Source: Spiribacter sp. 1M189
GTDB lineage: Bacteria > Pseudomonadota > Gammaproteobacteria > Nitrococcales > Nitrococcaceae
Assembly (NCBI RefSeq): GCF_040838345.1
Contig: NZ_JBAKFF010000001.1
Span: 372,001 to 436,000, forward strand
Reading direction: 5' to 3'
Length of the DNA stretch: 64,000 bases
The notes under the pieces are model-generated. The model had not been told where the DNA came from. It saw only the letters and a program-made list of their open reading frames with translations, and did not search any database. Below, in pieces: positions 1 through 64,000 of this stretch; the stretch's first letter is position 1, and the number at the start of each line of letters is the position of its first letter. The position numbers and the translations under genes are program-made.

Positions 1-790
1 GTTCCAGCAGCACCAGGATGCTGGAGATGGTGGCGGTGGTATGCCGCAGTCCGTTGAAGAAGAACACGTACCCCAGCGTGGTCGGGACCAGGGCAATGTA
101 GAGCAGCGCCGGGATAGCGACATCAGCATCCCTCAGTACAGGCACGAAACCGCTCCACAGCGCCAGGGGGAGCATTACCACCGCACCGACTCCGAACCCG
201 AAGGCGGCGCTCTGCATTGGATGGACGCGTCCGGCGGCATGACGGCCGATCAATGTAAACGCGGCGTAGCAGGCCGCTGCGGCCAGTGCGAAGCCGATCC
301 CTGCCCAGAGCCCCGAGCCGAGTTGCAGCGCCTGGGGTGAAATCACCAGCAGAGCGGTGCCGGTGATGGCGACCAGCATTGCCGTCAGTACCCGACGTGT
401 CAGGGGCTCGTGGAGCAGGATGGCGGCGAGGAGCGCCACCAGTACCGGCGCCAGGCACAGTGTGATGAGCGTGGCGAGCCCGGCACCGATCATTTTGACC
501 GAGATCAGATAACCCACCTGGAATCCGGTCTGCGCGAGTCCGAGGGCAACCAGCCAGCGGCGGTTGCCGGACGGCAGCTGCATGAAGTCACGGCCCTGAT
601 AGAGCAGGCCCAGCAGCATGAAAAGCGGCGACGCAATGACAAACCGGATGAAGGCCACGGTCAGCGGAGAGACATCGGTCTGTTCAAAGAGGATACGGGA
701 GACGATGCCGGTGGTGCTCCAGAGTGTCGCGCCAATGGCAACCAGAAGCATGCCCCGGGTGGCATGGGAAGTGTGAGCCGGCGTCGACAT
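1..790 (-). CDS. EamA/DMT-family permease, 3' end cut off by window start
   Basis: This is an inner-membrane drug/metabolite transporter superfamily protein of which 263 codons are visible; the C-terminus lies beyond the window edge. Reading the minus strand from the ATG at 790 gives repeated hydrophobic helices typical of the EamA fold. Examples are the first helix with GATLWSTTGIVSR and the end of the first five-helix repeat with LHEPLT, a hallmark of EamA repeats. The second repeat starts near residue 155. The substrate cannot be told; relatives export metabolites or amino acids. It starts 40 bases downstream of imuB on the same strand, so it may be read through from the SOS cassette, but nothing links it functionally to repair. 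Confidence 0.85.
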   Translation of the reverse strand, partial: MSTPAHTSHATRGMLLVAIGATLWSTTGIVSRILFEQTDVSPLTVAFIRFVIASPLFMLLGLLYQGRDFMQLPSGNRRWLVALGLAQTGFQVGYLISVKMIGAGLATLITLCLAPVLVALLAAILLHEPLTRRVLTAMLVAITGTALLVISPQALQLGSGLWAGIGFALAAAACYAAFTLIGRHAAGRVHPMQSAAFGFGVGAVVMLPLALWSGFVPVLRDADVAIPALLYIALVPTTLGYVFFFNGLRHTTATISSILVLLE

Positions 791-830
791 GGCGCCGGAG
801 CATACGATATTCGAACGCGCTGCGGGCATT

Positions 831-2282
831 TCAGGCGAAGATTCCGTGCAGGTACCAGCGCCGCTGACCACGCCGGTCCCGGAAAATCCAGATCCGGCGG
901 CCCTGGCGGGTTCTCGCACGATAGTAATCGCGGGTCACGTCATGGCCGTCCCACCAGCCGGTTTCGATGCGCTCCGGGCCGTCCTCCAGCAGCAATGGTG
1001 TGGCCTCGTACTCCGGCTGCCCCTGTGGGCTTTTCAGCGGAACAGGCTGCTCAAGCAGCCAGCATGGACGCGTGACGGTGGCCGGCATTGCCTTTTGCTG
1101 AATAGCACTTCCGGGGGGTTGGTACGCCCAGGCCTTCTCCGGGCGATGCTCCGCGCGCATGGCCAGCCTATGCACCCGGGACTCGCCCAGCCGGCTATTG
1201 AGCGTTTCGATCAGGCGATGCCAGTCTTCAGCGGCGTTGCTCCCATCAGCCTCATCGAGTAGATCAAGGGCGATGCTGGTATCTGGCATGGGGTGGAAAC
1301 GCCCGGCCCGCAGATGGATGGCCACCACGTCGCCGGAGAGGGTCAGTCCGTCCAGATGCCGATCCAGCAGCCATTTCAGATGACCGGCGTCCCGGCAGGG
1401 AGAAAGCACCCCGACAGGCAGCAGGGTGGGGCGGCCCTGACGGTGATGCAGAGCGAAGCGCAGCCGCCTGACACCGGCATCGTGGCGGCGCAGGTTGCTG
1501 CAGAGCTCGTCGATGAGCCGCTGCAACTCCGGCCGCAGCGCATTGATGTCTGCCAGCGCCTCGACAAACGTCAGCCGGCGATCGAAACGTGCTGGAGGAT
1601 GCCAGTCCTCCCGCGGGTCGGGGCGCTCGCCATGGGCTCGCTGGAGCATCTCCAGCAGCCCCCGCCCCAGACGCCGAGTCGCACCCGCCCCCGGCAGGGC
1701 ACGGATATCGCCAATGGTTTCGCAGCCCAGGCCCTGCAGGGCATCGGTCACGCGTTGCTCGACCGGCAGGATGGCCACCGGTAGTCCGCCGAGCCGTGAG
1801 CCCAGTGCCTTGCGCGCCGTGACGGGTGTCTCGTCGCCGGCACGGGCCAGCAACCATGCCGCCGTCGGGGTCGGGGCAATGCCGATGGTGACCTGATGGC
1901 CGAGTTGCCGAATGCCTTCCAGAATCCGCTGTCGCAGCGGCTCCAGTCCCTGGAAATAGCGCAGGCTGCCTTCGATCTCGAGTAACAGCGCGGCGGGCGC
2001 CTGGAGGCTGACCCTCGGACTGAACCGGCCTGACCAGGTGGCGAGTCGCTCGAGGACATGCTGCTCCCGCACCGGGTCGCGCACATGGTGATGGCCATGT
2101 GCGACAAGTGCTCGGGCAGCCGTCGGCGTCATGCCCGGTTGAATGCCATGACGCCGGGCCTGGCGATTGCAACCGATGATCCGGCCAGCCTCGCTGATGA
2201 ACAGAGGCTGTTCAGTGTCCTGACCATCGCTGAAGCATTCAACGGGCAGACGGAAGAAATGCAGGCACAGCCAGAGCATCAC
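831..2282 (-). CDS. imuB: ImuB, Y-family DNA polymerase-like mutagenesis protein
   Basis: This 483-residue protein matches ImuB, the catalytically inactive Y-family polymerase homologue. ImuB bridges the beta clamp, ImuA and DnaE2 in SOS mutagenesis. The start (WLCLHFFRLPVE) sits where active Y-family polymerases carry the first metal-binding aspartate, and the acidic residue is absent, as is usual for ImuB. The C-terminus shows the family tail, RIETGWWDG followed by YYRAR, WIFRD and WYLHGIFA. It lies 34 bases downstream of imuA and is presumably co-transcribed with it and lexA. No dnaE2 follows, although that is the usual third partner; it must lie elsewhere or be missing. Confidence 0.9.
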   Translation of the reverse strand: MMLWLCLHFFRLPVECFSDGQDTEQPLFISEAGRIIGCNRQARRHGIQPGMTPTAARALVAHGHHHVRDPVREQHVLERLATWSGRFSPRVSLQAPAALLLEIEGSLRYFQGLEPLRQRILEGIRQLGHQVTIGIAPTPTAAWLLARAGDETPVTARKALGSRLGGLPVAILPVEQRVTDALQGLGCETIGDIRALPGAGATRRLGRGLLEMLQRAHGERPDPREDWHPPARFDRRLTFVEALADINALRPELQRLIDELCSNLRRHDAGVRRLRFALHHRQGRPTLLPVGVLSPCRDAGHLKWLLDRHLDGLTLSGDVVAIHLRAGRFHPMPDTSIALDLLDEADGSNAAEDWHRLIETLNSRLGESRVHRLAMRAEHRPEKAWAYQPPGSAIQQKAMPATVTRPCWLLEQPVPLKSPQGQPEYEATPLLLEDGPERIETGWWDGHDVTRDYYRARTRQGRRIWIFRDRRGQRRWYLHGIFA

Positions 2283-2316
2283 GATTCATTCAGTGCATGC
2301 CGTCATGATGGGCTCT

Positions 2317-2991
2317 TCAGCCTTCCAGCGGCAGCGGCTGCTGTGTCCGGACAGGCGTTGTCGACCAGGTATCCAGTTCGATGGTGCCGGCCGGTATGCC
2401 GCGGCACTTGAGGATACGGATATCCAGACGCTGACCGCTGCTCTCGCCCAGTGTCAGCCGCAGAGCGGCTGGTGAGCGCTCACTGGCGGCGGTCTGACTG
2501 CGGAACAGCAATCCCATGCTGTTGCCGGATTCGGCGGCCAGCTGCAGCCGGCGCAGGCTGCGGTCATCGCAGCGGCTTGGCCAGGCCATGACGGCCGCGC
2601 AGGTGCCGCTGCGCAGGGCCTGCTCCACGGACCATAGGGCCTGCGGTGGGTCGGCAGGATGGATGATCAGAAGCCGTGACAGGTCAATGCCCTGAGCTGC
2701 CAGCGCGGGGGCATAGGGAACGAATGGCGGCGCGATCATGGCGATCCAGCGCCCGCCGCGGGAGAGCCGGGCGAGGGCGGGCATGACCAGGCGCAGCTCA
2801 CCGATGCCATGCTCGTCATGCAGGATCTCGGTCAGTGCGCTGGCGGGAAAACCGCCGCCCGGCAAGGCGCCATCGAGCGCCGAGAATCCGCTGGGCACAT
2901 GCGAACCCGCCGGATGGGTCGGAGAGGGATGCCGTGCACTGGCGCGCCAGATGCCAGGCTGTTCGAGCAGCTGATCAATGGCCTGTTCCAT
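2317..2991 (-). CDS. imuA: ImuA, RecA-like SOS mutagenesis protein
   Basis: This 224-residue protein is of the ImuA/SulA-like RecA-fold family, which in the lexA-imuA-imuB-dnaE2 cassette supports error-prone translesion synthesis. Features are the N-terminal GFSALDGALPGGGFPASALTEIL segment typical of RecA-like NTPase folds and a following ELRLVMPALARLS strand-helix. The start is placed at the ATG at 2991, which has an AGAGG ribosome site just upstream. It begins 25 bases after the lexA stop and precedes imuB, so the three genes likely form one LexA-controlled transcript. Confidence 0.88.
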   Translation of the reverse strand: MEQAIDQLLEQPGIWRASARHPSPTHPAGSHVPSGFSALDGALPGGGFPASALTEILHDEHGIGELRLVMPALARLSRGGRWIAMIAPPFVPYAPALAAQGIDLSRLLIIHPADPPQALWSVEQALRSGTCAAVMAWPSRCDDRSLRRLQLAAESGNSMGLLFRSQTAASERSPAALRLTLGESSGQRLDIRILKCRGIPAGTIELDTWSTTPVRTQQPLPLEG

Positions 2992-3016
2992 GATGGACCT
3001 CTTATCGATACGAACG

Positions 3017-3646
3017 TCAGAGCCCGGAGCGAATCACGCCCACGCCAATGCCCTCGATGGCGAGTTCATCCTGGCGCAGGTCAAGCTCGATGGGCTCGAA
3101 GTCGGAGTTTTCCGGGAGGAGCTGGACAAGATGACCGCTCCGGGAGAATCGTTTGACCGTGACTTCGTCGCGGATGCGGGCCACTACGATCTGGCCCTCG
3201 CGGACTTCAGTGGTCCGGTGTACGGCGAGCAGGTCACCATCGAGAATGCCGGCGTCACGCATGCTCATGCCGCGGACCCGAAGCAGATAGTCCGCGCCCG
3301 GCGAGAAAAGGCCGGCGCTGACCTGGTAGTGCTGATCGATATGGGCTTCGGCCAGCAGCGGGCTGCCGGCCGCGACCCGGCCCACGACCGGCAGGCCGGA
3401 CTCATCGGCGTCATCGTCATCGGAGAGGGCGGCCAGGTCGCTCAGACGAATGCCGCGCGAGGCGCCGGGCTGGAGCGTAATGAAGCCCTTGCGAGCGAGG
3501 GCGCGTAGATGCTGCTCGGCGGCATTGGCCGAGCGGAAGCCCAGCTCCGCGGCGATCTCGCTACGCGTCGGTGGATAGCCGGTGTCTGCCAGGAATCGCT
3601 GGATGAGTTTGAGGATCTGTTCCTGGCGAGGTGTCAGTGCATTCAT
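3017..3646 (-). CDS. lexA: LexA repressor
   Basis: This is the SOS transcriptional repressor and autoprotease, 209 residues with the ATG at 3646. The N-terminal winged helix ([39 protein letters not shown]) binds SOS boxes. The C-terminal S24-type protease has the Ala93-Gly94 cleavage bond, the nucleophile Ser128 (RGMSM) and the general base Lys165 (VTVKRF). A 21-codon extension to 3709 stays open, but it would run over the LexA box, so I reject it. A LexA box lies 30 bases upstream, so the gene is autoregulated. It heads the imuA-imuB cassette and is divergent from relA. Confidence 0.96.
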
Positions 3647-3675
3647 GATGTAGCTGCCGATGACAGGGTGAATGA

Positions 3676-3691
3676 CTGTTAATCTATACAG
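3676..3691. promoter_or_regulatory. LexA (SOS) box between lexA and relA
   Basis: CTGTTAATCTATACAG fits the gammaproteobacterial SOS box CTGT-N8-ACAG exactly at the conserved arms. On the minus strand it overlaps a likely lexA -10 region (TATAGATT, with TTGAAC upstream), the position expected for autorepression. It also sits 45 bases upstream of the divergent relA start and could touch that promoter. The site is read directly from the sequence; binding is inferred. Confidence 0.88.
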
Positions 3692-3735
3692 TACTGTATG
3701 GATGTTCAATACCCACAGGCGGTAGAATTGACGTC

Positions 3736-5952
3736 ATGGTGAAAGTGAATGACAGCTCGACCGTTCGGCGTCCCGGTGATCAGTCCGTCGAGCAGTGGCT
3801 TGATGCCATGCCGGTGCGGCCTGCCGAAGGCGAGCGCGAGCGTCTGGCCGAAGCCTGGCGTTATGCCCGGGCGCACTATGGCGACCACACCCGTGCCCTG
3901 GGCGATCGGCGTTTCGATCATGCGGTGAGCGTCGCCGATATCCTTGCCGGGCTGGAGCTCGATGCCGATTCGCTGATCGCCGGTCTTCTGCACGATCTGC
4001 CCGCCTGCGATGGGCCGGATATCACGGCGATCGCCGAACAGGCCGGTCAGACCGTGGCCAGCCTGGTTGATGGCTGCCTGCGCATGGGGCAGGTCAGTCG
4101 CCTGCATGCCGCCGGGACGCCGGACAGCGAGGGCCGGCGAGCCGAAGCGCTGCGCAAGATGCTGCTGGCGATGGCACGGGACATCCGCGTGGTCTTCCTG
4201 GTGCTGGCCGAGCGGCTGCACGACATGCGGATGCTGCGTGCACTGCCCGAGGCCGATCAGCAGCGAATCGCGCGGGAGACGCTGGATCTCTATGCCCCAC
4301 TGGCCAATCGCCTGGGTATCTGGCAGATCAAGTGGGAGCTGGAGGACCTGTCCTTCCGCTATCTCGATCCCGACAGCTACAGGCGTATCGCCCGCCTGCT
4401 GGCCGAGAAGCGGGTCGATCGCGAGCGTTTCATACAGACCATGAAATCGCGTATCGAGGAACATCTCCGCGAGGCGGGGCTCAATGCCGAGGTCAGCGGT
4501 CGACCCAAGCATATCTACAGCATCTGGCGGAAGATGCAGCGCAAGGGGCTGGGATTCGACGAGCTGTTCGATCTGCGTGCCCTGCGTCTTCTGGTGGACA
4601 GCGTTCCGGCCTGCTATGCGGCCCTGGGTGTCGTCCACAGCCTCTGGCAGCCGATCCCGCGGGAGTTCGATGACTACATCGCCAGCCCCAAGGAGAATGA
4701 CTACCGATCATTGCATACTGCCGTGGTGGGTGATGGCGGGCGCCCGGTGGAGATCCAGATACGCACCCGCGAGATGCATGAGCAGGCGGAGCTCGGTATT
4801 GCCGCCCACTGGCGCTACAAGGAAGGGCGCGGCGAAGATCCGGATTTTGACGCCCGCGTGGCCTGGTTGCGCAAGCTGCTCGAGTCGCCGCCGGACAGCG
4901 AGGCCGATGACGATCTCATCGACCGCTTTCGTGCCGAGGTGTTCGAGGACCGGGTCTACGTCATCACGCCGAAAGGGGATGTGGTGGATCTGCCGCGCGG
5001 AACGACGCCGCTCGACTTTGCCTACACGGTTCATAGCGAAATCGGGAATCACTGCCGTGGGGCGCGGGTCAACGGGCGCATGGTGACGCTGACGCGGCCG
5101 CTGCAGAACGGCGATCAGGTCGAGATCCTCACCTCCCGTAATGCCCGGCCCAGCCGTGACTGGCTCAACCCGGCACTCGGCTACCTCTCCTCGCCCCGTG
5201 CCCGGGCCAAGGTCCGGGCCTGGTTCCGTCAACAGAACCAGGACAAGACCGTCGAGCTCGGCCGCGAGTTGCTCGATCGCGAGCTCCACCGCCTGGGGCT
5301 GGAGGATGTCAACCTCGAGGAGCTCGCCGGACGCTCACGATTTCCGCGCCTGCCGGAGTTCCTGGCGGCGATCGGCCGCGGGGATATCACCGGCGGGCAG
5401 ATCGCGGGTTTGCTGCGGGACCGTCTGCTCCCGGCCGAGCCGAGTGGTGACGAGGCACTACTGCGCGGTCGGCGCGGCAATGCATCGAAGTCGACCCGGC
5501 CACAGGACGACGTCAGCATTTACGGTGTCGGCAACCTGATGACGCGCATCGCGCAGTGCTGTCAGCCAACGCCTGGCGATGCCATCCTGGGTTTCATCAC
5601 CCGTGGCGAGGGGGTCACCATCCACCGCGCCGATTGCCCCAATATCCAGCGCCTGCAGGAAACGGCAGCCGAGCGGATTATCGATGTGAGCTGGAGCGCC
5701 CGTACCGCGCGCCTCTACCCGGTGGATATCATCGTCGAGGCCTATGACCGGCGCGGCCTGATCCGGGATATCTCCTCGCTGCTGAATAACGAAGGCATCA
5801 ACGTAACGGCGGTGAACACCCGCACTGATCCGAATGATCAGATGGCGCGCATGGTGATTACCGTCGAGGTTGGTGATGTTGATCAGTTGAGCCGGATCAT
5901 GCAGCGCATGGCGGGGCTGCGGAACATCCGCGATGTGCACCGCGCGGTCTAA
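3736..5952 (+). CDS. relA: RelA, GTP pyrophosphokinase (ppGpp synthetase)
   Basis: This 738-residue long RSH protein makes (p)ppGpp on starved ribosomes. Domains run in the order degenerate HD hydrolase domain (about 40-190), synthetase (about 240-370), TGS (about 405-470), helical region and ACT (about 660-735). The synthetase carries the EFDD motif (residues 310-313), the EXDD signature of synthetase-only RelA as opposed to RXKD in bifunctional SpoT/Rel. It also has the YRSLHT and QAELGIAAHW segments. The HD domain lacks the canonical HDxxED box, reading LLHDLPACDG, consistent with loss of hydrolase. It is transcribed divergently from lexA across an 89-base gap that holds the LexA box. Confidence 0.95.
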   Translation: MVKVNDSSTVRRPGDQSVEQWLDAMPVRPAEGERERLAEAWRYARAHYGDHTRALGDRRFDHAVSVADILAGLELDADSLIAGLLHDLPACDGPDITAIAEQAGQTVASLVDGCLRMGQVSRLHAAGTPDSEGRRAEALRKMLLAMARDIRVVFLVLAERLHDMRMLRALPEADQQRIARETLDLYAPLANRLGIWQIKWELEDLSFRYLDPDSYRRIARLLAEKRVDRERFIQTMKSRIEEHLREAGLNAEVSGRPKHIYSIWRKMQRKGLGFDELFDLRALRLLVDSVPACYAALGVVHSLWQPIPREFDDYIASPKENDYRSLHTAVVGDGGRPVEIQIRTREMHEQAELGIAAHWRYKEGRGEDPDFDARVAWLRKLLESPPDSEADDDLIDRFRAEVFEDRVYVITPKGDVVDLPRGTTPLDFAYTVHSEIGNHCRGARVNGRMVTLTRPLQNGDQVEILTSRNARPSRDWLNPALGYLSSPRARAKVRAWFRQQNQDKTVELGRELLDRELHRLGLEDVNLEELAGRSRFPRLPEFLAAIGRGDITGGQIAGLLRDRLLPAEPSGDEALLRGRRGNASKSTRPQDDVSIYGVGNLMTRIAQCCQPTPGDAILGFITRGEGVTIHRADCPNIQRLQETAAERIIDVSWSARTARLYPVDIIVEAYDRRGLIRDISSLLNNEGINVTAVNTRTDPNDQMARMVITVEVGDVDQLSRIMQRMAGLRNIRDVHRAV

Positions 5953-7624
5953 CGTCGTGCGGCACTGCCCGCGTAGCCTCGCCGCCGCATGGCGCCTGCT
6001 GATCATCGCATCGGTCGTGGTTGCGGGCGCCAGCGGAGGCGCCATGGCGGCGTCGATGGCCTGCGGCGAGCCCGGTACTACATCCATCAGTCGGGTCCGC
6101 GGCCTGGATGGTCCGCCGGTGGCGGAGGGTAAGCCGGTAATGGTGGAGGCGACGGTTACCGCAAGCTTCCCCGGGGATCACAGCCTGGATGGTTTCTACC
6201 TGCAGTCGAGACAGCCGGCGGCCGGGATTTTCGTCTACGCGCCCGATATCGATGCCCAGGATGCGCCACGCCCGGGGGAGCGCTGGCGGATCGAGGCCTA
6301 TACCGGCCGCTACCGGGGCCAGATTCAGTTGGAGATGCTCGAGTCGAGGCGATTCTGTGGCGCCGGGGAGGTTCATCCGGCCCTGCTCGACTCCGGGAGT
6401 CCAGACGTCTATGCCGGGTTGCGCGATCGGCTTGTCACGATCCGCGGCCCGCTGCACGTCGCCGAGGTCTACAACCTCGGGCGCTATGGCAGTCTTGCGC
6501 TCGCGCGCGGCGGGCGGCCGTTTCACCCTAATAACGGCGTCGATGGCGGACGTCGACTTGATCTGCTGCTCGATGATGGAAGCTACCGTCGCGACCCAAG
6601 GCCCGTGCCGCATACCGATTCGGCCGGTGTGCGGCGGGCCGGGGATCGAGTCGGGGATATCACCGGCATTCTTGCGCATGCGTTCGGTCGCTGGCGAATC
6701 CATCCCGTGACGGAGCCGGAATTTGCGCCAGGCAATCCACGCCCACCGGCGCCACCCGCGTCGACAGGCCTGCGAGCCCTGCAGCTGAATCTGCGCAATT
6801 ATTTCACTGACCGGGAGGGTCGCGGTCCATCGACCGAGGCCGGTTTCTCCCGCCAGCGCGAAAGACTACGGCAGGTGATCCGGCGGCTGGACGCCGATCT
6901 GCTGGCGCTGCATGAAATCCAGAACCATCCGGCCGCCGTCGATGATCTGCTCGCGCTTTTGAATGCCGGTCAGCCGCCCGCGAAGCACTATCGCCAGACG
7001 CTTGCCGCGCGAAGCGATGCGGTCATTCGCAGCGTGCTGCTGTACCGGCCGCAGCGGCTGACCCTGGCGGATAGTGACCGACACGTGGCAAGCGTGCACC
7101 CGCGTGATCCGGTCACCGGGCGATTCCGTACGGAATCCGGCGGGTTGCTGCGCATCGTGGCGGCGCATTTCAAGTCCCGGGGTGGATGCCCGGATGCCGG
7201 CGACCTCGATCGGGGAGAAGGCTGCTGGGCCGAGCGTCGTCTGCATCAGAGCCGGGCATTGATGGACTGGCTGGCTGAGACGCAGGCATCGGAGGGCGGG
7301 GTGGCCGCACCGACCCTGATCCTCGCCGACTTCAATGCCTACGCGCAGGAGGCGGCCATCACGGTCTGGCGTGAGGCCGGATTCATCGATCTGCTGGCGC
7401 GGGCGGTACCACCCGACCAGCGCTATACCTATAACTATCGCGGGCTGGCTGGTTATCTTGATCATGCCCTTGCCACATCGTCTCTGCTGTCGCGGCTCGA
7501 TGGCGTGCATGTCTGGCATATCAATGCCGATGAACCGGCCTACCTGGCGGGCGAGGCTTCGGATATCTGGCGATCATCCGATCATGATCCGATGGTCATT
7601 GATCTGGACTGGCCGGTCCCCTGA
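5933..7624 (+). CDS. Secreted endonuclease/exonuclease/phosphatase-fold nuclease (ExeM/NucH-like)
   Basis: This 563-residue exported protein has an arginine-containing N-terminus and a hydrophobic segment ending near GGAMAAS, a Sec signal. Residues about 45-240 form a beta-rich OB-like region as in ExeM/NucH extracellular nucleases. Residues about 283-560 are an EEP domain with ALQLNLRNYF, the metal ligand glutamate in LLALHEIQN, LILADFNAY and the terminal SDHDPMVIDL. It probably degrades extracellular DNA for phosphate or carbon. The ATG at 5933 overlaps relA by 20 bases; a GTG at 5957, just after the relA stop, is an equally plausible start. Neither has a strong ribosome site. The substrate is inferred from the family. 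Confidence 0.8.
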   Translation: MCTARSNVVRHCPRSLAAAWRLLIIASVVVAGASGGAMAASMACGEPGTTSISRVRGLDGPPVAEGKPVMVEATVTASFPGDHSLDGFYLQSRQPAAGIFVYAPDIDAQDAPRPGERWRIEAYTGRYRGQIQLEMLESRRFCGAGEVHPALLDSGSPDVYAGLRDRLVTIRGPLHVAEVYNLGRYGSLALARGGRPFHPNNGVDGGRRLDLLLDDGSYRRDPRPVPHTDSAGVRRAGDRVGDITGILAHAFGRWRIHPVTEPEFAPGNPRPPAPPASTGLRALQLNLRNYFTDREGRGPSTEAGFSRQRERLRQVIRRLDADLLALHEIQNHPAAVDDLLALLNAGQPPAKHYRQTLAARSDAVIRSVLLYRPQRLTLADSDRHVASVHPRDPVTGRFRTESGGLLRIVAAHFKSRGGCPDAGDLDRGEGCWAERRLHQSRALMDWLAETQASEGGVAAPTLILADFNAYAQEAAITVWREAGFIDLLARAVPPDQRYTYNYRGLAGYLDHALATSSLLSRLDGVHVWHINADEPAYLAGEASDIWRSSDHDPMVIDLDWPVP

Positions 7625-7696
7625 GGCCCGGGGAGCGACAGCGGTGTATTCGGCTGCTAGTCTTGTCACCGGTCTGAAACACACCGGGGGCACTGG

Positions 7697-8488
7697 ATGG
7701 AGCAGGCGGCCATCGAGTTGCGGGGGATCAAGAAGCGATTCGGTGAACTTGAGGTCATCAAGGGAATCGATCTCGCCGCAAGACGCGGTGAGGTCATCGC
7801 GCTGATCGGTACCAGTGGCTCCGGCAAGAGCACGCTGTTGCGATGCATCAACCTGCTCGAGGAGCCGGATGAAGGCGAGATCATCTTCGATGGTGAACCC
7901 CTTGATCTGAAACGGGGGCGAGACGGCACGCTCCATCCTGCCCGCCGTGACCAGATCACCCGCCTGCGGGCGGGCATCGGTTTCGTCTTCCAGAACTTCA
8001 ACCTCTGGCCGCATATGACGGTGCTCGAGAATGTCATCGAGGCGCCTGTTCATGTTCTCGGCATGCCAAAGAAACAGGCGCTCGCCGAGGCAGAGACACT
8101 GCTCGATAAGGTCGGGCTGGGCGAAAAACAGCAGACGTATCCGGCGTTCCTCTCCGGCGGTCAGCAGCAGCGCGCCGCCATCGCCCGTACGCTTGCCATG
8201 CGCCCGGCCGTGATCCTCCTCGATGAGCCGACCTCAGCGCTGGATCCGGAGCTGGTGGGGGAGGTGTTAGGCGTGATCCGTCAGCTCGCCGAAGAAGGCC
8301 GCACCATGCTCATCGTGACCCACGAAATGCGCTTCGCCCGGGATGTCGCCCATCGAGTGGTGTTCCTGCATGCCGGGCGTATCGAAGAGGAGGGGCCGCC
8401 GTCCCGGGTATTCGGCAACCCTCACTCAGAACGCTGCCGCGCCTTTCTCGCCACGCATCTTGCAGAACCACAAGGAGAAACCTACTGA
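7697..8488 (+). CDS. hisP: Polar amino acid ABC transporter ATPase (HisP-like)
   Basis: This 263-residue ATP-binding subunit of a type I amino acid importer has Walker A GTSGSGKST (about 36-44), Q-loop FVFQNFNLW, signature LSGGQQQR and Walker B ILLDEPTSALDPELVGEV. It closely follows the HisP pattern of Enterobacteria, including the characteristic insert between Walker A and the Q-loop. It is the first gene of a four-gene operon, and its TGA overlaps the next ATG (TGATG). The substrate class, basic amino acids such as histidine, lysine or arginine, is inferred from HisP similarity and could also be an opine or glutamine-type substrate. Confidence 0.9.
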   Translation: MEQAAIELRGIKKRFGELEVIKGIDLAARRGEVIALIGTSGSGKSTLLRCINLLEEPDEGEIIFDGEPLDLKRGRDGTLHPARRDQITRLRAGIGFVFQNFNLWPHMTVLENVIEAPVHVLGMPKKQALAEAETLLDKVGLGEKQQTYPAFLSGGQQQRAAIARTLAMRPAVILLDEPTSALDPELVGEVLGVIRQLAEEGRTMLIVTHEMRFARDVAHRVVFLHAGRIEEEGPPSRVFGNPHSERCRAFLATHLAEPQGETY

Positions 8489-9225
8489 TGTTCCGTCAAC
8501 TCTCTGCCCTGCTGGTCGGCGCTCTGCTGGCCGTTCCGGTTTTTGCCCAGGACACCATCCGGATCGCCACCGAGGGGGCCTATCCTCCGTTCAACTTCAT
8601 CGACGCCTCCGGCGAGGTGCAAGGCTTCGATGTCGAGATCGCCAACGCCCTCTGCGAGGAGATGGACGCCAACTGCGAGCTGGTCACGCAGGGCTGGGAT
8701 GGCATCATTCCGGGCCTGATCGCCGGACGCTACGACGCCATCATCGCCTCCATGTCCATCACCCCCGAGCGTCAGGAGGCGGTCAGCTTCAGTGAGCCCT
8801 ACTACTCCAACAAGCTGCAGTTCATCGCGCCCACGGACAGCGAATTCGGGCCCGCTGACGCAGCCGGCAGCACGGTGGGCGCACAGCGGGCCACCATTGC
8901 CGCCCAGTGGCTCGAGGAAAACGTGCCGGACGCCGAAATCCGCCTTTACGACACCCAGGAGAATGCCTACCTGGATCTGGAAAGTGGCCGCCTGGATGCC
9001 GTCCTTGCCGATGTCTATGTGAGCTATGAGTGGCTGGACAGTGACGAGGGTGCGGCCTACGAGTTCAAGGGTGATCCCGTCTACGATGATGACAAGATCG
9101 CCGTCGCGGTGCGCAAGGATGATCAGGTCCTCGCCGAGCGGTTCAGCGAGGCCATCGAGGCCATCCGTGCCGACGGCACCTACCAGGCCATCAACGCCAA
9201 CTACTTCCCCTTCGACATCTACTGA
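8488..9225 (+). CDS. Periplasmic amino acid-binding protein (HisJ/ArgT-like)
   Basis: This 245-residue solute-binding protein has a signal peptide (MFRQLSALLVGALLAVPVFA) and then the SBP_bac_3 fold. Motifs are AYPPFNFID, QGFDVEIANALC, WDGIIPGLIAGRYDAIIASMSIT and the LDAVLADVYVSYEWL segment of the second lobe. It delivers a polar, probably basic, amino acid to the HisQM-like permeases encoded next. The mature protein is rich in Asp and Glu, as expected in a salt-exposed periplasm. A GGAG ribosome site precedes the ATG, which overlaps the hisP stop. Confidence 0.9.
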   Translation: MFRQLSALLVGALLAVPVFAQDTIRIATEGAYPPFNFIDASGEVQGFDVEIANALCEEMDANCELVTQGWDGIIPGLIAGRYDAIIASMSITPERQEAVSFSEPYYSNKLQFIAPTDSEFGPADAAGSTVGAQRATIAAQWLEENVPDAEIRLYDTQENAYLDLESGRLDAVLADVYVSYEWLDSDEGAAYEFKGDPVYDDDKIAVAVRKDDQVLAERFSEAIEAIRADGTYQAINANYFPFDIY

Positions 9226-9243
9226 TCCGGCGGGCGGCTGCCC

Positions 9244-9936
9244 ATGGATCTCCAGGGATTTGGCGCGCAGCTCGCCTCGGGCACCTGGATCACGGTGCAG
9301 CTGGCACTTGCCAGCATGGCCTGCGCCGTGGTCCTGGGCTTGCTCGGGGCCAGCGCCAAGACCGCCGGGCCAGCGCCGCTGCGCTGGCTCGGTACGGCTT
9401 ACACCGGAATGGTGCGGGGGCTGCCCGAGCTGCTGGTCATCCTGCTGGTCTATTTCGGGGCGGCCATGGTGGTCAACCAGGCCGCCTCGGCACTCGGCTA
9501 CACCGATTATATTGAGCTCTCGCCGTTCGTTGCCGGCGTGATCGCGCTGGCGTTCAATTACGGCGCCTATATGACCGAGGTGTTTCGGGGGGCACTGGCG
9601 ACCATTCCCCGGGGCCATACCGAAGCCGGCATGGCACTGGGGATGGGACGCCTGCGGATTTTCCGCCGCATCGTCCTGCCCCAGGTCTGGCGGGTGGCGC
9701 TGCCGGCGAGCGGCAATATCTTCCTTGCCCTGCTCAAGGACACCGCCCTCGTGTCGGTGATCGGTCTTGAGGACCTTATGCGCGAGACGGCCATCGCCGT
9801 GGGCTACAGCAAGCAGCCGTTCACCTTTTACCTGGCGGCCGCGTTCATCTATCTGGGTCTCACCGCGGTGGCGACATTGGGCATCCATTGGCTGGAGCGT
9901 CGCACGACGCACGGCATGAGGACGCTCAGCGGATGA
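9244..9936 (+). CDS. hisQ: Amino acid ABC transporter permease (HisQ-like)
   Basis: This 230-residue inner-membrane permease has about five transmembrane helices and the EAA loop coupling to the ATPase (GHTEAGMALGMGRLRIFRRIVLPQ). The N-terminal WITVQLALASMACAVVLGLL is the usual first helix of the HisM/HisQ family. It lies 18 bases after the binding protein and overlaps the second permease by four bases (ATGA), so the heterodimeric partners are translationally coupled. Confidence 0.9.
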   Translation: MDLQGFGAQLASGTWITVQLALASMACAVVLGLLGASAKTAGPAPLRWLGTAYTGMVRGLPELLVILLVYFGAAMVVNQAASALGYTDYIELSPFVAGVIALAFNYGAYMTEVFRGALATIPRGHTEAGMALGMGRLRIFRRIVLPQVWRVALPASGNIFLALLKDTALVSVIGLEDLMRETAIAVGYSKQPFTFYLAAAFIYLGLTAVATLGIHWLERRTTHGMRTLSG

Positions 9937-10619
9937 ACTGGCAGGTCATGATCGATAGCCTGCCGGCGCTGGCCGAGGGCGCCATGGTCACCCTGGAGCT
10001 GGTGGTCATCTCGGGGGTCTTCGGGGTGCTGCTGGCGGTGCCCATGGCCATGGCGAGGGTGTCGCCACGTCCCTGGTTGCGGGCGCTGCCCCTGGCACAT
10101 ATCTATTTCTTTCGCGGAACGCCGCTGCTGGTGCAGATCTATCTGGTCTACTACGGGCTGGGTCAGTTCGAGGCGGTGCGTGATTCGCTGCTCTGGCCTT
10201 ATCTTCGCGAGGCGTACTGGTGCGCCATCATCGCCTTTACGTTGAACACCTCCGCCTACACCGCGGAAATCCTTCGGGGTGCCATCCAGTCGGTACCGCG
10301 CGGTGAGATCGAGGCGGCCGAGGCGGTTGGCATGAGCCCGGCGCTCATCTGGCGTCGCATCCGGTTGCCGCGTGCATTCCGCATTGCCCTGCCGGCGTAC
10401 AGCAACGAGGTCATCCTCATGCTCAAGGGCAGTGCCCTTGCCAGCACCATCACCCTGATGGACCTGACCGGGGTGGCACGGACCATCATCGCGCGGACCT
10501 ATACCCCGGTGGAGCTGTTTCTCGCCGCCGGTCTGCTCTATGTTTTGCTGGCCTTCCTCATTCTCGGCGGCTTCCGCCTGGTCGAGCGACGCCTTAATCG
10601 GCACCTCCAGCCTCGCTAA
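9933..10619 (+). CDS. hisM: Amino acid ABC transporter permease (HisM-like)
   Basis: This 228-residue second permease of the importer has the first helix AMVTLELVVISGVFGVLLAVPMAM, the segment FFRGTPLLVQIYLVYYGL and the EAA loop EIEAAEAVGMSPALIWRRIRLP. The ATG at 9933 overlaps the hisQ stop (ATGA); an upstream in-frame start at 9888 would lie deep inside hisQ and is rejected. Its 3' end overlaps the convergent GNAT gene by 26 bases, so there is no room for an intergenic terminator. Confidence 0.9.
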   Translation: MNWQVMIDSLPALAEGAMVTLELVVISGVFGVLLAVPMAMARVSPRPWLRALPLAHIYFFRGTPLLVQIYLVYYGLGQFEAVRDSLLWPYLREAYWCAIIAFTLNTSAYTAEILRGAIQSVPRGEIEAAEAVGMSPALIWRRIRLPRAFRIALPAYSNEVILMLKGSALASTITLMDLTGVARTIIARTYTPVELFLAAGLLYVLLAFLILGGFRLVERRLNRHLQPR

Positions 10620-11235
10620 AGGCAGCCGCTGCCTCGCCGGACCAGGGCAGATGGATGCCGTCTCCGGTCGCTGCGGGGAGGAGGCCGCGAGATCGCGGAT
10701 CCGCCACCCATTCAAGGCGCGTCCCGAAGATGCGGAATCCGGCGTGCTGGTAAAAGCCGACTGCCTCCGCTGAGTCTTCGCTGCAGGTGTGCAGCCAGAC
10801 ACGTCGGGTCCCCCTGGACAAGGCATCGGTGAGGACGGTGCGCATCAGCCGTCCACCCAGCCCGTGCCCCCGTGCCGCGGGTGTCAGTCCGAAATGCAGG
10901 ATCTCTGCATCCAGCGGATTGCGATAGACCAACTCACAGAAGCCGGCACATTCGCCACCGGCATCGACCCGCCAGCACTGCTGCGCGGGATCCGCGAGGT
11001 CGGCGATGATGCGCGCCTCCCCCATGGCCAGCCGGCCGTGCCACAGCCACGGATTGCCCACACGGTGATAGGCGTCGAGATAGTCCTCCAGTCCCGGGCG
11101 CCAGCGTTGCGCGGGCTCGGACGGCGGCATCGGCTCCATCGGCCATTGCTCGAGGAAAACGACCCGCGAGCTGTAGGCATAGCGAACCGGATCGTATGTT
11201 CGCGAAAACGGGGGCAGGCAATTGATGTCGTCCAT
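10594..11235 (-). CDS. GNAT-family N-acetyltransferase
   Basis: This 213-residue protein has a GNAT acetyl-CoA binding core: the strand ILHFGLTPAARGHGLGGRLMR carries the Q/RxxGxG/A loop (RGHGLG). The C-terminal SAEAVGFYQHAGFRIFG is the usual GNAT beta-bulge segment. The N-terminal about 80 residues (PFSRTYDPVRYAYSSRVVFLEQWP) resemble bacterial GNATs acting on small molecules, and the substrate is unknown. The start is put at the ATG at 11235 rather than 11262. It converges on and overlaps hisM, and is divergent from the coiled-coil secreted protein. Confidence 0.8.
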   Translation of the reverse strand: MDDINCLPPFSRTYDPVRYAYSSRVVFLEQWPMEPMPPSEPAQRWRPGLEDYLDAYHRVGNPWLWHGRLAMGEARIIADLADPAQQCWRVDAGGECAGFCELVYRNPLDAEILHFGLTPAARGHGLGGRLMRTVLTDALSRGTRRVWLHTCSEDSAEAVGFYQHAGFRIFGTRLEWVADPRSRGLLPAATGDGIHLPWSGEAAAAFSEAGGAD

Positions 11236-11271
11236 CGCCCGAGTATAACCAAGCCGCCGCATCCGGTATTG

Positions 11272-11302
11272 TTGACACGTAACCTTGGCGGGCTGCTACC
11301 GT
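11272..11302 (+). promoter_or_regulatory. Possible sigma-70 promoter for the secreted coiled-coil gene
   Basis: A perfect TTGACA at 11272-11277 is followed after 19 bases by TACCGT. The -35 is consensus but the -10 is weak and the spacing is long. It is the best promoter candidate in the 108-base gap before the ATG at 11344. Confidence 0.35.
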
Positions 11303-11343
11303 GCCGCTTCGTCAAGTCAAGTCCCGAGCGGATGGAGTCAGGA

Positions 11344-11904
11344 ATGTCGAAAGCTTATCTGCGCAGTCAGGCAATGCGCGTTTTCATGGCGCTGGTCTGC
11401 GCCGCCGCCCTCGCCGGTGGCGTTCAGGCCCAGAATGCCGGCGGGCAGTCATCCGGTCAGCAGCAGGAGCTGCAGCAACTACAGCAGACGCTCAGCTCCA
11501 TCCGCCAGCAGGCCATGGAGGAAAATCCGGGGCTGCAGGAGCGTCAGCAGGTGCTGGAGGATCAGATGATGTCGCGTATGCGCGATGAGGGCGTTGATCC
11601 GCGCGAGGACGTCATGCGCCTCCAGGATATCGCGCGCGAGCTGCGCGGCGGCGAGGTGGCAGAGGAAGAGCGGGCGAGCCTCATGGAGGAGTATCAGAAC
11701 ACCCGCCAGGAGCTCCTCGCGGCGCGTCGCACCGCCATGGAGGATGAGCGCATCAAGAATGCCCAGCTCGAGCTGCAGGATGATCTCGTCAGCGCCATGA
11801 CCGAGCAGAACGCCGACGTGCCGGAGATGATCGACCGCTTTGAGACACTGCGCTCGCAGATGGCGGGCGGCGGACGCGCCGGTTCGGGTCAGATGAGCCG
11901 CTGA
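11344..11904 (+). CDS. Secreted coiled-coil protein of unknown function
   Basis: This 186-residue protein has a Sec signal (AMRVFMALVCAAALAGGVQAQ) and an almost wholly helical, Glu/Gln/Arg-rich mature part. The heptad-like composition (QQQELQQLQQTLSSIRQQAMEEN, EEERASLMEEYQNTRQELLAAR) suggests a periplasmic coiled coil. I do not recognise a named family. The ATG at 11344 has GGAG and AGGA upstream; reading further 5' stays open only because that region is antisense to the GNAT gene. A DUF2721 membrane protein gene follows after 26 bases, so co-expression is likely. It could be a periplasmic chaperone-like or envelope spacer protein, but no motif proves this. Confidence 0.75.
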   Translation: MSKAYLRSQAMRVFMALVCAAALAGGVQAQNAGGQSSGQQQELQQLQQTLSSIRQQAMEENPGLQERQQVLEDQMMSRMRDEGVDPREDVMRLQDIARELRGGEVAEEERASLMEEYQNTRQELLAARRTAMEDERIKNAQLELQDDLVSAMTEQNADVPEMIDRFETLRSQMAGGGRAGSGQMSR

Positions 11905-11930
11905 ACGGCTGGCCAAGAGGCACTGACGGT

Positions 11931-12326
11931 ATGGATCTGACGCTGGGGACACCATCGCTGTTGTTCCCGGCGGTCTCCCTCCTCCTGCTGGCCTATACCA
12001 ACCGCTTCCTCGCCCTCGCTTCCCTCATTCGGGATCTGCAGGCCCAGTACTCCAGTACACAGCGCCACAGCCTGCTGGCGCAGATCGATAATCTCCGCCG
12101 TCGGGTCCATCTGATCCAGTATATGCAGGCCAGCGGCGCTGCCAGCCTGTTATTCTGCGTCGCGAGCATGTTCCTGATTTTCGGCGGAATGATCGTCGCG
12201 GCCCACTGGCTTTTCGGTGCCAGCCTTGTACTGATGATGCTGTCGCTGGCGCTATCCGTGCGGGAGATCTGGATATCCGTGACCGCACTCGATATCCAGC
12301 TCTCGGAGATGGAGTCTGATCAGTGA
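11931..12326 (+). CDS. DUF2721 membrane protein
   Basis: This 131-residue protein fits the DUF2721 family. An N-terminal membrane segment (LLFPAVSLLLLAYTNRFLALASLIRDL) is followed by an amphipathic basic helix (QIDNLRRRVHLIQ), then two more membrane helices and the LSVREIWISVTALDIQLSEM tail. The function of the family is unknown. Its stop overlaps the GTG start of the downstream diguanylate cyclase (GTGA), so the two are translationally coupled. Confidence 0.85.
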   Translation: MDLTLGTPSLLFPAVSLLLLAYTNRFLALASLIRDLQAQYSSTQRHSLLAQIDNLRRRVHLIQYMQASGAASLLFCVASMFLIFGGMIVAAHWLFGASLVLMMLSLALSVREIWISVTALDIQLSEMESDQ

Positions 12327-13396
12327 ATGCCTCGCTGGGGCTGCTACTGCCCACCGAAGACCCGCGCCAGTCTCTGCGCGTCCGTCGTTTCCTGCTGGCG
12401 GCCACCGTGTATGCCCTCGCCGTGGCGCTCATGGGGCTTTACGTGCGTCAGGGGCTGTTGTCGTCTCCGGAATGGCAGCTGCTGAGCCTGGTCATCCTGC
12501 TGGTCAATGTGGGGCTCTATGCCCTTTTGCGCAGCGGTCGTAACGAGCGCTTCGCGGATCCCAGCCTGACCGGTGTGCAGATGTTTCTGGTCTGTCTGAT
12601 CATGGGGCTGACCATGTATCTGCTCGATGGCGGCCGCGGCGGGCTGCTGCTGCTTTTCCTGGTGCTGCTCATGTTCGGTGTGCTGCGACTCAACGCTCGC
12701 CAGTTCACCGCCCTCGGGGGGTTTGCGCTGCTCTGCTATGCCGTCGCCGTGGGCGCGGTATGGCAGCAACGCCCGGAAGATTTTAATGCCCAGGTGGAGT
12801 TGCTGCATCTGGTGGCCCTCAGCACGCTGGTCCCATGCGGTGGCTTTTTTGCCAGCCATATCAGCCGCCTGCGTCGGTTGCTGCGGGAGCGGCAGATTGA
12901 TCTGCAGCGGGCGCGCGAGGAGGTCCATGACCTGCGGGTGCTTGATCCGCTCACCGGCATCAGTAACCGCAGCGCCATCATCGCCTTCCTTGAGCAGGAG
13001 AGCAGGCGCGCCGAGCGGTTGGGTCAGCCCCTTTCGGTACTGCTGCTGGATCTGCGGCAGTTCAAGCGCATCAATCGCGAGTTCGGCCATCGCACCGGCG
13101 ACGAAATCCTGCGTGAGGTGGCCCGGCGCCTGCGCCGTTGTGTCCGCGACATCGATGGGCTCGGCCGTTATGGCGGCGAGGAATTCCTGATCGTTCTGCC
13201 GGATACGCCCGAGGAAGACGCCATCAGGCTCGGTGGGCGTCTCAGCGAGTGCATCCAGGGGCAGCGTTTCTCTCAGCTGCCGGCACGCCAGCGCATGCGA
13301 TGTGCCATGGGCGTCAGTCCGGTGCGGCAATCCGATGAGGATATCTGGCAGGTGATCGAGCGGGCACGCGCCGAGAGTGAGACAACGGAGGCCTGA
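12323..13396 (+). CDS. Membrane-anchored diguanylate cyclase (GGDEF)
   Basis: This 357-residue protein has five or six N-terminal transmembrane helices (about 15-190), a short coiled coil and a GGDEF domain. The active site reads GGEEF (residues 284-288), a functional variant. An RDID motif five residues before it is the product-binding inhibitory I-site (RxxD). It should make cyclic di-GMP from two GTP, with product inhibition, in response to an unknown signal sensed by the membrane part. The start is a GTG overlapping the DUF2721 stop. ppx follows 14 bases later. Confidence 0.9.
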   Translation: MNASLGLLLPTEDPRQSLRVRRFLLAATVYALAVALMGLYVRQGLLSSPEWQLLSLVILLVNVGLYALLRSGRNERFADPSLTGVQMFLVCLIMGLTMYLLDGGRGGLLLLFLVLLMFGVLRLNARQFTALGGFALLCYAVAVGAVWQQRPEDFNAQVELLHLVALSTLVPCGGFFASHISRLRRLLRERQIDLQRAREEVHDLRVLDPLTGISNRSAIIAFLEQESRRAERLGQPLSVLLLDLRQFKRINREFGHRTGDEILREVARRLRRCVRDIDGLGRYGGEEFLIVLPDTPEEDAIRLGGRLSECIQGQRFSQLPARQRMRCAMGVSPVRQSDEDIWQVIERARAESETTEA

Positions 13397-13410
13397 GGAG
13401 GGGGGAGCCG

Positions 13411-14940
13411 ATGGGCAGCAAGGAAGCCGAAAGCGCCGTATCCGTCAGCGATGCGACTGAAGTGGCAGCCGTTGATCTGGGATCGAACAGCTTCCATATG
13501 ATCATCGCCCGTCCCGAGGACAATGGGCTCAGGATGGTCGACAAGCTACGCGAGTCGGTCCGCCTGGCGGCCGGCCTCGATTCTGACAAGCGGCTCTCCG
13601 AGGCGGCACGGGAGCGGGCGCTGGCCTGCCTGGAGCGTTTTGGACAACGCGTCAGGGAATTGCCGGCGGGTTCGGTGCGGGCGGTGGGGACCAACACCCT
13701 GCGCCAATCCCGCAATGCCCGCAGATTTCTCCGCGAGGCCGAAGCGGCGCTGGGTCATCCGATCCAAATCGTCTCCGGTTACGAGGAGGCACGCCTGATC
13801 TACCTGGGCGTGGCCCACAGCATCGCCGACGACGACGCCCGCCGGCTTGTCATGGATATCGGCGGGGGGAGTACCGAGTTCATCATCGGTGAGCACTTCA
13901 TCCCGCGCGAGATGGAAAGCCTGCATATGGGCTGCGTGAGCGCCACCCGGCGGCATTTCCCTGATGGTGCGATCACCGAAGAGCGTCTTCGCAAGGCCGA
14001 GCTCGCCGCGCGTCGCGAGCTTGAACCCATCGCCGACCGTTACCGGCGCCTGGGCTGGGACCGAGCGATCGGGGCGTCCGGCACCATCCGCGCCATCGAA
14101 CGATGCCTGCGGACGAATGGCTGGACTGAGAGCGGGATCGATCCGGCCGGTCTTGATCATCTGCGCCGCGCGCTGGTGAAGGCGGGGCATGTGGACCGGC
14201 TGAAACTCGATGGCGTCAACGCCGACCGCGCGGAAGTCCTGCCAGGGGGGTTCGCGGTCCTCATGGGCGCATTCCGCCAGCTCGGCCTGACCCGCATGGA
14301 AGCGGCGGACGGGGCGCTCCGTGAGGGGCTCCTGTTTGATCTCATCGGCCGTATCCGTCACGAGGATGTGCGCAGTGCCAGCATCCTCGCCATGGCGCGG
14401 CGCTATCACGCCGATTCCGAGCAGGCCCGGCGGGTCGCCACCCTGGCCGAGTATTTACGCGCCGAGGTCGCCGACGACTGGTCGCTGGGGGGTAACGCGG
14501 CCCGGGACATGCTGGGCTGGGCGGCGCAGGTGCATGAAATCGGCCTGGATATCTCCCACAGCCAGTATCACAAGCATGGCGAGTATATCGTCCGCCATAG
14601 CGACCTGGCGGGCTTCTCGCGCGAAGAGCAGCTGGTGCTGGCGACGCTGGTCCGGGCGCACCGGCGTAAATTCCCCCGGAGTGCCTTTCGCGATCTGCCG
14701 GAGGACTGGGAGAAACCGGCCATGCGGCTCGCCGTGCTGCTGCGAATTGCCGTGGGGCTGCACCGGGCGCGCAGCGACGAGCCCCTGCCAGCGGTGGATC
14801 TGCGGGCCTCTGGCCGCAAGCTCACCGTCGCCTTCCCGGCGCGCTGGCTTGACGAGAATGCGCTGGTGGAAGCGGATCTGGGCGAAGAGGCGGCCTATCT
14901 CGAAGCAGCCGGCTTTCGCTTGAAGATCGAGCGATCCTGA
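13411..14940 (+). CDS. ppx: Exopolyphosphatase / pppGpp phosphohydrolase (Ppx/GppA)
   Basis: This 509-residue protein is of the ASKHA-fold Ppx/GppA family and releases phosphate from polyphosphate ends and possibly pppGpp. The phosphate-binding loops are visible as AAVDLGSNSFHM near residue 18 and VMDIGGGSTEF. A C-terminal HD-like region follows (AAQVHEIGLDISHSQYHKHGEYI). A GGAGGGGGGAG-type ribosome site precedes the ATG. The gene ends exactly where the convergent ppk1 ends, with no base between the two stops. Ppx versus GppA activity cannot be split by sequence alone; the ppk neighbour favours Ppx. Confidence 0.92.
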   Translation: MGSKEAESAVSVSDATEVAAVDLGSNSFHMIIARPEDNGLRMVDKLRESVRLAAGLDSDKRLSEAARERALACLERFGQRVRELPAGSVRAVGTNTLRQSRNARRFLREAEAALGHPIQIVSGYEEARLIYLGVAHSIADDDARRLVMDIGGGSTEFIIGEHFIPREMESLHMGCVSATRRHFPDGAITEERLRKAELAARRELEPIADRYRRLGWDRAIGASGTIRAIERCLRTNGWTESGIDPAGLDHLRRALVKAGHVDRLKLDGVNADRAEVLPGGFAVLMGAFRQLGLTRMEAADGALREGLLFDLIGRIRHEDVRSASILAMARRYHADSEQARRVATLAEYLRAEVADDWSLGGNAARDMLGWAAQVHEIGLDISHSQYHKHGEYIVRHSDLAGFSREEQLVLATLVRAHRRKFPRSAFRDLPEDWEKPAMRLAVLLRIAVGLHRARSDEPLPAVDLRASGRKLTVAFPARWLDENALVEADLGEEAAYLEAAGFRLKIERS

Positions 14941-17019
14941 TCAGCTACCTTCGCCGTATCCCTCCAGCAGGGCTGTCTGCGCGCTGACGGCCTCGTCGCC
15001 ATCGCTCGGTGCAAGCCGCCGATACTCGCCGTCGGCATCCAGAATCCAGGCCTGGGTATTGTCGGCGAGATAGGTCTGCAGATCCGCAATGACCCGATCC
15101 CGCAGTTCGCTATCAAGCAACGGGAAGGCGGTTTCGACGCGCCGGAAGAAATTGCGCTCCATCCAGTCGGCGGAGCTGCAGAAAAGCTCCGGTTCGCCAT
15201 CATTGGCGAAGTAGAACACCCGGGTATGCTCCAGGAAGCGGCCGATGATCGACCGAACCCGGATATTGTCGCTCACGCCGGCTACGCCGGGCCGCAGGCA
15301 GCACATGCCGCGCACGATCAGATCGATCTGTACGCCGGCCTGAGAGGCGGCATAGAGTGCCCGGATGACCTTGGGTTCCACCAGCGAGTTGACCTTGATG
15401 ATGATCCGTCCGCTGCGGCCCGCCTCGGCATGGGCCCGCTCGCGACCGATCTTCTCGATCATGCCGGGGTGCAGCGTGAAGGGCGATTCCAGCAGATGGC
15501 TCAGCGCTGAGACCTTGCCCAGGCTGGTGAGTTGCAGGAAAACCCGATGGACATCCTCGCCAATGGCGCTATTGGCGGTGAGCAGGCCATAGTCGGTATA
15601 GAGCCGGGCGGTGCGCGAGTGGTAGTTGCCCGTGCCAAGATGCACGTAGTGGCGCAGTCGACGGCCCTCGCGGCGGACCACCAGCATCATCTTGGCGTGG
15701 GTCTTGTGTCCCACGACGCCGTAGACGACATGGGCACCGGCTTCCTGAAGGCGGTTGGCCAGGCCGATATTGGCTGCCTCATCGAAGCGGGCGCGCAGCT
15801 CCACCACCACGGTCACTTCCTTGCCGGCCTGAGCCGCTGCCACCAGATGATCCACCACGGCGGAGTCCGGGCCGGTCCGGTAGAGGGTCTGCTTGACCGC
15901 CAGCACATCCGGATCCTGCGCCGCCTGGCGTAGCAGCTCCACCACCGGGGCGAAGGACTCGAACGGGTGATGCAGCAATACATCGCGTCGGCGCATGACC
16001 TTGAAGATATCGCCGCCATGACTCAGTTCGGTGGGCAGCCCCGGCGTGAAGCCCGGATACTTCAGGTCCGGCCGGTCGACGAGGTCACAGACCGCCAGCA
16101 GGCGGTTGAGGTTGACCGGTCCGTTGACCTGATACAGGGCCTCTGGTTCGAGCTCGAATTCGTCGAGCAGGAAGCTCGCCATGTGTTCGGGGCAGTTGGC
16201 CGCCACCTCCAGGCGGACCGCGTCGCCGTAGCGTCGCGAGGGCAGTTCGCCCTCCATCGCCCGCAGAAGGTCGTCCACTTCTTCCTCGTCGACGTAAAGA
16301 TCGGAGTTCCGCGTGACCCGGAACTGGTAACAGCCGGTGGCGTTCATGCCCGGAAACAGATCGGTGACATGGGCATGGATGATCGATGACAGGAAGACGA
16401 AGTCGTAGGGGGCACTACCATCGAGGTCAGCCGGCAACTGGATGATCCGGGGCAGGGCTCGGGGGGCCTGCACCACGGCCATGCCACTGCTCCGGCCGAA
16501 GGCGTCCTTGCCCTCGAGCGAGACGATGAAGTTCAGGCTTTTGTTGAGCACCTGCGGGAACGGATGCGCTGGATCCAGTCCGAGGGGGCTCAGAATGGGA
16601 AGGAGTTCGGTCTCGAAATAGCCGCGGATCCAGCTCTGCTGATCGGCGGTCCACTCATTGCGACGCAGAAAGCGGATGCCGGCCGCGGCGAGCGCCGGGG
16701 TGACCTCATCGTTGAGCAGGCGGTACTGCTCCTCGACCAGGGCATGGGCCCGCTCGCTGATCTCCCGTAGCACCTGCTGCGGCGTGCGATTGTCCGGACC
16801 GCTCTGGCCGACGCCCATCTCCCGGGCCTGACGCAGACCCGCCACGCGGATCTCGAAGAACTCATCCATGTTCGAACTGGCGATGCAGAGAAACTTCAAC
16901 CGCTCCAGCAGGGGGTTGGTCGTATCGGCCGCCTGGGCCAGGACCCGGCGGTTGAACTCCAGCAGGCTGAGCTGGCGGTTGAGATACAGGGCGGGCTGAT
17001 TAAGATCGTCGGCTTCCAT
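14941..17019 (-). CDS. ppk1: Polyphosphate kinase 1
   Basis: This 692-residue Ppk1 reversibly polymerises the gamma-phosphate of ATP into polyphosphate. The N-domain starts LYLNRQLSLLEFNRRVL, the classic family start, followed by the head domain and two phospholipase-D-like catalytic domains. The autophosphorylated histidine lies in HLGTGNYHSRTARLYTD. Other signatures are HHPFESFAPVVELLRQAA and the C-terminal RVESAFPLLD-like stretch (RVETAFPLLDSELR). It is a full-length protein arranged tail to tail with ppx. Confidence 0.96.
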   Translation of the reverse strand: MEADDLNQPALYLNRQLSLLEFNRRVLAQAADTTNPLLERLKFLCIASSNMDEFFEIRVAGLRQAREMGVGQSGPDNRTPQQVLREISERAHALVEEQYRLLNDEVTPALAAAGIRFLRRNEWTADQQSWIRGYFETELLPILSPLGLDPAHPFPQVLNKSLNFIVSLEGKDAFGRSSGMAVVQAPRALPRIIQLPADLDGSAPYDFVFLSSIIHAHVTDLFPGMNATGCYQFRVTRNSDLYVDEEEVDDLLRAMEGELPSRRYGDAVRLEVAANCPEHMASFLLDEFELEPEALYQVNGPVNLNRLLAVCDLVDRPDLKYPGFTPGLPTELSHGGDIFKVMRRRDVLLHHPFESFAPVVELLRQAAQDPDVLAVKQTLYRTGPDSAVVDHLVAAAQAGKEVTVVVELRARFDEAANIGLANRLQEAGAHVVYGVVGHKTHAKMMLVVRREGRRLRHYVHLGTGNYHSRTARLYTDYGLLTANSAIGEDVHRVFLQLTSLGKVSALSHLLESPFTLHPGMIEKIGRERAHAEAGRSGRIIIKVNSLVEPKVIRALYAASQAGVQIDLIVRGMCCLRPGVAGVSDNIRVRSIIGRFLEHTRVFYFANDGEPELFCSSADWMERNFFRRVETAFPLLDSELRDRVIADLQTYLADNTQAWILDADGEYRRLAPSDGDEAVSAQTALLEGYGEGS

Positions 17020-17088
17020 TGCGGTTTATCCTTCTAGCTCCATGCCGAGGGTAGACCAGGATGGTTTCCAGCGCATTACGGCCGCGAG

Positions 17089-17514
17089 TCACTCACTCAG
17101 TCGCTCGCGGAAGCCTGGCGGAGCACTGGCCGGGCGGCGTCGCTGGTAGTCGAAGCAGATGACGCCGGTCCGCGCGCGGGCGATTTCCCGGCAGTCGCCC
17201 CGCCGGGTCAAGCGGTAGAAGAAGTCGCAGCCCCGTCGATGGAATGCCGCGGCGCCGATATCAATATCCAGGCAGTCTCCCGCAAAGCCCTCGGCCCGGA
17301 ACCGAATGGCGGCATCCGCCACCACCAGGCCGACGCCCCCGACATCACCCTCGCCAAGGCCAAGCGAGGCCAGCCACGCGGCGCGTGCTTCCTGGCAGTA
17401 CATCAGGACGCGCTCATTGCCCATATGCCCGCCGTGATTGATGTCGGTGACCCGGATGATCAGCGAATGCCGGAAGGGCAGCGTTTCGGGCAGATCGATG
17501 CGTTCCCGCGGCAT
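17089..17514 (-). CDS. Acyl-CoA thioesterase, hotdog fold (YbgC/FadM-like)
   Basis: This 141-residue protein is of the 4HBT hotdog family, hydrolysing acyl-CoA thioesters. The N-terminal strand-helix unit (LIIRVTDINHGGHMGNERVLMYCQEARAAWLASLGL) matches the family, with NHGGHMGN in place of the YHADG-type loop. The central strands (DCLDIDIGAAAFHRRGCDFFYRLTR) complete the fold. It sits 9 bases after sthA on the same strand and is likely co-transcribed with it. The exact acyl substrate is unknown. Confidence 0.78.
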   Translation of the reverse strand: MPRERIDLPETLPFRHSLIIRVTDINHGGHMGNERVLMYCQEARAAWLASLGLGEGDVGGVGLVVADAAIRFRAEGFAGDCLDIDIGAAAFHRRGCDFFYRLTRRGDCREIARARTGVICFDYQRRRPASAPPGFRERLSE

Positions 17515-17523
17515 GGCCGGCGC

Positions 17524-18921
17524 TCAGCTGACCCGGTTGTAGCCGTTCAGGGCCGCCACCCGGTAGCCCTCCGCCATGGTCGGGTAGTTGAAGGTGGTGT
17601 TCATGAAATAGCGCAGCGTATTGCCTGGTGCCGGCTGGGCCATGATGGCCTGGCCGATATGGACGATTTCCGCGGCTTGGTCGCCGAAGCAGTGGATGCC
17701 GAGCAGTTCGAGGGTCTCGGCATGGAACAGAATCTTGAGCATGCCGACGGTCTGCCCGGAGATCTGGGCCCGCGCCAGGTCCTTGAAAAAGGCATGGCCC
17801 ACCTCATAGGGCACCCGCTCGTCGGTCAGTTCCCGCTCGGTACGCCCGACGGAGCTGATCTCGGGGATCGTGTAGATGCCGGTCGGCACGTCGTGCGCCA
17901 GTCGGTAGTCACAATCGCCCTCGAGCATGTGGGTGGCGGCGTAGCGTCCCTGGTCATAGGCGGCGCTGGCCAGGCTGGGGTAGCCGATGACATCGCCCAC
18001 CGCGTAGATATGCGGCTGGGCGGTCTGGAAGTCCTCATTGACCTCGATCTGCCCGCGGCTGTTGGGCATGATGTCGAGCGCTTCGAGGCCCATGCCATCG
18101 GTGTTGCCCGTGCGGCCATTGGCCCAGAGCAGCAGGTCGCCCCGCAGGCGTTTGCCGGACTTGAGCGCCAGCGTCACGCCCTGTGCATCGGCCTGGATGC
18201 TTTCATACTCCTCGCGATGCCGGATCAGCACGCCATGCTCGCGCAGGTGATAGGAAATGGCATCGGAGATTTCGTCATCGAGGAACGCGAGCATCCGCTC
18301 GCGGGTATTGATCAGGTCCACCTTGATCCCGAGTCCGCGGAAGATCGATGCGTATTCGCTTCCGATGACGCCGGCGCCGTAGATGATCACGCTGCGTGGC
18401 GTGTGATCCAGCTCCAGGATCTGGTCACTGTCGCGGATGCGGTCATGAGCGAAGTCGACATCCGCCGGCCGATAGGGGCGGGAGCCGGTGGCGATCAGGA
18501 AATGCCCGGCGCTGAGTCGACTGGCGCGCCCGTCCGGGCCGGTGAGCTCGAGGGTGTGGGGGTCCAGAAAACGGGCCTCACCCTGCAGGACGGGAACGTC
18601 GTTTCTGAGGTAGAAGCGACTGCGCAGCCCGACCTGCTGCTCGATGACCTGTCGGGCATGACGCAACATGGTCGGGAAGGAGAGGTGTCTCGGTTCACCG
18701 GCCTCCCGGAAGAGCGGGGAGCTGTTGTACTCCATCAGCCGCCGGACGTTGTGGCGCAGCGCCTTGGAGGGGATCGTGCCCCAGTGCGTGCAACCGCCGC
18801 CCACTTCACGATGACGCTCGATCATCGCCACGCGCTGACCGCCCTTGGCGAGTTTCATGGCGGCGCCTTCGCCCGCTGGTCCGCTACCGAGCACAAGGGT
18901 GTCGAAGTGTTGATCGCTCAT
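17524..18921 (-). CDS. sthA: Soluble pyridine nucleotide transhydrogenase
   Basis: This 465-residue flavoprotein transfers hydride between NADPH and NAD+, mainly draining NADPH. The FAD-binding [14 protein letters not shown] lies at the N-terminus. The [17 protein letters not shown] segment keeps one cysteine but has Thr where disulfide reductases have the second Cys, which separates SthA from lipoamide dehydrogenase. The NAD-binding [18 protein letters not shown] and the C-terminal interface [20 protein letters not shown] are intact. Divergent from glcB across a 137-base gap that holds no other gene. Confidence 0.95.
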
Positions 18922-19058
18922 GGCGTCCGCTCCGCGATAAATTGGCGATGATACCAGCCATGACGCGGCCTCGCCTTTAAGAAGGGGCCTTGCTGGTTTA
19001 TTTTATCGGGTCGGAATTACAGAACGTATTTCACAAACATCGTGACGAGGATGAGGCA

Positions 19059-21236
19059 ATGACGGAGCGCGTGCAGGTTGCAGGGTTGCAGGTGGCAAAG
19101 CCACTCCATGAGCTGATCGGCAGGGAGGCGATTGCCGGGACCGGCGTAGAAGAGCAGGCCTTCTGGCAGGGCCTTGCGGATATCGTCGCCGACCTGGGGC
19201 CGCGCAACCGGGCACTTCTCGAGCGGCGCGAGACGCTGCAGGCGCAGATCGATCAGTGGCATCGTGACAACCCGGGCGGGCATGCCGACCCGGGTTATCG
19301 GACCTACCTCGAGGAGATCGGCTATCTCCAGCCCGAGGTCGGGGATTTTCAGGTCTCGACAGCCAATGTTGACGCCGAGATTGCCGAGGTGGCGGGCCCG
19401 CAGCTTGTGGTGCCGCTCAGCAACGCACGCTATGCACTGAATGCCGCCAACGCCCGCTGGGGCAGTCTCTACGACGCGCTCTACGGCACGGATGCCATTC
19501 CCGAGACCGAGGGGCTGGAGCGCGGATCGCAGTTCAACGCCGAGCGTGCCCGGCATGTCGTGGCCTGGGCGGCCGCCTTTCTGGATGCCAGCTTTCCGCT
19601 GGCGGCCGGGTCGCATGCAGACGTCAGCGCCTACCGGGTAGAGCCGGGTGATCCGGCCCACACGCTGCGCGTAACCCTCGCTGATGGCGGAGAAACGGGT
19701 CTCGCCGACAACGATCAGTTCATGGGCTTCTCCGGTGACGCCGCCGCGCCGACGGGCATTCTGCTGCGTCGCCACGGACTGCACGCGGAGATCAGCATCG
19801 ATGCCGAGGATCCCATCGGCAGGAATCACCCGGCGGGTGTCCGCGACGTACTCCTCGAGTCGGCGCTGACCGCCATTCAGGACTGCGAGGATTCGGTGGC
19901 CGCGGTGGACGGCGAGGACAAGTCCCTGGTCTATGCCAACTGGCTGGGGCTGATGCGTGGTGATCTCGAGGAGCGGTTCTACAAGCAGGGGCGAGAGGTG
20001 GTCCGCACCCTCAATCCCGATCGCCACTACACCGGGGCGGACGGCAATCCACTGACCCTGCAGGGGCGCAGTCTGATGCTGGTGCGCAACGTGGGCCATC
20101 TGATGACGACGCCGGCGGTCCTGGACGCGGACGGCAACGAGATCCCCGAGGGCTTTCTCGATGCGATCTGCACCTCGCTCATCGCCATGCATGATCTCGA
20201 GCGCGATGGAGGGAACAGCCGCACGGGCAGTGTCTACATCGTCAAGCCGAAGATGCATGGCCCCGAGGAGGTGGCGCTGGCGGTCGAATTGTTCGCCCGC
20301 GTCGAGCAGATCCTCGGTCTGCCGGAGAATACGCTCAAGGTCGGCGTGATGGACGAGGAGCGTCGTACCACCGTCAACCTCAAGGCCTGCATTCGTGAGG
20401 CGCGGGAGCGGCTTATCTTCATCAATACCGGTTTCCTGGATCGCACCGGTGATGAAATCCACACCAGCATGGAAGCCGGCCCGATGATTCGCAAGGCGGC
20501 CATGAAGCAGTCGCGCTGGCTCAACGCCTACGAGGACTGGAATGTGGACAACGGCCTTGCCTGCGGACTGCCGGGTCATGCCCAGATCGGCAAGGGCATG
20601 TGGCCCATGCCCGATCGTATGGCCGACATGCTCGAGGCGAAGATCGGGCATCCGCGGGCTGGCGCCAACTGCGCCTGGGTGCCATCACCCACGGCGGCCA
20701 CCCTGCACGCGACGCATTATCACCAGGTGGATGTGCGTGAGCGGCAGGCGGAGCTCGCCGGGCAGTCACGGGCAAGCATCGATGACCTGCTGACGATTCC
20801 GGTCGCCGAGGATACCAACTGGTCAGAGACCGAAATCCGCGAGGAGCTGGAGAACAACTGCCAGGGCATCCTCGGTTACGTGGTGCGCTGGATCGAGCAG
20901 GGCATCGGCTGCTCGAAGGTGCCGGACATCAACGATATCGGCCTGATGGAGGACCGTGCCACGCTGCGGATCTCCAGCCAGCATATCGCCAACTGGCTCT
21001 ACCACGGCATCGTGAGCGAGGATCAGGTGATGGATACCATGAAGCGCATGGCGGCCGTCGTGGACCGGCAGAACGCGGACGATCCCACCTACACACCGAT
21101 GGCGCCCGGCTTTGACGGGATCGCCTTCCAGGCCGCCTGTGATCTGGTGTTCAAGGGCCGCGAGCAGCCCAGTGGGTATACCGAACCGCTGCTCCACGCC
21201 CATCGGCTGGCGCTCAAGGCAGGGCAGGGCGAATAA
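19059..21236 (+). CDS. glcB: Malate synthase G
   Basis: This 725-residue monomeric malate synthase condenses glyoxylate with acetyl-CoA. Length and motifs fit isoform G (about 720 residues): [53 protein letters not shown] and [23 protein letters not shown]. The catalytic region is around [22 protein letters not shown]. The ATG at 19059 with GAGG upstream gives the family N-terminus ([11 protein letters not shown]); the longer frame from 18990 adds unrelated residues. No isocitrate lyase is seen nearby, so use in glycolate or glyoxylate assimilation is as likely as a full glyoxylate shunt. Confidence 0.95.
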
Positions 21237-21275
21237 CCGCGGACTCCCGATCGCCGGATCCTTTCGGCGCGCATT

Positions 21276-21306
21276 AAAAAAGCCCGGCCAATTGGCCGGG
21301 CTTTTT
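21276..21306. terminator. Bidirectional intrinsic terminator between glcB and acnA
   Basis: A perfect 20-base palindrome (GCCCGGCCAATTGGCCGGGC, 21282-21301) is flanked by six A on the left and five T on the right. It therefore forms a GC-rich hairpin with a U tract in both directions. It ends glcB on the plus strand and acnA on the minus strand. Confidence 0.93.
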
Positions 21307-21356
21307 CTGTTCAGGGCTTGCGGAGCAGCGGCGGGCGCTACTCCGCGAGGATGGCC

Positions 21357-24107
<2,751 letters not shown>

Positions 24108-24239
24108 GACTTCCTCCCGAAATCGTCGTGCGCGCAAGGCACCTCTGTTTTAGTGGGCTATTCACCCGGTTTACCGGCCAGAATTCTACATGATGCAGCG
24201 CCGCAAGGGGATGCCCCGAGTTGCCCTGCATCAACCGCG

Positions 24240-24857
24240 TCATGTCTCCGCGAGTGCCGCCTGAGCCGATTCGATCACCCGCCGCCGTCCAAAGACAAGC
24301 CGGAGCCGACCGCCGCCATTGAGCTGCCAGAGTCCGGCGGCCCGAATAGCCGCCAGGAGCAGGCTGCGAATGAGCGCCGCGTTACGGGCATCCTGTAAAT
24401 AGACCGCATGACCCTGGACCAGGATCCGCGGTCGCAGGGTGCTGATGTGCTCACTGTAAAGATCAGCGACGTTGTGGATGACGCTGTCATGCGTGAGCTC
24501 ACCGAAATAATCGGCCTGGGCGCGTGCCCGGTCGAGGCCTTGCGCGAGTTCCTGCAGACGCTGGCGATCGCGTCGCAGGCGCCGTTCGAGCTGCATGACG
24601 CTGATCAGGTAGCGGGTCAGATGCATGGCCGCTGGCTGGGTCAGATGACCGATTAAATCGCGCAGTCCCGGATCCAGTGCCCCCGGACCACCGTAGAGCG
24701 GCTCAATGGAGCCCTGGTAGTCGCCCAGAAGCCCGCTGATACAGGTTTCGGTGCGCTTGCGGTCATTGCCGCCGTGCTCAGCAAGGTTGCGGACTTCGCT
24801 CAGCGCCTGGAATACCGCTCCCAGGGCCAGCACCCGCTCGTGTTCAGGCTGCGCCAC
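24240..24857 (-). CDS. hflD: HflD, high-frequency lysogenization protein homologue
   Basis: This is an all-helical peripheral membrane protein of about 205 residues. Family features are LTRYLISVMQLERRLRRDRQRLQELAQGL and the C-terminal AAIRAAGLWQLNGGGRLRLVFGRRR. The GTG at 24857 is taken as start because it gives the short family N-terminus and overlaps the mnmA stop by 14 bases. Longer in-frame starts (24890, 24926) lie well inside mnmA. The mnmA-hflD pair is a conserved gammaproteobacterial arrangement. In E. coli HflD binds phage lambda CII; the general cellular role is poorly known. Confidence 0.88.
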   Translation of the reverse strand: MAQPEHERVLALGAVFQALSEVRNLAEHGGNDRKRTETCISGLLGDYQGSIEPLYGGPGALDPGLRDLIGHLTQPAAMHLTRYLISVMQLERRLRRDRQRLQELAQGLDRARAQADYFGELTHDSVIHNVADLYSEHISTLRPRILVQGHAVYLQDARNAALIRSLLLAAIRAAGLWQLNGGGRLRLVFGRRRVIESAQAALAET

Positions 24858-25965
24858 TGACCAGGCTCCGTTCCACCGGCAGACGCTCATCGATGATGCC
24901 CCCACCGAGGCACCGCTCGCCGTCATAGATCACCACGGATTGACCGGGGGCGACGGCGCGTTGCGGAGCGTCGAAGATCAGTTCCCGGCGCCCGTCCGCA
25001 CGGGGTGTGAGCCGGCCCGGCTGATCCGGCTGCCGGTGCCGTAGTCGGGCGGTACAACGGATCGGCCGGTCAGGACCCTTGCCGTCCACCCAGTGCCAGT
25101 CACCGGCGAGGAGTCCGTGATTCATCAATGCGGGGTGATCATGGCCCTGTGCGACCACCAGGCGATTGCCGGGCAGGTCCTTCTCAGCGACATACCAGGG
25201 CAGTCCGGGGCAGTTGGCCCGACCACCCAGATTGAGGCCGCGCCGCTGGCCGATCGTGTAGAAGGCAAGCCCCTGGTGGCGGCCGACTTCGTCGCCTTCG
25301 ACGGTGACGATCGGCCCCGGCTGTCGATCGATGTAGCGCGCCAGGAATGCCTGGAAGTCACGCTCGCCGATGAAGCAGATCCCGGTGCTGTCGGTTTTGT
25401 TGAAATTGGCAAAGCCGGCGGCGTCGGCCATTGCCCGCACGCGGGGTTTGGTGAGGCCGGCAAGCGGGAAAATGGCCGCTTCGAGTTGTTCCTGATCTAG
25501 CGTATACAGGAAGTAGGTCTGGTCCTTGTTGACGTCGGCGGCACGCAGCAGCGTTCTCACCCCCGGCTCGCCGCCGATGCCGGCATAATGGCCGGTCGCC
25601 ACTTGATCGGCGCCAAGGCGTCGCGCATGGTCGACGAATGCGCGGAACTTGATACGCTGGTTGCAGAGGATGTCGGGGTTGGGTGTCCGTCCGGCCCGGA
25701 ACTCTCTCAGGCAGTGGTCGAATACCTCGCTGCGGTAGGCGGCAGCGAAATTAGCGCGATGCAGCGGGATGCCAAGGACTTCGGCGACTTGAAGGGCATC
25801 GGCGTAGTCGGCCTCGGCCGAGCACTGGGTCTCGGTATCGTCGTCTTCCCAGTTCTTCATGAAAAGGCCCTCGACGCGGTAGCCCTGCTCGCGCAGGAGC
25901 CAGGCGCTGACCGCCGAGTCGACGCCGCCGGAGAGGCCAACGATGACGCGTGAATCCCTGTTCAT
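24844..25965 (-). CDS. mnmA: tRNA-specific 2-thiouridylase MnmA
   Basis: This 373-residue enzyme thiolates U34 of the tRNAs for Lys, Glu and Gln. The PP-loop ATP site SGGVDS is at 12-17. The catalytic cysteines lie in NPDILCNQRIKF (about 103) and GICFIGERDF (about 199), and KNWEDDD follows the usual lid region. The C-terminal beta barrel contains GRRELIFDAPQRAVAPGQ. It is followed by hflD with a 14-base overlap and is divergent from clpS. Confidence 0.95.
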   Translation of the reverse strand: MNRDSRVIVGLSGGVDSAVSAWLLREQGYRVEGLFMKNWEDDDTETQCSAEADYADALQVAEVLGIPLHRANFAAAYRSEVFDHCLREFRAGRTPNPDILCNQRIKFRAFVDHARRLGADQVATGHYAGIGGEPGVRTLLRAADVNKDQTYFLYTLDQEQLEAAIFPLAGLTKPRVRAMADAAGFANFNKTDSTGICFIGERDFQAFLARYIDRQPGPIVTVEGDEVGRHQGLAFYTIGQRRGLNLGGRANCPGLPWYVAEKDLPGNRLVVAQGHDHPALMNHGLLAGDWHWVDGKGPDRPIRCTARLRHRQPDQPGRLTPRADGRRELIFDAPQRAVAPGQSVVIYDGERCLGGGIIDERLPVERSLVSGAA

Positions 25966-25981
25966 GGCGTGGAGGATAACA

Positions 25982-26010
25982 TTGGCGATTGCCCGTCGAC
26001 CTTTTAGAAT
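25982..26010 (+). promoter_or_regulatory. Probable sigma-70 promoter of clpS-clpA
   Basis: TTGGCG (25982-25987), a 17-base spacer and TAGAAT (26005-26010) match four and five of six consensus positions with ideal spacing. Transcription would start near 26017, about 42 bases before the clpS ATG. Confidence 0.6.
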
Positions 26011-26058
26011 CCATCAACAATCCCCATCTTGTTGATACCGGCCCCGGGACGAGCGGTG

Positions 26059-26379
26059 ATGAGTGAAGAGAACGATCCGAAACGCGACGATGATCTGTCG
26101 GTCGAAGAGGCGAAGCCCAGCGTCAAGCAGCCGCCGCTCTATCGCGTCGTCCTCCTCAATGACGACTACACGCCCATGGAATTCGTGGTAGAGGTGTTGC
26201 AGACGTTCTTCCGGATGGACCGGGACCAGGCGACGCAGGTCATGCTCCACGTCCACACCCGCGGCAAGGGGGTGTGCGGCGTATTCAGCCGCGACATTGC
26301 GGAGACCAAGGTCGATCAGGTCAACGACCATGCCCGCGAGAATGATCACCCGCTCATGTGCACGATGGAGCCGGCATGA
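26059..26379 (+). CDS. clpS: ClpS, N-degron adaptor of ClpAP
   Basis: This 106-residue adaptor presents proteins with Leu, Phe, Tyr or Trp at the N-terminus to ClpA. The acidic flexible tail ([16 protein letters not shown]) leads into the core [24 protein letters not shown], where the NDDYTPM loop lines the N-degron pocket. [24 protein letters not shown] follows. The ATG at 26059 gives the family length. clpA starts 58 bases later, as in most Proteobacteria. Confidence 0.96.
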
Positions 26380-26437
26380 GCCGGAACCGATCCGGGACGA
26401 ACCGGGTCAAACCAACAGGATTTCAGGTGAGAGGCCG

Positions 26438-28708
26438 ATGCTAAGCAAAGAGCTCGAGTTCACGTTGAACCTCGCTTTCAAGGAGGCGCGTGACAAGCGT
26501 CATGAATTCCTCACGGTGGAGCATCTGCTGCTGGCGTTGACCGACAACCCGGCGGCACTCGAGGTGCTGCGTGCCTGCGGTGCGGATCTTGACGCCCTGC
26601 GACAGGATCTGGAGGCGTTTCTCGACGAGACCACGCCCCTGCTGCCGCCCAACGACAACCGTGAGACTCAGCCCACGCTGGGTTTTCAGCGCGTCCTGCA
26701 GCGCGCCATCCTGCATGTGCAGTCCTCCGGCAAGAAGGAGGTCAGTGGTGCCAATGTGGTGGTCGCGATCTTCAGTGAGCAGGAGTCACAGGCGGTCTAT
26801 TTCCTCCACAAGCAGAACATCTCCCGGCTGGACGCGGTGAATTTCCTCTCCCACGGCATCTCGAAGGTGTCCGGCGAGGAGGGAAGCAGCGAGCCCGATC
26901 CTTCTCAGGAGGAGGGTGAAACCGCCGAGGAAGGTGGTAGCGCCAAGCCGCTGGAGAGCTTCGCGACGGATCTCAATGCCCGTGCCCGGCAGGGTCGGAC
27001 CGATCCGCTGATCGGCCGAAAACACGAGGTCGAGCGCACCATCCAGATCCTCTGTCGGCGGCGCAAGAACAACCCGCTCTACGTGGGCGAGGCGGGCGTC
27101 GGCAAGACCGCGATCGCTGAGGGGCTCGCCAAGCTCATCGAGGATGGCGATGTGCCGGAAGTGCTCGCCGATGCCACCATCTACTCCCTTGATCTGGGCG
27201 CGCTGGTGGCGGGCACGAAGTACCGCGGCGACTTCGAGAAGCGCCTCAAGGGGCTGCTGGCACAGCTCAAGAAGGAAGAGCACGCGATTCTCTTCATCGA
27301 CGAGATCCACACCATCATTGGCGCGGGGTCGGCGTCTGGCGGCGTCATGGATGCTTCCAACCTGCTCAAGCCCATGCTCGCCAGCGGTGAGCTGAAGTGC
27401 ATCGGCTCCACGACCTACCAGGAATACCGGGGCGTATTCGAAAAGGATCGCGCCCTGGCCCGTCGCTTCCAGAAAATCGACGTGCCCGAGCCGACGGTGG
27501 ATGAAACCGTGCAGATCCTTCGAGGGCTGAAAGACCGGTTTGAATCCCATCATGGGGTGCGCTACACCCATCCGGCACTGGAATCGGCAGCGGAGCTGGC
27601 GGCCAAGTACATCACCGACCGGCACTTACCGGACAAGGCCATTGATGTCATCGATGAGGCCGGTGCCAACCACCGTCTACTCCCGCCGTCGCGGAAGAAA
27701 AAGACCGTGGGCGTCGGCGATGTGGAGACCATCGTCGCCAAGATGGCGCGTATCCCTCCCAAGCGTGTGTCCACCTCGGACATGCGGCTGCTCGAGACCA
27801 TGGAGAAGGACCTCAAGCGCGTGATCTATGGCCAGGACGAGGCCATCGATACGCTCGCGGCGACCATCAAGATGTCCCGCGCCGGCCTGCGTGATACCGA
27901 AAAGCCGGTGGGTAGCTTCCTTTTCGCCGGCCCGACCGGCGTCGGCAAGACCGAGGTGACCCGGCAGCTTGCCGAGATCATGGGGATCAACCTGATCCGC
28001 TTCGACATGTCCGAGTACATGGAACGGCATACGGTCTCCCGACTGATCGGTGCACCACCGGGCTATGTCGGTTTCGACCAGGGCGGACTGCTTACCGAGG
28101 AGGTGCTCAAGCATCCCCATTCGGTGGTCCTGCTGGACGAGATCGAGAAGGCCCATCCGGATGTCTTCAACCTGCTCCTGCAGGTGATGGACCATGGCTC
28201 GCTGACTGACAATAACGGGCGGCACGCCGACTTCCGCAACGTCATCCTGGTCATGACGACCAACGCCGGCGCGGAGGAGCAGAGCCGGAGGACCATCGGC
28301 TTCACGCCGCAGGATCAGAGCAGCGATGCGCTCGAGGTGATCCGCAAGCAGTTCACGCCGGAATTCCGCAACCGGCTGGATGCCATCATCCAGTTCAACG
28401 GCCTGGCCGCCGAGGTGATTCAGCGGGTGGCGGAAAAGTTCATCCGCGAGTTACGCCATCAGCTGGCGGAGAAGCGCGTGACCCTCGAGGTGAGTGACGA
28501 AGCCAGGGCGTGGCTGGCGGAACAGGGCTATGATCCGAAGATGGGCGCACGGCCGATGGCACGGCTCATCCAGGATAAGCTCAAACGTCCTCTGGCTGAC
28601 GAGCTGCTGTTCGGACGTCTCGCCAACGGTGGCCATGTGCGGGTGGATCTAGATGAGACCGGCGAAGCGCTGGCCTTTCACATCGATACGCCGGAGCCGG
28701 TCGAGTAG
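26438..28708 (+). CDS. clpA: ClpA, ATP-dependent unfoldase subunit of ClpAP
   Basis: This 756-residue AAA+ unfoldase matches E. coli ClpA (758) in length. The N-domain (MLSKELEFTLNLAFKEARDKRHEFLTVEHLLLAL) docks ClpS. D1 has Walker A GEAGVGKTA (about 217) and D2 has GPTGVGKTE (about 498). The linker DPSQEEGETAEEGGS joins the N-domain to D1. The ATG at 26438 is preceded by AGAGG; open reading upstream overlaps clpS and is not coding. Convergent with infA six bases later. Confidence 0.96.
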   Translation: MLSKELEFTLNLAFKEARDKRHEFLTVEHLLLALTDNPAALEVLRACGADLDALRQDLEAFLDETTPLLPPNDNRETQPTLGFQRVLQRAILHVQSSGKKEVSGANVVVAIFSEQESQAVYFLHKQNISRLDAVNFLSHGISKVSGEEGSSEPDPSQEEGETAEEGGSAKPLESFATDLNARARQGRTDPLIGRKHEVERTIQILCRRRKNNPLYVGEAGVGKTAIAEGLAKLIEDGDVPEVLADATIYSLDLGALVAGTKYRGDFEKRLKGLLAQLKKEEHAILFIDEIHTIIGAGSASGGVMDASNLLKPMLASGELKCIGSTTYQEYRGVFEKDRALARRFQKIDVPEPTVDETVQILRGLKDRFESHHGVRYTHPALESAAELAAKYITDRHLPDKAIDVIDEAGANHRLLPPSRKKKTVGVGDVETIVAKMARIPPKRVSTSDMRLLETMEKDLKRVIYGQDEAIDTLAATIKMSRAGLRDTEKPVGSFLFAGPTGVGKTEVTRQLAEIMGINLIRFDMSEYMERHTVSRLIGAPPGYVGFDQGGLLTEEVLKHPHSVVLLDEIEKAHPDVFNLLLQVMDHGSLTDNNGRHADFRNVILVMTTNAGAEEQSRRTIGFTPQDQSSDALEVIRKQFTPEFRNRLDAIIQFNGLAAEVIQRVAEKFIRELRHQLAEKRVTLEVSDEARAWLAEQGYDPKMGARPMARLIQDKLKRPLADELLFGRLANGGHVRVDLDETGEALAFHIDTPEPVE

Positions 28709-28716
28709 ACCGGCTC
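28694..28716. repeat. Hairpin spanning the convergent clpA and infA stops
   Basis: GAGCCGGTC (28694-28702) and GACCGGCTC (28708-28716) form a perfect nine-base-pair stem with the five-base loop GAGTA. The loop and stem base contain the clpA TAG (28706-28708), and the right arm enters the infA stop at 28715. No T tract follows on either strand, so it is not a standard intrinsic terminator, but it may stabilise both mRNA ends. Confidence 0.6.
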
Positions 28717-28933
28717 AGCGGGCGCGGTAGACGATTCGGCCCTTGTTGAGGTCGTAGGGGGTCAGTTCGACGGTGACCTTGTCACCGCGCAGGATACGGA
28801 TGTAGTGCTTGCGCATCTTGCCCGAGATGTGAGCCGTTACGGTGTGACCGTTCTCCAGCTCGACACGGAACATCGTGTTGGGCATCACTTCGGTGATCGT
28901 GCCCTGCATCCGGATATTCTCTTCCTTCGCCAT
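28715..28933 (-). CDS. infA: Translation initiation factor IF-1
   Basis: This 72-residue S1/OB-fold factor binds the ribosomal A site during initiation. The sequence ([50 protein letters not shown]) is full length and canonical. It is last in the minus-strand run FemAB-like, aat, bpt, infA, 73 bases after bpt, and may have its own promoter in that gap. Confidence 0.98.
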
Positions 28934-29006
28934 TCAGCCTCTCTCTTATGGCCGTAAAAGCGGGGATTCTACCGGAGCCCGGGGCGATCACCAATAACTC
29001 CGCGCG

Positions 29007-29729
29007 CTAATCGCTCGGGACCCAGCCATCGGGGGCGAGATGCTCATGTGGCCGGAAGCCGGTTTTGTAGTCCATGCCAGGACAGCCGGCAATCCAGTAT
29101 CCAAGGTAGAGCCAGTCACGCTGCCGTCGCCGCGCCTCCTCGATCTGCAGGAGAATGGCGAGGGTACCCAGGCCGCGTTGGCCGGCCTCGGGTTCGTAGA
29201 AGGTATAGACCGCCGAGAGGGCGCCGCCGGTGTCGTCGGTGACCGCGACGGCGAGCAGTTCGCCGCCGGGACGCTGGCGCAGCTCGATGAATTCCGTCGG
29301 GCACCAGCTGGCGGTCAGATACTGCCAGTAAAGGTCGGGGTCGGCCTCGTCCATACCGCCTCCGGGGTGACGCGCGGTCACATAACGGCTGTAGAGCTCG
29401 AAATGCTCGGGCCGGTAACGAAAGCCGACGTTGATCAGGTCGATATCCGCGTTGTCCCGCAGGCACCGTCGATGCCGGCGTCGCGGCCGGAATCGCGCCA
29501 CCGGAATGCGCAGACTCTGACAGGCCTGGCAGCCGGGGCAGGCTGTGCGGTAGATATGCTCACCGCCACGGCGAAACCCCTGGGCCAGGAGTTCGTCGTA
29601 AAGGGCGGGGGTCGGCGAGAGGCGCGGGTCGACGAAATCGAACTGCGAGGGCCGGTCATGCAGGTACGGACACGGGCGATAACCTGTGCCGAACAGCCGG
29701 ATGCGCTTCGTGCCGCGGGCTTCAGTCAT
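29007..29729 (-). CDS. bpt: Aspartate/glutamate leucyltransferase (Bpt/Ate family)
   Basis: This 240-residue aminoacyl-tRNA-protein transferase adds Leu to N-terminal Asp or Glu and makes substrates for ClpS-ClpAP. Family features are the RLFGTGYRPCPYLHDRPSQFDFVDP start, the cysteine cluster YRTACPGCQACQSLRIPV, FYEPEAGQRGLGTLAIL and the C-terminal YLGYWIAGCPGMDYKTGFRPHE. The ATG at 29729 overlaps the aat stop by eight bases (ATGACTGA). Leucyl rather than arginyl specificity is inferred from the bacterial Bpt clade. Confidence 0.92.
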   Translation of the reverse strand: MTEARGTKRIRLFGTGYRPCPYLHDRPSQFDFVDPRLSPTPALYDELLAQGFRRGGEHIYRTACPGCQACQSLRIPVARFRPRRRHRRCLRDNADIDLINVGFRYRPEHFELYSRYVTARHPGGGMDEADPDLYWQYLTASWCPTEFIELRQRPGGELLAVAVTDDTGGALSAVYTFYEPEAGQRGLGTLAILLQIEEARRRQRDWLYLGYWIAGCPGMDYKTGFRPHEHLAPDGWVPSD

Positions 29730-30471
29730 CGTCCCAACCCTCGGTGACCGCCTCACGGCCGATGTCCAGCCGCCAGGGACCGATCCGCGTTGGCTGACGC
29801 TGGCTGGCGGCCAGGGCGAGCAGGAAGCGCTTGCGGGGGATCTGTTCGGCACCCATGCGTAGCAGGTGGGTGGTGGGCATCTGGCAGTCGAGGAAATCGA
29901 AGCCCCAGGAGCGGATCTGGCGCATCAGCCAGGCCATGGCGATCTTGCTGCCATTGGGGGCGCGGCTGAACATGGATTCGCCAAAAAATGCGCCTCCCAG
30001 CGATACCCCGTAGAGGCCGCCGATGAGCGCGTCCTGGCGCCAGACCTCGATGGAATGCGCCAGCCCGACGACATGAAGGTGGCTATAGGCGGCCTTCATG
30101 TCGTTGGTGATCCATGTGCCCAGCTGATCCGAACGGGGTTCGGCGCAGGCCGCCACCACGGCATCGAAAGCGCTATCGAGGCTGACATGGTAGTCGTCCC
30201 GGCGCAGCGTACGGCGAAGCGATCGGCTGATATGAAAGCCCGAGGGCGAGATGATCGCCCGAGGATCCGGGCTCCACCACAGGATCGGCTCCCCCGGCGA
30301 GAACCATGGGAAAGCGCCGGCGCGATAGGCCGACTCCAGTCGTGTGGGAGACAACGAAGCGCCGATGGCGAGCAGGCCGTTGGGCTCCGCTAGGGCGGTC
30401 TCCGGGTCCGGTAGTGGCGTGGTCTCATCGTCGGGCGCCAACCAGGGAATCGGTAGCAGGGGTTCAGTCAC
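29722..30471 (-). CDS. aat: Leucyl/phenylalanyl-tRNA-protein transferase
   Basis: This enzyme of about 249 residues transfers Leu or Phe from tRNA to N-terminal Lys or Arg, creating type-2 N-degrons. Characteristic are YRAGAFPWFSPGEPILWWSPDPRAI, GGLYGVSLGGAFFGESMFSRAPNGSK and FDFLDCQMPTTHLLRMGAEQIPR. The start is taken as GTG at 30471, which overlaps the upstream gene's stop by eight bases (GTGACTGA) and gives V/M-T-E-P. A frame extension to 30531 is not family-like. Coupled to bpt through a matching eight-base overlap. Confidence 0.94.
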   Translation of the reverse strand: MTEPLLPIPWLAPDDETTPLPDPETALAEPNGLLAIGASLSPTRLESAYRAGAFPWFSPGEPILWWSPDPRAIISPSGFHISRSLRRTLRRDDYHVSLDSAFDAVVAACAEPRSDQLGTWITNDMKAAYSHLHVVGLAHSIEVWRQDALIGGLYGVSLGGAFFGESMFSRAPNGSKIAMAWLMRQIRSWGFDFLDCQMPTTHLLRMGAEQIPRKRFLLALAASQRQPTRIGPWRLDIGREAVTEGWDDD

Positions 30472-31621
30472 GGGGGAGTCGCTCCAGGACTTCCTCGCGG
30501 TAAGGGCCCTCGATGGTGAGCTCATGCGCATACTGAGTCACGGCCGCCCGCTCCCGCTCAAGGAAATCGTCCACCGCGGCGCGAAACTGCGCATCCCGCA
30601 GGTAATGGGCCGAGTGCGTGAGGACGGGCAAAAAGCCCCGCGCTACCTTGTGCTCGCCCTGGGCGCCGGGTTCGAAGCGTGAGAGGCCGTGCCGGATGCA
30701 GTAGTCGATGCCCTGGTAGTAGCAGGCCTCGAAGTGCAGGCCGTCGTAGTCCCGCGCTGCACCCCAGTAGCGACCGTAGAGCGTGTCCTCACTGCGCAGG
30801 CAGATCGCGCCGGCGACCGGCTCGCCACTGTCTTCGGCCACGAATAGCACGACACGGTCGCCAAGCGCCTCGCCGAGCTCGACGAAGCAATCGCGCGTTA
30901 TCACCGGCAGGTTGCCGTGGGCATGGAAGGTGTCCTCATAGAACCCATGCAGCGCATCCCACAGCGCTGGGCTCGCCTCGTCGCCATGCACGGTTCGCAT
31001 CGCCAGGCCTTGTTCCGTGACCCGACGCCGTTCGCGCCGGATATTCTTGCGCTTCTTTGCGCTGAGCCCGTCGAGGAAGTCGTCGAAGTCGGCGTAGCCG
31101 GCATTGCGCCAGTGATACTGGCAGCCCTCGCGGCGGGCATAATCCGCCTCCTCGAGGATCTCCATGTCGGCATCCCGCGCGAACAGCCAGTGCACTGAGC
31201 TGATCTCCATCGCGTCGGCCATCTGGCGGGCACCGTCGGCGAGCGCATGGCGCAGGCCCTCGGCCGGATAGTCCGGATTCAGCAGCATGCGTGGCCCGTT
31301 CACCGGGCTGTAGGGCACGGCGATGATCAGCTTGGGGTAGTACTCAAGGCCATTGCGCTCGTAGGCATGAGCCCAGGCGAAGTCGAAGACGAACTCGCCC
31401 CAGGAGTTGCCCTTGATGTAGGCGGGCGCGGCGGCGGCCAGGGTTTCGCCGTCTTCGAGGAGCAGGTGATAGGGGACCCATCCGTTTTCACGGGACACGG
31501 CGCCGTGGCGCTCCAGCGCCTCGAGGAATTCATGGCGCAGGAACGGGTTGTCGGCCCCCTGCAGCGCATTCCAGCGCCTGGGGTCGATCTCTCCTATTGC
31601 GGGTATTGCTCTGAGTTGCAT
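30464..31621 (-). CDS. FemAB-like/GNAT N-acyltransferase of unknown target (COG3146 type)
   Basis: This 385-residue cytosolic protein belongs to the conserved predicted N-acyltransferase group related to FemAB and GNAT folds. Recognised stretches are NPFLRHEFLEALE, NSWGEFVFDFAWAHAYERNGLEYYPKL, LSAKKRKNIRRERRRV and EACYYQGIDYCIRHGLSRFEPGAQGEHKVARGF. FemAB enzymes use aminoacyl-tRNA to acylate an amine; whether this one does is unknown. It is the first gene of the operon with aat and bpt and overlaps aat by eight bases, which suggests an aminoacyl-tRNA-linked or peptide-end-linked role. That role is inference from context. Confidence 0.85.
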   Translation of the reverse strand: MQLRAIPAIGEIDPRRWNALQGADNPFLRHEFLEALERHGAVSRENGWVPYHLLLEDGETLAAAAPAYIKGNSWGEFVFDFAWAHAYERNGLEYYPKLIIAVPYSPVNGPRMLLNPDYPAEGLRHALADGARQMADAMEISSVHWLFARDADMEILEEADYARREGCQYHWRNAGYADFDDFLDGLSAKKRKNIRRERRRVTEQGLAMRTVHGDEASPALWDALHGFYEDTFHAHGNLPVITRDCFVELGEALGDRVVLFVAEDSGEPVAGAICLRSEDTLYGRYWGAARDYDGLHFEACYYQGIDYCIRHGLSRFEPGAQGEHKVARGFLPVLTHSAHYLRDAQFRAAVDDFLERERAAVTQYAHELTIEGPYREEVLERLPRD

Positions 31622-31706
31622 GCCTCGACAGACCGCAGACCGCGTCTTGAAGTGCCCGGGATGTTCCCGATGCTAAAGATCAGGCGCCTACTGTACACTC
31701 AGCGCT

Positions 31707-34052
31707 ATGGCAGGCAAGACAACAGCCCGGCAGCCCGTGACACCCATCAGCCAGCAGATCGGCCGGATGCTTCGCGAGGCTGCACTGCTCTTGCTGATGG
31801 CAGTGGCCGGCTTTCTTATGCTGGCACTGGTCACCTACAACCCCGCTGATCCGGGCTGGAGCCATTCCGGTCCGGCGGCGGGGCTGAGCAATGCCGGTGG
31901 CGTTGTCGGCGCCTACTGGGCGGATCTGAGCCTCTACCTCTTTGGTTATCTCGCCTTCCTTTTCCCGGTGCTGATCGGGTTGCTCGCGACGCTGGTCTAC
32001 CGGTGGCAGCGACGTGACGGCGAGATGCATTGGGGCGTAATTGGCGTGCGGGTGTTCGGGTTCGTGCTGACGCTGCTCGCCGGTGCGGCGCTGGCGAGGC
32101 TGCATATCGAGCCAGTGGCCGGCACCGTGCCGCTGAGTTCCGGCGGCGTACTGGGCAATCTGGTGGGCGATCAGATCCGCGAGGCATTCAGTTTTACCGG
32201 TGCCACGCTGCTGGCGCTGGCGGTGCTGCTGGCCGGTGTGACTCTGTTTACCGGGCTGTCCTGGATTGCGCTCATGGACCAGCTCGGGCACTTCATCCTG
32301 GCCCAGAGCAAATACCTGGCACTCCTGCGCGGCTGGGTCCACGACCGCATCATGGCTCAGCGCGCCCGTCGCGAACGCGAGGCGGCCCGGCGGGAGGAGC
32401 GCCGCCGCGCGCGCAGACGTCAGAAACCCGCCATTGCGCCGCCGGCGAAGGAAGCCAGGCCGAGCGAGAAGGCGCGCCGGGAGCAGCAGATCCAGCTCTT
32501 CGAGAAACCGCCGGCGCCGGGCGAACGTCCGCCAGTGTCGCTGCTTGATCCCCCCAAGGCCGAGCAGCCCGGCTACACGGCGGAGGCACTGGAGGCCATG
32601 TCCCGGCTGGTTGAGCACAAGCTGCGCGACTTCGGCGTCGAGGTGGAGGTCGTCGCCGTGCAGCCCGGCCCGGTGATCACCCGCTTCGAGCTCAAGCCTG
32701 CCGCTGGCGTCAAGGTGAGCCAGATCACCAATCTCTCCAAGGATCTGGCTCGTGCGCTGTCGGTCACGGCGGTGCGTGTGGTCGAGGTCATTCCGGGCAA
32801 GTCGGTGGTGGGGCTGGAGATCCCCAATGAACATCGTCAGGTGATCGCGCTCTCCGAGATTATCCGCTCGGAGGCTTTCGAGAAGGCGGCCTCGCCGCTG
32901 ACGCTCGCCATCGGCAAGGATATCGGCGGCTACACGCAGGTGGTGGATCTCGCCAAGATGCCACATCTGCTGGTGGCGGGCACCACTGGCTCGGGCAAAT
33001 CGGTGGGCATCAACGCCATGATCATCAGCCTGCTCTACAAGAATGGCCCTGAGCAGGTCCGCACCATCATGATCGACCCGAAGATGCTGGAGCTCTCGGT
33101 CTACGATGGTATTCCGCACCTGTTGGCGCCGGTCGTGACCGACATGAAGGAGGCCGCCAATGCGCTGCGCTGGTGCGTCGGCGAAATGGAACGTCGCTAC
33201 CGCCTGATGGCCAGTCTCGGGGTGCGCAACATCGGTGGCGCCAACCGCAAGATCCGCGAGGCCCGAGAGCGGGGTGAGCCGCTGACCGATCCGCTCTGGC
33301 GTGCGCCGGAGGGGCGGGTGGAGCCCACGCTCGATGGCGACGGCGAGGCGCCGCAGGCGCCGGTACTCGAACCCCTCCCATACGTTGTTGTCGTAGTCGA
33401 CGAGTTTGCCGACATGATGATGATGGTCGGCAAGAAGGTCGAGGAGCTTATCGCCCGGCTGGCGCAGAAGGCCCGCGCCGCCGGCATTCATCTCATTCTG
33501 GCCACCCAGCGCCCGTCGGTGGATGTCATCACTGGCCTGATCAAGGCCAACATTCCTACCCGCATGGCCTTTCAGGTGTCCTCGCGCGTGGATTCCCGGA
33601 CCATCCTCGACCAGATGGGGGCGGAGTCGCTGCTCGGCCATGGCGACATGCTCTACCTGGGGCCGAGCAGCCGCGGCATCCCCGAGCGGGTCCATGGCGC
33701 ATTCGTCTCGGACGCCGAGGTCCACCGGGTAGCCGAGCATCTCAAGCAGAGCGGCGAGCCGGACTATGTCGATGGCATCCTCGATGAAAGCGAGGGCGAG
33801 GCCGCCATGTCGGGGGCTTTGCCCGGGGAGATGAGCGCCGGTGGCGGCGAGTCGGACCCGCTTTATGACCAGGCGGTGCGTATCGTCACCGAAACCCGCA
33901 AGGCCTCCATCTCCGGTGTGCAGAGACGGCTGAAGATCGGCTATAACCGGGCGGCACGGCTGGTCGAGGAAATGGAGGCGGCCGGTATCGTCGGTCCGCT
34001 GCAGGCGAATGGATCGCGTGAGGTCATCGCGCCACCACCCCCAGGGGACTGA
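31707..34052 (+). CDS. ftsK: FtsK DNA translocase
   Basis: This 781-residue septal DNA pump activates XerCD dimer resolution. Four N-terminal transmembrane helices (about 25-185) are followed by a short basic linker ([18 protein letters not shown]) and the motor. Walker A is [10 protein letters not shown] (about 425) and Walker [14 protein letters not shown] (about 560), with [24 protein letters not shown] between motor elements. The C-terminal gamma winged helix ([24 protein letters not shown]) reads KOPS. The linker is far shorter than the roughly 600 residues of E. coli FtsK, in line with a compact genome. lolA follows after 5 bases. Confidence 0.95.
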
Positions 34053-34057
34053 ACACG

Positions 34058-34723
34058 ATGCGGATGCGCCACTGCCTCGCCATGCCAGTTTTTCTGCTGA
34101 TCGTTGCTCTCCTTGCGGCGGCCTCCGTGACGCGAGCCGCCGGCCAGGAGGATGGTACGCAGGCCACGAAGGACGGACCGATTGCCGGCCTGACCCACTA
34201 CTTCGAGGCCGTTGAGACGCTCGCCGGGGAATTTCGTCAGACGACCCGCGACGACAATGGTGAAGTAATCGAGGAGGCAAGCGGCCGTTTTTTGATGGCC
34301 CGCCCCCAACGGTTCATCTGGGACTACCGCACCCCCTGGGAGCAGCTTATTGTCTCCGACGGGGAGCAGCTCTGGGTTCACGATGTGGCGCTCGAACAGG
34401 TTGTGGTGCGGCCCCTGGAGGAAGCGCTCGGCGTAGGGGCCGCGCAGCTTCTCAGCGGTGACCTGTCACGCCTCGAGGAGAATTTCTCTCTGACCGCCGG
34501 TGGTGAGGATGTGGTCATCCTGCGGCCTACCGATCCGGCCTGGGATTTCCAGCGGGTGCGGTTGGAGCTGGCGGACGGCGTTCCCGCGTCGATCACGGTG
34601 GAGGATGGCCTCGGGCAGCGCGTCGAGGTGCGGCTGCGTGATCTGACGCTGAATCCCGAGGTGAGCCCCGATCGCTTCGAGTTCGAGCCGCCCGCCGGCG
34701 TGGATGTCATGCAGGGGTCATGA
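34058..34723 (+). CDS. lolA: LolA, outer-membrane lipoprotein carrier
   Basis: This 221-residue periplasmic chaperone ferries lipoproteins from LolCDE to LolB. The signal peptide ([23 protein letters not shown]) precedes the LolA barrel. Motifs are [55 protein letters not shown] and [18 protein letters not shown]. The order ftsK-lolA-rarA-crcB-serS is conserved among Proteobacteria. Its stop overlaps the rarA start (ATGA). Confidence 0.93.
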
Positions 34724-36018
34724 TCGATCGGAGCCGTCCGCTGGCGGATCGCATGCGCCCCCGGACGCCGGCGGAGTTCGTGGGGCAGACGCATCTGCTC
34801 GGGCCCGGTCGGCCGCTAGGCGAGGCCCTCGCCGCCGGGCGACCCCACTCGATGGTGCTCTGGGGCCCGCCCGGCACGGGCAAGACCACGCTGGCGCGTA
34901 TGGTCGCCGCCGCGGCGGAGGCGGAGTTCCTGACGCTCTCGGCGGTCATGGCGGGCGTCAAGGATATCCGCGAGGCCGCCGCCCGTGGTCGGAGTAACCG
35001 CGAGGCGGGGCGGCGCACGCTGCTGTTCGTGGATGAGGTGCACCGCTTCAATAAGGCCCAGCAGGACGCCTTTCTGCCCTACATCGAGGATGGCACGCTG
35101 CTGTTCATCGGCGCGACCACCGAGAACCCGTCCTTTGAGCTGAACAACGCGCTCCTGTCGCGGGTGCGGGTCTATGTCCTGCGCACGCTGGAGGCCGACG
35201 CCATCGGTCGGTTGATCGATGCCGCCATGGCGGATGCCGAGCGCGGCCTCGGCGATCAGCGCATCGCGCTGGCCGATGAGGCCCGGGACGCGCTGACACG
35301 GCTCGCCGACGGCGACGCCCGGACCGCCCTCAGCCTGCTTGAGGTGGCCGCCGACCTCGTCGGCGATGACGGTCGCATCGAGCTGGATCTGATCCGCGAG
35401 GCGGCGGCCGGTGGTCGGGCGCGCTTCGACAAGGGCGGGGATGCGTTCTATGACCTGATTTCCGCCTTGCACAAGTCGGTTCGTGGTTCCGCCCCGGATG
35501 CGGCGCTCTACTGGTACGCCCGGATGCTCGACGGTGGCTGTGACCCGCTCTATATCGCCCGACGCGTGGTGCGGATGGCCTCGGAGGATATCGGTAACGC
35601 CGATCCGAGGGCGCTGCAGGTGGCGCTGGATGCCTGGCAGGCACAGGAGCGCCTGGGTTCGCCGGAGGGTGAGCTCGCCATCGCCCATGCCATCAGCTAC
35701 CTGGCCGCCGTTCCCAAGAGCAATGCGGTGTATCGCGCCTTCAATGAAGCGATGGCGGATGCCCGTGAGCACGGCTCGCTGGACGTGCCGGTGCACCTGC
35801 GCAACGCGCCGACCCGGCTCATGAAATCGCTCGGTTACGGGCATGCCTACCGCTATGCCCATGACGAGCCGAACGCCTATGCCGCGGGCGAGTCCTATCT
35901 GCCCGATGCGCTGGCCGGAAAGCGTTACTATCGACCCACGGACCGCGGACTCGAGAAGCGCATTGCCGATCGATTCGACTGGCTCGCGCGGCTCGATGAG
36001 GCGGCCGGGAAGCCTTAG
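34720..36018 (+). CDS. rarA: RarA, replication-associated recombination ATPase
   Basis: This 432-residue AAA+ ATPase is related to clamp loaders and acts at stalled forks with SSB. It has [27 protein letters not shown], Walker [10 protein letters not shown], Walker [26 protein letters not shown] and the sensor-1 [20 protein letters not shown]. The C-terminal tetramerisation part contains [16 protein letters not shown] and [15 protein letters not shown]. It overlaps lolA by four bases and is followed by crcB. Confidence 0.95.
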
Positions 36019-36081
36019 GCGCTTCGATCCGCCATCGGATTCGCGTACACTCCGGGCGTTTCGCGGGCGAGGAACCGGCCA

Positions 36082-36465
36082 ATGGCCTTGTTCGGTGAAT
36101 GGGCGGCGGTCGCCGCCGGCGGTGCGCTCGGGGCACTCATGCGCCATGGCGCGACCATGGCGGCGGCGCAGTGGCTGCCGCGTGGCTTCCCGTGGGGCAC
36201 TCTGATCGTCAATGTGCTGGGCAGTCTTCTCATGGGGATCGCCTTCGTCCTGCTGGTGGAGCGCGGCCTGCTCGCGCCTGCCTGGCGGGCCTTCTTCACT
36301 GTGGGACTGCTGGGCGCCTTCACCACATTCTCCGCATTTTCGCTGGATGCCCTTGCCCTGTTCGGCACCGGTGCCACGGCAAGGGCAGTGCTCTACGTGC
36401 TGACGAGTGTCATTACCTGCCTCGCCGCTGCCCTCGCGGGTATCATGTTGACCCGGAATTTCTAG
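36082..36465 (+). CDS. crcB: Fluoride ion channel CrcB/Fluc
   Basis: This 127-residue four-helix dual-topology channel exports fluoride. Conserved parts are GGALGALMRHGATM, PWGTLIVNVLGSLLMG (with the pore Asn) and VGLLGAFTTFSAFSLDAL (Phe box and TTFS). No fluoride riboswitch is evident in the 63-base leader. The gene sits between rarA and serS, a position often seen in Proteobacteria. Confidence 0.93.
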   Translation: MALFGEWAAVAAGGALGALMRHGATMAAAQWLPRGFPWGTLIVNVLGSLLMGIAFVLLVERGLLAPAWRAFFTVGLLGAFTTFSAFSLDALALFGTGATARAVLYVLTSVITCLAAALAGIMLTRNF

Positions 36466-38150
<1,685 letters not shown>

Positions 38151-38171
38151 CGCCCGGGCGACCGGGCACCG

Positions 38172-38843
38172 CTAGCGCGGCGCCGGCGCCAGCGCGATGC
38201 GACCGTCCGGACCCAGCACGCGGCGCTGCAGCCAGGCCAGTAGCAGGCCGTAGGCAGGCAGGAAAAGCACCGCGGAAATCAGGATCTTCGAGGCATAGTC
38301 CACCGCCGCGATCTCCGGCCAGTGCGTCGCCATGAACGGGTCAGGACTGTTATAGAACGCGATGGCGAAAAATGCCACGGTGTCGGCCAGATTCCCGAAC
38401 AGTGTGGAGACCGCCGGTGCGACCCACCAGCGTGCCGACTGACGCAACCGATCGAAGATATGGATATCGAGCAGCTGGCCCAGCGCGTAGGCCATGAAGC
38501 TGGCGGCGGCAATGCGCCCGACAAAGGTGTTGAGGCTGAGTAGCGCATCGGCGCCCTGGAAACTGCCCTGCTGGAAGAGCACGCCGAGCAGATAGGAGAT
38601 CAGCAGCGCCGGGCCCATGGCGAAGAAAATGATCCGCCGCGCTGCGACCTTGCCGAAGGTGCGCACGGTCAGGTCCGTCGCCAGGAAAATGAACGGGAAA
38701 GAGAACGCGCCCCAGGTGGTATGCAGGCCGAAGAGCGAGATCGGCAGCTGCACCAGATAGTTGCTGGCGGCGATGATGGTGATGTGCGCACCTGCCAGCC
38801 AGAACAGGGCGCGCCGGTACTGTGCGGGAGTGATGGTTTTCAT
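38172..38843 (-). CDS. Queuosine precursor transporter (YhhQ/QPTR family)
   Basis: This 223-residue membrane protein of the VUT family imports preQ0/preQ1 for queuosine. Signatures include NYLVQLPISLFGLHTTWGAFSFPFIFLATDLTVRTFG, ARRIIFFAMGPALLISYL, ASFMAYALGQLLDIHIFDRLR and VSTLFGNLADTVAFFAIAF. The start at 38843 makes its ATG overlap the divergent MATE start within CATG. An extension of 51 codons towards 38996 is antisense to the MATE gene and rejected. It may compensate for missing de novo queuosine steps, which cannot be tested here. Confidence 0.9.
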   Translation of the reverse strand: MKTITPAQYRRALFWLAGAHITIIAASNYLVQLPISLFGLHTTWGAFSFPFIFLATDLTVRTFGKVAARRIIFFAMGPALLISYLLGVLFQQGSFQGADALLSLNTFVGRIAAASFMAYALGQLLDIHIFDRLRQSARWWVAPAVSTLFGNLADTVAFFAIAFYNSPDPFMATHWPEIAAVDYASKILISAVLFLPAYGLLLAWLQRRVLGPDGRIALAPAPR

Positions 38844-40209
38844 GGGCGCAGAGTATAGCAGCCCCGACACCGGGGTTGGCCCCGCCCGGGCCCGACGCCG
38901 GGTCTGGGCGCTCGCCTGGCCGTTGATCGTCTCCAACATCACCGTCCCGCTGCTGGGACTGGTGGACACGGCCGTGGTGGGACACCTGCCGGACAACCGC
39001 TATCTGGGCGGCGTGACGCTGGGAGCGACCCTGTTCAGTTTCCTCTACTGGGGGTTCGGCTTCCTGCGCATGGGCACCACCGGGCTCACGGCCCAGGCGC
39101 TGGGGCGTGATGATACCGACGACGTCATCCGGCTGCTGGGTCAGAGCCTGATGCTCGCCTTTCTGATCGGCATGGCCCTGATTGCCCTGCATCCCCTGCT
39201 GATCCCGCTGGGTCTTCACCTGCTGGATGGCAGCGCGGCCGTGACCGCCGAGGCCGACATCTATGCCCGCGTCCGCATTGCCAGTGCCCCCGCCGTGCTC
39301 GCCAACTATGCGCTCATCGGCTGGTTTCTGGGCCGGGGCTACAGCCGGGTCACGCTGCTGCTGATGGTGATCAACAACAGCGTCAACATCGTCCTGGATC
39401 TTGTCTTCGTGATGGGCCTGGGGATGACCACGGCGGGCGTCGCTCTCGCCAGTGTGATCGCCGACTACGTGACCCTTGCGAGCGGCGTCGGTCTCGCGCT
39501 GATGGCCTGGCATGGCTGGGGGTGGCGTCGCGTGCCTGGCGTTTTCGTCAATATCGCTGGCTATGGGCGTCTGCTGTCAGTGAACTTCGCGCTTTTCATT
39601 CGTACCCTGTGCCTGCTTTTCGCCTTTGCATTCTTTCACTCCCGGGGTGCCCAGCTCGGTGACGTCACCCTGGCTGCCAATGCGGTGCTGCTCCAGTTTG
39701 TCCTGCTGGCGTCCTACGGGCTGGACGGTTTTGCCCATGCCACCGAATCTTTGGTCGGTCAGCGTATCGGCGCGGCCGATCAGCCCGGCTTTCGGTCGGT
39801 GGTGCGGGCGGCCACGGAGTGGTCGCTGGTCACCGCCGGTGCCGCAAGCCTGGGGTTTGCTCTGGGGGGCGGGGCGTTGATCGACCTGCTGACTGATCTG
39901 CCAGCGGTCCGCGAGACGGCCGGTCGTTTTCTCCCCTGGATGGTGGCCATGCCGCTACTGGCCGTGGGGAGTTACCTGCTGGACGGCCTGTTCATTGGTG
40001 CGACCCGCACGCGCGCCATGCGGGACACCATGATCGCCGCGGTGGTGCTGTTCTATCTGCCGGTCTGGTGGCTGGCGCAGCCGCTGGGCAACCACGGGCT
40101 GTGGCTGGCATTCGTCAGCTTCACCGTGGCCCGCAGCCTGTTGCTGGGTGCGGTGTTCTGGCGCGCCTGGCGCCGTCGCAGCTGGTTTGCGGCGGCTCAG
40201 TCGGCCTAG
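38842..40209 (+). CDS. MATE-family efflux transporter (DinF-like)
   Basis: This 455-residue exporter has about 12 helices in two MatE repeats. The start WALAWPLIVSNITVPLLGLVDTAVVGHL is the DinF-subfamily hallmark, with FLYWGFGFLRMGTTGLTAQALG in helix 3 and ANAVLLQFVLLASYGLDGFAHATESLVGQRIGA in the second repeat. It should extrude cationic compounds with Na+ or H+. The start is taken as ATG 38842, since no later start keeps the first helix; ATG 38833 is an alternative. It has no private intergenic promoter, because the divergent transporter begins at 38843. The 3' end overlaps hisC by four bases. Confidence 0.85.
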   Translation: MGAEYSSPDTGVGPARARRRVWALAWPLIVSNITVPLLGLVDTAVVGHLPDNRYLGGVTLGATLFSFLYWGFGFLRMGTTGLTAQALGRDDTDDVIRLLGQSLMLAFLIGMALIALHPLLIPLGLHLLDGSAAVTAEADIYARVRIASAPAVLANYALIGWFLGRGYSRVTLLLMVINNSVNIVLDLVFVMGLGMTTAGVALASVIADYVTLASGVGLALMAWHGWGWRRVPGVFVNIAGYGRLLSVNFALFIRTLCLLFAFAFFHSRGAQLGDVTLAANAVLLQFVLLASYGLDGFAHATESLVGQRIGAADQPGFRSVVRAATEWSLVTAGAASLGFALGGGALIDLLTDLPAVRETAGRFLPWMVAMPLLAVGSYLLDGLFIGATRTRAMRDTMIAAVVLFYLPVWWLAQPLGNHGLWLAFVSFTVARSLLLGAVFWRAWRRRSWFAAAQSA

Positions 40210-41282
40210 CCGGTGAGCAGCGCGTCGAGACTGCTCAGCAGCGCGTTGTTCTGCTCGGGGGTGCCAATGGTGATGCGCAGGCAGTCGGCAAGCCTTGGCG
40301 TGGCGAAATGCCGGACCAGGATGCCGCGGTCCTTGAGGCCACGATAGAGGGCCTCCGCCGACCGGCCGGCCCGATTCGGGACCCGCGCCAGACAGAAATT
40401 GGCCTGGCTGTCCGGAATCGCGAAACCGCGTCCACGCAGTGCGTCAATGACGCGTGTGCGCTCCTCTCTGACCGCCTCCCAACTCGCCTGGGCGGCCGGC
40501 TGATCGCCGAGCGCGGCGGCGCCCAGGGCGTCGGCCACGGCGTCGACGCTGTAGCTGTCACGCGTCTTTCGCGCGATGGGCTCGATCAGCGCCGATGGAC
40601 CGATGCCATAGCCCAGACGCAGACCGGCCAGGGAGTATCCCTTGGAGAGGGTGCGCAGGATCATCAGGTTGTCGTGCCGCTGGATGAGGCCGACGACATC
40701 ATGGCCGGGGTCGGTAAAGTCCACATAGGCCTCGTCCACCAGCAGGACACCGTCCAGGGCCGCCGCAATGGCGCCGATGGCATCGGCATCCAGCAGTCGC
40801 CCGCTGGGGGCATGGGGGTTGACGAGCAGGGTGAGGGGAACGCCGGCGGCATTCATGCGCGAGGCGAAATCCGCGGGCAGGGACCAGTCCGTCTCCAGTT
40901 CCACCGTCTGCACCGGGCTGTCATGGATGGCCGCCAGCACCGGGTAGAGCGAATAGCTTGGCTCGGCAACGCCAATGGGCGCACCCGGCGGGACGAACGT
41001 GGTGATGGCGAGCCGCAGCAGCTCATCACCGCCGTTGGTGGCGACAAGCTGATCTGCTCCTACGCCGTGAAGTCGGGCGGCCTCCGCCAGAAAGCTGGCG
41101 GCGGTTGGCGAGGGATAGCGGCGCAGCGCCTCCGCTGTGATGGCCGTCAGCGCCGACATCACCGCCGGGGAGGGCGGCCAGGGGTTCTCATTGGTGTTGA
41201 GCTTGATGACCCCGGTATCGGTGGGTTGCTCACCCGGCGTATAGCCGGCCATCCGGCGGACGTTGTCGCGTTGGTAACTCAT
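40206..41282 (-). CDS. hisC: Histidinol-phosphate aminotransferase
   Basis: This 358-residue class II PLP aminotransferase makes L-histidinol phosphate from imidazole acetol phosphate. The Schiff-base lysine is Lys214 in LRTLSKGYSLAGLRLGYG. Other motifs are KLNTNENPWPPSP at the N-terminus, LLVNPHAPSGRLL and VDEAYVDFT. It stands alone without other his genes. It converges on the MATE gene, sharing CTAG at the stops. Some HisC homologues act on aromatic substrates, so the role is likely but not certain. Confidence 0.9.
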   Translation of the reverse strand: MSYQRDNVRRMAGYTPGEQPTDTGVIKLNTNENPWPPSPAVMSALTAITAEALRRYPSPTAASFLAEAARLHGVGADQLVATNGGDELLRLAITTFVPPGAPIGVAEPSYSLYPVLAAIHDSPVQTVELETDWSLPADFASRMNAAGVPLTLLVNPHAPSGRLLDADAIGAIAAALDGVLLVDEAYVDFTDPGHDVVGLIQRHDNLMILRTLSKGYSLAGLRLGYGIGPSALIEPIARKTRDSYSVDAVADALGAAALGDQPAAQASWEAVREERTRVIDALRGRGFAIPDSQANFCLARVPNRAGRSAEALYRGLKDRGILVRHFATPRLADCLRITIGTPEQNNALLSSLDALLTG

Positions 41283-41413
41283 GCTCGGATGATACCCCGC
41301 CGGGTGAGGGCAAGTCAGCGAAAAGGCCGCTGATGCGGCTGAAAAACGGCGTTGGTCGGCGTATTATGTGGACGAATTAAGTCCTGTTCCGCCACTGTCG
41401 GGAGAGTCGCACG

Positions 41414-43111
41414 TTGGCTGTCTCCGCTCGTTCCCTGCCGCCCTTCGCCCGCATCGCCCTCGCGGCCCGTCGCGCCGGTCTGTGGCCGGTGATGATGGCG
41501 GTGATCGCGCTGTTCGTCGCGCTCCCGGTGCTGACGGTTCTCGGGCATGTTTTCGTGCCGGCGCCGGATATCTGGTCGCACCTCGCCAGTACGGTCCTGC
41601 CGCGCTACCTCCTGAACACGGCGGGCCTGGCGGTGGGTGTCGGCGTCGGCGTGCTGGTCATGGGCGTGGGAACGGCCTGGCTGGTGGTGATGTGTCGCTT
41701 CCCGGGTCAGCGCATCTTCGAGTGGGCCCTGTTGCTGCCCCTGGCGGTGCCGACCTATGTCATCGCCTACGCCTACACGGATTTCCTGCAGTTCTCGGGG
41801 CCGCTGCAGACCCTGCTCAGGGACACCTTCGGCTGGGGTGCCGGCGACTACTGGTTTCCACCCGTCCGCTCGCTGGGCGGTGCCATCGTGCTGCTCTCCC
41901 TGGTGCTCTACCCGTATGTCTATCTGCTGACGCGGGCGGCATTCCTCGAGCAGTCGGTCTGTGTGCTGGAGGTGGGTCGCACCCTCGGGCGGGGGCCCTG
42001 GAAGCTATTTGGCACCATCGCCGTGCCGCTGGCCCGGCCGGCGATTGCCGGTGGCGCGGCGCTGGCGCTCATGGAAACCCTCAATGAATTCGGTGCGGTG
42101 CAGTTCTTTGCCGTGGATACCTTCACCACCGGCATTTACCGGACCTGGTTCGGTCTCGGCGAGCGCACGGCGGCGGCCCAGCTCGCCGGGGTGTTGCTGC
42201 TGTTCGTCCTGGTGCTATTGCTGCTGGAGCGGGTCTCGCGGGGCAAGGCGCAGTTCTTCCATACGTCCAGCCGCTACCGCGAGTTGCCTCAGTACGAGCT
42301 CGCCGGGTTGCGCCGCTGGCTGGCGGTGCTGGGCTGCGGACTGCCCGTGGTGCTGGGTTTCCTGATTCCGGCGGTGCTGCTCCTTGAGATGAGCGTGACC
42401 GCGGGTGACCAGCAGTTTGGCTGGTCGTTCATTCCCTATGTGTTCAACAGCATCAGCCTGTCGACCATTGCCGCGCTGGCGGCCGTGGGGCTGGCGGTGC
42501 TGCTCTCCTATGGCGTGCGGCTGGCGCCATCGCCCCTCACCCAGGCCGCGGTGCGGGTCTCCGCCATGGGCTATGCCATTCCCGGGGCGGTGATCGCGGT
42601 GGGTATCCTGATCCCGCTGGGCTGGATGGATCAGCAGCTCTACGCATTGCTCCGCGGCGAGTTCGGCTGGAATGTGGGGCTGTTACTCACCGGCACCGGC
42701 TTTGCGCTGGTCTACGCCTACCTAGTGCGTTTTCTGGCGGTGTCCTACAACGCCGTGCAGGCGAGTCTCACCAAGGTGACGCCGAGCATGGACGCCGCCT
42801 CGCGGACGCTCGGCAAGACCGCCGGGGGTACCTTGCGGCGGGTGCATGCGCCGATCATGCGCGGCAGTCTCCTGGGCGCGGGCATCCTGGTGTTCGTGGA
42901 CGTGATGAAAGAGCTGCCGGCCACCATCATCCTGCGGCCGTTTGATTTCACCACACTGGCGGTCCGCTCCTACGAGCTGGCCTCCGATGAGCGGCTCAGC
43001 CAGTCGTCGACCGCGTCACTGGCCATCGTGCTGGTGGGGATCGTGCCAGTGATTCTGCTCAGCCGGGCAATGCGGCGGTCGCGGCCCGGTTACAGCGACG
43101 CCGGCGGCTGA
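41414..43111 (+). CDS. fbpB: Ferric iron ABC transporter permease (FbpB/SfuB-like)
   Basis: This 565-residue inner-membrane permease has two fused six-helix halves, each with an EAA loop: LEVGRTLGRGPWKLFGTIAVPLARP and MDAASRTLGKTAGGTLRRVHAPIM. It includes LPLAVPTYVIAYAYTDFLQFSGPLQ and YAIPGAVIAVGILIP, typical of Fe3+ and thiamine-type permeases. Translation seems to start at TTG 41414, nine bases after GGAG. It converges with the ATPase gene instead of forming an operon, and the binding protein lies beyond. Confidence 0.9.
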   Translation: MAVSARSLPPFARIALAARRAGLWPVMMAVIALFVALPVLTVLGHVFVPAPDIWSHLASTVLPRYLLNTAGLAVGVGVGVLVMGVGTAWLVVMCRFPGQRIFEWALLLPLAVPTYVIAYAYTDFLQFSGPLQTLLRDTFGWGAGDYWFPPVRSLGGAIVLLSLVLYPYVYLLTRAAFLEQSVCVLEVGRTLGRGPWKLFGTIAVPLARPAIAGGAALALMETLNEFGAVQFFAVDTFTTGIYRTWFGLGERTAAAQLAGVLLLFVLVLLLLERVSRGKAQFFHTSSRYRELPQYELAGLRRWLAVLGCGLPVVLGFLIPAVLLLEMSVTAGDQQFGWSFIPYVFNSISLSTIAALAAVGLAVLLSYGVRLAPSPLTQAAVRVSAMGYAIPGAVIAVGILIPLGWMDQQLYALLRGEFGWNVGLLLTGTGFALVYAYLVRFLAVSYNAVQASLTKVTPSMDAASRTLGKTAGGTLRRVHAPIMRGSLLGAGILVFVDVMKELPATIILRPFDFTTLAVRSYELASDERLSQSSTASLAIVLVGIVPVILLSRAMRRSRPGYSDAGG

Positions 43112-43127
43112 CTCGCCGCCGGGTCAA

Positions 43128-44267
43128 TCAGATCGGGAAGACGAAGGTCTGGCTGGCGTCGAGGTGGATATTGATCGGGTCGTCCCGCTCCGGCAGAAAG
43201 ACGCCGGGCATGTGGGCATGCATATGGAACTCGTCATTGCCCTGGTGGACGCAGAGGTGGATGAAGCTGGCGCCACCGAGCAGGCGTGACATCAGTACAT
43301 GACTGCCGCTGTGGTCGCGTGGTCCGGCGCGGCGTTCCACCTGAAGGGCCTCGGGGCGGATCAGCACCTGAACGGCGGTTCCTTCCGCGAGGTGGCTGGC
43401 GTCCACTGGCCCCACCGGTGTGTCCACGCGACCATCGGCCACGATCCCGCGCACCTCGTTGACGTCACCGAAAAAGCGCACGACGAACGGGTCCTGCGGA
43501 TTGCAGTAGATGTCGGTGGGATTGCCCTGCTGGACGATGCGTCCGTCCCGCATCACGGCGATGCGATCGGCCATGAAAAGGGCCTCTTCCGGGTCATGGG
43601 TGACCAGCAGCGTCGCGGTGCCATTGCGCTTGAGCAGATGCAGCGTGTCATCGCGAATCCGGTCGCGCAGCCTGGCATCGAGACCCGAGAACGGTTCGTC
43701 CAGCAGCATGATCCGCGGCGAGGGCGCCAGTGCGCGGGCCAGCGCGACGCGCTGCTGCTGTCCACCCGAGAGCACATGGGGAAAGCTCTCCGCAAACGGG
43801 GCCAGTCCCAGCTGTGCCAGCAGGGCCCGCGAGCGCTGCTCCCGCTCCCTTGCCGATACCTTCGGCAGCCCGAAGCCGACGTTGTCGAGCACGCTCAGAT
43901 GCGGAAACAGCACCGCGTCCTGGAAAACCAATCCGACATGGCGCTGCTCGGGGGGCGTCCAGATGCTGGAGCCGGAGTCCGACATCAGCTGATTGCCGAT
44001 GCGGACGCGCCCCTGCTGGGGGCGTTCCAGGCCGGCAGCGAAGCGCAGCAGGGTCGTCTTGCCGCAGCCCGAGGGGCCGAGCAGACAGAGCAGCTCCTCG
44101 GGCTCGACGCTCAGGTTGATGTCATCCGCCGCCGTGACGGTCTCGAAATCGTGGCTGATTTCCTCCAGCTCAAGCGCCTCGCCGGCGGGTGCCGGACATG
44201 GCGCCTGCACGGCGGCGACACCGCCGGCGGGGAACCGCGAAACCAGGCTCTGTTGCTCTGCCCTCAT
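43128..44267 (-). CDS. fbpC: Ferric iron ABC transporter ATPase (FbpC-like)
   Basis: This 379-residue ATPase has Walker A GPSGCGKTT (about 65-73), LVFQDAVLFPHLSVLDNVGFGL, signature LSGGQQQRVALARAL and Walker B IMLLDEPFSGLD. A C-terminal TOBE-like domain (residues about 270-379) includes VQVLIRPEALQVE. The about 30-residue N-terminal extension before LELEEISHDFETV is unusual, and an internal start cannot be excluded. It is divergent from fbpA, with two Fur-like inverted repeats in the 145-base gap, so both are probably iron-repressed. Confidence 0.9.
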   Translation of the reverse strand: MRAEQQSLVSRFPAGGVAAVQAPCPAPAGEALELEEISHDFETVTAADDINLSVEPEELLCLLGPSGCGKTTLLRFAAGLERPQQGRVRIGNQLMSDSGSSIWTPPEQRHVGLVFQDAVLFPHLSVLDNVGFGLPKVSAREREQRSRALLAQLGLAPFAESFPHVLSGGQQQRVALARALAPSPRIMLLDEPFSGLDARLRDRIRDDTLHLLKRNGTATLLVTHDPEEALFMADRIAVMRDGRIVQQGNPTDIYCNPQDPFVVRFFGDVNEVRGIVADGRVDTPVGPVDASHLAEGTAVQVLIRPEALQVERRAGPRDHSGSHVLMSRLLGGASFIHLCVHQGNDEFHMHAHMPGVFLPERDDPINIHLDASQTFVFPI

Positions 44268-44299
44268 GGCCGCGAGTTTCCGTCATCCGACGGCGTTTT

Positions 44300-44314
44300 T
44301 GCAAGCGATTCTCA
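44300..44314 (-). promoter_or_regulatory. Fur-like operator half, upstream of fbpC
   Basis: On the minus strand TGAGAAT-C-GCTTGCA has the 7-1-7 Fur layout. The left heptamer matches TGATAAT at six of seven positions; the right arm is weak. It lies 33 bases upstream of the fbpC ATG. Fur control of ferric ABC genes is well established; this site itself is inferred. Confidence 0.45.
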
Positions 44315-44321
44315 TTGGCGC

Positions 44322-44350
44322 TTGACGCCGGGGCGGGTGTTCGATTGAAT
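44322..44350 (+). promoter_or_regulatory. Probable fbpA promoter
   Basis: TTGACG (44322-44327), a 17-base spacer and TTGAAT (44345-44350) form a reasonable sigma-70 promoter. The expected transcription start is near 44357, just before the inverted repeat at 44360-44376. Confidence 0.5.
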
Positions 44351-44359
44351 ACGCCCAAG

Positions 44360-44376
44360 ATGCGAATGGTTCGCAT
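44360..44376. promoter_or_regulatory. Perfect inverted repeat before fbpA, candidate iron operator
   Basis: ATGCGAA-TGG-TTCGCAT is a perfect seven-base inverted repeat with a three-base spacer, followed by a further CGCAT half at 44378-44382 (reading CCGCAT). Seen as 7-1-7 (TGCGAAT-G-GTTCGCA) it keeps the T-G-A-A-T and T-T-C-A positions of a Fur box. It sits at the likely transcription start of fbpA, where a repressor would block initiation. Another metalloregulator is possible. Confidence 0.55.
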
Positions 44377-44412
44377 CCGCATTTAAATTGGTGGAATTTC
44401 AAGGAGACGATC

Positions 44413-45438
44413 ATGGCGAAGATGACCCGCGGGGCGGCGCTGCTGCTGGGAGTGGGACTGGCAGCCGGGGCCAGCGTGGCCGGTGCGCAGACGCTGAATC
44501 TCTACACCGCCCGTCACTACGACTCCGATGAGCAGCTCTATAACGCCTTTGAGGAGCGCACGGGCATTGAGGTCAATATCCTCCAGGGCGATTCGGATCA
44601 GCTGATCGAACGTATCGAGCGCGAGGGCGAGGCGAGTCCCGCGGACGTCTTCATGACCGTCGACGCCGCGCGTCTGCGGCGGGCCGAGGAGGCGGGCATC
44701 CTCGCACCGGTGGAATCCGAGGTGCTCATGGAGCGGATTCCTTCGGAACTGCGGCATCCCGACGATCTCTGGTTCGGACTGAGCGAGCGGGTGCGCATCG
44801 TCTACTACGACACCGAGGTCTATGACGAGCCGCCGCTGGAGCGCTATGAGGAGCTCGCCGATCCCCGCTTCGAGGGCGAGGTCTGCATCCGCTCCTCCAA
44901 CAACGATTACAACCAGTCGCTGGTGGCCTCGCTGATCGAGGCCAACGGTGTCGAGGCCACCGAGGAATGGGCTGGGGGACTGGTCGATAATATGGCCCGC
45001 ACGCCCCAGGGCGGCGATACGGACCAGATCCGCGCCGTGGCAGCGGGTGAGTGCAGTATTGCGGTCGGCAATCACTACTATTGGGTGCGGCTGTCCCTAT
45101 CCGATGATCCGGCGGATCAGGCCGTGGCCGATCGTGTGGGCATGATCTTCCCCAACCAGGCGGGTCGGGGAACCCATCGGAACATCGGTGGTGCCGCCAT
45201 GGTGGCCGGTGCGCCGCATCCCGAGGCGGCCCGTGAGTTCCTCGAGTTCCTGGTCTCGGACGAGGCTCAGAAGCTCTTCTCTGCGGGGAATAACGAATTT
45301 CCGGCGGTTGAGGGCGTCGATCCAGTCGCGGTTCTGGAGCCCTATGTGGGTTATGAGCTGGATGATCTCAACGTCGCCGTCCTCGGCGAGAACAATGCTG
45401 AGGCCGTGCGCTTGATGGATCGGGCCGGCTGGCGTTAA
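44413..45438 (+). CDS. fbpA: Periplasmic ferric iron-binding protein (FbpA/FutA-like)
   Basis: This 341-residue protein has a signal peptide ([21 protein letters not shown]) and the Fe3+ binding protein fold. [28 protein letters not shown] starts the mature part, [13 protein letters not shown] follows, and the tyrosine pair expected as iron ligands is in [26 protein letters not shown] is also family-typical. The mature protein is strongly acidic. A strong terminator follows. Permease and ATPase genes flank it upstream, in opposite orientations. Confidence 0.92.
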
Positions 45439-45468
45439 TCCGCAACAGTTTCCTCCCTTGGATTGATT

Positions 45469-45503
45469 GGCCGCGGTCGGGGCGAACCCCGCCGCGGCCT
45501 TTT
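45469..45503 (+). terminator. Intrinsic terminator after fbpA
   Basis: GGCCGCGG, one bulged T, CGGGG, the tetraloop CGAA, CCCCG and CCGCGGCC form a 13-base-pair hairpin followed by TTTTCTGTCT. It lies 30 bases after the fbpA stop. Confidence 0.92.
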
Positions 45504-45542
45504 CTGTCTGAAAGCCATGCATCCAGCGAAAGGGAGAGCGTA

Positions 45543-46355
45543 ATGACGATACCGGTCCTGATTGTCCTCGGCGCACTTGCTGCCATCGTCGTTGCCTCCT
45601 TCCGGGTCTTCCGGGAGTATGAGCGAGCCGTGGTTTTCCTGCTCGGGCGCTTCTGGAAAGTGAAGGGCCCCGGCCTGCGCCTGGTCATCCCCGTCATCCA
45701 GCAGGCCGTGAAAGTCGATCTGCGGCTGATCACCCTTGATGTGCCCTCGCAGGACGTCATCTCCAAGGACAACGTCACCGTCAAGGTCAATGCCGTGCTC
45801 TATTTCCGGGTCATGGATCCGGAGCGTGCGGTGATTCATGTCGAGGATTATTACGCGGCCACCAGTCAGCTCGCCCAGACAACACTGCGCTCGGTTCTGG
45901 GCAAGCACGATCTCGACGAAATGCTCTCTGAGCGGGACCGCCTCAACGCCGACATTCAGGAAATCCTCGATACCCAGACTGATGCCTGGGGGATCAAGGT
46001 GGCCAATGTCGAGATCAAGCATGTCGACCTGGATGAATCGATGATCCGGGCCATTGCCCGCCAGGCGGAGGCCGAGCGCAATCGGCGGGCCAAGGTGATT
46101 CATGCCGAAGGTGAATTCCAGGCGTCCCAGCAGCTTCTGGAGGCGGCTAATGTGCTGTCCGAAAACCCGCAGGCCATCCAGTTGCGTTATCTGCAGACGC
46201 TGAGCGACATTTCCGTTGACAATGCCTCGACCATTGTCTTTCCTGTTCCGATGGACATGTTAAAGGCATTGGGCCCCGGGGCCCTGCAGACCGGTGGCGC
46301 ACCGCTGAGTCCGGCTGCCACTGCCGGATCGGAACCCGCTGCGGATGACGCCTGA
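45543..46355 (+). CDS. Slipin, SPFH/band 7 membrane protein
   Basis: This 270-residue protein has an N-terminal membrane hairpin ([18 protein letters not shown]) and a band-7 domain. Motifs are [54 protein letters not shown] and [22 protein letters not shown]. Slipins scaffold membrane microdomains and are often encoded next to an NfeD protease; none is seen here. Its last eleven bases overlap the xerD start, which implies translational coupling. Confidence 0.92.
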
Positions 46356-47262
46356 CCCGGTCCCGCGCGACGCCGAGCAGGACGTCATTTCGGATTTTCT
46401 GGATGCCCTGTGGATGGAGCGGGGGCTTGCCGACAATACACTGGCGGCCTACGGCAATGACCTCCGGGGTTTCGCCCGCTGGTTGAGTACGCGTGGCGGT
46501 GCGGGGCTGCTGGGCGCTGATCGTGGGGATGTCATGGGCTACCTCGCCGCTTGTGTCTCCCGAGGCAGCAGTCGGCGGAGCAGCGCCCGCCTGCTATCGA
46601 GCCTGCGCCGCTTCTATCACTACCAGCTCCGCCAGGGCATGGTGGAGGTCGATCCCACGGCACGCGTGGAATCTCCCAAGGCCGACCGACCGCTCCCGGA
46701 CGCTCTGACCGAGGCCGAGGTCGAGCGGCTTCTGGATGCGCCGGATACGGATTCCCTGATCGGGCAGCGTGACCGCTGCATGCTGGAGGTGCTCTACGCC
46801 ACTGGCCTGCGGGTCTCGGAGCTGGTCGGCCTGCGTATGGACCAGATCAATCGCCAGCAGGGCGTGGTGCGGGTCACCGGCAAAGGCGGCAAGGAGCGGC
46901 TGGTGCCCCTCGGGGAGTCGGCACTGGACGCCTTGACGGATTACCTCCAGACCGTCCGCCCCCGTCTTTCGCAGCGGGCGGCGGACGCGGCGGTCTTTAT
47001 CACGCGGCGCGGCGGCGGCATGACCCGCCAGGCGTTCTGGTACCGGATCCGTGAGCATGCCCGTGAGGCCGGTATCGTCAAGCCGCTCTCGCCGCATACG
47101 CTGCGGCATTCATTCGCCACGCATCTGCTCAATCACGGCGCCGACCTGCGTGTCGTGCAATTGCTGCTCGGTCACACGGATCTTTCCACCACGCAGGTCT
47201 ATACGCATGTGGCACGCGCAAGGCTGCAGGCCCTACATGCCGAACACCACCCCCGAGGCTGA
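46345..47262 (+). CDS. xerD: Tyrosine recombinase XerD
   Basis: This 305-residue recombinase resolves chromosome dimers at dif with XerC and FtsK. The SAM-like N-domain (about 10-100) precedes the catalytic domain with Arg156 (GLRVSEL), Lys180 ([13 protein letters not shown]), His251 and Arg254 ([22 protein letters not shown]), His277 ([10 protein letters not shown]) and nucleophile Tyr286 (YTHVA). Numbering runs about seven ahead of E. coli XerD. An eleven-base overlap with slipin and a zero-base junction with convergent fdxA mark the ends. No nearby repeats or cargo suggest an integrase. Confidence 0.94.
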
Positions 47263-47586
47263 CTAGCGCTCGAGGTGCTGCAGCTTGTCCGGCTTGCCAT
47301 CCCACTCTTCCGCGTCGGCCGGCGGATCCTTCATCTCCGTGATCACCGGCCACTTCTGCGCCAGCTCGGCATTGAGTTCGAGGAAATGCTCCATCTCCCG
47401 AGGCAGGTCATCCTCGGAGTAGATCGCCTCCGCGGGGCATTCGGGCTCGCAGAGTGTGCAGTCGATGCACTCGTCGGGATCGATGGCGAGGAAGTTCGGG
47501 CCTTCATGGAAGCAGTCCACGGGGCAGACTTCGACGCAGTCGGTGTATTTGCACTTGATGCAGTTCTCGGTGACGACGTAGGTCAT
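47263..47586 (-). CDS. fdxA: 7Fe ferredoxin FdxA
   Basis: This 107-residue ferredoxin has two Fe-S clusters. The first motif is [18 protein letters not shown], where the extra spacing favours a 3Fe-4S cluster; the second is [12 protein letters not shown] for a 4Fe-4S cluster. The C-terminal acidic tail ([18 protein letters not shown]) is as in the Azotobacter FdI type. It lies beside mutS, a neighbourhood conserved in many Gammaproteobacteria, 66 bases downstream of it. The partner enzymes are unknown. Confidence 0.95.
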
Positions 47587-47652
47587 GGTTGACTCCGGAA
47601 ATCGTCGGTTGATTGGGCGCAGAGCGTAGGACCACGGCGGGCGCCCATCAAC

Positions 47653-50265
47653 CTACGGTTGCTGTGGTTTCGTTGCCAGGGCCGCATCATCGCCTCTGGA
47701 CAGGCGTCGCAGCTCATAGACGAGTTCATGAGCCTGTCGTGGCGTCATCTCATCCGGATCGAGCTCGGCGAGGCGCGTCATGACCGCCTCCGCTGCCGGG
47801 TCCGGTGAGGTCGGCGGAGGCGCCGGCGCCTCCGCCGGCCCGCCGAAGAGTGAAAGCTGCGGGGCGGCGGGTTCGCTGGCCTCGAGTCGGGCAAGCTTGG
47901 CCCGGGCCGTGTCCAGGACGGTGGCCGGTACCCCCGCGAGTGCCGCGACCTGCAGGCCATAGCTCTGGCTCGCGGGGCCGTTTCGCACGCTGTGCAGGAA
48001 GACGATCCGCTCGCCATGCTCGACCGCCTCGAGGTGGACGTTGCTCGCCGCCGGGTACTGCTCAGGCAGCGCGGTCATCTCGAAGTAGTGGGTGGCGAAG
48101 AGCGTGAAGGCGCCGATCCGCTCGCAGAGCGCCTCGGCCGTGGCCCAGGCCAGGGCAAGGCCATCGAAGGTGCTTGTTCCACGGCCGATTTCATCCAGCA
48201 GGACCAGGCTTTCGCGGGTGGCGTTGTGGAGGATGTTGGCGGTCTCGGTCATCTCGACCATGAAGGTGGAACGCCCGCCCGCCAGGTCATCCGAGGCGCC
48301 GATGCGGGTGAAGATCCGGTCGATCGGACCGAAGCGTGCCGCGGCGGCGGGAACGAAGCTGCCGATGTGCGCCATGAGGGTGAGCAGGGCGATCTGGCGC
48401 ATGTAAGTGGACTTGCCGCCCATGTTCGGCCCGGTGATGACCAGCATCCGCCGCTGGTCATCAAGGCGGATATCGTTGGGTATGAAGGGGCTCTCGATGC
48501 TGCGCTCCACCACCGGATGGCGGCCGGCGGTGATCTCGATACCGGGCGTGGTATCGAGTACCGGGCGGGTATAGTCGAGGGTCTCGGCGCGCTCGGCGAG
48601 GGCGGCCAGCGCATCGAGCTCGGCGAGTGCCCGGGCAAGGTCCAGAACCCGGTCGAGCCGCTCGCGCAGCCATTCGACGAGTTGTTCGTAAAGGGCCTTT
48701 TCCCGCGCCAGGGCGCGCTCCCGGGCGGAGAGCACCTTGTCCTCGAACGTCTTCAGCTCCGGGGTGATGTAGCGCTCCGCGCCTTTCAGGGTCTGCCGGC
48801 GGATATAGCGCGCCGGGGCCTGCTCGCTCTGTCCGCGGCTGATTTCGATGTAGTAGCCATGCACCCGGTTGTAGCTCACCTTCAGGCTGGGTAGCCCGGT
48901 GGCCTCGCGTTCACGGGCTTCGAGATCGGTCAGAAAGCCATCGGCGTTACGCGAAAGCGCACGGAGTTCATCGAGCTCGCGATCGTGGCCGTCGGCGATG
49001 ACGCCGCCATCGCGAGTCACAACGGGTGGCTGCTCGATAATGGCGCCCTGCAGTGTTTCAGAGATTTCGGGTAGCGGTGCCGCGTCGCCGGCCAGGGCCG
49101 AGAGCCGCTGGTCGCTGAACTCGGCGAGCGCCTGCTCGAGGGCCGGCATGGCGGCCAGCGTATCGCGCAGGCCAGTGAGGTCCCGTGGCCGGGCCGAGCC
49201 CATGCCGATTCGCGCCGCAATCCGCTCGACATCGGCACACCCACGCAGGATATCCCGCAGTGTCGTGCTGCCTTGATCGAGGAGCGCCGCCACGGCCGAC
49301 TGACGCTCGTGCAGCGCGGCCTGGTCCCGCAGCGGGCGGTTGATCCAGCGCCGCAGGGCGCGACTGCCCATGCCCGTCACGGTGGTGTCGAGTACCCCTG
49401 CCAGGGTGTATTCAGCGCCACCGGCAAGATTGGTCTCCAGTTCCAGGTTGCGGCGGCTGGCGGCATCAATGGTGATGGCCGCCTCGGTCTGCTCGATGCG
49501 CAGTTCCCGGATATGCGGCAGTGCCGAGCGCTGTGTATCCGCCACGTATTGCAGCACGGCACCGGCGGCGGCCACGGCCAATGGCATCGACTCAATGCCG
49601 AAACCGCTGAGATCGCGGGTTCCGAAGTGCCCGGTGAGGGCGCGCTCGGCGCCGTCCCGCTGGAAATGCCAGGGTGGACGACGGGTCAGCCCGCGCTCGG
49701 ACGCGGGCGGGAGGTGACCAGAGAAGTCTTCCGACAGCAGTAGCTCGGCGGGGCTGAGCCGCTCCAGCTCGGCGGCGAGCTGCGCGCCTCCCCGGCCTTC
49801 ACACACCGTGTAGCGGCCGGCTGCGAGCTCCAGGCTGGCAAGCCCCCAGTGCTCGCCATCGGCGGCGATGGCGGTCAGCAGGTTGCTGCGCCTCTCCTCG
49901 AGCAGGGCCTCATCGGTAAGGGTGCCGGGGGTGACGACCCGGACCACCTGACGCTCTACCGGCCCCTTGGCAGCGGCAGGGTCGCCGATCTGTTCACAGA
50001 TCGCCACCGACTCGCCACGGGCAAGCAGCCGCGCCAGGTAGCCCTCGTGGCTGTGCACGGGCACGCCGGCCATGGGAATCGGCGCACCCGCCGACTCGCC
50101 CCGCTGGGTGAGGGTGATGTCCAGCAGTTCCGCCGCACGCCTGGCATCTTCATAGAAGAGCTCGTAGAAATCGCCCATGCGGTAGAACAGCAGGGTATCG
50201 GGATGCTCCGATTTGATGCGCAGATACTGCTGCATCATCGGGGTGTGTCCGCCGGCTTTGGTCAT
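47653..50265 (-). CDS. mutS: DNA mismatch repair protein MutS
   Basis: This 870-residue MutS recognises mismatches. The N-terminal mismatch-reading Phe-X-Glu is in GDFYELF. Connector, lever and clamp domains follow. The ATPase has Walker [18 protein letters not shown] and Walker [25 protein letters not shown]-terminal part after SLFGGP carries the clamp/tetramer tail, ending [19 protein letters not shown]. Length fits the MutS1 class. It is the third gene in the minus-strand run yhaO-like, yhaN-like, mutS, seven bases after its neighbour. Confidence 0.97.
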
Positions 50266-50272
50266 CCGATTA

Positions 50273-53200
50273 CTATACGAGTCCCTCAGACCCCGCCGCC
50301 AGCCATGTGCTGATGCGCTGGATGAGATCCGGATCCGCCCGGTGGCCGAGGCGATCGAGCAGCTGGCGGGTCATCGCGTCGGATGTAAGCCGTGGGCGCC
50401 GATCGAGGTGACCGTGTTCGAGCAGCCAGCCCTCGAGCTGATCAACGTGATCCTGCTGAACACGCGCGACTTCGCGATTCCGCAGAGCCGTCACCAGGGC
50501 TTCGGCATCGCCATTGAGGGCCTCCGCCCTTTCCTGCACGCGCTCCACCATGCGGTCGGAAAAGGCGCCGGCGGCAATCAGTACGCCCCGGTCCACGGGT
50601 CGGCCCAGCCCCTGGCGGGCGAGTTCATGCCATGCCCGGGCGATCACGATCCGATCAGAAAGGGTGGCGCCGGCGTCCATTCGGGCATGGCATTCCCGGC
50701 CGGCGGGCGTATCCAACCAGGCCGCCAGCGGCCCCAGATGGCTCAGACGCCAGTCGCTGATGAGCTCGTGGAGGGTTTCCAGCTCGTCACGCAGCAAATG
50801 GAACAGGTGAATCGCCCCGGCATCCGTCCGCGGGTCAACCGCTGGCACCTGCAGGAGCCTCGCATATTCAGCGGGTTCGATTTCCGCCGGAGCCGGCGGC
50901 CGGTCCGGCAGCTCCACCGATGCCAGCGCCGTTGACTGCTCGCTGGCGCCGCGGATGGCACCGAGATCGATGCAGTGCGGTCGATGGCCAGTGGTCTGCG
51001 CCCAGAGTGCCATATCCTCGCGGCGGGCCGTGAGGTAGAGAATCTGTCGCCCCTCGCTGTTGGCAAGTGTCGATAGATTGTGGGCAACGGCGCCAAACCG
51101 GTCGGCATCGGTGTTGGTTAGTGCTTCGTCCAGCGCGAGCGGCAGAGGCGGGCCGTTGCCTTCCTGGTCACGGGCCCAGGCGATGCGGGCAGCGAGCAGC
51201 AGTTGCATGCGTGTGCCCGAGGAGAGCGCCGTGAGCGGTCGAGGGATGTCCTGGCGCAGGTCGCGGGCGACGGGCTGATGGTTGTCATCCACCTCCAGCG
51301 ACCACTGGTGTTGTGTGAATTGCTCGAAGCGGCGCCGCGCGTCGCGGATCAGTCCGGGTTCATGGCGCGCCCGGTAGTCGGCCTCGACTTCAGCAAGCAG
51401 CCAGTCACCCAGGTCCGCCTGCATCCGCGCGGCCCGCTTTTCGGCGAGTGACTCCACGAGTGTGTTCTCTTCGGCGATGGCGCTCGCCAGGGCATCATCG
51501 CCGCCGGCCCGTTCGACTTCGGCCGTCAGTGCCGTGATTTCCCGGGCCAGATCCTCGACGCGGTCGGCTTTTTCGGCCTGCCGGTCGATGGCCTCATCGA
51601 TCTCGGCGGGATCCGTTCTCTCAGTCCACTCGACAAGGGAGGGGTGCTCCTCAAGCGGGGCCCGCAGCTGCTTTTCTGCGAAGCGGGCCTGGTCCAGTTT
51701 GCGTCGGGTTTCGGTGAATTCACCGTGGGCCTCCAGTCGGGCAGCAAGACCCGTCCGGTCATCCACCGGCAGTTCCGCCTGCTCGTAGATCTTTGCCTGG
51801 GCGGTCCTCCGCCCGTCCAGGTCGGCTGAGAGACGCTGATGTCGGCGGGAGCGCTCGTCGAGCTTCGTCTCCAACTCGCGGGCCTGGTCCAGCTGTTCGG
51901 CGAGTGATTCCAGCGCTGTCTGAAGGGTGGCGGTGTCGGGGGTGGCGATATGGGTCCAGGTCGCCAGTCGCTCACGCAATTGCCCCTGCATCCGCTGGAT
52001 CTGCTGATCCTGCTCGGCCAGCCTGGCTGCCTCACGCTCAACCGTCGAACGGGTCGTGTCCAGCTGACGGACAAGGTCCATGAAGCGCTCCAGCCCGAGG
52101 TCTTCGCAGTCGAGATGTTGAAGCCCGCTCTCGCGACGCAGCTCATCGAGATGAGCCCGCGCCTCGGCCACGGCGGTGGAGACGTTGCGATCGCCCGGGC
52201 GGGGGTGTGCGTAGGCCCGAATCGCCGCGCCGGTTGCTGCGATGGTGGCGATGCCGCCGGCTGCAAGAGTCAAAGGATCGCCGGTGAGGATTCCTGCCAG
52301 CAACCCGAGCACGCCACCAGCCGCCGCCGTAGCGGTCAGTCGCAGGGTGGTCCGATCGCCTTTCCGGGGCTCGGGTGTTTCCGTCCGGGCCTGCCAGTAT
52401 CGGACTTCGCGATAGGCCCTCAGCGCTTCTCCGAGGGCCTCGATATGCTGAGGGTCAAATAAAGGTAAGGATTCACTATCACTGTTGAGCGCCATTGATG
52501 CGTGATTGCATTCGGCCTGGGTGGCGGCCAGTGCTTCGGCGGTGTGGCGACGCGACTGCTCCGTGCTGCGCAGCTCGTCGAGCCTGATCCGGCACTCGGA
52601 GAGCAGGGAACGCTCTGGTCGGCCATCGGCCAGACCAGTCGCTTTCAGTGCAGCCTGCAGCTGCCCCTGTTCCTGTTCCAGCACCTGAATCTCTTGCTGC
52701 AATGCCTGGATGTCGCGCGTGTGCTGATCGACGCGCTCACCCTCGTTGCCCTGCAGGCCCTCGAGCACGGCGGGGAACCTGGCAAGGTGGGCTTCCAGCG
52801 CCCGGCGTCCATCGATCGCTTCCCTGAGCTGGCGGGTCTGTCGCAGGCGCGCCATGCCACTCTGGGCGGCGCGTGCATCGTCGAGTGATTGCTGGAGCTC
52901 GGGCAGGCGCTGGCGCTGTTGATCAAGGCTGCGGTAGCTTCGTTCCGTGTCCTCACGTCGGCTACGGGCCGCCTGCCAGGCGCGGCGCTCGTTCTGCGGG
53001 AAGGTGGCAGGCGCCAGTCCTGCTTCGTCCCGGACGCGCTCCAGATCGATACCTCCGGCCAGCGCCTCGCGGAGGCGTCGGCTGAGCCGCGCCTCGCTCT
53101 CGTCATCGGGCGAGATCAGAGTCTCCGCCTGCAGCCAGTAGCAATGCAGGGCATCCGCAGTGGGTAGCGGAGGCGATTCGACTTGCTCGCCGTCGCACAG

Positions 53201-53449
53201 CCAGCGGCGATACGGCCCGTTGCGCTGGGCCTCCCAGCGCCGGGTGCCATCACTGAATCGGGCCGCGATGGAAAGCGCCGGCGGATCCCCCGGGCGCGGT
53301 TCGCCAAGTAGATACTGCAGCGCGCGGATCAGGCTGCTCTTGCCGATGGCGTTGGGCCCGACAATAAAATTGATGCCGGCATGGAAGTCGTTGAGTTGAA
53401 CCGGATCGATGCCGGGCAGCTGGTGGATGTCGATGCCGGTGAGCCGCAT
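50273..53449 (-). CDS. SMC-like repair ATPase (YhaN/SbcC-like) with membrane-like hairpin and C-terminal extension
   Basis: This 1058-residue ABC-type coiled-coil ATPase has Walker [10 protein letters not shown] (31-39), signature [18 protein letters not shown] (near 740) and Walker [12 protein letters not shown] (near 770). Long coiled coils lie between, interrupted at about 365-416 by two hydrophobic helices separated by GDPLT, as in YhaN-type proteins, which may anchor it to the membrane. After the ATPase core about 215 residues of unrecognised helical sequence follow, more than YhaN normally has. The ATG shares its A with the upstream nuclease stop (TGATG). It likely processes DNA ends with that nuclease. 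Confidence 0.82.
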
Positions 53450-54738
53450 CAGTCCGCCTCCTGGGCGAGCATGGCCCGCAGCGCATCCTGGCCGCGCTCA
53501 CGCAGCCACTCGGCAATGCATTCCGCATCAGGATCCTCGCCGGGTAGCTGGCGCCAGCGACTGTCAGCGGTGCCCGACGCGAGATGTCGCTCCGCGGCCC
53601 CGAGCAATTCCCGTCGCTCCGGATCGTCCTGAGCGCGCTCCAGGCTGAGCAGTCGGCGGGCAAGGAGACCCGGTTGATCATCGCGCTCGGCGAGTCTCGA
53701 CAGCGGGATGGTGGGGCGGGTGTCGATCCGGAGCCGCTCGAGGAACCACTGAATCTGCCCGGTCCCCGGCAGTCCCATTGCTCGCCCGCTGTCGGGCAGC
53801 TCGGCCTCCATCGCCTCTCGGGTGAGGTCGCACTCGCCGACCAGCCTGATGCGCAGGCCAACGAGGTCGGGCCAGTCCACCCCCTGGGTCAGGTCTGTGG
53901 CGAGTGCCTCGAGCCGCCGGCTGATGGCGGTTGTGACCGCCGCGCCGGCGGTCACGCCGGTGATATCCACATCCAGGCGTTCCCATCGCAGCGGCGCCAG
54001 GGGACGCTGCTCAAGGCGCTGTATGCGGCCGTCGCGGATCTCCAGCAGCCAGGGCCCGCGAGGGCCGGGTTCACCGGCATCCAGGCCCACGACGCTGCCC
54101 AGATACCCCATCGCCTGGTCAGTACCCAGCGCGTCCGGCTGATGGATATGCCCGAGCAACCAGGCGTCGAAGCCGGTGTTGCGGAGTTGCTCGCTGGTGA
54201 CCGGTGCATAAGTGCTTTGGGACTGGTCTCGGTCGCAGTGGAGCAGTCCCAGTCGGGGGGCCGGGCCGAGGTTCGCGGGAAGGGTCAGGATGGGGCTCTC
54301 GTTGACGCGGAGGGCTGGAAAAGACCAGCCCCAGACGGTGACCTCCTCCGGGTTGCCACTGGCATCGCCGGCTATCCCAACGGACTCCCATTCGCCGCCT
54401 GCGCCCAGCAGTCTGGCATCGGGAACCTCGTCGATCAGCCGCGGGAGAATGTCGACGTCGTGATTGCCGCTAACGGCCAGCAGTTGTATGCCGGCGCGGC
54501 TCAGTCGGGCAGCGCCGGCCTGCAGTCGCGGCAGCGCCTCAAAGTAGTCCTGCGTGGACTCGGCGACATCCCCGGCGAGCAGCACGGCCTGAACGCGTTC
54601 GCGCAGGGCGAGCGCGATGACCCGTTCCCAGGCGGTCGCGGGGGAGAAATCATCGATGCGCGCCGAGAGATGCTCAGGCAACCGGGGCGGGCGGCGGCCG
54701 AGATGCAGATCGCCAACGGCAAGGAGCTTGATGGTCAT
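53449..54738 (-). CDS. SbcD/YhaO-like metallophosphoesterase nuclease
   Basis: This 429-residue calcineurin-like nuclease has the metal-binding series LLAVGDLHLG, VLLAGDVAES, LLAVSGNHDVDI and LLGHIHQPD, all present. It is the expected Mre11/SbcD-type partner of the adjacent SMC-like ATPase. The C-terminal half (about 240-429) is divergent and probably docks the ATPase. The start at 54738 is preferred; reading back to 54774 would enter the hairpin terminator of the DUF1127 gene. This pair may replace SbcCD, or act beside it. Confidence 0.85.
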   Translation of the reverse strand: MTIKLLAVGDLHLGRRPPRLPEHLSARIDDFSPATAWERVIALALRERVQAVLLAGDVAESTQDYFEALPRLQAGAARLSRAGIQLLAVSGNHDVDILPRLIDEVPDARLLGAGGEWESVGIAGDASGNPEEVTVWGWSFPALRVNESPILTLPANLGPAPRLGLLHCDRDQSQSTYAPVTSEQLRNTGFDAWLLGHIHQPDALGTDQAMGYLGSVVGLDAGEPGPRGPWLLEIRDGRIQRLEQRPLAPLRWERLDVDITGVTAGAAVTTAISRRLEALATDLTQGVDWPDLVGLRIRLVGECDLTREAMEAELPDSGRAMGLPGTGQIQWFLERLRIDTRPTIPLSRLAERDDQPGLLARRLLSLERAQDDPERRELLGAAERHLASGTADSRWRQLPGEDPDAECIAEWLRERGQDALRAMLAQEAD

Positions 54739-54767
54739 TGCCCCAATGCTCCGAGATCCGACCGTCT

Positions 54768-54810
54768 TAAACAAGTCGACCGCCGGTGCAAGCCTGCACC
54801 GACGGTCGAC
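54768..54810 (-). terminator. Intrinsic terminator of the DUF1127 gene
   Basis: GTCGACCG and CGGTCGAC (outer arms 54775-54782 and 54803-54810), plus GGTGCA and TGCACC (inner arms), form a long hairpin with one internal mismatch pair and the loop AGCC. On the minus strand TTGTTT follows. It separates the DUF1127 gene from the repair operon. Confidence 0.75.
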
Positions 54811-54830
54811 TCAGCGTTGCCGTATCAGGG

Positions 54831-55145
54831 CTACTGTCGGGTTTCGCGCGGCATCCGGGCCCTGGGCTCGTGGCGTTCGGCCGGTGCACCGGCGCGCTTG
54901 ACCAGCCGGATCTGCCCAAGAGGCTGCGTGTAGATGCGAGTCAGCTGATACTCGCTGACCCGCCCGGCCTCTCTGCGGCTCACGCCGATATCATCGAGCA
55001 GATGGCCGTTCAGCCGGCTCAAGGACTCAGCGGCACGGTTACGGCGACGGTTGCGCAGCCAGTGGCCGATGGCGCGGGACAGCCCCATCGGCGGCATGGC
55101 CGGCATGTAGAGTTCGGTATCGTGGCGATCTGTCTGGCCGACCAT
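54831..55145 (-). CDS. DUF1127 (YjiS-like) protein
   Basis: This 104-residue basic protein has the DUF1127 core AIGHWLRNRRRNRAAESLSRLNGHLLDDIGVSRREA. Homologues are small Arg-rich proteins linked to RNA or phosphate and virulence gene control in some Alphaproteobacteria; the role here is unknown. The C-terminal 40 residues (about 65-104) are extra and poorly conserved. A very strong GGAGGTGA ribosome site is present. It is divergent from a LysR gene, with a TTCAG-N5-CTGAA inverted repeat just upstream of its ribosome site. Confidence 0.85.
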   Translation of the reverse strand: MVGQTDRHDTELYMPAMPPMGLSRAIGHWLRNRRRNRAAESLSRLNGHLLDDIGVSRREAGRVSEYQLTRIYTQPLGQIRLVKRAGAPAERHEPRARMPRETRQ

Positions 55146-55160
55146 GGTGCTTCACCTCCG

Positions 55161-55175
55161 TTCAGTTGTGCTGAA
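55161..55175. promoter_or_regulatory. LysR-type box near the DUF1127 start
   Basis: TTCAG-TTGTG-CTGAA is a perfect five-base inverted repeat containing the LysR T-N11-A layout. It lies 16 bases before the DUF1127 ATG and immediately before its ribosome site. Confidence 0.6.
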
Positions 55176-55229
55176 TGTGCATGGCGGGAGCCCTGTGTTT
55201 CCCGTCAGGGATATTGTCTCCACGGAAGT

Positions 55230-55258
55230 TTGTTCAGGCAACTGAAAAAGAATAAACT
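55230..55258 (+). promoter_or_regulatory. Likely lysR promoter containing a second LysR-type box
   Basis: TTGTTC (55230-55235), 17 bases and TAAACT (55253-55258) form a weak sigma-70 promoter. TTCAG-GCAA-CTGAA (55233-55246) is a second copy of the inverted repeat and sits between and over the promoter elements, as expected for autorepression. Confidence 0.55.
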
Positions 55259-55305
55259 TTATAGTGAATTTTCTTGAACCATATGGCCATCATCGGGAGA
55301 CCGCG

Positions 55306-56223
55306 ATGTCCACACCTACATCCCCCAATTCGCCTCAGGGGCTCCCCCTGCTGGATATGGAGATCCTCCGCACGTTTGTAGCCATTGCCGAGACCGGCAG
55401 CTTTTCGCGGGCCGCGCAGCAGATCTACCGGACGCCTTCTGCGGTGAGCATGCAGATTAAACGGCTTGAGGAAATGCTTGGTCGGGCCCTGTTCGTGCGA
55501 GAACCACGACAGGTCCACCTCACGCCGGAAGGCGAGACCATGTTGGGTTATGCCCGACAGCTCCTCGAACTCAATGACGAGGCGGTGGGCCAGTTTCTCT
55601 CACCACAGGTGGGTGGGACCGTGCGGCTGGGCGCACCAGACGACCTTGGGACCCGGGTGCTGCCGGGTATCCTCTCGCAGTTCAGTCGCAGCTTTCCGGC
55701 GGTCCAGGTCAACGTCCGGGTGGGGCGCAGTCCGGATCTGATGCGCCGTCTGGATATCGGCGAGCTGGACATCGCGCTTTTGATTGCCGAGGCGGGTAAC
55801 CGTCCACACCCCCTGGCCGAGCCCATCTATCGCGAGCCGCTGGTCTGGGCGGGCCGAGAGGGTGGGGTTGCCCTGCAGCGATCACCGCTGCCGATCGCCG
55901 TCGCCGACCGCGGCTGTGCCTGGCGGCGCATGGCGTTGGAGGCCCTTAACCGTAGTGGGCACCGCTATCGGATTGCCTACACCTGTGAGCACACGGGTGC
56001 CCAGGAGGCCGCCATCCATCAGGATATTGCCGTCACACCGTTCCCTCGCGGGCTGGTGCAACCGCCCTTGCGGGTCATCGAGGAGGATGAAGCCGGTCTG
56101 TCGCCCCTCGGCGATTACGAGGTGCTCCTGCTGCGCATGCCGGCGCGAGGAGCCGCCGTCGAGGCGCTGGCCCAGCATGTGGTGGACCATTTTGCCGGCA
56201 CTCCCAATGGTGCCGCGGCGTGA
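55306..56223 (+). CDS. LysR-family transcriptional regulator (LrhA/HexA-like)
   Basis: This 305-residue regulator has the N-terminal winged helix LLDMEILRTFVAIAETGSFSRAAQQIYRTPSAVSMQIKRLEEMLGRALF. A PBP2-like effector domain (about 105-300) follows. The HTH and the RQLLELNDEAV linker resemble the LrhA/PecT/HexA branch, which often controls motility and surface traits. The ATG at 55306 has GGGAG upstream. Two identical-arm inverted repeats separate it from the DUF1127 gene, a likely target. The effector is unknown. Confidence 0.9.
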   Translation: MSTPTSPNSPQGLPLLDMEILRTFVAIAETGSFSRAAQQIYRTPSAVSMQIKRLEEMLGRALFVREPRQVHLTPEGETMLGYARQLLELNDEAVGQFLSPQVGGTVRLGAPDDLGTRVLPGILSQFSRSFPAVQVNVRVGRSPDLMRRLDIGELDIALLIAEAGNRPHPLAEPIYREPLVWAGREGGVALQRSPLPIAVADRGCAWRRMALEALNRSGHRYRIAYTCEHTGAQEAAIHQDIAVTPFPRGLVQPPLRVIEEDEAGLSPLGDYEVLLLRMPARGAAVEALAQHVVDHFAGTPNGAAA

Positions 56224-56247
56224 CTGCCAGACGGGTATCCGATCGAG

Positions 56248-56931
56248 TCAGGTAGCGGGCCTTTCCGTGATCCGAATGGCGGCGGTGAAGGAATAGCCGA
56301 CGCCGCGTGCGGTCTGGATGGGGCTCGGTTCGCCGGTTTCCTCCTCGATCTTCGTGCGCAGACGACGAACCAGCACCTCCATGCGTCGCATGTCGTAGCT
56401 GCTCTCGTTGGCGCCGAGATACCGGATGATCTCGCGACGGTCTACAGCCGTGCCCGGCTCCCGGGCCAGCGCATGCAAAAAGCCGAGTTCCGAGGCAGTG
56501 AGCCGTACCGGTTGTCCGGTGGGTGCCACGAGGATCCAGTTGAGCAGATCGAGTGTCCACTGGCTCGCGCCGGGGAGCCGGTGGATGAGGTTGCGAACCG
56601 TTAGTGTGACTTCCTCGAGATTCAATGGCTTCTGCAGGTAATCATCGGCGCCCAGCGTGCGGGCCTCGATCCGGGCTCGGGCCGATGGATGGCCGGTGAT
56701 GATGATCACGCCGGTGTGCTCGGCGGGCTGATGCGATCTCAGCCAGTCAAGGCCGCCCACACCCGGCAGTGTCAGATCCAGCAGGATCGTGCGCGTCTGA
56801 TTGGCTGCCAGCCATCGCTCTGCCGCCTCTACCGAGGACAGCCCGATCGCCCGCAGGCCCTCCATCTGGAGGGTGGTGACGATTGCGTCCTGCAGCTCTG
56901 ATTCGTCTTCAACGACCAGTGCGTCGATCAT
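56248..56931 (-). CDS. Orphan OmpR-type response regulator
   Basis: This 227-residue protein has a receiver domain (1-120) with an acidic cluster VVEDES, phospho-acceptor Asp in ILLDLTLPG, Thr in IIITGHP and Lys in YLQKPL. A winged helix (about 130-220) follows, with LTASELGFLHALAREPGTAVDRREIIRYL and RRMEVLVRRLRTKIEEE ending in GVGYSF. The start at 56931 follows an AAGGA site; a 29-codon extension to 57018 is not receiver-like. No histidine kinase is adjacent, so its partner is elsewhere. Confidence 0.88.
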   Translation of the reverse strand: MIDALVVEDESELQDAIVTTLQMEGLRAIGLSSVEAAERWLAANQTRTILLDLTLPGVGGLDWLRSHQPAEHTGVIIITGHPSARARIEARTLGADDYLQKPLNLEEVTLTVRNLIHRLPGASQWTLDLLNWILVAPTGQPVRLTASELGFLHALAREPGTAVDRREIIRYLGANESSYDMRRMEVLVRRLRTKIEEETGEPSPIQTARGVGYSFTAAIRITERPAT

Positions 56932-57044
56932 GTTCTGCGTCCTTACAGCTTTTTCGTCTCCATTGTATCGCGCAACGGCTTGCTGGAACTGACCAAACCT
57001 GTCACTCATACTATCCATGGATATACGTTTCCGGATGATGGCTT

Positions 57045-58007
57045 TTGCGTAGTAGACAACGCCTGCGGACCCGATGGCCCGTCATCGCCGGATGGCTGGC
57101 CATGATCCTGGGGATAGGGATGCCAGCCACGGTCCCGGCGCTTGATCTGGGCCCGCTGGACGGGATCGCACCCCCGGTCGGAGTGACCGGCGTGAGCCTC
57201 GAGCTGGCGGATCGTTCATTGTCGGGTTCGCTCGACATTCCTCACGTTGGGCCAACGGATGCCCGGGTTGAACGGCGCAATGCCAACCTGCGCCTGGGTC
57301 ATGGTTTCGAGCTCGCCGGGATGCCGGCCTATGCCTACGGTGAGCTGCCCCTTGTCGACTATCAGGTCAGTGGCGAGGCCGCACAGCGCTTCGAGCTGGA
57401 TCCGGGCAAGGGCGTCGGAGACCTCGCACTGGCGCTGGCGGTCTGGCCTCACGCCGACCGGGACAAGGGGCAGTATCTGGGCGTAGCCGGTTACCTGATT
57501 GCCCCCACCGGCGAATACGAGGCCGGCCGCACCCTCGGTGCCAATCTGAACCCCGGCAGCAATCGCTACGCGGCCATTCTCCAGGCCGGCGGCCAGCAGC
57601 GGCTTGGCGATCATTTCGAATGGAATCTGGCGGCCGATGTGATGTTCTTCGGTGACAACGACGAGTACATCGGCGAGCGCGTCGCCATCACCCGCTCGGG
57701 GCTTGCCCCGGCGGAGCCGGCCACGCTTGAGGTCAAGCCCTACATCAGCTACCAGACCTCGCTCGCCTGGCGTCCGCATCCCGCGGTGACCCTTGCGGCA
57801 AGCTACTACATCGACCGCGGTGCCGAATCCCGGGTTGACGGCGGTGACTGGGGGGCATCGATCAATCGCGAGCGTTACGGCCTGTGGGGCCTGTTTGCGC
57901 TGTCACTCCGAACGCGGCTCAACATCAGCTACAAGCGCCCGGTGGACGACGACAGCGCCCTCGAGCTGGACGATGCATTGCAGATCCGGCTGGTGCGCTT
58001 CTTCTAG
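57045..58007 (+). CDS. Secreted, probably outer-membrane protein beside the ttr locus
   Basis: This 320-residue protein has a Sec signal (QRLRTRWPVIAGWLAMILGIGMPATVPA). The mature part is made of alternating beta strands with Gly and aromatic residues (GQYLGVAGYLIAPTGEYEAG, LEVKPYISYQTSLAWRPHPAVTLAASYYIDRG) and ends in Phe (RLVRFF), as outer-membrane barrels do. It resembles the MetA-phenol-degradation or transporter-like family of unclear function. The start is apparently TTG at 57045, because a stop precedes it in frame. The 3' end overlaps ttrR by four bases. A role as a porin for sulfur compounds is a guess from location. Confidence 0.7.
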   Translation: MRSRQRLRTRWPVIAGWLAMILGIGMPATVPALDLGPLDGIAPPVGVTGVSLELADRSLSGSLDIPHVGPTDARVERRNANLRLGHGFELAGMPAYAYGELPLVDYQVSGEAAQRFELDPGKGVGDLALALAVWPHADRDKGQYLGVAGYLIAPTGEYEAGRTLGANLNPGSNRYAAILQAGGQQRLGDHFEWNLAADVMFFGDNDEYIGERVAITRSGLAPAEPATLEVKPYISYQTSLAWRPHPAVTLAASYYIDRGAESRVDGGDWGASINRERYGLWGLFALSLRTRLNISYKRPVDDDSALELDDALQIRLVRFF

Positions 58008-58597
58008 TCGAGCCGCTGCCAGAGCGCGGCGAGCTCGGCGCTGTTGGCCGCCCCCATTTTCTCGACCACGCGCGCCCGGTGGACCTCTACGGTGCGCACG
58101 GCGATATGCAGCGCCTCGGCGATGGCTCGATTGGTCATGCCCTCGCTGACGCAGCGGGCGATCTCCCGTTCGCGATCGCTGAGCTGCCCGGCGCGGGCCA
58201 GGATGTCCCGCCTGGCCGCATGAGCCCGCGCCCGCTCGAAGGCCGTGGCGAGGGCATGTTGCAGCGCGTCGGCGCCCACTGGCTTTTGCAGAAAATCCAC
58301 GGCGCCGCGTTTCATGGCATCCACGGCAAGGTCCACGTCGCCATGACCGGTCAGGATGACCACGCCCAGACAGGCGTTCTCGGCCTGCAGACGCTCGTGC
58401 ACCGCGGTGCCATCGAGCCCCGGCATGCGCATGTCGAGAATGACGGCGGCCGGGTCCTGCAGGTCCGCGCCGGCGAGGAAATCCTCGCCACCGGGCCAGT
58501 ACGTCACCTCCAGATCCAGCCCTTCGAGCAGGTATCGGCACGCCTCGGCCACGCCGGCATCGTCATCGACCAGGTGAACGGGCAGGGCATCGATCAT
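58004..58597 (-). CDS. ttrR: TtrR, response regulator for tetrathionate respiration
   Basis: This 197-residue FixJ/NarL-type regulator has a receiver with Asp55 (VILDMRMPG), VILTGHGDV and FLQKPV, then a LuxR helix-turn-helix (LSDREREIARCVSEGMTNRAIAEALHIAVRTVEVHRARVVEKM). Its ATG overlaps the ttrS stop (ATGA). With TtrS it should activate the divergent ttrBCA operon when tetrathionate is present. Assignment rests on the TtrS-type sensor and the adjacent reductase. Confidence 0.9.
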   Translation of the reverse strand: MIDALPVHLVDDDAGVAEACRYLLEGLDLEVTYWPGGEDFLAGADLQDPAAVILDMRMPGLDGTAVHERLQAENACLGVVILTGHGDVDLAVDAMKRGAVDFLQKPVGADALQHALATAFERARAHAARRDILARAGQLSDREREIARCVSEGMTNRAIAEALHIAVRTVEVHRARVVEKMGAANSAELAALWQRLD

Positions 58598-60399
58598 GGG
58601 TTGGCGTCCTCGGTGCTGGCCGGCAGGGTCAGGCGGATTTCGGCGCCGCCGCGGGCATGGTTGCCGATCTCGATGCTACCGCGCTGGCGCTGCATGAGTC
58701 GCCGACTGATCACCAGCCCCAGGCCAAGTCCTTCGGCGCGGCTGCTATCCAGCGGGGTGAACGGTTGCGACAGGCGCTCGGTGTCGAACCCACCCGCACT
58801 GTCGGCGACCGTTATCGTCACTTGTGCGGTTTCGGCATTGAAGTCGGCCGCGATTCGGATCCAACCGCTCCGCGCATCGGCCTCGAAGGCATCCAGGCTG
58901 TTATTGATCAGATTGCCAAGGACCTGCTCCATGGCAAGCCGATTGCCGCAGGCCGCGAGGTCGGCAGGCCGGACCTGCCAGTCGAGCGCAATATCGAGCC
59001 GGCGGACTCGGGGCTCGGCCAGTGCGACGGCTTCGCGGAGCAGATCATCCAGCGGTACTCGCTGGATTTCCGGCGGTTCGCGCCGGATCCACTGCCGTGC
59101 CTGCTCGATGATACCAGCGCCGCGGGCGGCCTCTTTACCGATGCGGGAAAGCGGTTCCAGCAGGGGACTGTCGGGTGTCTGGCGTTCCAGTCGCAGGCGT
59201 CCGCCCTCGGCATAGTGCCGGATCGCCGCCAGTGGCTGGTTGAGTTCATGGGCGAGCGTCGCCGCGAGCTCCCCCGATACGCTGAGGCTCTGCGCACTGG
59301 CGAGCTCCCGCTCGCGCTCGCGCAGTGCCAGCTGGGTCGATTGCAGGGCGCGGCTGTGCCGGTACGCCTGGCGCTGGATCCAGGCGTGGTAGAGCAGCGC
59401 ACCGACCAGCAGCAGGGCGACGGCCAGGGTGTAGTGCCAGTAGCGCCGAAGGGTGTCGGCAAGCCGATCCAGCAGGGGCTCCTGGAGCGGATGCAGTCGG
59501 AGGTCGTCGAACAGGGTGGCGACCCTGGCCGCGGATACGGGAGCGCTCCAGCGGGTCGTGTCAGGGCTGTCCATATCCAGCAGGACGCGGGCGACATCGG
59601 CGGCGAGGCCCTCGGAGACATGCGGGAGGGCGGCGAAGGTCCAGTCCGGGTAGGCCGGCGTGCTCGCGAGGCACCCGCCGAGCCCCCCGGTGGACATGAG
59701 GGCCCGGTAGTCCTCTCGCGCCACCAGCCCCTCGGCGGCCATTTGCTCAAGCATACAGACCGGCATGATCGCAGCTTCCGCCTGCCCGTCCCGGAGCTGG
59801 TAGAGGAGGGCATCCACCGGGTAGCCGAGAAACGCCAGATCCAGCTCTCCCGGGTTGATCCCGGCGGACTCCAGTTGCGGCAATAACAGGAGATAACCGC
59901 CGAAGGCCTGCTCATGGACCGCCACAACCCGTTTGCCGGCGAGCTGCCGGGCGCTCGTGTAGGGCGCATCCTCGCGCACCAGCAGGACCGAGCCAAGCGC
60001 CTCGCGAGCCGAGTCCGCGGGGTTGGAGCGCAGCGTTGCCAGCCAGCTCAGCGCATAGGGCGTGCCCAGCAGGACGAATTGGCCGGGGTTGGTGAGGACA
60101 AAATCAATGTCCCCCTCGGCAATTGCCTCGGCGATGCCATCCAGCGTGAGGGCGCGGGGCTCGAAAGCGGCACGCGGGATGGCCTCGTCCAGCGCGGCCA
60201 GGGTGGACTGCCACCGGGCAAGTGTGTGGGCCTCGCCGCGTGGCGCGAGGATACCGACCACCACCGGTCCGCCATCCACCCGGGCTGCCGGGTCGGGGCC
60301 CGGTGTCGTCTGTGCCGCCGCCAGCCCGTGACTGATCAGGATGAGTGCTGCAAAAACCTTGTTCCAGATCAAGGCCGTCCCGGCCTTGTGGTTTTCCAC
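58594..60399 (-). CDS. ttrS: TtrS, tetrathionate-sensing histidine kinase
   Basis: This protein of about 601 residues has a signal segment (KVFAALILISHGLAAAQ) and a PhnD/SBP-like periplasmic sensor (VVVGILAPRGEAHTLARWQSTLAAL, DIDFVLTNPGQFVLL). One transmembrane helix (HYTLAVALLLVGALLYHAW) leads to the kinase, with H-box LAHELNQPLAAIRHYAEGG, N-box LGNLINNSLDAFEADA and G-boxes DSAGGFD and GLGLGLVISRR. GTG 60399 is the likeliest start; the longer frame from 60588 runs through the ttrB start and is rejected, and a TTG at 60372 is possible. The sensor type is characteristic of TtrS. Confidence 0.9.
   Translation of the reverse strand: MENHKAGTALIWNKVFAALILISHGLAAAQTTPGPDPAARVDGGPVVVGILAPRGEAHTLARWQSTLAALDEAIPRAAFEPRALTLDGIAEAIAEGDIDFVLTNPGQFVLLGTPYALSWLATLRSNPADSAREALGSVLLVREDAPYTSARQLAGKRVVAVHEQAFGGYLLLLPQLESAGINPGELDLAFLGYPVDALLYQLRDGQAEAAIMPVCMLEQMAAEGLVAREDYRALMSTGGLGGCLASTPAYPDWTFAALPHVSEGLAADVARVLLDMDSPDTTRWSAPVSAARVATLFDDLRLHPLQEPLLDRLADTLRRYWHYTLAVALLLVGALLYHAWIQRQAYRHSRALQSTQLALRERERELASAQSLSVSGELAATLAHELNQPLAAIRHYAEGGRLRLERQTPDSPLLEPLSRIGKEAARGAGIIEQARQWIRREPPEIQRVPLDDLLREAVALAEPRVRRLDIALDWQVRPADLAACGNRLAMEQVLGNLINNSLDAFEADARSGWIRIAADFNAETAQVTITVADSAGGFDTERLSQPFTPLDSSRAEGLGLGLVISRRLMQRQRGSIEIGNHARGGAEIRLTLPASTEDANP
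60359..60372. promoter_or_regulatory. FNR-like site upstream of ttrB
   Basis: TTGTT-CCAG-ATCAA matches nine of ten conserved positions of the FNR box TTGAT-N4-ATCAA. Its centre lies about 95 bases before the ttrB ATG. With a -10-like CACAAT at 60397-60402, the centre would be near -43 to -44 from the transcription start, close to the usual -41.5 for FNR activation. FNR control of ttr is known in Salmonella; here it is inferred. Confidence 0.6.
60370..60388. promoter_or_regulatory. Inverted repeat in the ttrS-ttrB control region
   Basis: CAAGGCCG-TCC-CGGCCTTG is a perfect eight-base inverted repeat abutting the FNR-like site. It lies within the first codons of ttrS and upstream of the ttrB -10 candidate. 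It could be a TtrR target, but lies in coding sequence if ttrS starts at 60399. Confidence 0.35.
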
Positions 60400-60460
60400 A
60401 ATTCGGCGCGGGACGCCGAGGCCGGATGATGGGCTCAACGTTTTATTACGGAGTCGCGTC

Positions 60461-61222
60461 ATGGATCTATCCCGCAGACAGTTCCTCGGCAAAGCGGCCA
60501 TCAGTGCCGGCGCCGCGGTGATGCCGCTCGCCGACGTGGAGGCCGCGGTCAACGACCAGCCGGCCCGTCGCGGCGGCGATCCTGGCAAGCGCTATGGCAT
60601 GGCCATTGATCTTCGCCGCTGTATCGGCTGCCAGGCCTGCACCGTGAGCTGCTCGATCGAGAACCAGCCGCCTGTCGGCCAGTTCCGTACCATCGTGCAC
60701 CAGTACGAGGTCAAGGATAACGATTCCGAGGACACCGCGGCAGTGATGCTGCCGAGGTTGTGCAACCAGTGTGACAATCCGCCCTGCGTGCCGGTCTGCC
60801 CCGTGCAGGCCACCTGGCAGCGCAAGGACGGCATCGTGGTGGTGGACAACGAGCAGTGTGTGGGCTGTGGGTACTGTGTCCAGGCCTGTCCCTATGACGC
60901 CCGGTTCATTAATCACGACACCCAGGTGGCGGACGAGTGCAATTTCTGCGTCCACCGCCTGGAGGCCGGTCTGCTGCCGGCCTGCGTGGAGAGTTGCGTG
61001 GGCGGTGCCCGCATCATCGGTGACCTGAATGATCCCGACAGCCACATCAACCAGGTGCTGCGCGAGAACTACGACGACATCAAGGTGCTCAAGCCGGAGC
61101 TCAATACCCGGCCGCATGTCTTCTACATCGGCATGACCGATGCCTTCATCGAGCGCATCCAGGGCGAGAGCGGCCTGTGGTTCGACTCCGAGCATGGCGG
61201 GGTGATGGGAGCGGTATCATGA
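60461..61222 (+). CDS. ttrB: TtrB, tetrathionate reductase iron-sulfur subunit
   Basis: This 253-residue periplasmic electron-transfer subunit has a Tat signal (LSRRQFLGKAAISAG). Four cysteine clusters for [4Fe-4S] centres are visible: CIGCQACTVSC, CNQCDNPPCVPVCP, CVGCGYCVQACPYDA and CNFCVHR followed by ACVESC. It passes electrons from the quinol-oxidising TtrC to TtrA. The ATG at 60461 follows a 61-base gap from ttrS. The stop overlaps ttrC (ATGA). Confidence 0.93.
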   Translation: MDLSRRQFLGKAAISAGAAVMPLADVEAAVNDQPARRGGDPGKRYGMAIDLRRCIGCQACTVSCSIENQPPVGQFRTIVHQYEVKDNDSEDTAAVMLPRLCNQCDNPPCVPVCPVQATWQRKDGIVVVDNEQCVGCGYCVQACPYDARFINHDTQVADECNFCVHRLEAGLLPACVESCVGGARIIGDLNDPDSHINQVLRENYDDIKVLKPELNTRPHVFYIGMTDAFIERIQGESGLWFDSEHGGVMGAVS

Positions 61223-62325
61223 ATGTCGCCGAGATCATCGTCCCGCAGCAGGAAGTGGCCTGGCTGCCCTGGGCCGTGCAGTACTTCTTCTTCGTGGGCC
61301 TCGCCGCCACGGCCGCCATCATCGCCGGCGCCGGTGAGTTCCTGCGCGGTGGTCGCTGGCAGCGGCTTCAGCCCGCGGCGCTGCTGGTGGCGGTCTCCAC
61401 GGGGGTGGTCGCACCGATTGCCCTGCTCGCCGATCTGCATCAGCCCGGTCGGTTCTATCACTTCTACACCGATATCACCCCCTGGTCATGGATGTCTCTG
61501 GGCGCGCTGATTCTGCCAGTATTCATGACCGGGCTGATTGGCTACTGGGTCCTCTGGCAGCGCGAGCGCTTCAAGGAGCAGGGCGCACCCCGGTGGCTGG
61601 CGCTCTGGACGGCGGGGCACTGGTCCGGTCGGAGCCTGAGGCCGTGGCTCGCCACGCTGATGATCATCGGCGCACTGGGCATTCTGGTCTACACGGGTTC
61701 CGAGGTGATGATCGTCAAGGCCCGGGCGCTCTGGCATACCGAGTGGCTCATCCTGAACCTGGCGATGACCGCGTTCATGGGAAGCCTGGCGGCGATGCTC
61801 TATGCCCAGGCGCGCATCTTCAAGGCCACCGCCGGTGACCAGCGCTTTACGCTGCGTCTGTTCATGCTGGCGCTGCTGGGCACGGGGGCCGGTGCGCTGG
61901 GCTGGGCAGCGGCCGGCTGGATAAACGACTCGGTATCTTTCCAGGCCTTCGGCCGCCTGATTGAACAGTTCGCCTACTGGCGCATCGTCTTCGCCCTGTC
62001 GGTGGGCGTCGGCATCTCGCTGCTCGTGGCGGCGCTGTGGATGCTGCGTACGCCCCGGGGCGTGGCACTCTCCTGGTGGATGGCGCCACTGGCGCTTCTG
62101 GCCGCCTGGTCGTTCCGTTGGGCGGTCCTGATGGATGTGCAGACGGTGCCCAAATATGGCGCCGGGCTCTATCCCTACCACTTGCCGTTGGGCAGCGATG
62201 GGCTGCTCGGCATTCTGGGCATCTTTGGTCTCTGGCTGGCGGTGATGATGGTCCTCCCCGGCATCATCGCCGGCCGTGAGGCCGCCAACGAATCAATGAA
62301 AATGAGCGAGGTGGCTCATGGATAA
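61219..62325 (+). CDS. ttrC: TtrC, quinol-oxidising membrane subunit (NrfD-like)
   Basis: This 368-residue NrfD/PsrC-type integral membrane protein has about nine helices. Examples are AVQYFFFVGLAATAAIIAGAGEFL, APIALLADLHQPGRFYHFY and LMIIGALGILVYTGSEVMIVKARALWHTEWLILNLAMTAFMG. It oxidises quinol and anchors TtrAB at the periplasmic face. It overlaps ttrB by four bases and ttrA by eight, so the three subunits are translationally coupled. Confidence 0.92.
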   Translation: MNVAEIIVPQQEVAWLPWAVQYFFFVGLAATAAIIAGAGEFLRGGRWQRLQPAALLVAVSTGVVAPIALLADLHQPGRFYHFYTDITPWSWMSLGALILPVFMTGLIGYWVLWQRERFKEQGAPRWLALWTAGHWSGRSLRPWLATLMIIGALGILVYTGSEVMIVKARALWHTEWLILNLAMTAFMGSLAAMLYAQARIFKATAGDQRFTLRLFMLALLGTGAGALGWAAAGWINDSVSFQAFGRLIEQFAYWRIVFALSVGVGISLLVAALWMLRTPRGVALSWWMAPLALLAAWSFRWAVLMDVQTVPKYGAGLYPYHLPLGSDGLLGILGIFGLWLAVMMVLPGIIAGREAANESMKMSEVAHG

Positions 62326-64000
62326 CAAGCGCCGCAACCTTCTCAAGGGCAGTGCGGCCCTGGGTGGCCTGGGCGTGTTCGGCGCGGGCTATGTGGATCC
62401 GGTCAAGAAGGCAGCCCAGGGGCTGCTCAGTGGCAGTGCCGGTGAACCGACCACGGACCGCATTACCGGCAACGCCCTGCCACCGGAATTCCGCATCGAC
62501 GCCGAGACCGGCGAGCTCACGCCGGCCGACGGTCAGGTGGTGAGCCTGACCCAGTGCCTCGGCTGCTGGACGCAGTGCGGCATCCGCGCCCGCGTCGACA
62601 CCGTCAATAACCGTGTGCTGCGGATCGCCGGCAATCCCTATCATCCGCTCTCCCATGAAAAGCCGCAGGTCTACGATGCCTCGGTGCGGGAGGCCTATAC
62701 CGGTCTTGGTGGCGATCGCGGCATCGAGGGGCGCTCGGCGGCCTGTGCCCGGGGCGCAGCCATGCTCGAGCTGCTGGATAACCCCCAGCGCATCACCCGG
62801 CCGATGAAGCGGGTCGGGCCGCGTGGCAGCGGGCAGTGGCAGACGATCAGCTTCGAGCAGCTCATCGAGGAGGTCACCGAGGGCGGTGACCTGTTCGGTG
62901 AGGGGAGTGTGGATGGCCTGCGCGCCATCCACGATAACGACACGCTGATGGACCCGGAGAATCCGGAGTACGGGCCGGTGGCCAACCGGCTGCTGGTCAC
63001 CGATGCCGGCCCGGATGGACGCCGGGCCATCGTCAAGCGCTTTACCTTCAACGCGTTCGGGACGCGCAACTTCGGTCATCACGGCTCCTATTGCGGGCTT
63101 GGCTACCGGGTTGGGTCCGGAGCGCTGTTCGATGACATGAAGGGCTTCACCCACGCCAAGCCGGACTGGGATCACGCCCGTTTCATTATCTTCATGGGGA
63201 CGGCACCCGCGCATGCCGGCAACCCCTACAAACAGCAGGGCCGTCAGCTCGCCAGCGCCCGCACCGACCGGCGCTTTGAGTACGTCGTGGTGGCGCCCTC
63301 GCTGCCCAACTCCTCGAGTCTGGCGACCCGGGGCAATAATAACTGGGTCCCGATCCGTCCGGCGGGGGATTCGGCAATGGCCATGGCCATGATCCGCTGG
63401 ATCATCGATAACGAGCGATACGATCGCAATTACCTCATCCAGCCTGGCCCGGCGGCCCAGGAGGCCGCGGGCGAGCCGAGCTGGAGCAATGCCACCCACC
63501 TGGTGGTGAGCAGCGAAGATCATGCGCTGACTGGCCGTATCCTGCGCGGTCGTGATCTGGGCTGGACCGACAACGCCGATGACTCGGTGGTCGTCGATGC
63601 CGATAGCGGCGAATGGATGGCACACACAATGCCGCGGCCGGCGGAGCTGTTCGTCACGCGGGAGGTTGTCCTCGCCGATGGATCCAACGTGACGGTGAAG
63701 TCCGCCATGCAGCGGCTGGCTGACGAGGCACGGCGACTGACGCTGTCCGAGTACAGCGCCGAGTGCGATATCCCGGAGGCCACCATCGAGGCCCTGGCGC
63801 GCAAGTTCACCAGTTACGGCAAGCAGGCGGTGATCAACACCCACGGCGGCGTAATGAACGGCAGTGCGTTCTACACCTCGTATTCCATCGTCATGCTCAA
63901 TGCCATGGTGGGTAACCTGAATGCCCCGGGCGGGACCTTCGTCAAGGGCAAGCCCTATACCAACACAGGCGCCGGCGAGCGCTACGACATGGCCAACTTC
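62318..64000 (+). CDS. ttrA: TtrA, tetrathionate reductase molybdopterin subunit, 3' end cut by window
   Basis: The first 561 codons of a molybdopterin oxidoreductase are visible; the full family protein is about 1000 residues. The Tat signal is NKRRNLLKGSAALGG. The [4Fe-4S] cysteines are Cys80, Cys83 and Cys87 (CLGCWTQC), with Cys143 in RSAACARGAAMLELL. Cys259 in HHGSYCGLGYR is a good candidate Mo ligand. It reduces tetrathionate to thiosulfate as a terminal electron acceptor. Identification as TtrA rather than another DMSO-reductase relative rests on the ttrRS-ttrBCA gene order; the C-terminal half cannot be examined. Confidence 0.88.
   Translation, partial: MDNKRRNLLKGSAALGGLGVFGAGYVDPVKKAAQGLLSGSAGEPTTDRITGNALPPEFRIDAETGELTPADGQVVSLTQCLGCWTQCGIRARVDTVNNRVLRIAGNPYHPLSHEKPQVYDASVREAYTGLGGDRGIEGRSAACARGAAMLELLDNPQRITRPMKRVGPRGSGQWQTISFEQLIEEVTEGGDLFGEGSVDGLRAIHDNDTLMDPENPEYGPVANRLLVTDAGPDGRRAIVKRFTFNAFGTRNFGHHGSYCGLGYRVGSGALFDDMKGFTHAKPDWDHARFIIFMGTAPAHAGNPYKQQGRQLASARTDRRFEYVVVAPSLPNSSSLATRGNNNWVPIRPAGDSAMAMAMIRWIIDNERYDRNYLIQPGPAAQEAAGEPSWSNATHLVVSSEDHALTGRILRGRDLGWTDNADDSVVVDADSGEWMAHTMPRPAELFVTREVVLADGSNVTVKSAMQRLADEARRLTLSEYSAECDIPEATIEALARKFTSYGKQAVINTHGGVMNGSAFYTSYSIVMLNAMVGNLNAPGGTFVKGKPYTNTGAGERYDMANF

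Follow-up and report, generated by a model that had tools for sequence, protein, structure and literature searches.

A compact divergent LysR-type control region between an LrhA-like regulator gene and a DUF1127-type small protein gene, proposed from conservation

The gap between a DUF1127-type small protein gene and the divergent gene of an LrhA-like LysR regulator probably serves as a compact divergent control region, through which the LysR protein would repress its own gene and, together with a signal, activate the DUF1127 gene. The gap lies in a 64-kb window (the whole stretch of DNA analysed), and its conserved block appears to combine two divergent sigma-70-like promoters with two LysR sites, A and B (Table 1). 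An earlier, sequence-only reading had picked out two inverted repeats in the gap, boxes 1 and 2, both of which are present as described, and had treated them as an operative pair under an LrhA-like regulator. Box 2 coincides with site A and, as that reading proposed, lies inside the putative lysR promoter, which is conserved; its conserved partner is site B rather than box 1. Since box 2 belongs to a conserved LysR-type operator placed over the predicted lysR promoter, beside LrhA-like and DUF1127 genes, the autorepression and DUF1127 control predicted at the time are still the best reading, and what falls away is the route through boxes 1 and 2 as a pair.

Table 1. Genes and putative regulatory features of the divergent gap, in window coordinates
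Feature	Position	Strand	Basis or remark
DUF1127-type small protein gene, presumed target	54831..55145	-	ORF of 104 aa; PF06568 match
DUF1127 Shine-Dalgarno CCTCC	55155-55159	read on +	sequence
Box 1, TTCAGTTGTGCTGAA	55161-55175		in the putative DUF1127 leader; perhaps an additional LysR site of this lineage
Putative DUF1127 sigma-70 promoter	55213..55241	-	-35 TTGCCT 55241..55236, 17-bp spacer, -10 GACAAT 55218..55213
Putative lysR sigma-70 promoter	55230..55258	+	-35 TTGTTC 55230-55235, 17-bp spacer, -10 TAAACT 55253-55258
Box 2 = site A, TTCAGGCAACTGAA	55233-55246		lysR promoter spacer; overlaps putative DUF1127 -35
Site B, here GTGAATTTTCTTGAA, consensus TTCAR-N5-YTGAA	55264-55278		conserved dyad; absent from the sequence-only reading
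LrhA-like LysR-type regulator, 305 aa	55306..56223	+	PF00126, PF03466, NCBIfam, PDB

The regulator is a LysR-type protein by both of its domains, scoring 84.1 bits for HTH_1 (cut-off 26.6) and 85.1 bits for LysR_substrate (cut-off 28). Its best NCBIfam match is LrhA (NF011673) at 165 bits against an equivalog cut-off of 530 bits, so we call it LrhA-like rather than LrhA; its best PDB match, 7yhj, is likewise named LrhA. E. coli LrhA is thus the closest named model, the PDB match covering most of the window protein. LrhA is grouped with HexA and PecT, and we know of no DUF1127 partner beside lrhA. A search of phage records with the lysR DNA returned no match.

On the other side of the gap, the 104-aa protein carries the N-terminal motif YMPAMPP and scores 25.0 bits for PF06568, above the Pfam gathering cut-off of 23.3, which places it in the DUF1127 family. 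A divergent small ORF precedes lysR in all 28 genomes used. PF06568 was matched at E 0.1 or better by 14 of these 28 ORFs, and in a profile search it exceeded its cut-off in 6 of 54 genomes of the order, so the DUF1127 label is marginal for half of the 28; for ORFs with no such match, membership was taken from alignment A1. A PAMPP segment occurs in 19 and the D-I/L/M-G segment typical of DUF1127 in 23 of the 28 small proteins. Three (L011, L012 and L019) have neither in exact form and therefore owe their assignment to alignment A1. Two ORFs of 56 aa (L017, L021) keep PAMPP and not D-I/L/M-G, five (L014, L032, L070-L072) keep D-I/L/M-G and not PAMPP, and L011 and L012, despite missing both, have the C-terminal part common to the genus; the two segments may be separate functional units. 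Next to the DUF1127 gene, the minus-strand region 47653-54774 encodes a metallophosphoesterase with weak SbcD/Mre11 similarity and includes a 1058-aa ORF in which an apparent P-loop, GPNAIGKSS, can be seen by eye. The ORF beyond it is presumably MutS-like, and the region is possibly a DNA-repair neighbourhood.

The gene pair itself is constant: in each of the 28 genomes, a DUF1127-type small ORF points away from the gene of an LrhA-like LysR regulator, an arrangement that close linkage alone could explain, with no regulation involved. Orthologues of the regulator were found in 12 of the 13 other genomes of the genus (the remaining one, G009, is an assembly 86% complete), at E 1e-80 in 22 of 54 genomes of the order with the window's own counted, and in a class-wide sample of 369 genomes that supplied three more for the set. 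Over the loci compared, which were all but L070 and L071, they are 52-97% identical, with L041 (the same divergon as L072) at 43%, and the next matches in the same genomes, among the matches listed, reach 41% or less. Excluded from the counts were L023-L030 (LysR identity 35-38%; no module, the closest match having 8-9 of 20 positions mismatched), L042-L046 (best 6-9 mismatches), L034-L040 as duplicates of loci already counted, and L069 and L074-L078 as pattern matches lacking the gene pair.

We then asked how specifically the conserved block accompanies the regulator, using a pattern of 20 conserved columns with up to 2 mismatches. It matched 23 of 59 relatives, namely all 22 with a LysR orthologue and 1 of the 37 without, the latter (G054) having neither LysR nor DUF1127 adjoining the match. 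Because the 22 matched genomes helped to build the pattern, this 22/22 is not independent; only G104 and G346 are. These two emerged from the search at class level, in which 13 of 369 genomes matched: five of the build set, six without the gene pair, and G104 and G346, which lie outside the build set, were picked up purely by the pattern and have the LysR/DUF1127 pair as well. A reversed control pattern gave 9 matches in the same 369 genomes, which puts the six pair-less matches at chance level. With its 3 mismatches, a known orthologue, G223, escaped the search. Members of several families in the class carry the unit (L014-L022, L031-L033, L070-L072); at E 1e-70 the regulator was found in 5 of the 369 genomes, the window's own counted, and most genomes drawn lacked the unit. 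Such patchy occurrence suggests loss or transfer.

Alignment of the 150 bp upstream of lysR from 26 loci revealed about 65 columns that are free of gaps in all orthologous gap regions, while the remainder hardly aligns. Mean information is 1.32 bits at 55230-55258 and 1.11 bits at site B, compared with 0.19 bits at 55221-55229 and 0.44 bits at 55176-55210. For a 28-row set we dropped L041, whose module is identical to that of L072, and added L070-L072, whose placement by the pattern makes them gap-free from the outset. Across these 28 loci, 13 columns never vary: A55213, T55217, T55234, A55236, A55241, A55245, A55246, A55248, T55253, T55265, A55267, T55275 and A55277. Several of them mark the proposed promoters. 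In the putative DUF1127 -10 element, A55213 (T6) and T55217 (A2) are kept in 28/28, and the TTG and last T of its -35 element correspond to A55241, A55240, C55239 and A55236, kept in 28, 26, 27 and 28 of the 28; transcription would start near 55206. On the lysR side, the TTG of the -35 element is kept in 23, 21 and 23 of 26 rows, and positions T1, A2, A4 and T6 of the -10 element in 26, 24, 26 and 25, for a predicted start near 55265. Reading the lysR -10 element as TATAGT (55260) was rejected, because those columns are unconserved and TAAACT is conserved. A generic sigma-70 consensus scanner reported no promoter in this region in either direction, so that the promoter assignments rest on conservation and spacing.

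The same block holds the two strongest dyads of the gap. Across 150 scanned centres, the mean was 1.33 of 5 pairs (sd 0.50); site B, centred on 55271, ranked first with a mean of 3.64, and site A, centred on 55239.5, second with 3.07, the centres 55235.5 (2.93) and 55260 (2.79) scoring not far below site A. In site B, the T55265-N11-A55277 pair and A55267/T55275 are invariant in all 26 rows of the alignment and in all 28 of the larger set, and the T-N11-A falls outside the hexamers of both promoters. The site B dyad is stronger in the 15 distant genomes than in the 13 of the genus (4.00 versus 3.23), and its centre lies at -65 from the putative DUF1127 start at 55206, matching the T-N11-A dyad near -65 of LysR systems. 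We thus regard site B as the better candidate LysR box of the two. Site A shows the opposite trend, with 3.92 of 5 pairs in the genus (13 genomes) versus 2.33 in the 15 outside it, where it reads TTCAATCAAACGAA or similar and has a weak dyad. T55234, A55236, A55241, A55245 and A55246 are invariant in 28/28, and what is mostly conserved is TTCA-N2-CAA-N2-GAA rather than five-base arms. Site A overlaps the predicted DUF1127 -35 element, the place expected of a second LysR site.

These data bear on the sequence-only reading, which had ascribed the same arms and the same T-N11-A to both boxes and had named conservation of the repeats in orthologous gaps as its test. The arms are identical and the T-N11-A of box 1 (T55162-A55174) is centred on its dyad; box 2 is 14 bp long, and its T-N11-A (T55234-A55246) is not centred on its dyad at 55239.5. 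As for conservation, the site of box 2 is kept in the orthologous gaps and its perfect arms are present in 5 of 28 genomes (L001, L002, L011, L012 and L013), and box 1 did not pass, occurring in 2 of 28, the window species (L001) and its nearest relative (L002, genome G010).

Taken together, the arrangement points to the following mechanism. A LysR tetramer would bind site B, the recognition site with its T-N11-A, and site A, the activation site, with about 31.5 bp, or three helical turns, between the two centres. Counted from the predicted lysR start (about 55265), site A falls in the promoter spacer and site B at about +6; bound LysR would cover the lysR promoter and start, and we propose that it thereby represses its own gene. 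Counted from the predicted DUF1127 start (about 55206), the same sites fall at about -34 and -65, from where the complex could recruit or reposition RNA polymerase and so, given a signal, activate the DUF1127 gene. Box 1, in the window species and its nearest relative, would lie at about +31 to +45 of the DUF1127 leader and might make binding tighter or serve as a roadblock. What the sequences show is conservation, promoter geometry and a constant gene pairing; that this LysR protein binds, where both transcripts start, which way the genes are regulated, the signal and whatever box 1 does are inferred from them.

Alternatively, LysR could repress both genes, with sites A and B blocking lysR and site A over the -35 element, joined here by box 1 downstream, blocking the DUF1127 gene until a signal arrives. 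Site A does overlap both the putative DUF1127 -35 element and the lysR spacer, and box 1, downstream of the predicted DUF1127 start, is in a natural position for a roadblock. The -65/-34 placement, however, is the usual activator geometry in the parts of PMC8407307 available, and 26 of the 28 genomes have no box 1; we regard repression of both genes as unlikely.

Box 1 also underlies a second alternative, in which boxes 1 and 2 are a working operator pair in the window organism. Their identical five-base arms are no chance match: when the 160-bp gap was shuffled by mononucleotide 200,000 times, at least one TTCAG-N4/5-CTGAA site arose in 60 shuffles and two in none, although any repeat with 5-bp arms and a gap of 4-5 was common (4,833 of 20,000 shuffled gaps). 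In the 64-kb window, boxes 1 and 2 are the only exact occurrences, where 0.06 were expected. Box 1 is also the single genome-wide copy of TTCAR-N5-YTGAA (reversed control, 0), a pattern found in 10 of 200,000 shuffled leaders, and it has the top score of 127,972 window positions on a site-B matrix built with L001 and L002 left out. It is identical to G010 at 15/15 bases, compared with 24/37 for 55176-55212, but the flanks 55146-55160 and 55279-55305 are fully identical as well, which makes this a weak argument; its mean information in the 26-row alignment is 0.56 bits. Against such a pair, the module does without box 1 in 26 of 28 genomes and site B, three helical turns from site A, is kept in 28/28, so that we consider the pair improbable. 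Possibly, box 1 is a recent lineage-specific third operator, perhaps compensating for a fading site B. In leave-one-out scoring of site B (n = 28), G010 was second weakest (10.8) and the window species fourth weakest (13.8), yet L022 (10.4) and L015 (13.2) have equally weak sites and no box 1. On the site-B matrix that leaves out L001 and L002, site B of the window species comes fourth in the window. The next-best scores on it fall at 53360 (13.85), within a long ORF, and at 62292 (13.68).

That the conservation reflects two overlapping sigma-70 promoters and nothing else, the inverted repeats being incidental, would account for the invariant A55213, T55217, A55236, A55241 and T55253, which fall in -10 or -35 elements. 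It leaves T55265, A55267, T55275, A55277, A55245, A55246 and A55248, all outside the hexamers, as well as the top rank of the site B dyad, and we hold it to be very improbable. There is next to no likelihood that box 1 works in RNA as a hairpin beside the DUF1127 ribosome site: it is indeed an inverted repeat directly 5' of the Shine-Dalgarno sequence, where the sequence-only reading had put it, but leader folding speaks against a hairpin, with a z-score of 0.07 and the arms of box 1 left unpaired in the minimum-energy fold, and the box is present in only 2/28 genomes. No Rfam element was matched within 54800-55400 down to E 1.

We next searched the genome for further targets. The 1.95-Mb genome contains four exact TTCAG-N4/5-CTGAA sites, so the scan that the sequence-only reading had recommended for finding a regulon yielded two beyond boxes 1 and 2, both inside long open frames. 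TTCAA-N5-TTGAA with 1 mismatch was found at 9 places, versus 5 for its reversed control. These 9 and the two other TTCAG-N4-CTGAA sites all (11/11) lie under open frames of 195 codons or more, a length that does not prove coding where GC content is high; some of these frames we take to be PNPase, HflK, TsaD and LeuA. One site (L082) overlaps, by eye, a stop codon and a Shine-Dalgarno sequence just 5' of an ATG, and may be regulatory. Site B of the genome itself differs from TTCAA-N5-TTGAA at 2 positions, so that it and sites of like strength would be missed by the 1-mismatch search. With a 26-bp pattern and up to 3 mismatches the module turned up nowhere else in the genome, and none of the patterns run pointed clearly to another target.

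The layout corresponds well to known LysR systems. In the parts of PMC8407307 available, the general design comprises a bound region of about 50-60 bp, a T-N11-A close to -65, an activation site covering the -35 element and frequent autoregulation. LysR regulators with divergent targets, as described there, share with the present case the T-N11-A near -65, the second site over -35 and the overlapped promoter of the regulator, and differ in that the target here is a DUF1127-type small protein. The nearest precedent for the target is Brucella VtlR, a LysR-family regulator of three DUF1127 genes and the sRNA AbcR2 according to the accessible portion of PMC12595884; its motif, CAATGCAGCCATGCA in the same portion, matches the gap at best in 10 of 15 bases over both strands, so by motif the region is not of the VtlR type. 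Conversely, the motif proposed for E. coli YhaJ in the part of PMC11739112 at hand, TCAAATTTTTTGAAGA, resembles site B, while regulator and targets differ, so the likeness is one of motif only. The DUF1127 protein here, at 104 aa, is longer than Salmonella YjiS (54 aa; PMC11707872, in part) and the short Agrobacterium DUF1127 proteins (47-48 aa; PMC12501420, in part). Among the matches listed in the open-access literature, we found no LysR-DUF1127 regulatory link besides VtlR, nor any description of an LrhA-like/DUF1127 divergent unit.

Overall, this is a LysR-type control region of ordinary, familiar design with an unusual target, and it would add to VtlR, the one LysR-DUF1127 link among the papers listed, a gammaproteobacterial case with a motif unlike that of VtlR. 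More tentatively, and as something we hold to be possible rather than likely, the LrhA-like regulator and the DUF1127-type protein might form a dedicated single-target switch across several gammaproteobacterial families, built on a control region so constrained that about 65 gap-free bp serve both LysR sites and the promoters of either gene. In the species pair with box 1, this switch would be undergoing rewiring by gain of a strong operator, box 1, in the target leader while the ancestral site B decays. DUF1127 proteins are widespread, and differing roles have been reported for them in the parts of the literature at hand, including RNA binding and interaction with PhoR. A regulator conserved beside a DUF1127 gene offers a handle on when such a protein is produced and, hence, on its role.
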